Of a stretch of 37,481 bases of DNA, positions 1-37,481 are shown in pieces (within the stretch, counting starts at the first letter, position 1; every line of letters starts with the position of its first letter). The stretch is from Oscillospiraceae bacterium (lineage in GTDB: Bacteria > Bacillota > Clostridia > Oscillospirales > Oscillospiraceae). Location: positions 1 through 37,481 of the forward strand of contig JAFWTG010000130.1 in assembly GCA_017519005.1 (NCBI GenBank). The letters run 5' to 3'. Under the pieces are notes generated by a model that saw only the letters and a list, made by a program, of their open reading frames with translations, ran no database searches and was not told where the DNA came from. The translations under genes and the position numbers were made by a program.

Positions 1-1
1 C

Positions 2-2266
2 GCCGGCGTTGGCATGCACGTGATCCCCGTGGAAAAGGCCATCGAGCATGAGAATCAGTCCGTATCCGTGGAGCACATCTCCCACTGGCTGAACAAGTAC
101 GACAAGTACTCCGTCGGTCAGTGCACCTGCCGCAAGCAACAGACCATGCGCGGCGAGGGCTCCGGCCAGATCAACGGCGAGTTCTGCATGGGCATGGGCG
201 ACATGGCCGAGTACCAGGTGGACAAGGGCATGGGCCGCTACGTCAGCTATGAAGAGGCCCTGGAGATTCTGGAGCGCTCCGAGCGCCACGGTTTCGTACA
301 CCAGATCACCAACATCGACGGTGAGGACAAAATCGTCGCCATCTGCAACTGCGCCGCCGGCGTCTGCAACGCCCTGCGCACCTCTCAGCTCTACAACACC
401 CCCAACATGTCCCGCTCCGCCTACCGCGCCCACGTGGAGAGCGAAAAGTGCGTGGCCTGCGGCAAGTGCGTGGAGGTCTGCCCCGTTGGCGCGGCCAAGC
501 TGGGCCAAAAGCTCTGCACCAAGAACGGCCCCATGACTTATCCCGTCACGGAGCTGCCCGACGCCAAAAAGTGGAGCGCGGACAACTGGAATATCCACTA
601 CCGGGAGGACGCCAAGATCAACTGCTATGACAGCGGCACCGCTCCCTGCAAGACCGCCTGCCCCGCCCACATCGCCGTGCAGGGCTACCTGAAGATGGCG
701 AAGGAGGGCCGTTACCTGGAGGCCCTGAAGCTCATCAAGCAGGACAATCCCCTTCCCGCCGTCTGCGGCGCCATCTGCAACCGCCGCTGTGAGGACGCCT
801 GCACCCGGGGCACCGTGGACGAGCCCATCGCCATCGACGAGGTCAAGAAGTTCGTCTCGGCCCTGGAGCTGAAGCAGGAGACCCGCTTCGTTCCCATCTG
901 TGAGAAGGACGACGGCGGCATGTGGGGTCCGGACTACAAAATGGCCGTCATCGGCGCCGGTCCCGCGGGCCTGAGCTGCGCCTACTATCTGCGCACCCGG
1001 GGCTATGACGTGACCGTCTTCGAGAAGGACCCGCTGCCCGGCGGCATGCTGCAGTACGGCATTCCCAGCTTCCGGCTGGAGAAGGACGTGCTGGCCGCGG
1101 AAATCTCGGTGCTGCGCCAGATGGGCGTGGAGTTCCGCTGCGGCGTGGAGGTCGGCAGGGAGGTCACCATCGCCCAGCTCAAGGAGCAGGGCTACAAGGC
1201 CTTTTACCTGGCCATCGGTCTCCAGGGCGGCCGCAAGGCCGGGGTCCCCGGCGAGGACGCCGAGGGCGTGGAGTCCGGCATCGCCTTCCTGAACCGGGTC
1301 AACAAGGACCACTCCATCCGTCTGCCCGGCGACGTGGTGGTCGTCGGCGGCGGCAACGTGGCCGTGGACGTGGCCAGGACTGCCGCCCGGACCACCGGCG
1401 GCAGGATCACCATGCTCTGCCTGGAGAGCGAGACCGAAATGCCCGCCGCCAGGGACGAGGTGGACGAGGCCAGAGAAGAGGGAATCGAGGTGCTCAACGG
1501 CTGGGGTCCCAAGGAGGTTCTGACGGAGAACGGCAAGGTCACCGGCATCGTGTTCAAGCGCTGCACCGCCGTCTATGACGCCGAGCATCGCTTCTCCCCC
1601 GTGTACGACGAGAGCGAGACCATCACTCTCTCCTGCTCGACGGTCCTCCAGGCCATCGGCCAGAGCGCAGTCTGGGGCGAGCTGCTGAAGGGCACCAAGG
1701 TGGAGCTGAACCGCAACGGCACCGTGGTTCACGATCCCGTCACCTATGAGACCGGCGAGCCCGGCGTCTTCGTGGGCGGCGACATTGCCCACGGCGCGAA
1801 GTTCGCCATCGACGCCATTGCCGACGGCAAGAAGGGCAGCGAATCCATGCACCGCTTCGTGCATCCCGGCCAGAGCCAGACCATCGCCCGGGATCTGCGG
1901 GAGTTCAAGGAGCTGGACAAGAAAAACGTTCTGATCGATCCCGAGGGCTTCGACAGCGCCAGGCGTCAGGTTCCGGGAAAGAAGGCCGGCAGCTCCCGCG
2001 GCAGCTTCGGCGACGTGCGCCTGAGCTTCACCGAGGAGCAGGTCAAAACCGAGGCTTCCCGCTGCCTGAGCTGCGGCGCCACCGTGGTGGACCTGAACCG
2101 CTGCATCGGCTGCGGCCTCTGCACCACCCGCTGCGAGTTCGACGCCATTCACCTGAGCCGCGATCTGCCCGAGGCCTCCAAAATGGTCCGCTGCGAGGAC
2201 AAGCTCCCCCTGGTGGCCAAGTACGCGGCGCAGCGGGAGTTTAAGATTCTGTTCAAAAAGAAGTAA
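2..2266 (+). CDS. GltD-like FAD/NAD(P)-binding oxidoreductase with 4Fe-4S clusters (5' end outside window)
   Basis: This is a flavin- and pyridine-nucleotide-dependent oxidoreductase related to the small subunit of glutamate synthase; such proteins move electrons between NAD(P)H, FAD and iron-sulfur clusters in the cytoplasm. Counting from the ATG at 14, an N-terminal Cys-containing region is followed by a ferredoxin motif CVACGKCVEVCP (about residues 145-156), a GltD-type Cys-rich helical region (about 205-260), a first dinucleotide fold with GAGPAG (about 313), a second with VVGGGNVA (about 441), the FAD end motif GVFVGGD (about 585) and a C-terminal CIGCGLCTTRC cluster (about 697-707). The frame is open to base 2, so the ATG at 14 may be internal. 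hypA follows 65 bp downstream, so a hydrogenase-linked or similar redox operon is plausible but not shown. Substrate unknown. Confidence 0.85.
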   Translation, partial: AGVGMHVIPVEKAIEHENQSVSVEHISHWLNKYDKYSVGQCTCRKQQTMRGEGSGQINGEFCMGMGDMAEYQVDKGMGRYVSYEEALEILERSERHGFVHQITNIDGEDKIVAICNCAAGVCNALRTSQLYNTPNMSRSAYRAHVESEKCVACGKCVEVCPVGAAKLGQKLCTKNGPMTYPVTELPDAKKWSADNWNIHYREDAKINCYDSGTAPCKTACPAHIAVQGYLKMAKEGRYLEALKLIKQDNPLPAVCGAICNRRCEDACTRGTVDEPIAIDEVKKFVSALELKQETRFVPICEKDDGGMWGPDYKMAVIGAGPAGLSCAYYLRTRGYDVTVFEKDPLPGGMLQYGIPSFRLEKDVLAAEISVLRQMGVEFRCGVEVGREVTIAQLKEQGYKAFYLAIGLQGGRKAGVPGEDAEGVESGIAFLNRVNKDHSIRLPGDVVVVGGGNVAVDVARTAARTTGGRITMLCLESETEMPAARDEVDEAREEGIEVLNGWGPKEVLTENGKVTGIVFKRCTAVYDAEHRFSPVYDESETITLSCSTVLQAIGQSAVWGELLKGTKVELNRNGTVVHDPVTYETGEPGVFVGGDIAHGAKFAIDAIADGKKGSESMHRFVHPGQSQTIARDLREFKELDKKNVLIDPEGFDSARRQVPGKKAGSSRGSFGDVRLSFTEEQVKTEASRCLSCGATVVDLNRCIGCGLCTTRCEFDAIHLSRDLPEASKMVRCEDKLPLVAKYAAQREFKILFKKK

Positions 2267-2283
2267 GCCGCCGGATCGGAGAA

Positions 2284-2310
2284 CGGATTCCTCGCTCCGC
2301 TCGGAATGAC
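2284..2310 (-). repeat. Interspersed repeat, short degenerate copy
   Basis: On the minus strand this is a copy of the GTCATTCTGAGCGGAGCG family seen complete at 2828 and 2981. It lies in the gap between the oxidoreductase gene and hypA. Confidence 0.6.
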
Positions 2311-2331
2311 AGATCGAGAAGGGATCAGGAT

Positions 2332-2676
2332 ATGCACGAAATGGGAATCGTCCTCCATCTGGCCAAGACTCTGGATCAGACCGCGGAGGAACACAAGCTT
2401 ACCGCCATCGGCAAGGTCGTCTTGCAGGTGGGCGAGGTCTCGGGCATCATGACGGAGCTCTTCACCGACGCCTGGAACTATTTCAAGCTCCGGCATCCGG
2501 TGCTGAAGGACAGCGAGCTGGTGCTGGAGACCATCCCCGCCGTTACCTGGTGCGACAGCTGCAAGCAGCGCTACGAAACCGTGAAATACGGCAGAGAATG
2601 TCCCTACTGCCATTCCGGCGAGACCTGGCTGCTGCAGGGAAACGAATGCGTCATCAAGGAGATCGAGGCGGAGTAA
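2332..2676 (+). CDS. hypA: Hydrogenase nickel incorporation protein HypA
   Basis: HypA delivers nickel to the large subunit of NiFe hydrogenases, with HypB. The 114-residue length is normal. The protein begins MHEMG, giving the His2-Glu3 nickel-binding N terminus, and has a zinc site built from CDSC (about residue 68) and CPYC (about 88). It is downstream of the oxidoreductase in the same direction. No hypB or hydrogenase structural gene is visible, so these must lie elsewhere or upstream of the window. The gene ends at a strong hairpin terminator, and the minus-strand reading frame coming from 4.7 kb overlaps its last codons. Confidence 0.9.
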   Translation: MHEMGIVLHLAKTLDQTAEEHKLTAIGKVVLQVGEVSGIMTELFTDAWNYFKLRHPVLKDSELVLETIPAVTWCDSCKQRYETVKYGRECPYCHSGETWLLQGNECVIKEIEAE

Positions 2677-2678
2677 AC

Positions 2679-2718
2679 AAATACCGGCGCTTACGGCAAA
2701 CCGTTAGCGCCGGTATTT
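2679..2718. terminator. Bidirectional hairpin terminator after hypA
   Basis: The arms AAATACCGGCGCT and AGCGCCGGTATTT pair perfectly, with a further ACGG/CCGT inner pair and a CAAA tip. It starts 2 bp after the hypA stop codon. Confidence 0.8.
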
Positions 2719-2827
2719 CCTTTCGGCCGCTCCCCGTTTCCGCAGAGCCTCCCCTGCACGCAGGGGAGGAGGACCGCGAAGCTGTGGAGGGGTTCTCCTC
2801 CGATGCTCTGCGCCGCCGTACCCCGTT

Positions 2828-2865
2828 GTCATTCTGAGCGGAGCGCAGCGGAGTCGAAGAATCCG
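2828..2865 (+). repeat. Interspersed 38-bp repeat, copy 1
   Basis: A full copy beginning GTCATTCTGAGCGGAGCG and ending GAAGAATCCG. It is identical over 38 bp to the copy at 2981-3018. Confidence 0.85.
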
Positions 2866-2876
2866 TTCCCCCTTCC

Positions 2877-2899
2877 GTAGGGACGGCGCTCTGCCGCCC
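2877..2899 (+). repeat. REP-like hairpin with GTAG foot (imperfect)
   Basis: GTAG is followed by GGACGGC and GCCGCCC arms with one mismatch and a short loop. Confidence 0.4.
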
Positions 2900-2909
2900 G
2901 CGTTCCTCC

Positions 2910-2932
2910 GTAGGGGCGCTCATTGAGCGCCC
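2910..2932 (+). repeat. REP-like hairpin with GTAG foot and 3-nt loop
   Basis: GTAG (2910-2913) is followed by GGGCGCTC, loop ATT and GAGCGCCC, a perfect 8-bp stem. Another perfect 3-nt-loop hairpin, GCCGGCA-ATC-TGCCGGC, lies at 2951-2967 without the foot. Confidence 0.6.
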
Positions 2933-2980
2933 GCCGTTCCCCTCTGCAGCGCCGGCAATCTGCCGGCCATCCCCCGTCTT

Positions 2981-3018
2981 GTCATTCTGAGCGGAGCGCA
3001 GCGGAGTCGAAGAATCCG
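2981..3018 (+). repeat. Interspersed 38-bp repeat, copy 2
   Basis: Identical to 2828-2865. Read on the minus strand it supplies codons (SSTPLRSAQND) to the truncated polyvalent protein frame. Confidence 0.85.
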
Positions 3019-4894
3019 TCTCCCCCGTCTCCTTCCCGATCCAATCCACGCCCCAGGAATCGTCCGCGTCCTCGGATGGCGAGAACCGAATATCCCGGTT
3101 CTTCCATGCCTCCTCGCCGCTCCGATCCGTCCGGAAGCGCTCCGAAATCGGGATTACATTTTCATTCTCGTCATAGGTCACCGGCTCCGCGCTCTTGACC
3201 TGCTCGGAGTTTCTGATGATGTAGGAGACGCCCCGGCTCACAGGCCCGTCCTCGGTCAGGTCTCCGCCCTCGTCCAGCACAACGCCGTCGAAGTCCAGTC
3301 CGTTCTCCTCGATGAAGTCGCTGATGTCGTACCCGTCCGTCCAGTCCGGGAGCCCGTTCTCCTGGAGCTCAGAAAGGCCGTACTCCGCACGCATCTGCTC
3401 GAAGATCTCCCGGCACTCTGGCCGCCTTGTATCAAACATCCGCTCCGACTTCACATAGACGTGGTACAGGGAATCCGGATTGTCCCGCTCCATGTAGCGC
3501 TCCGCGTAGGCCTTGTTTGGCGTGAAGTATTGCCAGTCCTTGAATACCGTGAACCCGCCGCCCTTCTTGGAGCCGTGGTAGAGCTCCATATCATACCCGG
3601 CCCTTTCAGCCGCTGTTTTTACCATTTGCTTGATGGCTCTTCTATTTCCCTTAGCGAGGTATCTATTATACTCTTGATCGTTATAATCATTCGTATCTTT
3701 GACTGTGGCAGCGATGGATTCCCACTTTATTCTCTTTTGCTCGGCCGAAAGCAGCCCGTCCGGCAGATATTTTATTATTCCTTCATGCTTGACAAGTGAA
3801 GCAAGGCGTGATATATTGACAGTAGAAGCTGAGCGAGCGGCAGCATGCCCAGATTGTATCTGGTCTGGTGCCGTTAAGACCTCAGCTTTGTTTATTTGCT
3901 CGTTGCAAATCAAAACATATAGCGTTGCTTTGCCTCGATTATCTATCTTTGCTCCGAAGCGAACCGGGATAAAGTAGTCTCCATCAATATAGCCTCCAAG
4001 CATATTTGCAAAGAAGACCGTATTGTAGTCTGACAGATAACGATTTACGTGTACCTCAATCCCTACGGCGTTTTTTACAGCTTCTTCCAATACTGGCATA
4101 ATTCGCACCAGCATTGTTTTGTTGGTTATCTTTTTGCTTGCGCTTTCCGTGAACGTACCTTTTGACACTTCGAGCCTCAGCGATAGATCGTCGTTAACGA
4201 CTGATTGAGGAAGACCAATCTGATCTACAGCGGATTTTAATGCAGCTTTGACGAGCGACGCTTTCCTGCTGTTCAAATCGGTTGCTTTTTCAGAAATAAT
4301 ATCATCTGCCTGACCTCTATAGACGGCAGCTTCAAAGCTTCCCTTTTCAAGAAGGATCGCCGCCCTCTCCTCTTCAGTTTGACCCTCCATGATTTTGACG
4401 GGATTCGTCTCATTGCTCAGCCGCGTCCCCGGCCCGTTCCTCCGCTCGATCCCCGCCCGGTTCTGCCGGGCGTTTTCAATGTCCCCGGCAAAGCGCTGGG
4501 CCACGTCGCCGGCGGTCTCGACGGCCTGCCTGGCGCTGGCGCTGCTGCGTTTCATGCCGGCGTACTGATCCGCGAAGATCCCTTCGATGTACAGCATGGC
4601 AAGCTCCCGCTGCGCGTCCTCGTCCATGCCCTCGGTGTAGACGCCGCAGCAGCCGTCCAGTGGGGCACCTTTTTGAGCATGACCCACCGCGCAGAAGCGG
4701 CAGTCGCTTTTGGCGGCTGCCGCTTCCTCAGTCTGTCAAAGAACCGATAAAAGCTACACGGGAGCGTCTGGCGTGAATCACAGGGTACAGGCATCAGGAT
4801 ACCGGGAACAAGGTTCGATTTCCCTGCGGCAAATTGCGTTCGTTCCGAATGCCGGACGATCCGAAAGCCCTCTCTGCATAGTTCAGCGCAGCAG

Positions 4895-5033
4895 GGACGG
4901 CAGCGTGCCGTCCGGCTCGCCGCAGGCGAACCATCGCCCGCAGGGCGATCTATGACAGGCGGTCGGTCAACAGGATTTGCCTCCGGCAAATTGCGTTCGT
5001 GCCGAACGCATGGCGATCGATGATCGCCGCTAC
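4895..5033. repeat. Hairpin array 1: three hairpins, 25-nt spacer, three hairpins
   Basis: Hairpins in order: GGACGGCA-gcg (4895-4913), GGCTCGCC-gca with one mismatch (4914-4932), ATCGCCC-gca (4933-4949), spacer 4950-4974, ATTTGCC-tcc (4975-4991), TGCGTTCG-tgc (4992-5010) and GGCGATC-gat (5012-5028), followed by CTAC, which is GTAG on the other strand. All loops are 3 nt and most neighbours abut directly. A degenerate direct copy of the 4982-5010 region is seen near 4823-4852. No coding frame is supported here. The plan matches the array at 15853-16019. Confidence 0.75.
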
Positions 5034-5091
5034 GGCGTGGTACGCAGGGGATACGGCGGGGCGTCCCCTAAAGGACTCGCTTCGCTTCGGA

Positions 5092-5307
5092 GGACGCCGC
5101 CCCCTACGGTTTTTTCTTTCTGAACAAAACGAGAATCCGCATCTCCCGTTCCCGATTGCCTGGCGCCGCATCGAAACGTGCGGGGCGTCGGGGACGCCGC
5201 CCCCTACGGTTTTTTCTTTCCGAACGAAACGAGAATCCGCATCTCCCGTTCCCGATTGCCTGGCGCCGCATCGAAACGTGCGGGGCGTCGGGGACGCCGC
5301 CCCCTAC
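5092..5307. repeat. 100-bp tandem repeat, two copies plus a partial third
   Basis: Copies at 5092-5191 and 5192-5291 differ at a few bases (for example TCTGAACAAAACG against TCCGAACGAAACG), followed by a 16-bp partial copy. Each junction carries a REP-like hairpin. Together with array 1 this fills 4736-5427, where I see no gene. Confidence 0.85.
5184..5207 (-). repeat. REP-like hairpin, GTAG foot, 3-nt loop
   Basis: On the minus strand GTAG and a short G-run are followed by GGCGTC, loop CCC, GACGCC. The same unit recurs exactly 100 bp on, at 5284-5307. Confidence 0.55.
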
Positions 5308-5427
5308 TTCGTATTTGCTGCGCTAAGTCGGGAATCCGGGCTTGCGCGCCTCGTCACCATCAACCAGACGCCGGCCGCGCCAGCTGCCTGATTTGCAATC
5401 CACAGCTGACAGGCGGAATGCTTCTTC

Positions 5428-5456
5428 TTGACTTTTGGCACTTGATTTGGTATCGT
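5428..5456 (+). promoter_or_regulatory. Sigma-A type promoter for the acylphosphatase gene
   Basis: TTGACT (5428-5433), a 17-bp spacer and TATCGT (5451-5456) lie 45 bp ahead of the start codon. Confidence 0.6.
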
Positions 5457-5500
5457 TAACAGCAGTTAAAACAGACCGATTTTCGAGGAGGGGCGGCAGC

Positions 5501-5773
5501 ATGATCCGTCAGCATCTGATCTTCTTTGGGATCGTCCAGGGCGTGGGCTTCCGCTGGCGGGCCATGCAGGCGGCGAAGCTCTACTGCTGCACCGGCTGGG
5601 TGCGCAACGATTACGACGGCAGCGTCACCATGGAGCTGCAGGGAACCAGGCCGCAGATCGACAAGGTATTGCTTGCTCTCCGAAGCAGCCGTTATACCCG
5701 GATCGACCGCGTGGTGGATTGGGAGATTCCGATCATCCCCGATGAACGGGGCTTTCAGGTTGATTACGTCTGA
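5501..5773 (+). CDS. acyP: Acylphosphatase
   Basis: Acylphosphatases hydrolyse carboxyl-phosphate bonds in small cytosolic metabolites such as acetyl or carbamoyl phosphate. The 90-residue length is typical. The phosphate-binding motif GIVQGVGFRW (about residues 10-19) includes the catalytic Arg, and the second motif GWVRNDYDGSV has the conserved catalytic Asn. The ATG at 5501 was chosen because AGGAGGGG lies about 8 bp upstream and the family starts at this point; an in-frame start further upstream would add an unrelated stretch. It is a single-gene unit with its own promoter and terminator. Confidence 0.93.
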   Translation: MIRQHLIFFGIVQGVGFRWRAMQAAKLYCCTGWVRNDYDGSVTMELQGTRPQIDKVLLALRSSRYTRIDRVVDWEIPIIPDERGFQVDYV

Positions 5774-5783
5774 CAAATGAACG

Positions 5784-5833
5784 AGGCTGCCGCAAACGCT
5801 TAGGTTTTGCGGCAGCCTCTGTTGTTCTGTTCC
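5784..5833 (+). terminator. Rho-independent terminator of acyP
   Basis: Arms GAGGCTGCCGCAAA (5784-5797) and TTTTGCGGCAGCCTC (to 5820) are followed by TGTTGTTCTGTT. Confidence 0.85.
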
Positions 5834-5915
5834 GGTTTATCGCACGAATGGGACGTTTGATCCCGGGTTGCTTTCCCACAGCTTCGCGGTACCGCTCTTG
5901 CCTGCATCGAGGCTT

Positions 5916-6554
5916 CTATTTCCCGGCGCTGAGACGGGCCCCCAGCCGGAAGGCCTGTTCCAGGTCCAGGGGAAACTGCTTTTCCCGCATTTCGCGCTTG
6001 TGGGCTTCGTTGAAGCCCGCCATGTTGAAGCGGCTGTAGTCTGTCACCTGGAGGGTATCGCAGCAGGGCAGGACTTCAACCGCGCCGTTTAACATCCGGA
6101 AGCTCTGCGCGATTTCTTTGGCCTTTTTCTTGTATGCGAGCTTGTAATAGGCCATCGGAGCGTTCATGGTGAGAACGACGCCCACGTTGACCTTGCCGGT
6201 GAAGTAGTTGGAATAGTCGTCGTAGGACAGAGCGCAGAAATGGAGCCGCTCGATCAGGCCGTGGACCTGGCTGGTCACGTCCCCCAGATAGATGGGAGAG
6301 CCGATGATCAGTGCGTCGGCGGAAAAAATCCGGTCCAGCAACGGAGAAAGATCGTCCTTCCAGAAGCATTTGCAGCGCTGGACGCCCTTCCGCTTGCAGG
6401 CCATGCAGGACCGGCAGCCGGTATAAGACAGGTCAAAGAGGTCTACGTACTCGGTCTCCGCTCCCGCCGACTCCGCCCCCTTCCGGGCCTCCAGCAGCAT
6501 CAGCGCCGTGTTCCAGTTCTTCCTGGGGCTGCCGTTTAAAATGATTGTTTTCAT
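5916..6554 (-). CDS. Flavodoxin-fold NAD(P)H-dependent FMN oxidoreductase
   Basis: The 212-residue protein starts MKTIILNGSPRKNWNT, the FMN-phosphate loop of the NADPH-dependent FMN reductase (iron-sulfur flavoprotein-like) family. A Cys pattern follows (CRSCMAC, then CKC, residues about 53-70) as in flavoproteins of anaerobes that may bind a cluster, then ALIIGSPIYLGD for the flavin ring. It probably moves electrons to an unknown acceptor in the cytosol. The start at 6554 has GGAGGG about 8 bp upstream; the longer frame to 6599 lacks a good site. It lies downstream of an alcohol dehydrogenase remnant on the same strand. Confidence 0.85.
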   Translation of the reverse strand: MKTIILNGSPRKNWNTALMLLEARKGAESAGAETEYVDLFDLSYTGCRSCMACKRKGVQRCKCFWKDDLSPLLDRIFSADALIIGSPIYLGDVTSQVHGLIERLHFCALSYDDYSNYFTGKVNVGVVLTMNAPMAYYKLAYKKKAKEIAQSFRMLNGAVEVLPCCDTLQVTDYSRFNMAGFNEAHKREMREKQFPLDLEQAFRLGARLSAGK

Positions 6555-6639
6555 CACCGCTACCCTCCAATTCTGTTTTACTGTTTCTTGAGCTTTCATC
6601 TGTGAAGCAGTTTAAATATCTGTTGAAAGCTTTGTAACG

Positions 6640-6816
6640 TCAAAGCTTAATGATCGTTTTGCCTTTGGATTTTCCGGCAGCAACTTTTTGAAGCGCCTTG
6701 TTGACGTCATTGAGGGTGAATATCTCATCGACGGACGCCTCGATCTGCCGCTCCGCGAAAATCCCGGAAATGCGCTCCAGGCCTTTACCGTCTTCATGGA
6801 CAAAAATGAAGTAATA
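6640..6816 (-). pseudogene. Zinc-type alcohol dehydrogenase/quinone reductase, C-terminal remnant
   Basis: The frame from 6816 to the TGA at 6640-6642 translates as YYFIFVHEDGKGL, then a stretch with EIFTLNDVNKAL and GKSKGKTIIKL at the stop. This is the normal last 60 residues of medium-chain dehydrogenase/reductase proteins. A TAG lies just upstream and no start or N-terminal domain is present, so about 80 percent of the gene is gone. Family assignment is from the C-terminal pattern only. Confidence 0.65.
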
Positions 6817-6851
6817 CTACGATCATTCCCTCTCATACGTCATGACGTACG

Positions 6852-6884
6852 CAGCCCCGGGCCGGGTTCCGGTCTGGGGCTGCT
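6852..6884 (-). terminator. Possible terminator after the Cys-rich small gene
   Basis: Arms GCAGCCCC and GGGGCTGC flank a 17-nt loop just after the stop codon. There is no T-run, so its function is uncertain. Confidence 0.35.
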
Positions 6885-6897
6885 GGCTTGTTCTCTC

Positions 6898-7122
6898 TTA
6901 CCGCACGAAGGGCGCGGTGTATTCCGCGTTGATCTCCCGCAGCTCCTTCAGGCCGTCGATATAGGGCTGGTAGATGCTATCGACCCGCCCGCCTCCCCGG
7001 TTGTCGCAGCCGGAGCAGAATTCGCAGTCGATGCCGCAGGCGCCCCAGAGGGCCTGGTACACGATCTGCTCCCGCTCCTCCCGGGTGGTGTCCTTGATCA
7101 AAAGAGATTTCCGCTGTTCCAT
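6898..7122 (-). CDS. Small conserved Cys-rich protein of unknown function
   Basis: This 74-residue soluble protein starts MEQRKSLL with GGGAGGATC just upstream. The cluster CGIDCEFCSGC (about residues 29-39) could hold a metal or an iron-sulfur cluster. I recall similar short clostridial proteins, sometimes mislabelled as purine biosynthesis proteins, but there is no real evidence for such a role. A GC hairpin (6852-6884, arms GCAGCCCC and GGGGCTGC) follows the stop. Confidence 0.7.
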   Translation of the reverse strand: MEQRKSLLIKDTTREEREQIVYQALWGACGIDCEFCSGCDNRGGGRVDSIYQPYIDGLKELREINAEYTAPFVR

Positions 7123-7222
7123 ATGCCGATCCTCCCATCGCTGAATTGTTTGTCAACTTTTTGTCCTCCCACTGAGCGGGGTATTTCATCGTGCAGCGGG
7201 AACAGTCTTTTGCAGGCCGCTT

Positions 7223-7447
7223 CTACACTCTTTCTTCGTAGGTATCCAGAAACGAATGGACGGTCCCGTTCTGTTTGAAGCCGATGACCGTATCGAGATT
7301 CACGGCCTGTACGCTGTTGAAGATGTTGCTTTCCGCGCCGGGATTCGTCTTTTTCAATTCGTGAAGGACCGATTCAAAAATATCAGATTCAAAAATGGTG
7401 ATCGGAATCTCCAGCGCCTTGGCGTTCTGCTCTATGATCGTCCTCTG
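7223..7447 (-). pseudogene. PP-loop (TtcA-like) ATPase remnant, internally deleted
   Basis: The frame between TAA (7448-7450) and TAG (7223-7225) reads IIEQNAKALEIPITIFESDIF, then NIFNSVQAVNLDTVIG and HSFLDTYEE. The first part looks like the region after the P-loop of TtcA-type tRNA-thiolating ATPases, and the second looks like their C terminus. If so, the Cys-containing centre has been lost by deletion. No start codon or ribosome site is present. Pattern recognition by eye only. The rest of 7123-7586 holds nothing else I can support. Confidence 0.4.
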
Positions 7448-7586
7448 TTATTTGTCAGGGCCCCAAGCGCTTGATAGAGTTCCGATTCGCCCAATCGATC
7501 ATCTCCTGACAGAATACTTTATCTCTGTCAGTATATCACATTCCAAGAAACTGTACAATACCGTTTTTCATTCTGTGCAGGAACGA

Positions 7587-9317
7587 TCAAAGACTCCAAC
7601 CGGCAGAGGCGGACTGGAGGGCGTGCATGTGGGCGAAGACGCCCTGCGGGTTTTGCAGCAGCGCGGCGGGGCTGCCCCGCTCCACGATCTTTCCGTCCTT
7701 CAGGACGACGATCTGATCCGCCGCCTCCACCGTGCGCATACGGTGGGCGATGACCAAGACGGTCTTGCCGGTCAGCAGCCGGGACAGAGCGCCCTGGACC
7801 TTCGTTTCGTTCTCCACGTCAAGAGAGGCTGTGGCCTCGTCCAGCAGGACGATGGGGGCGTTTTTCAGCAGGGCCCGGGCAATGGAGATCCGCTGACGCT
7901 CTCCGCCGGAGAGCTTCGCGCCGTTTTCGCCGATGGGCGTTTCGTATCCTTCAGGAAGACGCGATACAAACTCGTCGCAGTTGGCCAGCCGGGCCGCTGC
8001 CAGGACTTCTTCGTCTGTGGCGTCCTTTTTGCCAACGCGGATGTTCTCCAGGATGCTGTTGTTGAACAGCGTCACGTCCTGGAAGACGATGGAGAAAACG
8101 CCCAGCAGAGTCTCGGGATCGATTTTGGAAATATCCTGTCCACCCACCGTGATCCGTCCCCGGCTGACGTCCCAGAACCGGGCGGCAAGGCGGGAGACGG
8201 TGGTCTTCCCGCCGCCGGAAGGACCGACCAGGGCGGTGACCTCGCCCTGCTTCGCGGTAAAGCTTACATCCCGCAGGACCGTTTGATCCTGCTCGTAGGA
8301 AAATCCGACGTTTTCAAAGGCAATATCATAACCCGCCGGACGGAATTCCGCCGTTCCGGTCTGGGCCGGGTGCTCCGCGATCTCCTTCATCCGCCCCACG
8401 GGGACGGTCAGCAGGTTCAGCATGCCCAGATTGATCAGGTTGGCGCTCATGGGCTCATACAGCCGGGAAGCCGCCAGCAGGAAGGAAAAGAACTCCATGA
8501 TGTTCAGCCTCCCCTGCAGAAGCAGCGCGCTGCCGACCACGGCCACCGTGCCGATCCCGATCTTCAGGATCAGCTGGGCCGAAACGATGAAGGCCGCCTG
8601 GCCCAGCTCCGCACCGATGGCCTTTTTCTCCACGTCGTCGATCCTGCTGTCCAGCTCGGACAGGTAAGCGTCCTCGGCGTTGCAGCTTTTCAGGTCCCGG
8701 GACAGCTCGATAAACTCCTGCACGGCGTCGTTGAGCCGCACCTTGGATTCCGATTGACGGCGGATGAAATGGGCCTGCACCCGTCTTGACGCCGCCACGA
8801 TAAAGATGGCGATGGGGATGGGCCACACAGCCGCCAGAGCCATCTCCCACTTGTAGAAGAAGAGCCCAATGCAGATCAGCGACGTGGAAATCAGACTGCC
8901 GTAGAACTGCGGGATCTGGTGGGAGGAGGCGTGCTCCAGGGTCTCGGCGTCCGCCATGATCGTGTTGGTCAGATCCGCCAGATCCTTTTTTCCGAAGAAG
9001 GACAGGGGCAGCTTTCGCAGCTTTTCCGCCAGGGAAATGCGGCGTTTCCCGGATTCCACGTAGGTCGCGAAGAAGGTGGCGTTGTACTGCCAGTAATTGG
9101 GCACAAAGATCAGGATCAGGCAGACCGCCGCAAGGAGCAGATAATACGCCCAGCGCCCGGCAGCCGTGCCTGCCAGATAATCTCCGGTAAAGGCAAACAG
9201 CAGCCAGACCGGGAGCATCAGGGCAAGATTCGAGAGCGTCACCGCGAGGATCGCCTTGCCCATATCCGCGGCGCCCTTTTCCGTCAGCGCAAAGCGCTTC
9301 ATCAGATACCGTTTCAT
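7587..9317 (-). CDS. ABC transporter half-exporter (permease plus ATPase), second of a pair
   Basis: This 576-residue type IV ABC exporter half has an N-terminal six-helix membrane domain (about residues 1-310) and a C-terminal nucleotide-binding domain with Walker A GPSGGGKTT (about 372), signature LSGGERQR (about 473) and Walker B VLLDEATAS. The start at 9317 overlaps the stop of the upstream half by ATGA, so the two are translationally coupled and likely form a heterodimer. Pairs of this kind include YbtP/YbtQ-like siderophore transporters and peptide or drug exporters; the sequence does not decide between them. An AraC regulator, methyltransferases and DUF3793 are upstream on the same strand. 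Confidence 0.88.
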   Translation of the reverse strand: MKRYLMKRFALTEKGAADMGKAILAVTLSNLALMLPVWLLFAFTGDYLAGTAAGRWAYYLLLAAVCLILIFVPNYWQYNATFFATYVESGKRRISLAEKLRKLPLSFFGKKDLADLTNTIMADAETLEHASSHQIPQFYGSLISTSLICIGLFFYKWEMALAAVWPIPIAIFIVAASRRVQAHFIRRQSESKVRLNDAVQEFIELSRDLKSCNAEDAYLSELDSRIDDVEKKAIGAELGQAAFIVSAQLILKIGIGTVAVVGSALLLQGRLNIMEFFSFLLAASRLYEPMSANLINLGMLNLLTVPVGRMKEIAEHPAQTGTAEFRPAGYDIAFENVGFSYEQDQTVLRDVSFTAKQGEVTALVGPSGGGKTTVSRLAARFWDVSRGRITVGGQDISKIDPETLLGVFSIVFQDVTLFNNSILENIRVGKKDATDEEVLAAARLANCDEFVSRLPEGYETPIGENGAKLSGGERQRISIARALLKNAPIVLLDEATASLDVENETKVQGALSRLLTGKTVLVIAHRMRTVEAADQIVVLKDGKIVERGSPAALLQNPQGVFAHMHALQSASAGWSL

Positions 9318-11095
9318 ACCGCTTCCCCTACCTTCCAACTGGCGGCCTTCTGGTATTCCGCCCACATCTGGGCGTAGAGCCCTTTCTGCTCCAGCAGCTC
9401 GCCGTGCTTTCCCTGTTCCGCCAGTTGGCCGTTTTCCAACACGTAGATCCGGTCGGCATTGCGGACTGTGGAGAGCCGGTGCGCGATCATGATCACCGTC
9501 TTCCCCTTCGCCATCTCCCGGAATGCCAGCTGTACCTGCGCCTCGCATTCCGGATCGACGAAGGCGCTGGCTTCGTCCAGGATCACCACGTCGGCGTCCT
9601 TCAGCATGGCGCGGGCAATGGCGATGCGCTGCTGCTCGCCGCCGGAGAGGTAGGTCCCCCGGGCGCCCAGCACCGTGTGGATGCCCTGGGGCAGACGGGA
9701 GAGAATATCCGAGCACTGGGCCTTTTTCAGGGCCTCCAGCAGCTCCTCCTCGGAGGCGTTCGGCTTCGCGATCCGCAGATTGTCCGCGATGGAGCGCTTC
9801 AGCAGGCGGCTGTCCTGGAAGACGTAGGCCACGCGCCGCATCAGCTCCTCCTTGGAGATCTGGCGTACATCCACTCCGCCCAGGAGCACCTGGCCCTCCT
9901 GCGGGTCAAAGAATCGGGAGATCAGACCTGCGACCGTGGTTTTTCCGCTGCCGGAGGGGCCGACGAGGGCGACGATCTCGTTTCGTTCCGCCTTCAGGGA
10001 CAGATGAGACAGGGCTGCCGACGCGTCCGGCGAATAGCGGTATGTCACGTCCATCAGCTCCACGGTCGCGCTGCCGGGCTCCCGGCCGCGCTCGGCTTCC
10101 GGCAGGGGCCGGAGGCCGAGGATCGCGTCCGTCCTGGCCACTGCGTCCTTGACCTTCATGCTGTTCTCGCTCATGAACATGACCTTGCTCATGGCGGTGG
10201 CGATGGCGGGGGTGAAGATGACGTAAAACAGGAAGTTCAGCAGGATATCCGTCTGATAGTTGTCCCCGCGGATCAGGAACAGCGTCAGGCAAAGGAGAAA
10301 GACGAAGGCGCTGTGAATCAGCACGGTGTAGCCCAGCATGGACTTGCGCATCATCCGGGTGTAATGCATGCAGAATTCGCAGTATTCGTCGATGGAGGCC
10401 TTGAACCGATGGAAGGAGAAAACTGTCTGCCCAAAGGTTTTGACCACCGGAACGCCCCGCACGTATTCGACAGCCTCGCTGCTCATGCGTTCCAGTGCGT
10501 TCTGATACTGCCGCATATCCTCCTGCATGGCCGGACCCGCCATCCGCATCATGGCGACAAAGCTGAGCGCAATCGGGATCAGGCAGGCAAGGCCGAAGCG
10601 CCAGTCATACACAAACAGCATCACGAGCATGCCCAGGGGCAAAGTGATGGCCCCTGCCATGTCCGGCAGGTTGTGGGCCAGAAGCGTTTCCGTAGAGCCG
10701 GTCACCTCTGTCACGATCCGCCGCAGTTTGCCGGAGCCCATTTCATCCGCGAAGCCAATGGGAAGGCGGGCAATGTGATGCAGCAGCGCCTTTTTCATAT
10801 TTGCCGCCGTGCGGAAGGCGCTGCCGTGGGAACAGACCAGCGCAGCTACATAGACCAGCCAGGCCAGCACCGCGAACAGCACGGCCATCCACCCGTTGCG
10901 GACGATTCCGGTCGCCTGCGAATAATCCAGCCGCACCTCGAGAACTTCCCGGATGATCCGCCACAGGCAGACAAAGGGCAGCAGCGCCAGCAGGCTGCTC
11001 AGCGCGGACAGGATCAGCGACAGGTAAGTCAGCTTTCTGCAGCCGCCCGCGTACTCGAGCAGTGCCGAAAGTCCGCGTTGGTTCTTTTCTTTCAC
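9314..11095 (-). CDS. ABC transporter half-exporter (permease plus ATPase), first of a pair
   Basis: This 593-residue half-exporter has six predicted helices (about residues 20-310), Walker A GPSGSGKTT (about 382), signature LSGGEQQR (about 482) and Walker B VVILDEASAFVD. The GTG at 11095 is preferred because AAGGAGGGG lies 6-8 bp upstream; the longer frame to 11176 has no such site and encodes unrelated residues. It is coupled to the next half by an ATGA overlap. Ligand unknown. Linkage to iron-regulated genes suggests a metallophore or small-molecule role, which is inference. Confidence 0.88.
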   Translation of the reverse strand: MKEKNQRGLSALLEYAGGCRKLTYLSLILSALSSLLALLPFVCLWRIIREVLEVRLDYSQATGIVRNGWMAVLFAVLAWLVYVAALVCSHGSAFRTAANMKKALLHHIARLPIGFADEMGSGKLRRIVTEVTGSTETLLAHNLPDMAGAITLPLGMLVMLFVYDWRFGLACLIPIALSFVAMMRMAGPAMQEDMRQYQNALERMSSEAVEYVRGVPVVKTFGQTVFSFHRFKASIDEYCEFCMHYTRMMRKSMLGYTVLIHSAFVFLLCLTLFLIRGDNYQTDILLNFLFYVIFTPAIATAMSKVMFMSENSMKVKDAVARTDAILGLRPLPEAERGREPGSATVELMDVTYRYSPDASAALSHLSLKAERNEIVALVGPSGSGKTTVAGLISRFFDPQEGQVLLGGVDVRQISKEELMRRVAYVFQDSRLLKRSIADNLRIAKPNASEEELLEALKKAQCSDILSRLPQGIHTVLGARGTYLSGGEQQRIAIARAMLKDADVVILDEASAFVDPECEAQVQLAFREMAKGKTVIMIAHRLSTVRNADRIYVLENGQLAEQGKHGELLEQKGLYAQMWAEYQKAASWKVGEAV

Positions 11096-11459
11096 TTGGG
11101 CCCCTTCTTTCTTTTGATTGTGTTCCGGCGGGTGCAGCCTACTGCCGAATCCAGCTGATGGTCCCGTCGTCCGCATTCAGCGTCAGCACCGTCTGACCCG
11201 CGTCGTTTAGAGCAGATTTATTTCAATCTTTCAAATAGATAATGCGCAGGTACCGCGGTGACCGCGATACCCGCGCCTGTGGGCCGGAGCCGGTGGCACG
11301 TCGGCTCCTTTCACGGTTCGTCAGGCCGTTGTCACACCGCCGAGCCCATCCGGCGGCTGTGCCCGGACAGCGGGGAGGTAGTCCGCTGCCCGGGGAGATC
11401 AAGAAAAGGAAAGAAACGTACTACTGACCCATTGGCGGACAGGTCAGGAGAAACCGATT
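11096..11459. other. Gene-free GC-rich region with several stem-loops
   Basis: No credible gene is present. A 27-codon minus-strand frame after a TGA (stop at 11139-11141, containing AGQTVLTLNADDG) may be another gene end. Stems occur at GGAGCCG/CGGCTCC (about 11286-11308), CCGCCG/CGGCGG (about 11338-11358) and CAGCGG/CCGCTG (about 11368-11388). As the likely leader of the ABC pair on the minus strand it may hold a structured RNA. I could not match a known riboswitch. Confidence 0.35.
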
Positions 11460-11708
11460 TTATTTTGCCAGGGCTTCGCCCAGGGCCTTACAGGCGGCCA
11501 AGGCGTCGTCGTCCGGGGCGTCGTTGCAAATCACGCTGTCGCAGACGAGCTTGGCGCCATCTGCGCGGCACTCGTCCTCCCAGTTGCGCATCCACTCGCC
11601 GTCCCCCCAGCCGTAGGAGCCGAAGAGCCCCAGCTTTTTCCCGGCAAGAGACGGTTCGCAGGCCCGGAACATTGGCTCAAATTCGAAACGTGCCGCCTGT
11701 GGCGGCTA
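11460..11708 (-). pseudogene. Flavodoxin, C-terminal half only
   Basis: The frame directly after the DUF3793 stop reads FEFEPMFRACEP and then KKLGLFGSYGWGDGEWM, the third and fourth strands of a short-chain flavodoxin with the FMN-ring loop, ending ACKALGEALAK. The N-terminal half with the phosphate loop is absent: the DUF3793 TAG codon is followed after five codons by flavodoxin residue about 70. An internal ATG at 11672 gives the 70-residue frame but has no ribosome site. A DUF3793-flavodoxin pair is common in Firmicutes, and here the partner appears to be deleted at its 5' end. Confidence 0.7.
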
Positions 11709-12257
11709 ACTATTTACGGCAAGCCGCTCCAGGGATCGGCCCTGGGCATGCTGCCACAGATAGCTTTTTGTGCAGCGCTCGTACTGCGCGAATCTGCGCT
11801 TTGCCGCTTGCTCGTCGCCGTAGACCTTCCAGCAGCCCACGCACTTGCAGCCCTCGTCCCGATGCTCCATGAAGCCCCGCACGTCCTCCGGGGGATAGCT
11901 GAGAAAGAGCCCGATCTCATGGGGGAAATCCGCTTCCTCGTTCAGGCGTCGGCAGAGCTCGCAGAGGCAGCCGGTCTCGTCACAGGCGCGGTAGCCCGCT
12001 TCCCGGAGCAGGCAGGCGGTTTCCCGGTCCCGCAGGTCCTCCCGAAGTCTGGCTGGCCGGTAGAGGTAGAGCATGGCAAAGGTATCCGTCATCCGCAGGG
12101 GCAGCAGCCGCAGGCCCTTGGGCGTCAGGCGTCGGTTCAGACTGCGCAGCTCCCGCAGGGCCTCCGTCCGGGATTCGTAACGGAAGGGAAAGAGGCTGCC
12201 GGTTTTGAGCCCCGCCAGCGTGGGGGCGGTGTTGCGAATGAAACTCTGCTCGGACAC
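11706..12257 (-). CDS. DUF3793 family protein
   Basis: This 183-residue soluble protein carries the family hallmarks PTLAGLKTGSLF near the N terminus, LYLYRPARL, FPHEIGLFLSYPPEDV and CKCVGCWKVYGDE. The function is unknown, but the family is usually next to flavodoxin or iron-transport genes. The start is a GTG at 12257 with GGAGGA just upstream. The promoter carries an 18-bp dyad of the type found at the feo promoter, so expression is probably iron-responsive. The flavodoxin remnant follows directly. Confidence 0.88.
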   Translation of the reverse strand: MSEQSFIRNTAPTLAGLKTGSLFPFRYESRTEALRELRSLNRRLTPKGLRLLPLRMTDTFAMLYLYRPARLREDLRDRETACLLREAGYRACDETGCLCELCRRLNEEADFPHEIGLFLSYPPEDVRGFMEHRDEGCKCVGCWKVYGDEQAAKRRFAQYERCTKSYLWQHAQGRSLERLAVNS

Positions 12258-12281
12258 GGGGAATCCTCCTCCAAACGTTTT

Positions 12282-12299
12282 GATTAGCAGCTGCTAACT
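12282..12299. promoter_or_regulatory. DtxR-type operator at the DUF3793 promoter
   Basis: GATTAG-CAGCTG-CTAACT has the 6-6-6 dyad plan of the boxes near feoA (consensus GGTTAG-N6-CTAACC). It lies between the likely -10 and the start codon. Confidence 0.65.
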
Positions 12300-12305
12300 G
12301 CCGAT

Positions 12306-12334
12306 AGTATACGCAAAACGGGATGGTATTTCCA
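12306..12334 (-). promoter_or_regulatory. Promoter of DUF3793
   Basis: On the minus strand TGGAAA (12329-12334), 17 bp and TATACT (12306-12311) form a sigma-A type promoter. The -35 lies inside the preceding gene's terminator hairpin. Confidence 0.45.
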
Positions 12335-12343
12335 CCCCGTTTT
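12315..12343 (-). terminator. Terminator of the AraC-regulator gene
   Basis: Arms AAAACGGGGTGG and CCATCCCGTTTT with a 5-nt loop and one mismatch follow the AraC stop codon by 8 bp. Confidence 0.7.
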
Positions 12344-12351
12344 CGTTTTCC

Positions 12352-13203
12352 TTATCCATTTTGATTTTTGCATTTTCTATATTCCGAAGGCGGCAGACCG
12401 TAAAGCTTCCGAAAGGCCTCGGAGAATTTCGCCGGGTTGGTATAGCCGGCGTCCAGCGCGATTTTGGTGACGCTGCGTTTGGAATTGCGAAGGAGCACCG
12501 CCGCCTTTTCCAGCCGGTAGACTTTCAGGTATTGGTAGACAGGCATGCCGTAGACCTGCTTGAAGCTTTTTTGCAAAAAGCTGACCGATATCCCATGCTC
12601 AGCGGCCAGCTCCTGCAAAGAGCTATAGTGCAGCTCGTCGCCGACAATATGGTCCCGCAGGTGGCGGATCAGCTTCTCCTGCGTGCGGGGAAGGTAGGTC
12701 CCCGTCTCGGGCTGGATCGGGCTTTGCGCCAGAATCAGAAACAGCTCCGCCAGCTTGAGCCGCGGGAAAACCGGCGCCTCCTCTTCCGCCGCCTCATACA
12801 GCTCCCGGAAGACGTGTTCTCCGCGAATTCCGGCGCTGAGGGCGATCCCGGGACCAAAGCTGTTGATTCTATCCAATACGGAGGAGAAATCCGGGGCGAA
12901 GATGCCGAGGCTGCATTTGCTCCAGGCGTTGGCTGCATCGGCCTCCACCGAGAGGGAGAAGCCCTCGAAGTGGCCTTGCGGCAGCTCCGGGAGCAGCCCC
13001 TTGCGCCGTGCCTCGTCGCTCAGCAGGCAAAAGCTGCCCGGATGCAGGGTGACGCTTTTCCCGCTTGATGCAAAACGCAGCTTCCCGCCGATACCGAACA
13101 GCAGCACTTCCCCGTGTGACAGTCCGAAGGTCATATTTTCCGGAGCTGTCTGCAGAATGATTTGCAGCTCCACCCCGGGGCAAAGCTTTCGGGGCTTTTC
13201 CAT
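12352..13203 (-). CDS. AraC family transcriptional regulator
   Basis: This 283-residue protein has an N-terminal ligand-sensing beta domain (about residues 1-150) and a C-terminal double helix-turn-helix: LQELAAEHGISVSFLQKSF (about 197-215) and VTKIALDAGYTNPAKFSEAF (about 247-266), ending GLPPSEYRK. It belongs to the class in which the reader regulates nearby transport or siderophore genes (YbtA/PchR type), which is inference. It follows the LCM-type methyltransferase by 12 bp, and the ABC exporter pair lies further downstream on the same strand. The inducer is unknown. Confidence 0.9.
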   Translation of the reverse strand: MEKPRKLCPGVELQIILQTAPENMTFGLSHGEVLLFGIGGKLRFASSGKSVTLHPGSFCLLSDEARRKGLLPELPQGHFEGFSLSVEADAANAWSKCSLGIFAPDFSSVLDRINSFGPGIALSAGIRGEHVFRELYEAAEEEAPVFPRLKLAELFLILAQSPIQPETGTYLPRTQEKLIRHLRDHIVGDELHYSSLQELAAEHGISVSFLQKSFKQVYGMPVYQYLKVYRLEKAAVLLRNSKRSVTKIALDAGYTNPAKFSEAFRKLYGLPPSEYRKCKNQNG

Positions 13204-13215
13204 CGTCGTACCTCT

Positions 13216-14037
13216 TCAAAAAACGATTTTCACGATCCGCATTTTGACCAGCCTGTCGCAGAAGCGGATCATCAGCTTGTGGAACAGGTTGACGTTTTTG
13301 TAAATATCCCGGTAGCCGCGCATATAGCTCTTCGAGCTGACGGAAGAAAGGCCCCAGCCTCGCAGCTCGTCCGGGTTCTCCAGAGAGAAGAAGGCGGTCA
13401 CGTCCGTGATGCCGGCCTCCTTGAGCCAGGTCTTTCGCATAAGCCTGGCGCCGCGCTCGTTGCAGGAATCGAAGACAATCACACAGCCGGGAAAGCGCTT
13501 TTGCATCGCGGCAAACAGCGCTTTGACGTCCTCGGTCCTGAAATAATAGAACACGCCCGCCGCGAAGAAGACCGCGCCGTTGGAGGCGTCGACGGCGTCC
13601 ATCCAACTGTGATCGTTCAGATCGCAGGGGATGTTTTTCTCTCGGTCTCCGGCGGGCAGCAGCTCGTTTCGCACGGCGATCACATCCGGCAAGTCGAGAT
13701 TGTACCCCTTGCATTGACCGTTATCCGCCTTGGAGAAGCTGTCGTCCAACCCGCAGCCGAGATTGACCACGGCGGCCTTCGGGTGCGTTTTCAGATAGTC
13801 TTCGATCTCGCAGCGCAGGTCATATTGCCGCTGGGCCACCTCCAACGCGCCGAACAGGCCCGCCGGGGATTCCATCTTCTTCCGCTTCTCGGCAAAGTCG
13901 TAATCCAGGCTGTCGCAGATCCGCTTTGCCTCAGGGTCGGAAAACAGCGCCGGGAAGCGCTCGGAGCAGATCAGACGCCCGAACAGCGGAATGATCAAGG
14001 TCTCCTGAATCGTGTTTTTTTCAATGTGATATTTCAT
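13216..14037 (-). CDS. Class I SAM methyltransferase, leucine carboxyl methyltransferase (LCM) family
   Basis: This 273-residue protein transfers a methyl group from S-adenosylmethionine. It has the LCM-family N terminus (VAQRQYDLRCEIEDYL about residues 67-82), the SAM motif VVNLGCGLDDSF (about 90-101), YNLDLPDV, and AAGVFYYF for motif IV. In bacteria this family acts on small-molecule carboxylates, but the substrate cannot be read from sequence. Its start overlaps the stop of the thiazoline hydrolase homologue by ATGA, so the two are translated together and may act on the same compound. Confidence 0.85.
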   Translation of the reverse strand: MKYHIEKNTIQETLIIPLFGRLICSERFPALFSDPEAKRICDSLDYDFAEKRKKMESPAGLFGALEVAQRQYDLRCEIEDYLKTHPKAAVVNLGCGLDDSFSKADNGQCKGYNLDLPDVIAVRNELLPAGDREKNIPCDLNDHSWMDAVDASNGAVFFAAGVFYYFRTEDVKALFAAMQKRFPGCVIVFDSCNERGARLMRKTWLKEAGITDVTAFFSLENPDELRGWGLSSVSSKSYMRGYRDIYKNVNLFHKLMIRFCDRLVKMRIVKIVF

Positions 14038-14672
14038 GTCCGCACCTTCTTTTTATAGCCGCAGTCACAGTAGGGACCGCCGGAGGCCAGGGTGTATTCC
14101 CGGACGAATTCGGCCGCACCGCCTGCATCGGTCATAGCGTAATCCAGACGGCACATGGCGGGGACGATTTCTTCGATCCCCAGCTCCCGCATCAGGGTGC
14201 AGATGCCGCATTTGGAGAAGCGGGCTTCGTAACCGCTGCCGTCGGGGTAGGGCAGCAGCTCCATATTCCAGGAATAAGGATTGCGATCGGCTGCATTCAG
14301 AGCCGCCGTCTTCCGCATACCGTCCAGATCCTTTTGGCTGAACTTCTGTTTTCCCGCCATCCGGCAGAAGGCCCGCATGGGAGCGATCATCATGGCCTTT
14401 TCGTAGTATTCCGTCATCTGCTCCAATGTTGGCTTTTGCTGCATGTTCAGATAGAAGGCCGCCAGCATGGCGCAGTTGACGATGTTCATTTTGAACCGGT
14501 CGCCCTTCTCAAACTCCGGCAGACCGGCGATGATCTCCTTGTATCTCTGTTTTGCCCTTCGCTCCGTTTCCTTTGCCTCGGCCTCGTTCGTCCCGATAAC
14601 AGAGACCATCCGATCCCGGAAGGACCGGTGGAACAGCGCCCACATGCCCATGGGCATTCCCGCGTATTTCAT
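14034..14672 (-). CDS. L-2-amino-thiazoline-4-carboxylic acid hydrolase family protein
   Basis: The family is named for the Pseudomonas enzyme that opens the ring of 2-amino-thiazoline-4-carboxylate in L-cysteine formation; most clostridial members are uncharacterised. This 212-residue protein has the family's C-terminal pattern, with CGICTLMRELGIEE, PAMCRLDYAMTD and a final CDCGYKKK (Cys-rich, possibly metal-binding). The ATG at 14672 was chosen for its AGGAGG at 7-8 bp; the longer frame to 14819 is the transposon-like element upstream. The start lies 38 bp from that element. Coupled to the LCM methyltransferase. Confidence 0.8.
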   Translation of the reverse strand: MKYAGMPMGMWALFHRSFRDRMVSVIGTNEAEAKETERRAKQRYKEIIAGLPEFEKGDRFKMNIVNCAMLAAFYLNMQQKPTLEQMTEYYEKAMMIAPMRAFCRMAGKQKFSQKDLDGMRKTAALNAADRNPYSWNMELLPYPDGSGYEARFSKCGICTLMRELGIEEIVPAMCRLDYAMTDAGGAAEFVREYTLASGGPYCDCGYKKKVRT

Positions 14673-14709
14673 TGATTGCCTCCTGTGCATCTCAAACCTC
14701 TGTTTGATA

Positions 14710-14861
14710 CTGAACTCCCATAAAAAGATTGAAAAATGTTCCGAGTGGGAATTGCGCCAGACAAGGCGGAGGACGCAGATGGGCTGGCGCCCATCAAGGA
14801 CGACAACGCAGTATGGCACAATTCCTGCCGGAACAGATTAAAGGTTTTTATGGGAGTTCAG
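14710..14861. mobile_element. 152-bp MITE-like element with TA target duplication
   Basis: The ends CTGAACTCCCATAAAAA (14710-14726) and its perfect complement (14845-14861) are 17-bp terminal inverted repeats flanked by TA on both sides. Inside, the arms continue as an imperfect long hairpin around GATGGGC-TGGC-GCCCATC. TA duplication suggests mobilisation by an IS630/Tc1-mariner type transposase. No transposase is encoded. It splits the operon between the membrane protein and the thiazoline hydrolase homologue. Confidence 0.75.
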
Positions 14862-15268
14862 TATGAGGTCTGTTTCCGGAACGTTCGGCAGATCAGCCCC
14901 GCGAAGACCGCGCAGAGCACGGCGCCGATCCCCATCCAAAGCGGGCGGCAGCCGTATTCGCTCAGAAGCAGGCCGATCACCGCCGTGGGAACGCCGAGAA
15001 TGCCGCCCAGGGTCAGAGCGCCAAAGCCCCGCAGCAGGCGACGCCGGGGCAGTACCCGATCCAGCCTTGCGATCCGCTCGCTGACCAACTCTGCAACACC
15101 GATCAGCATCAGAATGGCCGGGATCAGCGCCAGAATAGCAAATACCGTAACGCGTTCTTTCAGACAAAGGACCGTGCATACGATCCATGTGATCCACCCG
15201 GCGTTTCCCGGCAGATCGTATGCGATCCAGCGGGCAGTTGAAATGTCGGATTCATAGAGCTCGTTCAC
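14858..15268 (-). CDS. Small integral membrane protein, stop codon supplied by the MITE
   Basis: This protein of about 136 residues has roughly four hydrophobic segments (near residues 25-40, 42-62, 85-105, 108-128) separated by an Arg-rich loop (RIARLDRVLPRRRLL). It starts at GTG 15268 with GGGAGA upstream and overlaps the end of the preceding methyltransferase by 17 bp. Its last codons KQTSY are followed by TGA formed by the first bases of the inserted element, so the native C terminus may have been a little longer. Function not recognised. Confidence 0.65.
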   Translation of the reverse strand: MNELYESDISTARWIAYDLPGNAGWITWIVCTVLCLKERVTVFAILALIPAILMLIGVAELVSERIARLDRVLPRRRLLRGFGALTLGGILGVPTAVIGLLLSEYGCRPLWMGIGAVLCAVFAGLICRTFRKQTSY

Positions 15269-16070
15269 GTTCTCCCGCCTTTCGTTCGCATTCCGCGTAC
15301 ATCAGGGTGATCCGCGCGGCCATTTCCCGGCTATAGGTGACCCGCCAGCCGTGCGCTTCCAGAAATTGCAGGTATTCCTGCCCCGTCCACTGATGCTCGA
15401 ATTTGACGCCGGCCAGGCGCAGGACGCCGGACCAGAGCCTGCTGATCCAGGTGCCCTTGTGCTCCACGAAGTTCGGGGCGATCAGCAGCCCGCCCGGCCG
15501 CAGCACCCGGTCGATTTCCGAGAGCACCTGCTCCGGTTCCGGGACGATATGCAGGGCGTTGGCAATCAGAACCGCGTCGAAGCTGTCGCTCTGATAGGGC
15601 AGATTCATGGCGTCGGCAATCTCAAAGCTCAGGTTCTCCGGGCAGCCGCCCTTTTTTGCCTGCGCGATCATGCCTTCGGAGTAGTCCGTGGCGATCATCC
15701 GCTTTGCCGCCGGGGCCACTTGCTTTGCCAGCAGGCCCGGCCCCGTGGCGATCTCCAGGACCTCCTTGTCCCGGACCAGCTCCGGGATACGGTCGTACAT
15801 GAATTCATAGATCTTGTGATCCGCCTGCATCGCCCGCTTATACTAATATTTGATTAAAATGTTAGAAACATTTTAATCCGGCATCCACTTTTTTGTGGAT
15901 GCCGCCCTGGGCAAAGCCCAGGGAAATATGCCGTACAATATCTATTTTTGCAAATCCGTATGGATTTGCCAACCGCGGCACCGCCGCGGTTGATGAAACG
16001 GTTGTTAACCGTTTCATCAAGAAATAGTATTATAGATCGGCGCGTACAGGTCCCAGATTTTCTTCCTCAA
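15252..16070 (-). pseudogene. SAM-dependent methyltransferase gene interrupted by a 187-bp hairpin element
   Basis: The 3' part (15252-15842) encodes a class I methyltransferase with VLEIATGPGLLAKQV (motif I), NALHIVPEPEQVLSEI and RVLRPGGLLIAPN. The 5' part begins at a TTG (16068-16070), 5 bp after the previous stop, with GGGAGG upstream, and reads RKKIWDLYAPIY. It then runs into the hairpin element and stops. TATAA occurs at both borders. Removing the element and one TATAA joins WDLYAPIY directly to KRAMQADHKIY in frame, giving a normal 208-residue protein of the WDxYAPxY family. An internal ATG at 15830 could give a 192-residue form lacking the N-terminal helix. Substrate unknown; it is part of the methyltransferase operon. 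Confidence 0.85.
15843..16029. mobile_element. 187-bp non-autonomous element of six hairpins with 5-bp target duplication
   Basis: It is flanked by TTATA at 15838-15842 and 16030-16034. Hairpins: ATTAAAATGTT-aga (15853-15877), CGGCATCCAC-tttttt (15879-15904), CCCTGGGC-aaa (15905-15923), spacer 15924-15949, GCAAATCC-gtat (15950-15969), CAACCGCGGC-acc (15970-15992) and TGATGAAACGGTT-gtt (15991-16019). All stems listed are perfect. No coding sequence. The 3 + spacer + 3 plan is shared with 4895-5033. Confidence 0.85.
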
Positions 16071-16075
16071 CTGCG

Positions 16076-16852
16076 TCAGTCCTCCCGCAAAACCCGCGTC
16101 GCTTCCGCGTAAAACCGCTCCGGGAACATCAGCAACAGCTCTGCGTGGGCCAGGCCCTTGAACTCCCGGGCAGCCGTCTGCGGATACGCCTTTCGGGTAT
16201 AGGCCAGATCATTCTTTCTGGCCCGCTTCTCTTCCTCACCATACCAGTATTCGATCCGGGTGTCAACGCTCCGGACCGGATTCGGCATGGAATAATTGTT
16301 GGCGGACCAGAAGACGTTATAGATGGTCTTGGGGGAAAAATGATGCTTCTCAAAGTCAAAAATCTTTTTGTAATGGGTCTCCGGGTCTTCATCCTTGGGC
16401 GTCCAGCGCTCCGGCGGCATGGCCAGCTTCATGACGATCATGGATTTTGTGGCCAGCATCACCGTGAGCCAATCCCAGTAAGAGATCAGCCGGCAAATGA
16501 AGCGGGGGTAGGGGTAGGGCGTGATGCCGGCGTCGATGATAGCCATCTCCACAGGAATATCCTCCGTCGCCAGAAAGCGGATCACACTGGCGCCGCCCAT
16601 GGAAACGCCGTACATGGCGTCCAAACGAGAAACGCCTTTCCCGCGCAGCCAGTCTGCCGCTTCCTCCACATACGTTTCGATGGAGAGAAAGGTCGTACCC
16701 TGCTCGTCGTGGCCGTCTGCGATAAACAGATAAACGTGGTAATCTCGCGCCATTTCCTTTGCCGACGCCTCAAAAACCCACCAGGGCTCCGCCGCGCATT
16801 GGAACATGGCGAAGGTCCTCTCGTTTTCGATGCCGAATTCATAGACCTTCAT
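16076..16852 (-). CDS. Alpha/beta hydrolase
   Basis: This 258-residue cytosolic protein has the nucleophile elbow YGVSMGGAS (Ser at about residue 100), a middle cap region with PYPYPRF, RIEYWYGEEE before the acid strand, and GLAHAELLLMFP with the catalytic His. It is likely an esterase or lipase-like enzyme; the substrate is unknown. It starts at 16852, where ATGA overlaps the end of the upstream methyltransferase, and the interrupted methyltransferase starts 5 bp after its stop. The set looks like a tailoring operon for one small molecule (inference). Confidence 0.82.
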   Translation of the reverse strand: MKVYEFGIENERTFAMFQCAAEPWWVFEASAKEMARDYHVYLFIADGHDEQGTTFLSIETYVEEAADWLRGKGVSRLDAMYGVSMGGASVIRFLATEDIPVEMAIIDAGITPYPYPRFICRLISYWDWLTVMLATKSMIVMKLAMPPERWTPKDEDPETHYKKIFDFEKHHFSPKTIYNVFWSANNYSMPNPVRSVDTRIEYWYGEEEKRARKNDLAYTRKAYPQTAAREFKGLAHAELLLMFPERFYAEATRVLRED

Positions 16853-17475
16853 GGTTTCTTTGCCAGCACAGCGATCCAGGGCTTCTCCGGATGGTGCTTG
16901 ATGCGGACTTCTGCAAAACCCGCCGCCCGCAGCGCGGATTCCAGCTGCTCCGCGGTATAACACTTCATGCCGTCGATCAGCTTTTCATATTTGAGCGAGG
17001 TCTCGTCGGTGCCGTCGGATTCGTTGACGATCCAGAAGACGCCGCCGGGCCTGAGGACCCGTGCGACCTGCCCGAAGCAGGCCTCCAGCCCCGGCCAGAA
17101 GTAGACGGTCTCAAAGGCCGTGGCAAGGTCGAAGCGTCCGGCGGAAAACAGCAGCTTGGTGACGTTGCCCTGCTGAACGGCGCAGCGCCCGGCTTCGATC
17201 TGCTTCCGGTTGGTTTTCGCCGCTTTCTCCACGCTGACAGGAGAGTAGTCGATGGCGGTCAGTTTCGCCTGGGGGAATCGCTTTAGCAGCTCGCCAGCGT
17301 TCCGTCCGCCGCCGCAGCCGATTTCCAGGATCTCTTTCGGCTTGTCCGCCGTCAGGACGGACATACCCCAATCCGCCAGCTTGCTGTGGCCGGAGTTCAT
17401 CCCGCCGACCATGAGTTTCCCGAGAAAGCCCTCCGGCTTTCGGGTATGATTGATAAACTTCCGAAACAGTCCCAT
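16849..17475 (-). CDS. Class I SAM-dependent methyltransferase
   Basis: This 208-residue protein has motif I ILEIGCGGGRNA (about residues 49-60), the acidic end of strand 2 AIDYSPVSV, FDLATAFETVYFW for motif IV, and RVLRPGGVFWIVNES, a plan close to the UbiE-like methyltransferase_11 group. It lies 7 bp after the preceding methyltransferase gene and overlaps the hydrolase gene by ATGA. No partner or substrate can be identified from sequence. Confidence 0.87.
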   Translation of the reverse strand: MGLFRKFINHTRKPEGFLGKLMVGGMNSGHSKLADWGMSVLTADKPKEILEIGCGGGRNAGELLKRFPQAKLTAIDYSPVSVEKAAKTNRKQIEAGRCAVQQGNVTKLLFSAGRFDLATAFETVYFWPGLEACFGQVARVLRPGGVFWIVNESDGTDETSLKYEKLIDGMKCYTAEQLESALRAAGFAEVRIKHHPEKPWIAVLAKKP

Positions 17476-17482
17476 CCCTGCC

Positions 17483-18277
17483 TCACTTTCTCCCGACCAG
17501 CAGGGTCGAGCCCGCCAGGTCCAGCCAGGCGGCTTCTTTTTTCTTCATAAACGTGCCGTCGGTGGTGTCGATCAGCTGGACCTCCTCGTAGCCCATACCG
17601 CGCAGCTTTTTTGTGAAGGCCTTCATATCGCCGTGGCGCCGCTCGGACATGATATCGTGGATGGCGAAGCTGCCGCCCTTTTTCAGGGTCCGCAGGGTCT
17701 CCAGCAAGAGGTTTTGCCGGTTCGCCATGGGGATGTTGTGGTAGACGTAGTTGCTGGTCACGGCGTCGAAAGATTCATCCGCAAAGGGCAGCTTCGTCGC
17801 GTCACCCCGCTCAAAGCGGGCGTTCGGCGTCCCTTCTGCCCTTGCGTTTCGCTCGCAGAGCTCCTTGGTGAATACGGCTTTGTAGGCCCCGCTCCAGATG
17901 TCGCAGCCGATCATCTGCGCCTTCGGATTTCGCTTGGCGCAGGCGATGGTCAGGGCGCCGCTGCCGCAGCCCACGTCCAGCCCGATACCGCCTTCCGGAA
18001 GATCCACATTTTTTGCAACGCCTTCCACGATGGTCCTGGAGAGCTTCCGCTTGCCGTCATAGTCAAAGGCCCGGTAGAGCAGCAGCATCCAGACCGCGAG
18101 GCCCAGCAGAAGCAGAGTCATAAGGCCGAGCACGATCGCGCAGACCACCCGGGCCGCCCCGTGCAGGATCAGCCCCGTCGCCCCAAACAGCACGAACAAC
18201 AGCAGGGCCGCTCCCGCACCGGCAAAGAACACGACCACCATCTTCTTCGGTACCCAATTCTGATAATTCGGTTTCAT
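17483..18277 (-). CDS. Membrane-anchored SAM-dependent methyltransferase
   Basis: This 264-residue protein has two N-terminal membrane helices (about residues 12-35 and 40-65) followed by a methyltransferase domain with IGLDVGCGSGALT, GCDIWSG, DAVTSNYVYHN and LKKGGSFAIHD. The start at 18277 is preferred because GAGAGGAAA lies just ahead and the family begins KPNYQNWVPKKM; the frame to 18322 is open but weakly supported. The anchor suggests a lipid or membrane-bound substrate. It follows the DtxR-type regulator by 25 bp. Confidence 0.82.
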   Translation of the reverse strand: MKPNYQNWVPKKMVVVFFAGAGAALLLFVLFGATGLILHGAARVVCAIVLGLMTLLLLGLAVWMLLLYRAFDYDGKRKLSRTIVEGVAKNVDLPEGGIGLDVGCGSGALTIACAKRNPKAQMIGCDIWSGAYKAVFTKELCERNARAEGTPNARFERGDATKLPFADESFDAVTSNYVYHNIPMANRQNLLLETLRTLKKGGSFAIHDIMSERRHGDMKAFTKKLRGMGYEEVQLIDTTDGTFMKKKEAAWLDLAGSTLLVGRK

Positions 18278-18302
18278 GTCGTTTCCTCTCATTCTGAATT
18301 TG

Positions 18303-18677
18303 TTACAGTTCCGTTCCGCCATCCCTGAGTGCTTTCAGCTTCTCATAGGACTCCCGGCTGATGACGTGCTCGATCTGGCAGGCGTCCCGCTTTGCGATTT
18401 CCGGGTCGACGCCGATGGAAACCAATCTGTCCATGATGACGCAGTGCCTCTCATAGATCCGCTCCGCAGTCTCCCGGCCCGCGTCTGTCAGATGAAGCAG
18501 CTTCCCGGCGTCCATTGTCAGGAAACCGCCTTCCCGCAGCTGCCGGATCGCGACGCTCACGCTGGGCTTGGTCACGTTCAGATATTTTGCCACATCCAGT
18601 GAGCGAACTCTCCCGTTTTCCCGTTGGAGAAGGAAGACTGCTTTCAGATAATCCTCTCCGGCTTTTTGCAGCTTCAT
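18303..18677 (-). CDS. DtxR/MntR family metal-dependent regulator (second copy)
   Basis: This 124-residue repressor has an N-terminal winged helix (residues about 1-65, with VAKYLNVTKPSVSVAIRQL) and the metal-binding dimerisation domain (RIYERHCVIMDRL, RDACQIEHVIS), without the C-terminal SH3-like domain. By eye, the metal residues are Asp (EDYL), Cys, Glu and His, a mixture of MntR (Asp) and DtxR (Cys) features, so the metal is uncertain between Mn and Fe. It is the second such regulator here and lies inside the operon it may control. Confidence 0.88.
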   Translation of the reverse strand: MKLQKAGEDYLKAVFLLQRENGRVRSLDVAKYLNVTKPSVSVAIRQLREGGFLTMDAGKLLHLTDAGRETAERIYERHCVIMDRLVSIGVDPEIAKRDACQIEHVISRESYEKLKALRDGGTEL

Positions 18678-18705
18678 GAAATCGCCTCCAGTCCTGATCG
18701 CTGTG

Positions 18706-19566
18706 TTACGCTTTCTTTTTCAGCAGCTCCGTTCTCGCCCGCAGCTCCGTGTCGTCGTCCTCCACGTAGCCGTCGTAAGGCGCGTCCGGGTCGGTATATT
18801 TCTTTGCAAAGGGCTTGCAGAGCTCCGTCCGGTGGGCAAAGACGAAATCCAGGTCGTCGCTCCAGCCCGTGTGTCCGGTGATGACCTTGATGGACTGCGG
18901 TCTCGTGCGGAGCTTTGCTTCCAGCCCTTCCAGAGACCGAACTGCCAGCTTGTTGTCCTCCGCCAGGGTGCTGAGGAAGCTGCAGCCGCCGTCCGCGCCG
19001 AACCAGATGGTGTCGCCGGTGAAAAGGTATTCGTCGTCGATCAGGTAGACCATGTGGCCCCAGGTGTGGCCGGGGACCAGAAGGCACTCGATTTTGATGC
19101 CGTTGATATTCAGGATCTGCCCGTCCTGCAGCAGTACCCGCTTGTTGTCCGTTTTGACCATCGGCAGCCTGTAAAAGCCGTGAAAGACCTTTCGCCGAAC
19201 CTCGCCGGTCAGATAGCGGTTCTCGATCTCGCTGAGATACACCGTTGCGTCCCGGAACAGCAGCTCGCTGTCCCGTTCCAAGGCCCCGACGTGGTCGGTG
19301 TCCTGATGGGTAATCAAGATATGTTGAATGGAAGCCGGATCGATGTCCAGCCAGCCCATCTTCTCCCGCAGGCGCTCGTAGTTGTAGCCGGCGTCGATCA
19401 TGATCGTCGCGCCGTTCTTTGTGTAAAAGAAGATATTTGCGATCCACTCCCGCACGCAGGCGACGCGTTCGTCGATGCGTCCCGTGTTCAGGGGCTTGAA
19501 GATCGCCTTGCCGCGAAAGAGTTTGCTCATGGATTTCCTTTGATGCTCGGAATCCTTTCTTGCCAT
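18706..19566 (-). CDS. Metallo-beta-lactamase-fold hydrolase
   Basis: This 286-residue protein has the MBL metal motif in the form THQDTDHVG (His-x-Asp-x-Asp-His, about residues 94-101), then VPGHTWGH, TGDTIWFG and ITGHTGW, which together provide a binuclear metal site. The replacement of the second motif His by Asp occurs in some MBL subfamilies. The substrate is unknown. The start at 19566 has AGGAGG at 8 bp; longer in-frame extension reads through the ZIP gene in another frame. It sits between the ZIP transporter and the DtxR-type gene. Confidence 0.85.
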   Translation of the reverse strand: MARKDSEHQRKSMSKLFRGKAIFKPLNTGRIDERVACVREWIANIFFYTKNGATIMIDAGYNYERLREKMGWLDIDPASIQHILITHQDTDHVGALERDSELLFRDATVYLSEIENRYLTGEVRRKVFHGFYRLPMVKTDNKRVLLQDGQILNINGIKIECLLVPGHTWGHMVYLIDDEYLFTGDTIWFGADGGCSFLSTLAEDNKLAVRSLEGLEAKLRTRPQSIKVITGHTGWSDDLDFVFAHRTELCKPFAKKYTDPDAPYDGYVEDDDTELRARTELLKKKA

Positions 19567-19577
19567 AAACAGACCTC

Positions 19578-20357
19578 CTAACCCAGCGCCACGTCCAGCG
19601 CCATCATGACGGTAAAGCCAAGGGAAAACAGCAGCACGCCGACATGGGAATGTTCGCCCTGCGCCATGTCGGGGATCAGCTCCTCCACCACGACGTAGAG
19701 CATGGCGCCGGCCGCGAAGCTGAGAAGATACGGCATCGCGGGTACGATCAGCCCCGCTACCAGCACGGTCAGCAGGCCGAAGGCCGGCTCCACTGCCCCG
19801 GAAAGCACGCCGCAGAGGAAAGATTTTCCTTTGCCTGCGCCTTCCGCGTGCAGCGGCATGGAGATGATGGCCCCCTCCGGGAAGTTCTGAATGGCGATGC
19901 CCAAAGCCAGGGCCAGGGCGCCGCCCGCTGTGATCTCGGCGGAGCCGGAGACCAGACCGGCATATACCACGCCCACGGCCATGCCCTCCGGGATGTTGTG
20001 CAGGGTCACGGCCAGGACCAGCATCGTCGTGCGGGCCAGCCTGCTTTTCGGTCCCTCGGCTTTCTTTGCGTTTCGATGCAGATGGGGGATCACGTGGTCC
20101 AGCAGGAGCAGGAACAAAATGCCAAGCCAGAAGCCCGCAAAGGCGGGCAGAAAGGCCCAGCTTCCCATGTGCGCGCACTGCTCCATGGCGGGAATCAACA
20201 GGCTCCAGATGGAAGCCGCCACCATGACCCCCGCCGCGAAGCCGGACAGCGCCTTCTGGACCGTCTGGCTCAGAGCCTTGCGTATCAAGAACACGCACGC
20301 CGCGCCTGCCGCCGTCCCCACGAAGGGGATCAGCAGGCCGATTGCGACCGTATTCAT
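19578..20357 (-). CDS. ZIP family divalent metal transporter
   Basis: This 259-residue membrane protein imports Zn, Fe or Mn. It has about eight helices and the two ZIP metal motifs HNIPEGMAVG (about residue 119) and QNFPEGAIIS (about 156), the latter with Gln in place of the usual His, plus YVVVEELIPDM near the end. The His-containing stretch HVIPHLHRNAKKAEG lies in the variable loop before helix 4. Its start overlaps the stop of the small HMA gene by ATGA, so they are co-translated. It lies in the metal operon downstream of the ABC permease. Confidence 0.9.
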   Translation of the reverse strand: MNTVAIGLLIPFVGTAAGAACVFLIRKALSQTVQKALSGFAAGVMVAASIWSLLIPAMEQCAHMGSWAFLPAFAGFWLGILFLLLLDHVIPHLHRNAKKAEGPKSRLARTTMLVLAVTLHNIPEGMAVGVVYAGLVSGSAEITAGGALALALGIAIQNFPEGAIISMPLHAEGAGKGKSFLCGVLSGAVEPAFGLLTVLVAGLIVPAMPYLLSFAAGAMLYVVVEELIPDMAQGEHSHVGVLLFSLGFTVMMALDVALG

Positions 20358-20614
20358 TTCCTTCCGAACCAGCCTTTCTTTTCATAGGGGCCGGATTCGA
20401 TTCCGAGGCAGGTATAACCCGTCGCGTCAATGGCCGTCTTCAGAGCGTCCAGATCGACAGCCTCCTCCGTCAGAAAGGAGGCCTCCCGTTTGCTTTTGGA
20501 GGCTGTGACCTTCTTCGCTGCGGGTACTGCCTTTCGGATCGTCTCGCAGATGTGCGCTTCGCACATGGCGCACATCATTCCGTCGATTCTGACAACAGTT
20601 TTATACATCTTCAT
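20354..20614 (-). CDS. Small heavy-metal-associated (HMA) domain protein
   Basis: This protein of about 86 residues has an HMA fold with the metal loop GMMCAMCEAH (about residues 10-19), a GMxCxxC copper-chaperone signature, and ends with a basic KKGWFGRK tail. It probably carries or senses a soft metal ion for the linked P-type ATPase, whose own N terminus lacks CxxC. It starts at 20614 (or 20608; AAAGGA upstream fits either) within the last codons of the preceding tiny membrane-protein gene. Confidence 0.82.
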   Translation of the reverse strand: MKMYKTVVRIDGMMCAMCEAHICETIRKAVPAAKKVTASKSKREASFLTEEAVDLDALKTAIDATGYTCLGIESGPYEKKGWFGRK

Positions 20615-20708
20615 TTTTCCTTTCAAGCTGCTTCTTACAGGCGCGCTTTACGCCTTCAATAATCATCAATGTTCCGAGCGTAACAACGGATGCAGCGATC
20701 ATTTCCAT
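20601..20708 (-). CDS. Tiny single-span membrane protein (35 residues)
   Basis: The frame starts at ATG 20708 with AGGGGG about 8 bp upstream and encodes MEMIAASVVTLGTLMIIEG followed by a basic KRACKKQLERKNEDV tail. There is one membrane helix with a cytosolic positive end and one Cys. It overlaps the start of the HMA gene by 14 bp, which suggests translational coupling. Size and position resemble FeoB-associated or transporter-associated peptides, but no family is recognised. Confidence 0.55.
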   Translation of the reverse strand: MEMIAASVVTLGTLMIIEGVKRACKKQLERKNEDV

Positions 20709-20726
20709 GACCTGTTCCCCCTTCTG

Positions 20727-23114
20727 TTATTCCGCAACCTTAAGGGCCTCTACCATGTCGATCTTTTTGTTCTTCCGTGCGACCATCCAGCCGACGAGCA
20801 GCGAGACGCCGAAGGTGAGCAGGATCGAGACGGAATACGTCAGAGGGCCGAGCATCAGCTTCATCTCATATTCGCCCGCAAGCGCCGTCAGCATCCAGTA
20901 GAGCGTCCCGAGTCCCGCCGGAAGGCCGAGGAGCACGCCGATCACGGTCAGCCAGAGATTCTGTGTAATCAAAAGCTTTCCGATCTTTTTGCTTCGGAAG
21001 CCGAGCACCTTCAGCGTGGCAAGCTCCCGGGAACGCTCGATGTAGCTCATGAGCCCGAGGTTATACAGCACCACGATCCCAAGCACTATGGCCGCAATGA
21101 TGAGGATGAACACCATTCCGTCCATGATCGAAACAAAGCTGGAAAAGCTGTCCATGAGCTGCTGCTTGTCCTGCTTGCCGGAGATCAGCTCCGACGGCGG
21201 GATCTCGCTCGAAGCCTTTTCCGTATAAATCGCGGAGACGCTGTATTGGATTCCAAGCTCCTCCGCGCATCGGTCTGTCATCGTAACGCTCTCGGTCATA
21301 ATGGAGCGGTTGTAACCGACGACCTTTACGCGGTAGCTTTCCTCGCTGCCGTAGGGCGAAAACTCGATGGATTCTCCGATTTTCGCCCTGTCCGCAAGCC
21401 GCAGGCAGAGATACACGCCGTCATCCCGCAGATCAATCTCCCTGTTGTCTTCGTCGATCACGCTGAATCGCTTGTGATCGTTGTGAACGATGTCCAACGT
21501 CGCAGTGCGGCCGTCCAAGCTGATACCGGAATAGCTCTCCCAGTCGCCGTCCAGCTCGGTGATCAGCTGCTTTGCCGTTTCCGGATCAGTGTTTTCCACC
21601 AGATTGACCTTCGTCGCGTAGTGTGAGACGCCGTGATCCAGAAGGTCAAGGAAGCCCGCCATCGTGTCGCGCATGCCGAGGCCTCCGACCATGAGGACCA
21701 TGCAGCCGATGATCCCGACGAGCGTCATGGCAAAGCGGCTCTTGTGTCGCATCAGGTCACGGAGATTCCACTTCGCCGCAAAGCCCATTTTCCTGAAGAA
21801 CGGCAGCTTTTCGAGGAAGGATTGCTTCATCTTTTTCGGCGTATAAGGACGCAGCGCGTCCGCCGTGGTCCCGCGAAGCTGTGCGCGGACGGAAAGAAAG
21901 CTGATGAGCGCAAGGAGCAGAATCGTTCCTGCGATCACCGGGTAACAGAATGCGGGCGTCGCAGCGGTCCAGTCCGGCATGTCGAAATAGGTGCCCATCA
22001 TGCCGTTTTCGCTCATGACCAGCTTGCAGACAAAATAGCCGAGCACCGCGCCGAGGGCTGCGCCGACGATCCCGATGAACAGGCCGTAGCAGGAATAGTG
22101 CAGCAGGATTGTCCGGTTCTTGAAGCCCAGGGCTTTCAGAACGCCGATCTGTGTCTTCTCCTTGGTGGCGATCCGGTGCATCGTGGTCACCATGGTCAAA
22201 ACCGCGATGGCCAGGAAGAGCACTGGCAGGATCGATCCCATGGCCTTGCCTTCCTTTGCCTCGCCCATCGCCTCCTGATAAACGACGTGGTCCTCCTTCG
22301 ATACGACCATCACCGTCCTGCCCAGCGCTTCCTTCACGGCATCCTCCAGCTCCGCTTTCTCAAGCTGTGAGAGCAGATTGATCTGCGGGTACGCGCTGTC
22401 GGCTGCCTCAGCGACCATTTCGTCGGTGAGCAAGGCTTCCGCCTGGGTCTGTGCCGCGTCGTCCGACAGGCCGGAAGCCTGCAGCTCGTCAGTTATCGTA
22501 TTCAAAGCCTTTTCCCGCAGAACGGCGTTCAGCTTCGCGGGAGAAAGGCAGGCGTAGCCGAAGGTGTTGAAATCCGGCATGAGCTGATTGCTGTCGGCGA
22601 GACAGATCATGTGCTCGCCGGCCTTGATGAGGCCTGCGACCTCGCAGCTGAGCTCCAGACCCTGGAATTCCAGGGTCAGCGTGTCGCCGAGTCCGATGTC
22701 ATTGAGCCTTGCGAACTTGTCGGACAGCCAGATCCCCTCGCCGGTTTCGTCGTATTCAGCGCCGTCTATCCGCGTGAAGGTCGAGACGGTGTAGTTTTCC
22801 GAAACGTCCACGGCGAGCGCTTTCTTGCTGTTGCCCTTGAGCTCCATATTGACGGAAAGAAACCGCGTGGCCGCGTCCACGCCGTCGATCGAGGCGATTT
22901 TGTCAAGCTCTTCCTTTGTAAAACCGGTTTCCGAATAGAGGCGATAATCCGCGTATTTCGTATCTTCAAAGAAATTCCCGACGTCATATTCGATGGTCTT
23001 CCATTCCATGTTGAAGCCGAGGAAAATACCGATTCCCAGCGTCATCATAATGATCATGGAGAGGAACTGCGCCTTGTAGCTCCAGGCGGTACGGAGCAGT
23101 TTCCGAAAAAGCAT
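20727..23114 (-). CDS. MacB/FtsX-type ABC transporter permease
   Basis: This protein of about 795 residues has the full two-FtsX-domain plan. Helix 1 near residue 20 is followed by a large extracytoplasmic domain (about 45-290), three helices (about 295-420), a second N-terminal helix after the linker at about 465, another extracytoplasmic domain (490-690) and three final helices with RSRELATLKVLGF, the coupling motif. The ATG at 23114 overlaps the ATPase stop (TGATG). Substrates of this class include peptides and lipids. Its place after the metal ATPase suggests envelope-stress or metal-linked efflux (inference). Confidence 0.9.
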   Translation of the reverse strand: MLFRKLLRTAWSYKAQFLSMIIMMTLGIGIFLGFNMEWKTIEYDVGNFFEDTKYADYRLYSETGFTKEELDKIASIDGVDAATRFLSVNMELKGNSKKALAVDVSENYTVSTFTRIDGAEYDETGEGIWLSDKFARLNDIGLGDTLTLEFQGLELSCEVAGLIKAGEHMICLADSNQLMPDFNTFGYACLSPAKLNAVLREKALNTITDELQASGLSDDAAQTQAEALLTDEMVAEAADSAYPQINLLSQLEKAELEDAVKEALGRTVMVVSKEDHVVYQEAMGEAKEGKAMGSILPVLFLAIAVLTMVTTMHRIATKEKTQIGVLKALGFKNRTILLHYSCYGLFIGIVGAALGAVLGYFVCKLVMSENGMMGTYFDMPDWTAATPAFCYPVIAGTILLLALISFLSVRAQLRGTTADALRPYTPKKMKQSFLEKLPFFRKMGFAAKWNLRDLMRHKSRFAMTLVGIIGCMVLMVGGLGMRDTMAGFLDLLDHGVSHYATKVNLVENTDPETAKQLITELDGDWESYSGISLDGRTATLDIVHNDHKRFSVIDEDNREIDLRDDGVYLCLRLADRAKIGESIEFSPYGSEESYRVKVVGYNRSIMTESVTMTDRCAEELGIQYSVSAIYTEKASSEIPPSELISGKQDKQQLMDSFSSFVSIMDGMVFILIIAAIVLGIVVLYNLGLMSYIERSRELATLKVLGFRSKKIGKLLITQNLWLTVIGVLLGLPAGLGTLYWMLTALAGEYEMKLMLGPLTYSVSILLTFGVSLLVGWMVARKNKKIDMVEALKVAE

Positions 23115-23815
23115 CACCACTCCACCTCGTCAGCGGAAAGCGGATTTTCTTGCTCCTCGACGGAGCGGATCTTCCCGTTCTTGACGCGGATCACAACGTC
23201 CGCCATCTTTGCGATGTTCTGATTGTGCGTGACGATGACGATGGTCTTGCCGTCGTTTTTCGCCATATCCAGCAGCAGCTTCAGCACCATTACGCCGGTC
23301 TCGGAATCCAAGGCGCCCGTCGGCTCGTCGCAGAGCAGGATCTTCGGATTCTTGCACAGAGCCCGGGCAATGGAAACCCGCTGCTGTTCGCCGCCGGACA
23401 GCTCCGCCGGGAAATTGTTCCGATGGTCCAGCAGGCCGACCTTGTCGAGCATCTTTTCAGCGTCCAGGGCCTGTTTTGAGATCTCCGAGACCAGCTTGAC
23501 GTTTTCATAGACCGTCAATGTGGGGATCAGGTTGTAAAACTGAAACACAAAGCCCACCGTGGAGGCGCGGTAGTCGGCAAGCTCGTTTTCGGAGAGCTTG
23601 GATATGTCCGCGCCGGAAACGGTGATTGTGCCTTCACTCGGGCTGTCCAGGCCGCCCAGCAGGTTCAAAAGCGTGCTTTTTCCCGCCCCGGAAGGGCCGA
23701 GAATGACGACAAACTTTCCTTCGTCCAGCGTGAAGCTCACGTGGTCCAGCGCCCGCAGCTCATGCTCGCCGCTGGTGTAGATCTTTGATACGTTATTGAA
23801 TCGAACGATTGCCAT
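23114..23815 (-). CDS. MacB/LolD-type ABC transporter ATPase
   Basis: This 233-residue nucleotide-binding subunit has Walker A GPSGAGKST (about residues 37-45), the Q-loop VFQFYNLIPTLTVYENV typical of the MacB/LolD group, signature LSGGEQQR and Walker B ILLCDEPTGALD. It powers the permease encoded immediately downstream. The ATG at 23815 has AAAGGA at 7 bp and lies inside the 3' end of the P-type ATPase gene, so the transporter is co-translated with that pump. Confidence 0.92.
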   Translation of the reverse strand: MAIVRFNNVSKIYTSGEHELRALDHVSFTLDEGKFVVILGPSGAGKSTLLNLLGGLDSPSEGTITVSGADISKLSENELADYRASTVGFVFQFYNLIPTLTVYENVKLVSEISKQALDAEKMLDKVGLLDHRNNFPAELSGGEQQRVSIARALCKNPKILLCDEPTGALDSETGVMVLKLLLDMAKNDGKTIVIVTHNQNIAKMADVVIRVKNGKIRSVEEQENPLSADEVEW

Positions 23816-25928
23816 TCGTGTGTGTCCTTTCAAGTTCGCTTGTTTTTTCTTCGTCCATGAGCTTTGTCAGACTGTGCATACTCAGCAGCAGCGTGGAGCT
23901 GTTGTGCAGCAAGGCGCTGACTGTCGGCGGCAGCACACCAAGCGCGCCCAGCAGGATCAGAGCGCCGTTGAAACCCATGACGAAGTGATAATTCTGCCGA
24001 ATGCGGCGCATCAAGGCGTCAGAGAGCCGTTTCAAACAGACCAGCTCCCGCAGATCCTCCGCGGCAATCACGACGTCGGCCACCTCACGGGCAATGGTCG
24101 CACCGCTGCCGACGGCGATCCCCACGTCAGCCAGGGACAGCGCCGGGGTATCGTTGATGCCGTCGCCGATCATCACAACGGTTCGCCCTGCAGCCTGCTC
24201 GTCCCGGATATAACGCGCCTTGTCCTCCGGCAGCACCTCGGCGCGGTATTCGTCCACGCCCAGAAGCCCCGCGATGGCGGCGGCGGTATTCTGATTGTCG
24301 CCTGTCAGCATGACGGTTTTTCCGATCCCCGCCGCGTGCAGAGCGACGAGCGCTTCAGACGCCTCGGGCCGCAGGGGGTCCAGGATGCCGATGGCGGCCG
24401 ATAATACGCCGTCCACCGCAAGATAGAGCCAGGAGCAAGCCTGCTCCAGGCTGTCAAATGCCTCCCGGTCCTCCGGGGCGATCATGACGCCCTCGTCCTC
24501 AAAGATGAAATGTCGACTTCCGATTACGGTGCGCTTCCCGTCGACTCGTGTTGCGATCCCGTGGGCCACTACGTATTCCACCTCGGAGTGCATCTCCTCG
24601 TGCTCCAGACCTCGCTCCTTTGCGGCACGGACGACGGCGTTTGCCACCGAATGCGGGAAATGCTCCTCCAGGCAGGCGGCCAGCCGCAGCATCTCCGCGG
24701 CGTCACTGCCGTGGAAGGGAACGACTGTCAAAACCGTCGGACAGGCCTTGGTCAGCGTCCCGGTCTTGTCAAAAATCACGGTGTCCGCCTCGCTGATCCG
24801 CTCCAGATACTTGCCGCCCTTCACGGTGATCTTCCGGTTCCCGGCCTCCCGCATGGCAGAAAGAACGCTCAGCGGCATGGATAGCTTGAGCGCGCAGGAA
24901 AAATCCACCATCAGTACAGAGACCGCCCGCGTCACGTTCCGTGTCAGCAGCCAGGTCAGCAGACTTCCACCCAGGCACCAGGGTACCAGCTTGTCCGCTA
25001 AATTGGCAGCCTGGCGCTCCACCCCGGATTTCAGCCGCTCTGAGTCTTCAATCATCTGCACGATGCGGTCATAGCGGTTTTCACCCGCCGCACCGGTGAC
25101 CCGCACGACGCAGTTGCCCTCCTCGACCACGGAGCCGGCATAGACCGCCGCTCCGGGGCGCTTTGCAACAGGCACGGACTCGCCAGTCAGCGAGGCTTGG
25201 TTGAGCATCACGTCGCCGCTTTCCAGAATCCCGTCCAGCGGCAGCACGTGGCCCGTGTGGACAATCACCAGATCTCCCGGTGAAACAGCGTTCAGAGGAA
25301 CGAGCGTTTTCCCGCCTTCCTCGTCCAGCCTCCAGACCGCGTCCACCTGCAGCGCCATGCTGCGGGCAAGATCGTCCACCGAGCGCTTATGCGTCCATTC
25401 CTCAAGCGTCTCGCCCAACCGAAGCAGGAACTGCACGGAGGAGGCTGTGTCGAAATCGCCGGTGAGCTGAGAGACGCCGATCGCCGTGCCGTCCAGTACG
25501 TCCACCGTCAGCTTTCCGCCCATCAGGGACTTGACTGCTTGGAAGATCCGCGGTGCGGATTGGAGGGCGCAGAGGGCGATCCGGAGCTGTGTCGGAAGGA
25601 ACCATTTTTTCAGGAAATGCGCAATCACCGATCCGATCAGCTTTTCCTTGTACTCCCGATTCATGGCACGGCTGCTGTGGTGCAGGGGCGGGAGCTCCGC
25701 CGCAGCGGCTTTATATGAAAATGCGCTCAGCCGTGCCGCGACTGGCTCCAACGGACCGTGGTAAACCACCATCACAGAGCAGATACTCTCCTGTACGGCA
25801 GCACGGTCCACCTCCGGCTGCGCCAGCAGCCAGGCCTCCAGCAGATCCGCCTGGTCCGGCGTCATTTTTCGCACGCAGGCATGCAGCCTGAGCCTTCCGG
25901 GGGAACGATGCAGGATCTGAAATCTCAT
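23793..25928 (-). CDS. P1B-type heavy-metal translocating ATPase with atypical metal motif
   Basis: This 711-residue pump has an N-terminal HMA-like domain without Cys (FQILHRSPGRLRLH), actuator motif LTGESVPVAK, phosphorylation motif DKTGTLT (about residue 386), the P1B-specific HP locus FPHSVANAV (about 423) and GDGINDTPALS (about 588). The membrane motif that selects the metal in this class is usually CPC; here it reads DFSCALKLSMP (about 341), without that Pro. The metal is therefore not predictable, with Mn, Fe or Zn possible. It is coupled to DUF6110 (ATGA) and overlaps the ABC ATPase by 23 bp. Confidence 0.9.
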   Translation of the reverse strand: MRFQILHRSPGRLRLHACVRKMTPDQADLLEAWLLAQPEVDRAAVQESICSVMVVYHGPLEPVAARLSAFSYKAAAAELPPLHHSSRAMNREYKEKLIGSVIAHFLKKWFLPTQLRIALCALQSAPRIFQAVKSLMGGKLTVDVLDGTAIGVSQLTGDFDTASSVQFLLRLGETLEEWTHKRSVDDLARSMALQVDAVWRLDEEGGKTLVPLNAVSPGDLVIVHTGHVLPLDGILESGDVMLNQASLTGESVPVAKRPGAAVYAGSVVEEGNCVVRVTGAAGENRYDRIVQMIEDSERLKSGVERQAANLADKLVPWCLGGSLLTWLLTRNVTRAVSVLMVDFSCALKLSMPLSVLSAMREAGNRKITVKGGKYLERISEADTVIFDKTGTLTKACPTVLTVVPFHGSDAAEMLRLAACLEEHFPHSVANAVVRAAKERGLEHEEMHSEVEYVVAHGIATRVDGKRTVIGSRHFIFEDEGVMIAPEDREAFDSLEQACSWLYLAVDGVLSAAIGILDPLRPEASEALVALHAAGIGKTVMLTGDNQNTAAAIAGLLGVDEYRAEVLPEDKARYIRDEQAAGRTVVMIGDGINDTPALSLADVGIAVGSGATIAREVADVVIAAEDLRELVCLKRLSDALMRRIRQNYHFVMGFNGALILLGALGVLPPTVSALLHNSSTLLLSMHSLTKLMDEEKTSELERTHTNGNRSIQ

Positions 25929-26197
25929 GCCTCTGGCGCTTCCTTCGCGCTGTCTTCAATGAAAGCCAGTTCCTCCGCGGCTTCGCGCTCCGCGTTGATC
26001 TTCTTGGCGTCAGCCAGGATATCGGAGCAGGCTGCCTGGACCTCGTCCACATTCCGCATGACTTCCTTCTTGCAGCGCAGTGCCGCTGCTGTGGCGTGGG
26101 TGTAAACCTTCCGGGCGTCCTTGCTCGCCAGGAGCTTAAAGCCGGCCGAGCCGAACAGAGTGCCAAATACAAACATAGCGAGTTTTCCTGTCAACAT
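25925..26197 (-). CDS. DUF6110 family protein
   Basis: This 90-residue protein has one N-terminal hydrophobic segment (LAMFVFGTLFGSAGFKLL) followed by an amphipathic, charged helix (ARKVYTHATAAALRCKKEV). Similar short proteins accompany metal P-type ATPases in clostridia, so it is probably a membrane-associated partner of the next gene, with which it overlaps by ATGA. Starts at 26197 with GAGGAAT upstream. Function unknown. Confidence 0.8.
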   Translation of the reverse strand: MLTGKLAMFVFGTLFGSAGFKLLASKDARKVYTHATAAALRCKKEVMRNVDEVQAACSDILADAKKINAEREAAEELAFIEDSAKEAPEA

Positions 26198-26240
26198 GAT
26201 GATTCCTCCAGTTTTTATATTCTTTTGTATAGATATGGAA

Positions 26241-26270
26241 ACGGACCCACGGTTGCTCCCGCGGGTCCGT
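26241..26270 (-). terminator. Hairpin after the FeoB-associated gene
   Basis: ACGGACCC and GGGTCCGT arms extend with further GC pairs around the loop, 7 bp after the stop codon, with a weak T-tract. It may attenuate rather than end the operon. Confidence 0.6.
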
Positions 26271-26276
26271 GCTTCG

Positions 26277-26477
26277 TTATTTGCTGTGGCATTGGCCCTG
26301 CATGGGGCAGCCGCCGCATCCGCCGCAGCCGCCCCCGCAGGAGCCGCAGGAGCCGCCGCACAGATGCTTTCCCGCCTTTTTGTCCAGGATCATTCGTCGG
26401 ACGATCAGCACAACCACAACCAGGAGGAATAAACCGACGAGGATCGTAGCAAGATTGGAAGACAACCATGCCAGCAT
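26277..26477 (-). CDS. FeoB-associated Cys-rich membrane protein
   Basis: This 66-residue protein has one membrane helix (about residues 8-27, LATILVGLFLLVVVVLIV) and a Gly/Cys-rich tail (CGGSCGSCGGGCGGCGGC and more Cys), as in the small proteins that accompany FeoB in Firmicutes in place of FeoC. The tail may bind iron or a cluster and help FeoB. The start at 26477 has AAAGGAG at about 9 bp. It follows feoB after a pair of inverted hairpins. Confidence 0.88.
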   Translation of the reverse strand: MLAWLSSNLATILVGLFLLVVVVLIVRRMILDKKAGKHLCGGSCGSCGGGCGGCGGCPMQGQCHSK

Positions 26478-26518
26478 AAAACCAGCTCCTTTCAAACGTA
26501 TTTGTCGCCTATCCCGTT

Positions 26519-26583
26519 GTAGCGGCGAACAGTGTTCGCCACTTTTTGCGTGCGGGCATTTGGCGCACACTGTGCGCCGCTAC
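26519..26583. repeat. Inverted pair of REP-like hairpins (BIME-like)
   Basis: On the plus strand GTAGC-GGCGAAC-AGT-GTTCGCC (26519-26540), and on the minus strand GTAGC-GGCGCAC-AGT-GTGCGCC (26562-26583). Both stems are perfect with a 3-nt loop and a GTAG foot, and the two feet face outward. The pair starts 7 bp after the feoB stop and could stabilise or end the feoB transcript. Confidence 0.7.
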
Positions 26584-26590
26584 AGTTTGT

Positions 26591-28939
26591 TTACACCTTG
26601 ACCTTCTTGGTCAGCTTCGTGGCCTCCTTGTAGGGCTTGAAGAGCTGCCAGCACATCAGGCCCAGCAGGGCCAGGGCCGCGATCAGGCCGATCACGTTCG
26701 CGTCGCCCACGAAGAGCCTGCCAAGCTGGAAGACGATCAGTGCGACCACGTATGCGAACACGCACATGTAGGCGATGGCGAAGATCGTCCACCTGGGGCT
26801 GTTCATCTCCCGCTTGATGGCGCCCATGGCCGCGAAGCAGGGGGCGCAAAGCAGATTGAAGAGCATGAAGGCAAAGGCCGCCAGCTTGCCGTGGCCGCCG
26901 GAGAAGTCCTGGAAGTCCTTCTCCACGTTGGCCCAGATCTGATCGCCTTCCTCGGCCAGCTCCTCCATGACAGGCTCGCCGTTCTCGTCGAAGAGGGGCT
27001 CGCCGGTCTCTTCGTCCAGGGCCTGCTCCGCCTTGGCGTCGTAGTTGTACATGATGCCGAAGTTGGCGACGACCTCTTCCTTGGCCACCAGACCCGTGAC
27101 GGTGGCGGCTGTGGGCTTCCAGTCGCCGAAGCCCAGGGGCTTGAAGATGGCGGAAACGGGCTGGGCGATGCCCGCCAGGATGGAGTCGTCCATGGGCGAG
27201 ACCTCGTCGGTATCGACGCCCATTCTGTCGGCGACCTTCTGGACGTATTCCTCGGTGACCAGTGCCTCGTCCCCGTAGAGCTCGTCCACCATGCCGAATT
27301 TGCCGTTGACGTTGCCGAAGCTGATCAGGAACCAGATGATGATGGAGGAAACGACGATGACGGTGCCGGCCCGCTTGATGAAGGACCAGCCCCGCTCCCA
27401 CATGGCCCGCAGGACGTTGCCGATGGTGGGGGCGTGATAGGCGGGCAGCTCCATAACGAAGGGAGCCGGGTCTCCGGCGAACATTTTGGTCTTTTTCAGC
27501 ATGATGCCGGAGATAACGATGGCCGCCACGCCGATGAAGTAGGCGGAGGTGGCGATCCAGGAGGAGCCGCCGAAGAGCGCGCCCGCGATCAGGCCGATGA
27601 TGGGCATCTTCGCGCCGCAGGGCATGAAGCAGGTGGTCATGACGGTCATGCGGCGGTCGCACTCGTTCTCAATGGTCCGGGAGGCCATGACGCCGGGGAT
27701 GCCGCAGCCGGTACCCACCAGCATGGGGATGAAGCTCTTGCCGGACAGGCCGAAGCGGCGGAAGATCCGGTCCATGATGAAGGCGATCCGGGCCATATAG
27801 CCGCAGTCCTCCAGGATGGCCAGCATCAGGAAGAGGACCAGCATCTGGGGCACGAAGCCCAGCACCGCGCCGACGCCGGCGAGGATGCCGTCAGAAATCA
27901 GACCCACCAGCCAGGGCGCAGCGCCCCAGCCCTCCAGAATGGCGCGGGAGCCGTCGGTCAGCCAGGCGCCGCCCAGCACGTCGTTGGTCCAGTCGGTGAG
28001 GAAGGTGCCGATGCCGATGCCGCCGTCCGCCACGGACTTACCCATGGCGATGGCGTAGACCAGGAACATGACCACCGCGAAGATGGGCAGGGCCAGCCAG
28101 CGATTGGTGACGATCCGGTCGATCTTGTCGGAGGCGGTCAGCTTCCCGGCGGTCTTCTTTTTATAGCAGCCCTTGATGATGCTGCCGATCCAGATATAGC
28201 GCTCGTTGGTGATGATGGACTCGGCGTCGTCGTCCAGCTCCTTCTCCACCTCGGCGATATGGGCCTCAACATCCTTTTTGACCGCCTCGCTGAGATTCAT
28301 CTGCGCAAGGGCCTTTTCGTCCCGCTCAAAGAGCTTGACCGCGAACCAGCGCTGCTGTTCCTCGGGCATATCGGAAACCGCGTGCTCCTCGATGTGGGCC
28401 AGAGCGTGCTCCACGGGACCGGAGAAGCTGTGCATGGGAACGGTTTTCCCGTTCTTCGCGGCGGCGATGGCGGCCTCGGCGGCCTCCTGCACGCCGGTGC
28501 CCTTCAAAGCGGAGATCTCCACGATCCTGCAGCCGAGCTGCTTGGAGAGCTGGGCGGTGTCGATCTTGTCTCCGCTCTTCTTCACCACGTCCATCATGTT
28601 GATGGCGACCACCACGGGGATGCCCAGCTCCGTGAGCTGGGTGGTTAAGTACAGGTTGCGCTCGAGGTTGGAGCCGTCCACGATGTTCAGAATGGCGTCG
28701 GGCCGCTCGCCGATCAGGTAGTTCCGGGCCACGACCTCCTCCAGGGTGTAGGGGGAGAGGGAGTAGATGCCGGGCAGGTCCGTGATGGTCACGTCGCTGT
28801 GCTTTTTCAGCTTGCCCTCCTTCTTCTCCACCGTGACGCCGGGCCAGTTGCCGACGAACTGGGTCGCGCCGGTCAGCGCGTTGAACAGGGTCGTCTTGCC
28901 GCTGTTCGGGTTGCCCGCGAGGGCGATGCGAATACTCAT
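26591..28939 (-). CDS. feoB: Ferrous iron transport protein FeoB
   Basis: This 782-residue Fe(II) permease imports ferrous iron across the cytoplasmic membrane. The N-terminal G domain has G1 GNPNSGKTT (residues 8-16), G3 DLPGIYSL, G4 NMMD and G5 SALKG, followed by the linker domain and a large membrane domain with two gates, including GCGIPGVMASRTI and FMPCGAKMPIIG, where conserved Cys residues line the path. An Asp/Glu-rich insertion near residues 610-670 is somewhat long. It is preceded by two feoA genes and an iron-type operator, and the Cys-rich partner follows. Confidence 0.97.
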   Translation of the reverse strand: MSIRIALAGNPNSGKTTLFNALTGATQFVGNWPGVTVEKKEGKLKKHSDVTITDLPGIYSLSPYTLEEVVARNYLIGERPDAILNIVDGSNLERNLYLTTQLTELGIPVVVAINMMDVVKKSGDKIDTAQLSKQLGCRIVEISALKGTGVQEAAEAAIAAAKNGKTVPMHSFSGPVEHALAHIEEHAVSDMPEEQQRWFAVKLFERDEKALAQMNLSEAVKKDVEAHIAEVEKELDDDAESIITNERYIWIGSIIKGCYKKKTAGKLTASDKIDRIVTNRWLALPIFAVVMFLVYAIAMGKSVADGGIGIGTFLTDWTNDVLGGAWLTDGSRAILEGWGAAPWLVGLISDGILAGVGAVLGFVPQMLVLFLMLAILEDCGYMARIAFIMDRIFRRFGLSGKSFIPMLVGTGCGIPGVMASRTIENECDRRMTVMTTCFMPCGAKMPIIGLIAGALFGGSSWIATSAYFIGVAAIVISGIMLKKTKMFAGDPAPFVMELPAYHAPTIGNVLRAMWERGWSFIKRAGTVIVVSSIIIWFLISFGNVNGKFGMVDELYGDEALVTEEYVQKVADRMGVDTDEVSPMDDSILAGIAQPVSAIFKPLGFGDWKPTAATVTGLVAKEEVVANFGIMYNYDAKAEQALDEETGEPLFDENGEPVMEELAEEGDQIWANVEKDFQDFSGGHGKLAAFAFMLFNLLCAPCFAAMGAIKREMNSPRWTIFAIAYMCVFAYVVALIVFQLGRLFVGDANVIGLIAALALLGLMCWQLFKPYKEATKLTKKVKV

Positions 28940-28962
28940 AGGTTTCTTCCTTTCTCAGCGAG

Positions 28963-28980
28963 GGTTAGCAATTCCTAACC
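28963..28980. promoter_or_regulatory. DtxR-type operator upstream of feoB
   Basis: GGTTAG-CAATTC-CTAACC is a perfect 6-6-6 dyad between feoA and feoB. It suggests an internal iron-regulated promoter for feoB. Confidence 0.75.
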
Positions 28981-28994
28981 CCTGTGTAAATTTT

Positions 28995-29216
28995 TTATGC
29001 GATTTCAATCATTTCCGCGTCCGCTTTCCGGAGCGACAGCTCGTAACCGCGGACGGTCAGTTCCACGGGGTCGCCCAGGGGGGCAACTTTGCGGACGTAA
29101 ATCTCCACGTGTTTGGTGATCCCCATATCCATGATCCGGCGCTTGACCGCGCCTTCCCCGTGAATCTTCACCACCGTGACGGTCTCTCCGATTTTTGCGT
29201 CTCTTAACGTTTTCAT
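28995..29216 (-). CDS. feoA: FeoA family protein (second in operon)
   Basis: This 73-residue SH3-like protein starts MKTLRDAKIGETVTVVKI and has the FeoA core RRIMDMGIT and DPVELTVRGYELSLRKADA. FeoA proteins bind the cytosolic side of FeoB and are needed for iron uptake. It lies 55 bp before feoB. A repeat-filled gap of 132 bp separates it from the other feoA. Confidence 0.92.
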   Translation of the reverse strand: MKTLRDAKIGETVTVVKIHGEGAVKRRIMDMGITKHVEIYVRKVAPLGDPVELTVRGYELSLRKADAEMIEIA

Positions 29217-29250
29217 TCTTTATCGTTCCTTTCCTGTTGTCGGTTTCGCG

Positions 29251-29275
29251 GGCCGTCGAAGGCGCCGGCCCCTAC
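29251..29275 (-). repeat. REP-like hairpin with GTAG foot
   Basis: On the minus strand GTAGGGG is followed by GCCGGCGCC and GGCC arms, an imperfect stem. It lies in the gap between the two feoA genes. Confidence 0.4.
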
Positions 29276-29281
29276 AGATTT

Positions 29282-29308
29282 GTCATTCTGAGCGGAGCGA
29301 AGAATCCG
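29282..29308 (+). repeat. Interspersed repeat, short form
   Basis: GTCATTCTGAGCGGAGCG joins directly to AAGAATCCG, lacking the 11-bp centre of the copies at 2828 and 2981. Confidence 0.75.
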
Positions 29309-29323
29309 CGCCTCCGTCTCCTA

Positions 29324-29350
29324 TTGCCTGTTGCCTGTTGCCTGTTGCCT
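29324..29350 (+). repeat. 7-bp microsatellite, TTGCCTG x almost 4
   Basis: Nearly four perfect units end at the stop codon of the first feoA. Slippage here would alter only the tail of that gene. Confidence 0.8.
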
Positions 29351-29561
29351 AAATCATGATCTTATTTGCCAGCTCTTTGCTGACCGCGACACGGCATTCC
29401 TTGACGTTGACGATGAGATTTCCGCCGATCGTATTGACCACGCTGATCTCCCCGCCCACGTGGAAGCCGAGATCCTCCAAATGCTTTTTTACCTCCGGAC
29501 TGCCGCCGATCCGCTTGATGATCTGAGACTGACCGACGTCCGCAAACGTGAGAGGCATCAT
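29349..29561 (-). CDS. feoA: FeoA family protein (first in operon)
   Basis: This 70-residue SH3-like protein has HLEDLGFHVGGEISVV and LIVNVKECRVAVSKELANKI, the typical FeoA core. It starts at tandem ATGs (29561 and 29558) with GGAGGGA upstream and is the first gene of the feo operon, directly behind a strong promoter with four operator-like boxes. Two different FeoA proteins with one FeoB are common in clostridia. Confidence 0.9.
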   Translation of the reverse strand: MMPLTFADVGQSQIIKRIGGSPEVKKHLEDLGFHVGGEISVVNTIGGNLIVNVKECRVAVSKELANKIMI

Positions 29562-29581
29562 ATTCTCCCTCCATCCGAAAT

Positions 29582-29769
29582 GATTAGTCTCCGCTAATTG
29601 TTGGGCTGAGAAAACGGTTAGCCGTTGCTGACCGCAAGTCTGAAAAAATGATTAGCAACCTCTAACCGGCTATATTATAGTTAGCAACCGCTTATTTGTC
29701 AAGAGGGATTGTAAACTTTTTTCTTTCCCGTTACTTTTTTTCAAAAACTATGGTAAGTTTAGGCTAACA
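29582..29769. promoter_or_regulatory. Array of five DtxR-type operators between feoA and dtxR
   Basis: Boxes with the 6-6-6 plan: GATTAG-tctccg-CTAATT (29582-29599), GGTTAG-ccgttg-CTGACC (29616-29633), GATTAG-caacct-CTAACC (29650-29667), AGTTAG-caaccg-CTTATT (29679-29696) and GGTAAG-tttagg-CTAACA (29752-29769). The first three are spaced exactly 34 bp. They fill the divergent intergenic region and cover both promoters. Confidence 0.8.
29674..29702 (-). promoter_or_regulatory. Consensus sigma-A promoter of the feo operon
   Basis: TTGACA (29697-29702), 17 bp and TATAAT (29674-29679) on the minus strand are both perfect consensus. One operator-like box lies exactly in the spacer, so repressor binding would exclude polymerase. 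Confidence 0.88.
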
Positions 29770-29787
29770 AAGAGGGAGGCATGAGCT

Positions 29788-30162
29788 ATGGTGATGCAGG
29801 AATCCGGCGAAATGTATCTGGAGACGATCTATGTTCTGTCCAGTCAGTCGTCCAGCGTCCGCAATGTGGACGCTGCGGAGGAAATGGGCTATTCCAAGCC
29901 TTCCGTCTGCCGGGCGGTTGGCCTGCTGAGAAAGGACGTCCTGCTTTTGATGGACGAGGCTGGCGAACTGAAGCTCACGGAGGCCGGCGAGGAAAAAGCA
30001 AAGCGAATCTACGAGCGGCATACGGTCCTGTCCAAGCTGCTGATGAATCTCGGCGTCGACGAAGCGACCGCCAACGAAGACGCCTGCCGCATCGAACACT
30101 ACATCAGCGACTGCAGCTTCGAGGCCATCAAGGCCCACATGCGCAGATGCGGTACAGAATAA
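29788..30162 (+). CDS. DtxR/IdeR-type iron-dependent repressor
   Basis: This 124-residue regulator has a winged helix (AAEEMGYSKPSVCRAVGLL about residues 31-49) and a metal/dimer domain (RIYERHTVLSKLL, DACRIEHYIS), without an SH3 domain. Aligned by eye, the metal ligands are Met (GEMYLE), Cys, Glu and His, as in DtxR/IdeR, which points to Fe(II) rather than Mn(II). The ATG at 29788 has GGGAGG at about 8 bp. It is divergent from feoA and overlooks its own operator, so autoregulation and control of feo are likely. Confidence 0.92.
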   Translation: MVMQESGEMYLETIYVLSSQSSSVRNVDAAEEMGYSKPSVCRAVGLLRKDVLLLMDEAGELKLTEAGEEKAKRIYERHTVLSKLLMNLGVDEATANEDACRIEHYISDCSFEAIKAHMRRCGTE

Positions 30163-30174
30163 GATTTCCCGACA

Positions 30175-30209
30175 CCCCTCGCCGCCAGCCAGCGGCGAGG
30201 GGCGTTTTT
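30175..30209 (+). terminator. Rho-independent terminator of the DtxR gene
   Basis: CCCCTCGCCGC and GCGGCGAGGGG arms, a 6-nt loop and CGTTTTT. Confidence 0.92.
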
Positions 30210-30231
30210 CTGCCCGTGGTCAGACATATGA

Positions 30232-30417
30232 AATCATTTGAAAACCCTCTTGACCTTTTCGGCAGGATACGCCAACGGCGTTGCCCTGAAAGACATTCAG
30301 GAGTGGCTGGGCCACAGCGACATCGGCACTACCAGCAACATCTACACCCATCTGGATTACAGCTCCAAGGTGGCCTCGGCCCAGGCCATTGAGGGGATTC
30401 TTCCCGGCTTCGACTAA
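30232..30417 (+). pseudogene. Tyrosine recombinase (integrase), C-terminal remnant
   Basis: After an in-frame TGA the sequence reads GYANGVALKDIQEWLGHSDI, then GTTSNIYTHLDYSSK and GILPGFD before TAA. This is the end of a phage- or ICE-type tyrosine recombinase, including the box II His-containing LGHSD and the catalytic Tyr in IYTHL. The core-binding domain and most of the catalytic domain are missing. It lies 205 bp from a displaced tRNA-Leu half, the usual neighbourhood of such enzymes. Confidence 0.85.
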
Positions 30418-30564
30418 AATCCGCTGTGTCTGTTCATTCGGAAAATTGACCTCCACGACCTCCAAAAACCCGAAAACGCAGGCAGAGCAAGGCTTTCCGG
30501 ACTTCGATTTTCCGCCCGGTTACGAAAAATCGCCTGCTGTCGCATCAGGAAACACAGCGGATTT
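30417..30564. repeat. 13-bp inverted repeat pair next to the tRNA attachment site
   Basis: AAATCCGCTGTGT (30417-30429) and its exact complement (30552-30564) enclose a segment with GACCTCCACGACCTCC (30449-30464). The region up to 30588 contains no gene. Confidence 0.6.
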
Positions 30565-30588
30565 CGACCTCAGATTTCCAAAGAAAAA

Positions 30589-30621
30589 CGCCAAACCCCT
30601 GATAAAATAAGAGGTTTGGCG
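30589..30621 (-). terminator. Terminator of the tRNA-Leu gene
   Basis: On the minus strand CGCCAAACC and GGTTTGGCG arms are followed by TTTTTCTTT. It starts right after the tRNA CCA end. Confidence 0.8.
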
Positions 30622-30675
30622 TGGTGCCGCTGACCGGACTCGAACCGGTACGGTATCGCTACCGGCGGATTTTAA
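30622..30675 (-). tRNA. tRNA-Leu(UAA) 3' half only, displaced attachment-site remnant
   Basis: On the minus strand the sequence runs from the anticodon loop (CTTAAAATCC) through a long variable arm (CGGTA/TACCG), a complete T arm (ACCGG-TTCGAGT-CCGGT) and acceptor CAGCGGC-A-CCA. The long variable arm and TTAAAA loop fit tRNA-Leu UAA. The 5' half is absent: upstream sequence has no D arm. This is the half-gene left when an element integrates at the anticodon loop, so 30622 marks the host side and DNA above 30676 the element side. Not a functional tRNA gene. Confidence 0.85.
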
Positions 30676-30715
30676 GTGATAGGGGAAAAGCCGAAGCTGG
30701 CGGAACTTGGCGCCC

Positions 30716-30902
30716 GTTGGAGGTCGTTGGAGAAGATGCTTTCCCCAGGTTTTTCAAGGAAAAATGCCCCAAAACGGCCAAAAAGCTTTGCTGGGCCTAC
30801 TGATTCGAGCTCTCTCCCCCCTCGGAACAAAAAATCGGAAATCGGAGGTCGTTCCGAGGTCGCCAAGCAAATCAGCAACCGAAAAAGACTCCCCGGAGGT
30901 CG
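30716..30902. repeat. Repeated GGAGGTCG motifs, candidate recombinase arm sites
   Basis: GGAGGTCGTTGGAG (about 30719), GGAGGTCGTTCCGAGGTCG (about 30844) and CGGAGGTCG (about 30895) repeat on the plus strand, with the reverse complement twice at 30449-30464 across the tRNA remnant. No gene is supported in 30676-31005. Confidence 0.5.
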
Positions 30903-30921
30903 CAAAAACAACCAGCCTTAT

Positions 30922-30943
30922 TTAGCGGCGCACATTGTGCGCC
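30922..30943 (+). repeat. REP-like hairpin, 3-nt loop
   Basis: TTAGC-GGCGCAC-ATT-GTGCGCC is nearly identical to the feoB-adjacent pair, but the foot is TTAG rather than GTAG. Confidence 0.55.
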
Positions 30944-31005
30944 ACCGAAAAAACACCATCTTGTCAGATCCTCTGCCGTCGGAAAACATCAAAGGAGAAC
31001 CGATC

Positions 31006-31245
31006 ATGACAAGACAGGATTATGAAAGGCGTTTCCGTACCTACCCGGACGTGGTAACCCTCCCGGAACTCTGCGCCATGCTCCGCATCGGCGACAACTA
31101 CGCCCGGAGGCTTCTGCGCAAAAAACTGGTGGCCCACTTCGTCATCCGCCACACCTACTACATCCCAAAGGAAAACGTCATCGATTTCGTCCTGAGCCCC
31201 AACTATCTGACCGTCCTAAACCGCTTCCGCCGTGATAACAAATAG
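31006..31245 (+). CDS. Excisionase-like helix-turn-helix protein
   Basis: This 79-residue basic protein carries a MerR-like HTH: VVTLPELCAMLRIGDNYARRLL (about residues 17-38) followed by HFVIRHTYYIPKENVIDFV, the wing with the typical YYIPKE strand. This is the plan of excisionase/HTH_17 proteins that direct recombination of integrative elements. The ATG at 31006 has AAAGGAG at about 9 bp; the longer frame upstream has no ribosome site. It is near the tRNA-Leu attachment site, but the matching integrase is only a remnant. Confidence 0.75.
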   Translation: MTRQDYERRFRTYPDVVTLPELCAMLRIGDNYARRLLRKKLVAHFVIRHTYYIPKENVIDFVLSPNYLTVLNRFRRDNK

Positions 31246-31252
31246 TCCCTGC

Positions 31253-31290
31253 TCCCGCAGGCAGCTCAGATTTCCACACTGCCTGCGGGA
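31253..31290 (+). terminator. Hairpin terminator after the excisionase-like gene
   Basis: TCCCGCAGGCAG and CTGCCTGCGGGA are perfect 12-bp arms with a 14-nt loop, but with only TT following. Confidence 0.65.
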
Positions 31291-31320
31291 TTACGATTAT
31301 ATACGATATCTCCTACGGCA

Positions 31321-31876
31321 GCCCAAGGCTTGGCTTACTGTACCCAGCTGTTCAAGCTTGAGGAGCAGTGGAAGGATATGACGCCGGAGGAACGGCAGAA
31401 GAAGCGGTCGGAGCAGGCAAAGCCTGTTCTGGACGCGATCTTGGCATGGTCAAAAACGAGGACCGCCGCGCCGAAGTCGAAGCTGGGCATTGCTTTGAAC
31501 TACCTCAAGAACCAGTGGCCCACGCTGACGACCTATCTGCAGGACGGCCGCATTGAGCTCAGCAATAACCGCGCCGAGCGCAGCATTAAGCCCTTTGTAA
31601 TCTCCCGCAAAAACTTTCTGTTTGCCAATACCACAAACGGTGCCCAGAGCTGTGCAGTCCTGTTCAGCCTGATTGAGACGGCAAAGGAAAACCATCTTGA
31701 TCCGTGTCGCTATCTCACCTGGGTTCTGAAGGAAGCACCGAAACGCAGTGCTTCTGATCCGAATTGGGCGCAGACGCTGACCCCACAAAACACCCCGCCG
31801 GATTGCCGCTAAACCGAATCTTGTCCGTGGAGCCTGCCAAGCGCAGGCTCCTTTTCTACGCTCATTTGACGCTTAC
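31321..31876 (+). mobile_element. IS66-family insertion sequence, 3' remnant
   Basis: The frame 31330-31812 (about 160 residues) encodes the end of an IS66 transposase. It includes SKLGIALNYLKNQWPTL and the catalytic-Glu region ELSNNRAERSIKPFVISRKNF, then ANTTNGAQSCAV and the C-terminal element LDPCRYLTWVL. The DDE Asp residues and the helper genes upstream are missing, so it cannot move alone. The right end is probably at about 31876, where GTAAGCGTCAAATGAGCG reads inward on the minus strand, as in IS66 terminal repeats. A hairpin (31831-31852) follows the stop. Confidence 0.85.
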
Positions 31877-32036
31877 CACCAAACCGCATAGAAAGAGGGC
31901 GCGCTGCAATTCTTTCGTTTTGCAACGCGCCCTTGTAGAGCGTTTTGGAGAAGTCCATCAATTTCTGTTGATCCTCCCGGAACTTCTCCGGGTTCTGGCG
32001 CATCTTCGCTTTGAGTTGGTTTAAGGTAAGGGGCAT
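31809..32036 (-). CDS. Small protein of unknown function with IS66-derived tail
   Basis: The start at 32036 has a strong AAGGAGG. The first about 53 residues (MPLTLNQLKAKMRQNPEKF, then REDQQKLMDFSKTLYKG) are charged and helical and look native. From about 31876 down, the frame enters the IS66 end and ends 22 codons later, so the original C terminus is lost. It is divergent from the 1175-residue gene and shares its unusual promoter box. No family recognised. Confidence 0.5.
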   Translation of the reverse strand: MPLTLNQLKAKMRQNPEKFREDQQKLMDFSKTLYKGALQNERIAARPLSMRFGGKRQMSVEKEPALGRLHGQDSV

Positions 32037-32097
32037 ACTGTTTCCTCCTTTTGTTCTGCAATCGTATGAATTATATCGTTTTGCTGTTTCTGCAGCT

Positions 32098-32131
32098 ATT
32101 TTAGCAGACACCTCGTACAAAATTATTACAA
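32098..32131 (-). promoter_or_regulatory. Promoter box of the small divergent gene
   Basis: On the minus strand TTGTAAT-N2-TTTTGTACG-N10-TAAAAT. Same sequence and spacing as the plus-strand box at 32171-32204. Confidence 0.6.
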
Positions 32132-32170
32132 AGACCGGGGATATAAAAGAATTTTTCAGCGAAAGCAGAA

Positions 32171-32204
32171 TTGTAATGCTTTTGTACGCCCGGTATGATA
32201 TAAT
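32171..32204 (+). promoter_or_regulatory. Promoter box of the 1175-residue gene
   Basis: TTGTAAT-N2-TTTTGTACG-N10-TATAAT. A sigma-A reading is TTGTAA, 17 bp, TATGAT (32194-32199). Lies 34 bp upstream of the start codon. Confidence 0.65.
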
Positions 32205-32237
32205 ATGGCCAGACGACAAAAAAAGGAGGCGCAAATT

Positions 32238-35200
32238 ATGACCCTGAAGGAATACTATCTCCAGCAGAAGGCGATCTTCCAAACGGTTCTGGACGCACCG
32301 AAGCCCAATTACCTTGACGTGGAAAAGGTCAGCGATCAGGACATCGAGGACTATATCACAAATTACACCATCGCGAACCACCGCAGGGAACAGGTCGCAT
32401 ATAACATCCATGCCGCCCTGAAGACCCTGACGGACGAGCAGCTCAAGGCGGTCTACGCAAAACTCAAGCGCCCGGAGGGCAATAAGCGATTCACGGAGGC
32501 GCGCTTCCTCGATCTGGTCCACGGGGAAGCTACGGACACGCTCCTGGGCACGAGCGGCTTCGGCTGCACGCTCGAAGACATGTTGGACGTCTACGGCGAA
32601 GCCCTGGGGCCCGAGAAGGTCAACGGGATCGTCAACACGCCCATCGAGCCCCATCCCCTGAGCCCCGATTACAGGGGGTCCAAGGTCTACAGCCCCTACG
32701 AAACCGAGATCCAGGCTCTGCGGGACAAATTCACCCACACTGCCGACGCGGCGAAGAACGCGGAGAACGAAAAGCTGCTCCAGAAGGTCAGCGCCACGCT
32801 CCAGAACGTCAAGCCGGAGGTCCTGAATGCTTTTGACGGTCCCCGGTCAAACGCCTACGTGCCCGGTTACGAAAACTACGACAATATCGTCGGTCGGCGC
32901 GTGAACGTGCGTCAGGTCCAGGGCCTGCAGACGCTCGGGGACGGGCAGTTCAAGGACGCGGTAAAGCCCGCTTTCAGCGGAGACGGCATTCCGGACTTTG
33001 AGATCCTGTCGACGACGCAGTACCCGAACCCCATGTCGGCGGAGCAGGCGCAGGCGCTCGACAAGCTGAGCGCGGATCCCAAGGTCGGTCTGTCCGAGGA
33101 TACCCGGCAGGCCATCGGGAATCTGAGCCGGTGCCTGGACGAGCTGCACTTCGAGCGGGTTTCAGGCGCCCCCCTGAGCGGCCAGATCTTCCCCCTCCAT
33201 AAGCCCGAGAAGCCGGACGACATGTATTACCCGAACGAGGAAGGCTACAAGTATTACGCCTTCCGGCCTGTGGTCACCGCCAAACGGAAGCTGGCCGCCG
33301 CCGTGAAGCGCGGCGACCTGGAGGAGGTCCGGCAGGCCATGGAGGCCTACGAGCAGGCGGAGGCTTCCACGGACAAGGCCATTGAGATCCTGAAATCCGA
33401 TAAGCTCAATCCGGCGCCCATCTTCTCCCCCAACGTGGAGTCCACCCGCGCCAGCACGGGGGACATGCCGGAGAAGTTCGCCCTGGACACGACGAACCAG
33501 AAAAAGCTGAACAGCCTCTACATCGGCTACGCGACCTTGAAGAGCGCGGGGCTGACCCTCGAGGATCTCTGTAAGGATCCCGCCAAAACCGCCAAGACCC
33601 TCGGCAAACAGCTCATTGCCGCCGGCGGGCTGAACTCCCGGCAGGGAAGCATCGGCGCGGTCCTACAGAACGGCATGAAGGGGAGATACTCCGTCGGCAC
33701 CGCGGATACGGCGCTCATGTCCGCCTGGGTGGGCCTCGACGCCGCCATGACCCGCGCCTTGAGCGGCATCGTGGGCATGGAAAAGGATCCCAAACGAAGC
33801 GCGGAGTTCTTAGCCGCCTTCCATCTCGGCCTGCGCGAAGCCAATCTGGAGATCCAGAAGGAGATCCGGCGCTACGAGACCATGAGCAAGGTCTGCACCG
33901 ACGAAGCGGAAAGATACGCCGGGATGCGGGGCACGCTCTACCAAAACGCCGCCATTCGTCCCGAGGCCGGGGAGAACGCCCTGAACCTGGAAAAGATGAT
34001 TGACAGCTTCGACAAGCCGGATCAGGTTCTGGAGCCCGGCCTCAGCCTGAAAAACGCGAAGCCGGAGCAGATCCGCTATTCCTGGCAGGACGAGATGGAC
34101 GCCGCCAACGCCTATGCCTCCGGCGACGCCGCCTACGACTGGGTGGAGCTGGCCGGCCGCAACCAGAAGGTTCTGGCGGACGCCGCCCGGGAGGAGCTGA
34201 TCAGCGGCTCCTACAAAAATCAGTTCGTCCCGGATCAGTACCTGCTCCACGCCTTCTCCGCCCAGAACCGTCTGGCCAAAAACGCCGCCGCCAAGGGCGA
34301 AAGCAGCCAGGAGTTCCGGGCCTTCCGGGAGAGCTTGAAGAACACCTGGAAGCTGGCCAGGAATCAGGACGTCAAGGCGATCCTGAAGATGGGCGCCGCC
34401 CTCATGGACGATCCCATGGCCTATGATTTCCTGCAGACCGGGAAGGACGACCAGCTCGTCAAGACGGACTCTGAAGAGTACAAAACCATGAAGAAGAGCC
34501 TGGCGAAGATCCAAAAAGTCAAGGAGCTTCTGACCGGCGGCAATCCCATGAAGCTGGAAAAGCTGTACGGATCCGATTTCTGCGAGGATCTGGAGCAGGC
34601 CAAGCAGGACGCTTTCGAGTACGTCCGGCTCAAGACCAAGAACGGCTCGAAAAGCTCCTTCCACTACGAGAGCGGTCGTCGGCGCTTCGAGGAGGGCATG
34701 GCGAACTTCAGGAAGCTGGCCAAGCTGCAGGACGATCTGGGCCTGCGTTCTCCGGCCCAGAAGGCCTATGAGGACGCGCGGCTGGAGCTGATGCTCAAGC
34801 GCGGAGATCCCAAGTGGCTCTACGGCACGGAGGGCAAGACCGTCATGGCGAAGATGCTCTACGCCAAGTCCTTCGTGGACGCGAAGATCCCCGCCGAGCA
34901 CCAGACGGCGGCCTTCCGTCCCGAGGCCTTCAGAAGGGGCGTGGATTCCATCCTGAATAAGCGCCTGCATCGCTTCGAGAACCCCGCCGAGCTGGAGACC
35001 CTGGCCGACCAGGCCGTGGAGCACAGCGGCGTATTCAAGCGGGCTGCCAGGAACATGGCCGCCCAACGGCTGGAGGCCTACGACCGTGCCATGGCGGAGC
35101 CCAGGCTGAAGCAGGCCAAGCTGGACTGTGCCAAGGGCTTCGCTTTGGACAAGGCCGCCGAAGCGCTGCAAATCAATCTTACGATGCAGAACTACGCCTC

Positions 35201-35765
35201 CCGGAACCCCGCGCTCCAGGCGAAGGCCGAGGAAATTATGAAGGATCCCGATTTCCAGGAGACCATCCGGCGGCTCACGGCAGGAAAGACAGTGGAGCAG
35301 ATCAGGAAACTGCATGATGCCGCGGCGCTGGACGGGTCCTCGTCAGGGAGCATGGAATTTGAAAGGAATGAGGCTGCGCTGAAATACGAAAAGCGCTGCG
35401 CCGCCGTCGCTGCCGACGCCACCCTGCGCCGGAAGAACGAGGGCAGGGAGCCCACCCAAGAGGAGATCGACAAGTACGCAGCGGCAATCCGGAAGGACCA
35501 GCGCTTCCAGGCCTTCATGCGGGAGAAGGAGAGTAAGCTGGCAGACGGAGCCGCTTACAATAAAGCGATAAACGCGCTCAACTTTGAGGACAGCAGGAAC
35601 CAGTTCCTTATGGAGATGGCGCAGAAGGTCACGGAGCCCATCCCCCAGCAGCCCGCTCCCATAGAAAACCAGCCCCTGGCCGCCCCGCAAAACCTCCAAC
35701 AGGAGCACGGCCTAGAGCCCATTCACGGAGCGCCCGGTCAGGCAGGCCCTGCGGCCCAAAACTGA
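32238..35765 (+). CDS. Large cytosolic protein of unknown function (1175 residues)
   Basis: Not recognised. The ATG at 32238 has AAGGAGG at about 8 bp. There is no signal peptide or membrane segment. The sequence is mostly helical and charged, with long Ala/Glu/Lys-rich stretches (for example around residues 350-400 and 690-1000) that could form coiled coils, and a Pro/Gln-rich tail (about 1130-1175, with IPQQPAPIENQPL). I see no Walker, nuclease, protease or toxin motif. Base and codon use look like the rest of the chromosome. It is the largest gene of the island, is divergent from the small IS66-truncated gene, and the short gap to the next gene suggests cotranscription. It could be a structural, cargo-like or effector-like protein; none is supported. 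Confidence 0.75.
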   Translation: MTLKEYYLQQKAIFQTVLDAPKPNYLDVEKVSDQDIEDYITNYTIANHRREQVAYNIHAALKTLTDEQLKAVYAKLKRPEGNKRFTEARFLDLVHGEATDTLLGTSGFGCTLEDMLDVYGEALGPEKVNGIVNTPIEPHPLSPDYRGSKVYSPYETEIQALRDKFTHTADAAKNAENEKLLQKVSATLQNVKPEVLNAFDGPRSNAYVPGYENYDNIVGRRVNVRQVQGLQTLGDGQFKDAVKPAFSGDGIPDFEILSTTQYPNPMSAEQAQALDKLSADPKVGLSEDTRQAIGNLSRCLDELHFERVSGAPLSGQIFPLHKPEKPDDMYYPNEEGYKYYAFRPVVTAKRKLAAAVKRGDLEEVRQAMEAYEQAEASTDKAIEILKSDKLNPAPIFSPNVESTRASTGDMPEKFALDTTNQKKLNSLYIGYATLKSAGLTLEDLCKDPAKTAKTLGKQLIAAGGLNSRQGSIGAVLQNGMKGRYSVGTADTALMSAWVGLDAAMTRALSGIVGMEKDPKRSAEFLAAFHLGLREANLEIQKEIRRYETMSKVCTDEAERYAGMRGTLYQNAAIRPEAGENALNLEKMIDSFDKPDQVLEPGLSLKNAKPEQIRYSWQDEMDAANAYASGDAAYDWVELAGRNQKVLADAAREELISGSYKNQFVPDQYLLHAFSAQNRLAKNAAAKGESSQEFRAFRESLKNTWKLARNQDVKAILKMGAALMDDPMAYDFLQTGKDDQLVKTDSEEYKTMKKSLAKIQKVKELLTGGNPMKLEKLYGSDFCEDLEQAKQDAFEYVRLKTKNGSKSSFHYESGRRRFEEGMANFRKLAKLQDDLGLRSPAQKAYEDARLELMLKRGDPKWLYGTEGKTVMAKMLYAKSFVDAKIPAEHQTAAFRPEAFRRGVDSILNKRLHRFENPAELETLADQAVEHSGVFKRAARNMAAQRLEAYDRAMAEPRLKQAKLDCAKGFALDKAAEALQINLTMQNYASRNPALQAKAEEIMKDPDFQETIRRLTAGKTVEQIRKLHDAAALDGSSSGSMEFERNEAALKYEKRCAAVAADATLRRKNEGREPTQEEIDKYAAAIRKDQRFQAFMREKESKLADGAAYNKAINALNFEDSRNQFLMEMAQKVTEPIPQQPAPIENQPLAAPQNLQQEHGLEPIHGAPGQAGPAAQN

Positions 35766-35798
35766 GCCGTCCTGAAAAACGGAAAGGCGGCGCTCACG

Positions 35799-36235
35799 AT
35801 GACAAGTCAGTTTGCTTTCCCCCGAACCGGTCGGAGGCTCCTGAGCCTTCTGCTGGCGCTGCTTCTGCCGGCGCTGCTTTTGCCGACGCAAAGCCCGGCC
35901 TTCGCCGAAGCCCCTCAGACGGTCCCGGCTGTGGACCCCGTCTCGCAGAGCGATTCCTTCACGGCGGTGCTGTACAACAACACCAACGGACTGCCGACCT
36001 CGGAGGCAAACGATATCGCGCAGACCGGCGAGGGCTTTATCTGGATCGGCAGTTACAGCGGTCTGATCCGCTATGACGGCAAAAGCTTTGAGCGGATGGA
36101 TTCCACCAACGGCCTTGCCAGCGTCGTGCGTCTGTACGTGGATCAAAAGGATCGGCTCTGGATCGGCACCAACGACAACGGCGTGGCCATGATGGACCGG
36201 GGAGAGCTGCTGTAGTGGAATGAGGCCGACGGTCT
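35799..36235 (+). pseudogene. Two-component-type propeller sensor, N-terminal fragment with amber stop
   Basis: A signal peptide (LLSLLLALLLPALLLP, cleavage near AFA-EAP) is followed by regulator-propeller repeats: NGLPTSEANDIAQTGEGFIWI, then GSYSGLIRYDG and DRLWIGTNDNGVAMMD. Such proteins normally continue through about ten blades into a membrane helix and a GGDEF or kinase domain. Here a TAG at 36213-36215 interrupts the frame; the propeller-like reading continues a few codons (WNEADGL) and then homology ends. It is 33 bp after the large gene. Probably non-functional, but the first 138 residues could still be secreted. Confidence 0.72.
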
Positions 36236-36260
36236 CTTCTTAAAGCTCGAATAACAAAGA

Positions 36261-36295
36261 AACGGCACAGTAGTTCATCGAAATACTGTGCCGTT
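36261..36295 (+). terminator. Hairpin terminator
   Basis: Perfect 12-bp arms, 11-nt loop, followed by CTTCT. Confidence 0.65.
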
Positions 36296-36406
36296 CTTCT
36301 ATCATATTGAGCCTTAACAATGTTTCATACCCGAGCGGCACAAGTTCATCCAAGCTGATTCCGCTGAAGCTGCCAAGCTGATTCCGCTGAAGCTGCCCCA
36401 AGCAAC

Positions 36407-36426
36407 GTATCGTGGGCCCACGATAC
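36407..36426. promoter_or_regulatory. Perfect 20-bp palindrome, candidate parS or operator
   Basis: GTATCGTGGGCCCACGATAC lies 63 bp ahead of mobC and about 400 bp ahead of the parB-like gene. Confidence 0.5.
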
Positions 36427-36488
36427 CGCTTGTCAGGGGGAAATCCCATGAAACCCCCTTATCAACGGAGATTTACAGGAGAATGAAA

Positions 36489-36809
36489 ATGAAGAAAAGA
36501 ACATGCGAAATCAAGATCCGCCTGACCGATGAAGAACTGGCGGAGCTGAACGCAAAGGTCGGGCAGACGGTGTTCTCCCGGGAGGAATTCTGTCGCCGGG
36601 CCATCACGAACAAGGAGGTCAAGCAGGCACCGTCTCCCGATATTCCGATTCTGATTCGGGATCTCCGGCGGGCGGGCTCCAACGCAAACCAGCTTTTGAA
36701 AATCGCGGAGAGCACCCATCTGTTGGACGCGCCGCAGATGCGGAAGGTCATGGCTCAGGTCTATCTGGCGGAGAAGGCCGTTGTGGACGCTTATGTGATG
36801 AACGATTAA
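36489..36809 (+). CDS. mobC: MobC-like mobilisation (relaxosome) protein
   Basis: This 106-residue protein begins with a ribbon-helix-helix strand (CEIKIRLTDEELAEL) and ends with the MobC helices containing RDLRRAGSNANQLLKIA, the conserved family signature. MobC helps the relaxase open the origin of transfer. The ATG at 36489 was chosen because AGGAG lies 7 bp ahead; the ATG at 36483 is too close. No relaxase follows within the window; the next gene is parB-like. Confidence 0.85.
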   Translation: MKKRTCEIKIRLTDEELAELNAKVGQTVFSREEFCRRAITNKEVKQAPSPDIPILIRDLRRAGSNANQLLKIAESTHLLDAPQMRKVMAQVYLAEKAVVDAYVMND

Positions 36810-36829
36810 CGAAACGGAGGAACTGTGAA

Positions 36830-37481
36830 ATGCAGAATGAATTGAAGAAACAGGCAACAGTCCAAATCCCGTTGGGGCGGCTGCACCGCTTCCCGGGGCA
36901 CCCTTACAAGGTGGAGGACAACGAGGAGATGGAGGCACTGGCGGAAAGCATCCGGGAGCAGGGCATTCTGACCCCGCTGCTGGTGCGGCGGATGGAGGGC
37001 AGCGAGACGGACTACGAGCTGATCTCCGGACATCGGCGGGCATACGCAGCAGCAAAGGCAGGGCTGGAAACGGTCCCTGCCTTTGTTGTTTCCCTGGACC
37101 GGAATGAGGCCGCCATTGCCCTGGTGGACAGCAATCTGCACCGGGAACGGCTGCTGCCTTCCGAGAAGGCGTTTGCGTACAAGCTGAAAGCGGAAGCCCT
37201 GTACCATCAAGGCAAGCGGAGCAACCTGACTTCGGCGCAATTTGCTCCGAAGTTGGCGACGGAGCAGATTGCGGAGGATGTGGGAACCTGCAAGGATACG
37301 ATCAAGCGCTAGATCCGCCTGACCTATCTGCTGCCAGCTCTGATTACCATGATGGACGAAGGCAGGATTGCCTTCTCTGTCGGCGTGGAGCTGTCCTATC
37401 TCCCCGACGAGGCCCAGTATGATTTGCTGGACGCCATGGAGCGAAACGACTGCACGCCCTCCTATGCTCAGGCTGTGCGGC
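36830..37481 (+). pseudogene. ParB/Spo0J-like protein with in-frame amber codon, runs off window
   Basis: The first 160 residues have the ParB N-terminal nuclease-like fold: IPLGRLHRFPGHPYKV, LAESIREQGILTPLLV, YELISGHRRAYAA and VDSNLHRERLLPSEKAFAY. The frame stops at TAG (37310-37312), but the next codons continue the family sequence without a shift (IRLTYLLPALITMMDEGRI, AFSVGVELSYL) to the window end. The TAG sits where this family commonly has Tyr (KRYIRL), so a single base change explains it. Likely a fresh nonsense mutation; readthrough cannot be excluded. It starts 20 bp after mobC with GGAGG upstream. Confidence 0.82.

Follow-up and report, generated by a model that had tools for sequence, protein, structure and literature searches.

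A probable MITE-like element with a predicted double-cloverleaf fold interrupts a methyltransferase gene in an Oscillospiraceae bacterium

Bacterial MITEs such as RUP, Correia/NEMIS and QMITE are, in the passages of two overviews that describe them, about 100-200 bp long, lack a transposase, carry terminal inverted repeats, duplicate their target, fold stably and insert into transposase genes (PMC2229807, PMC10969869); the element described here is like them in all these respects. The IS1031 subgroup of IS5 prefers TNA targets and produces a 3-bp duplication, according to the parts of PMC12016507 that treat it, and the element has this duplication as well. A third likeness is offered by the CIR repeats of Caulobacter and Brucella, which consist of two arms and a linker, show a conserved RNA fold, and were not found intragenically, which we also count as a likeness; in the passages of PMC2229807 devoted to them, the mechanism of their mobility is unsettled.

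The window, i.e. the whole stretch of DNA that was analysed, is the 37,481-nt contig JAFWTG010000130.1 of an Oscillospiraceae genome (GCA_017519005.1). The pentamer TTATA occurs at 15838-15842 and again at 16030-16034, and six hairpins with loops of 3-6 nt lie between the two repeats. An earlier, sequence-only reading had proposed a 187-bp element here; the flanks and the six hairpins are present as it described, whereas comparison with other copies places the bounds of the whole element at 15841-16029, which gives 189 bp (Table 1). Stems in the annotated fold of the window copy are 8-12 bp long. In line with the same reading, which saw no gene inside, the open-frame listing contains no frame of at least 80 aa within the element.

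Table 1. Coordinates of the element, its predicted structural parts and the interrupted gene in the window.
Feature	Position	Strand	Remark
TTA, left copy of the target duplication (3 bp)	15838..15840		
Whole element, 189 bp, TACTAATATTT ... AAATAGTA	15841..16029	+	matched at exactly these bounds by the covariance model, which had this copy among its building sequences
Left terminal inverted repeat	15841..15851	+	
Closing stem A, 5' half	15846..15851	+	within the left terminal inverted repeat
Hairpin 1 (12-bp stem, 3-nt loop)	15852..15878		extends the terminal repeat
Hairpin 2 (10-bp stem, 6-nt loop)	15879..15904		
Hairpin 3 (8-bp stem, 3-nt loop)	15905..15923		
Closing stem A, 3' half (AAATAT)	15924..15929		able to pair with the left end
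Conserved linker GCCGTACAATAT	15930..15941	+	right part similar to an internal TNA + TACT end
Closing stem B, 5' half (CTATTT)	15942..15947		
Hairpin 4 (8-bp stem, 4-nt loop)	15950..15969		
Hairpin 5 (9-bp stem, 3-nt loop)	15971..15991		
Hairpin 6 (12-bp stem, 3-nt loop)	15992..16018		extends the right terminal repeat
Right terminal inverted repeat AAATAGTA	16022..16029	+	
Closing stem B, 3' half	16022..16027	+	within the right terminal inverted repeat
TTA, right copy of the target duplication (3 bp)	16030..16032		
Methyltransferase gene, downstream part	15252..15837	-	open frame from ATG 15830 retains the methyltransferase domain
Methyltransferase gene, upstream part, TTG start, LRKKIWDLYAPIY	16033..16070	-	

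Each translated alone, the two pieces of the gene that flank the element read LRKKIWDLYAPIY and YKRAMQADHKIY, and the downstream part matches Methyltransf_11 at E 3e-23. When genome contigs were scanned with the downstream protein, 37 loci emerged, of which the best 30 (L121-L150) were compared; these are 54-79% identical in their best segment, and the other seven (L151-L157) are 29-39% identical. The frame runs continuously through the insertion point (WDxxAPxY onward) in 30/30 of these best homologues, which match both separately translated window pieces. This bears out the earlier claims that the element is an insertion and that the pieces on either side read as one gene. Homologues within the genus are only distant (at most 38% identity over most of their length), the exception being a 36-residue match with 94% identity in G004, and the examples without an interruption therefore belong to other genera and phyla. 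Stop codons occur inside the element in all three minus-strand frames, and the first 13 codons are therefore cut off from the rest of the gene. Translation could restart at the internal ATG, which would lose the conserved WDLYAPIY segment. The window copy would have landed at codons 13-14 and broken the gene.

The full element sequence occurs once in its own genome. A search for copies there and in relatives nevertheless uncovered a family, with many members in the relatives: 21 of 99 genomes, the own one included, matched at E 0.01, in several cases over a short length, and the nearest copy is 94% identical to that of the window. One genome of the same genus (G013) carries the element in at least 21 distinct places and a weak one (C130, E 0.008), a count based on the 40 of 48 candidates that were scored, and many of these places match only in part; G022 has four copies. 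Full copies measure 183-196 bp, and internally deleted forms of 49-157 bp retain recognisable ends. Within the family, the covariance model matched 14 of 400 genomes (the own one among them), which belong to 9 of 106 genera; across the order it matched 5 of 394, again with the own one, the rest being in four other families. Six genera of the family have the full layout (g1, g12, g34, g77, g85 and g115), g86 has shorter variants, and g120 a partial model match; among the loci, L221 and L222 are shorter variants, and L223 fits the model in part. The layout is also found in two other families (G500 and G658), with different hairpin sequences and TTA on both sides, while six copies in G453, from another family, have recognisable hairpin sequences and no clear duplication. 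The matches in g5 (L220) and at the order level (L257, weak) have other ends. Both L220:1501-1698 and L257:1501-1697 are six-hairpin double-cloverleaf elements, and they possibly represent a separate family of the same shape. The element had no match in the plasmid and phage collections, and viral contigs yielded one exact end match.

Two groups with similar ends, both found by the end pattern alone, were excluded as members. One consists of elements of about 160 bp in the genus of the window, with the same ends and a different interior; this second family has TACTAATATTTGA ends and TNA flanks (L003, L034, L013, L015 and L023), and its two places in the own genome, on contigs C58 (L003) and C89 (L034), are both truncated at contig ends. 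The other consists of long single palindromes, in genus g21 and elsewhere. L187, L190, L198, L199 and L207, from other genera and with nearly the same ends, fold as one long imperfect palindrome, not as a double cloverleaf. As a separate observation on repeats in the window, the minus-strand reading frame at 2654-4687 contains the peptide SSTPLRSAQND twice, which may be a dispersed repeat read in frame.

The ends of the element are imperfectly inverted, TACT...AGTA. Placement was tried at 33 loci and gave both ends in 25, with L007 added and L038 re-placed by hand and L046, L047, L050, L051, L009, L026 and L010 dropped. The set of 44 copies with both ends placed uses 18 of 25 distant loci; the right end was shifted by 1-3 bases by hand in five, L217, L219, L228, L232, L220 and L237 were left out, and L213 is the same place as L186. 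Identical 3-bp flanks are present in 27 of the 44, and 17 lack a perfect duplication. Both flanks read TNA in 33 copies, and the middle base agrees in 27 of these, versus 16.1 expected (0/20000 permutations); the end-finding patterns are fuzzy and contain TNA, so that TNA itself is partly built in, whereas the middle-base agreement is not. The matched triplets include TTA, TGA and TAA. In the window the duplication is TTA, a 3-bp TNA duplication rather than the 5-bp TATAA duplication suggested earlier. The longer TTATA repeat is a coincidence: the element starts with TA, and in the window TA also happens to follow the right triplet, which is the case in 11/44 copies. Such 3-bp duplications at many unrelated sites agree with the earlier view that the insertion moves as a unit. 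We must also note that the 17 imperfect duplications and the six G453 copies without one count against a MITE-like reading.

The sequence-only reading had described little more than a run of hairpins. The hairpins are indeed there; in addition, short end-to-linker stems in the predicted folds group the six of them three and three. The layout is, in order, a TACT end, a stem closing three hairpins, a linker whose consensus is close to GCCGTGCAATACT, a stem closing three further hairpins, and an AGTA end. It is kept in the six genera and the two further families, with hairpin sequences that mostly differ outside the genus of the window. In the plus-strand fold, the bases immediately inside the left end have their partners directly in front of the linker, and the right end is paired with those that directly follow it. 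In the RNA fold of the minus strand, each end is paired with the other and not with the linker, which counts against this arrangement; the closing stems would thus compete with an end-to-end stem, since that fold joins both ends directly. In its right half, the linker is similar to TNA followed by an internal TACT end, and the element may for that reason have descended from two fused units.

In an alignment of 19 copies, picked by length and given the structure of the window copy, which favours paired cells, 85.9% of the cells were paired and 24 of 71 pairs had changed on both sides; 0/500 shuffles reached any of the five measures. With slid partners, pairing was no more than 35-45%, and the covariation score was 0.045-0.089 instead of 0.142. 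Nevertheless, 13-21 pairs still changed on both sides in the slid controls, compared with 24, and within the genus alignment each closing stem had only one of six pairs changed on both sides; both results count against the layout. Closing stem A was also placed by the end and the linker only, in 32 of 39 copies of at least 160 bp (L260, L036, L039, L008, L007, L255 and L040 were dropped, their automatic linker match being misplaced or doubtful). On average 5.5 of its 6 positions were paired, versus 4.06 with shuffled partners (0/10000), and 5.25/6 versus 3.72 in 20 non-redundant copies (0/20000). The halves lie about 70 nt apart, and their sequences vary, e.g. ATATTT/AAATAT, TTCGCC/GGCGAA and GTTCCT/AGGAAC. 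Loops change much faster than stems: when the window copy is compared with L004, L005 and L006, its three nearest relatives, the differences amount to 36%, 59% and 41%, respectively, of 22 loop columns, 1.4%, 0.7% and 9.9% of 142 stem columns, and 8%, 12% and 4% of 25 other unpaired columns.

In 14/44 copies, a flanking open frame has the target triplet as its stop codon, compared with 79/1108 in the background (odds ratio 6.1, p 3e-6), under a rule with non-overlapping frames and a background of non-coding TNA sites only. By a looser rule, a frame of at least 100 codons ending exactly at the triplet, the count is 17/44 versus 293/3733 for all TNA sites of these flanks (binomial p 1e-8), with 14 right and 3 left in orientation. 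This set of 44 differs from the duplication set in lacking L212 and L222, including L254 and L256, and having L213 in place of L186. Frames were called mechanically without annotation, and a few have a spurious-looking composition (L042 in both counts, L053 and L221 in the looser only); the excess is therefore no proof, but a strong lead. Part of it may come from selection against insertions within genes, although the non-coding background already omits coding sites. For the copy in the window no stop codon is involved, which counts against the pattern. If real, landing precisely on stop codons would let a mobile element spare its host in an elegant manner.

A transposase flanked by matching ends was sought at 38 PF01609 loci and none was found, which counts against a MITE-like reading; the 24 genus and 13 copy-rich genomes screened are incomplete. 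Of these loci, 22 came from the genus genomes, own included, and 18 from the copy-rich ones, with L159 and L176 in both; the end pattern was applied to the first 22, and a weight matrix for the ends to all 38. Four (L239, L240, L251 and L253) exceeded 15 bits by the matrix and were rejected as partners. In L239 and L240, a copy of the element directly precedes the coding frame of an IS1182 transposase. The L240 copy (633-825) lies between TAA repeats just before that frame and has an internal duplication; L239, from another genus, lacks the duplication and holds part of the element at its own positions 1-126, the contig end falling inside the element. Around a shared anchor at the right end of the element, the two loci agree over 59 bases before and 1469 after, with 2 mismatches including the break. 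The element may thus travel inside another transposon, because two genera hold most of the IS1182 combination almost identically, and a copy nested in this way fits the earlier proposal of movement as a unit. In L251 (~230-270) and L253 (~620-640), the end of an IS5-type transposon adjoins the left end sequence of the element itself, with CTAA on the element side of each junction; these are two contigs of one genome, and the junctions pieced from them may represent two events. Separately, the plus-strand open frame at 31330-31812 of the window resembles the C-terminal part of an IS66-type transposase.

We consider the element to be probably a MITE-like, non-autonomous DNA transposon whose constrained feature is its shape. 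It is short, carries no gene, has terminal inverted repeats and shows a constant 3-bp TNA duplication; its TNA target triplet is that of IS1031/IS5, and the transposase that moves it is probably of the IS5/IS1031 type. Such an enzyme would act in trans. In DNA that is single-stranded or extruded as a cruciform, the two cloverleaves would bring both ends to the central linker, which itself resembles a fused pair of ends, and docking there would favour end pairing and cutting. Insertion in a TAA stop codon would regenerate the stop and spare the host gene. A wider and less likely proposal, which we put forward tentatively, is that this is a class of mobile DNA inheriting shape and not sequence, in which the double cloverleaf, folded from single-stranded or cruciform DNA, would be the transposition substrate, the ends would dock on a central linker of fused ends, and insertion would be directed to stop codons, which would keep the host gene intact.

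It is possible, though unlikely, that the element is instead a mobile structured RNA, which would be transcribed at the 3' end of host genes and act in the mRNA as a stabiliser, terminator or RNase III site, or whose own promoters would drive a neighbour, and which would be kept in the population in this way. The RNA of Neisseria NEMIS was proposed to act via RNase III, as mentioned in a passage of PMC2229807. The stop-codon excess with its mostly single orientation and the stem covariation would suit such a role, and so would the very stable RNA fold of both strands: -97 kcal/mol for the minus strand, versus -43.7 in shuffles (z -13.1; 0/200 as good), and z -12.1 for the plus strand (0/200). 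The fold of the element as DNA gave z -14.9 (0/200). By consensus matches only, four promoter-like sites were found in the 701-base region around the element, versus 0.6 in shuffles, and three lie within or across it (window 15870-16033), one reading outward over the right end. However, both terminator-like sites near the element are outside it, no Rfam family matched, and the orientation bias may stem from the asymmetric TTA/TAA target. Selection on one RNA strand should make G-T mismatches in stems exceed A-C ones, as A-C is G-U on the other strand, whereas the ratio is 67:61 in the 19 genus copies and 19:31 in 18 distant ones, whose rows were aligned to the model, lean towards its structure and include L220, excluded as a member. 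The lack of a G-T excess speaks against a one-stranded RNA function, or an intron, and suggests a constraint on DNA complementarity, either through selection on DNA folding or through template-switch correction.

That second route leads to a further reading, which we regard as rather improbable: an ordinary MITE with palindromic filler, the hairpins of which would be perfect because template switching homogenises their arms, without any function. Template switching can homogenise the arms of inverted repeats and maintain hairpins, as stated in sections of PMC8794818 and PMC8604942, and stem conservation could arise by such correction without selection. The symmetric mismatch classes are in keeping with this, as is a paired GC -> CG change in the nearest copy. 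Template switching alone nevertheless leaves unexplained the order of the hairpins, the conserved linker and the closing stems, kept across genera with halves about 70 nt apart.

Removal at the RNA level, raised by the sequence-only reading, would make the element intron-like and leave the methyltransferase functional, and we find it very improbable. The two flanking pieces do jointly read like uninterrupted relatives, but any clean transposon insertion gives the same reading, G-T and A-C mismatches are about equally frequent, with no strand-specific RNA constraint, and splicing would gain nothing at the stop codons where the mechanical test places 14/44 copies. Rfam holds families of group I and II introns. 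No match to a group I or II catalytic core, expected of a self-splicing intron or IStron, was obtained, and Rfam 15 returned 0 matches of any kind over the window at the gathering score, and none within 15800-16080 at E values of up to 1. An assembly artefact or a native part of the gene is scarcely credible even in an assembly fragmented into 141 contigs, as related copies lie at different sites in many genomes and the element is absent from 30/30 homologous genes (the best 30 of 37 loci), so that this explanation is already refuted for the element family.

In the MITE-like reading that we prefer, what seemed an oddity in one gene is a mobile unit whose ends, target and architecture are defined and which is present in several bacterial families. 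Since its shape is kept through sequence turnover and lacks an RNA-type G-U excess, the selection of transposons for DNA folding becomes testable. The conserved double-cloverleaf layout and the stop-codon excess exceed the descriptions that we found in the literature. No such element appeared in the titles and abstract openings covered, subscription papers being mostly outside that scope, and the term "cloverleaf" is absent from both overviews of bacterial MITEs (PMC2229807, PMC10969869). Together with the Rfam result, this supports the earlier statement that no named element has such a structure.

Compared with the known systems, the REP/BIME palindromes are alike in being extragenic hairpin clusters. 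To our knowledge, they make no TNA duplication. Tyrosine transposases are associated with them, according to the parts of PMC2817692 that deal with the subject, unlike the IS5-type enzyme proposed here. The IS1031 example treated in PMC12016507 is, in the part that describes it, autonomous and 857 bp long, and its 17-bp ends, GAACCTGTCTAGTATCT, differ from the element's TACTAATATTTGAT. In the CIR repeats, each arm takes the form of a long inverted repeat, and one loop bears a GANTC motif (relevant passage of PMC2229807), whereas an arm of the element is a unit of three hairpins. RUP, Correia/NEMIS and QMITE form long stem-loops closed by their own ends in the passages that describe them (PMC2229807, PMC10969869). 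The ends of the present element, in contrast, are also able to pair with its middle, each enclosing three hairpins, and, unlike in those MITEs, this layout persists while the sequence turns over.
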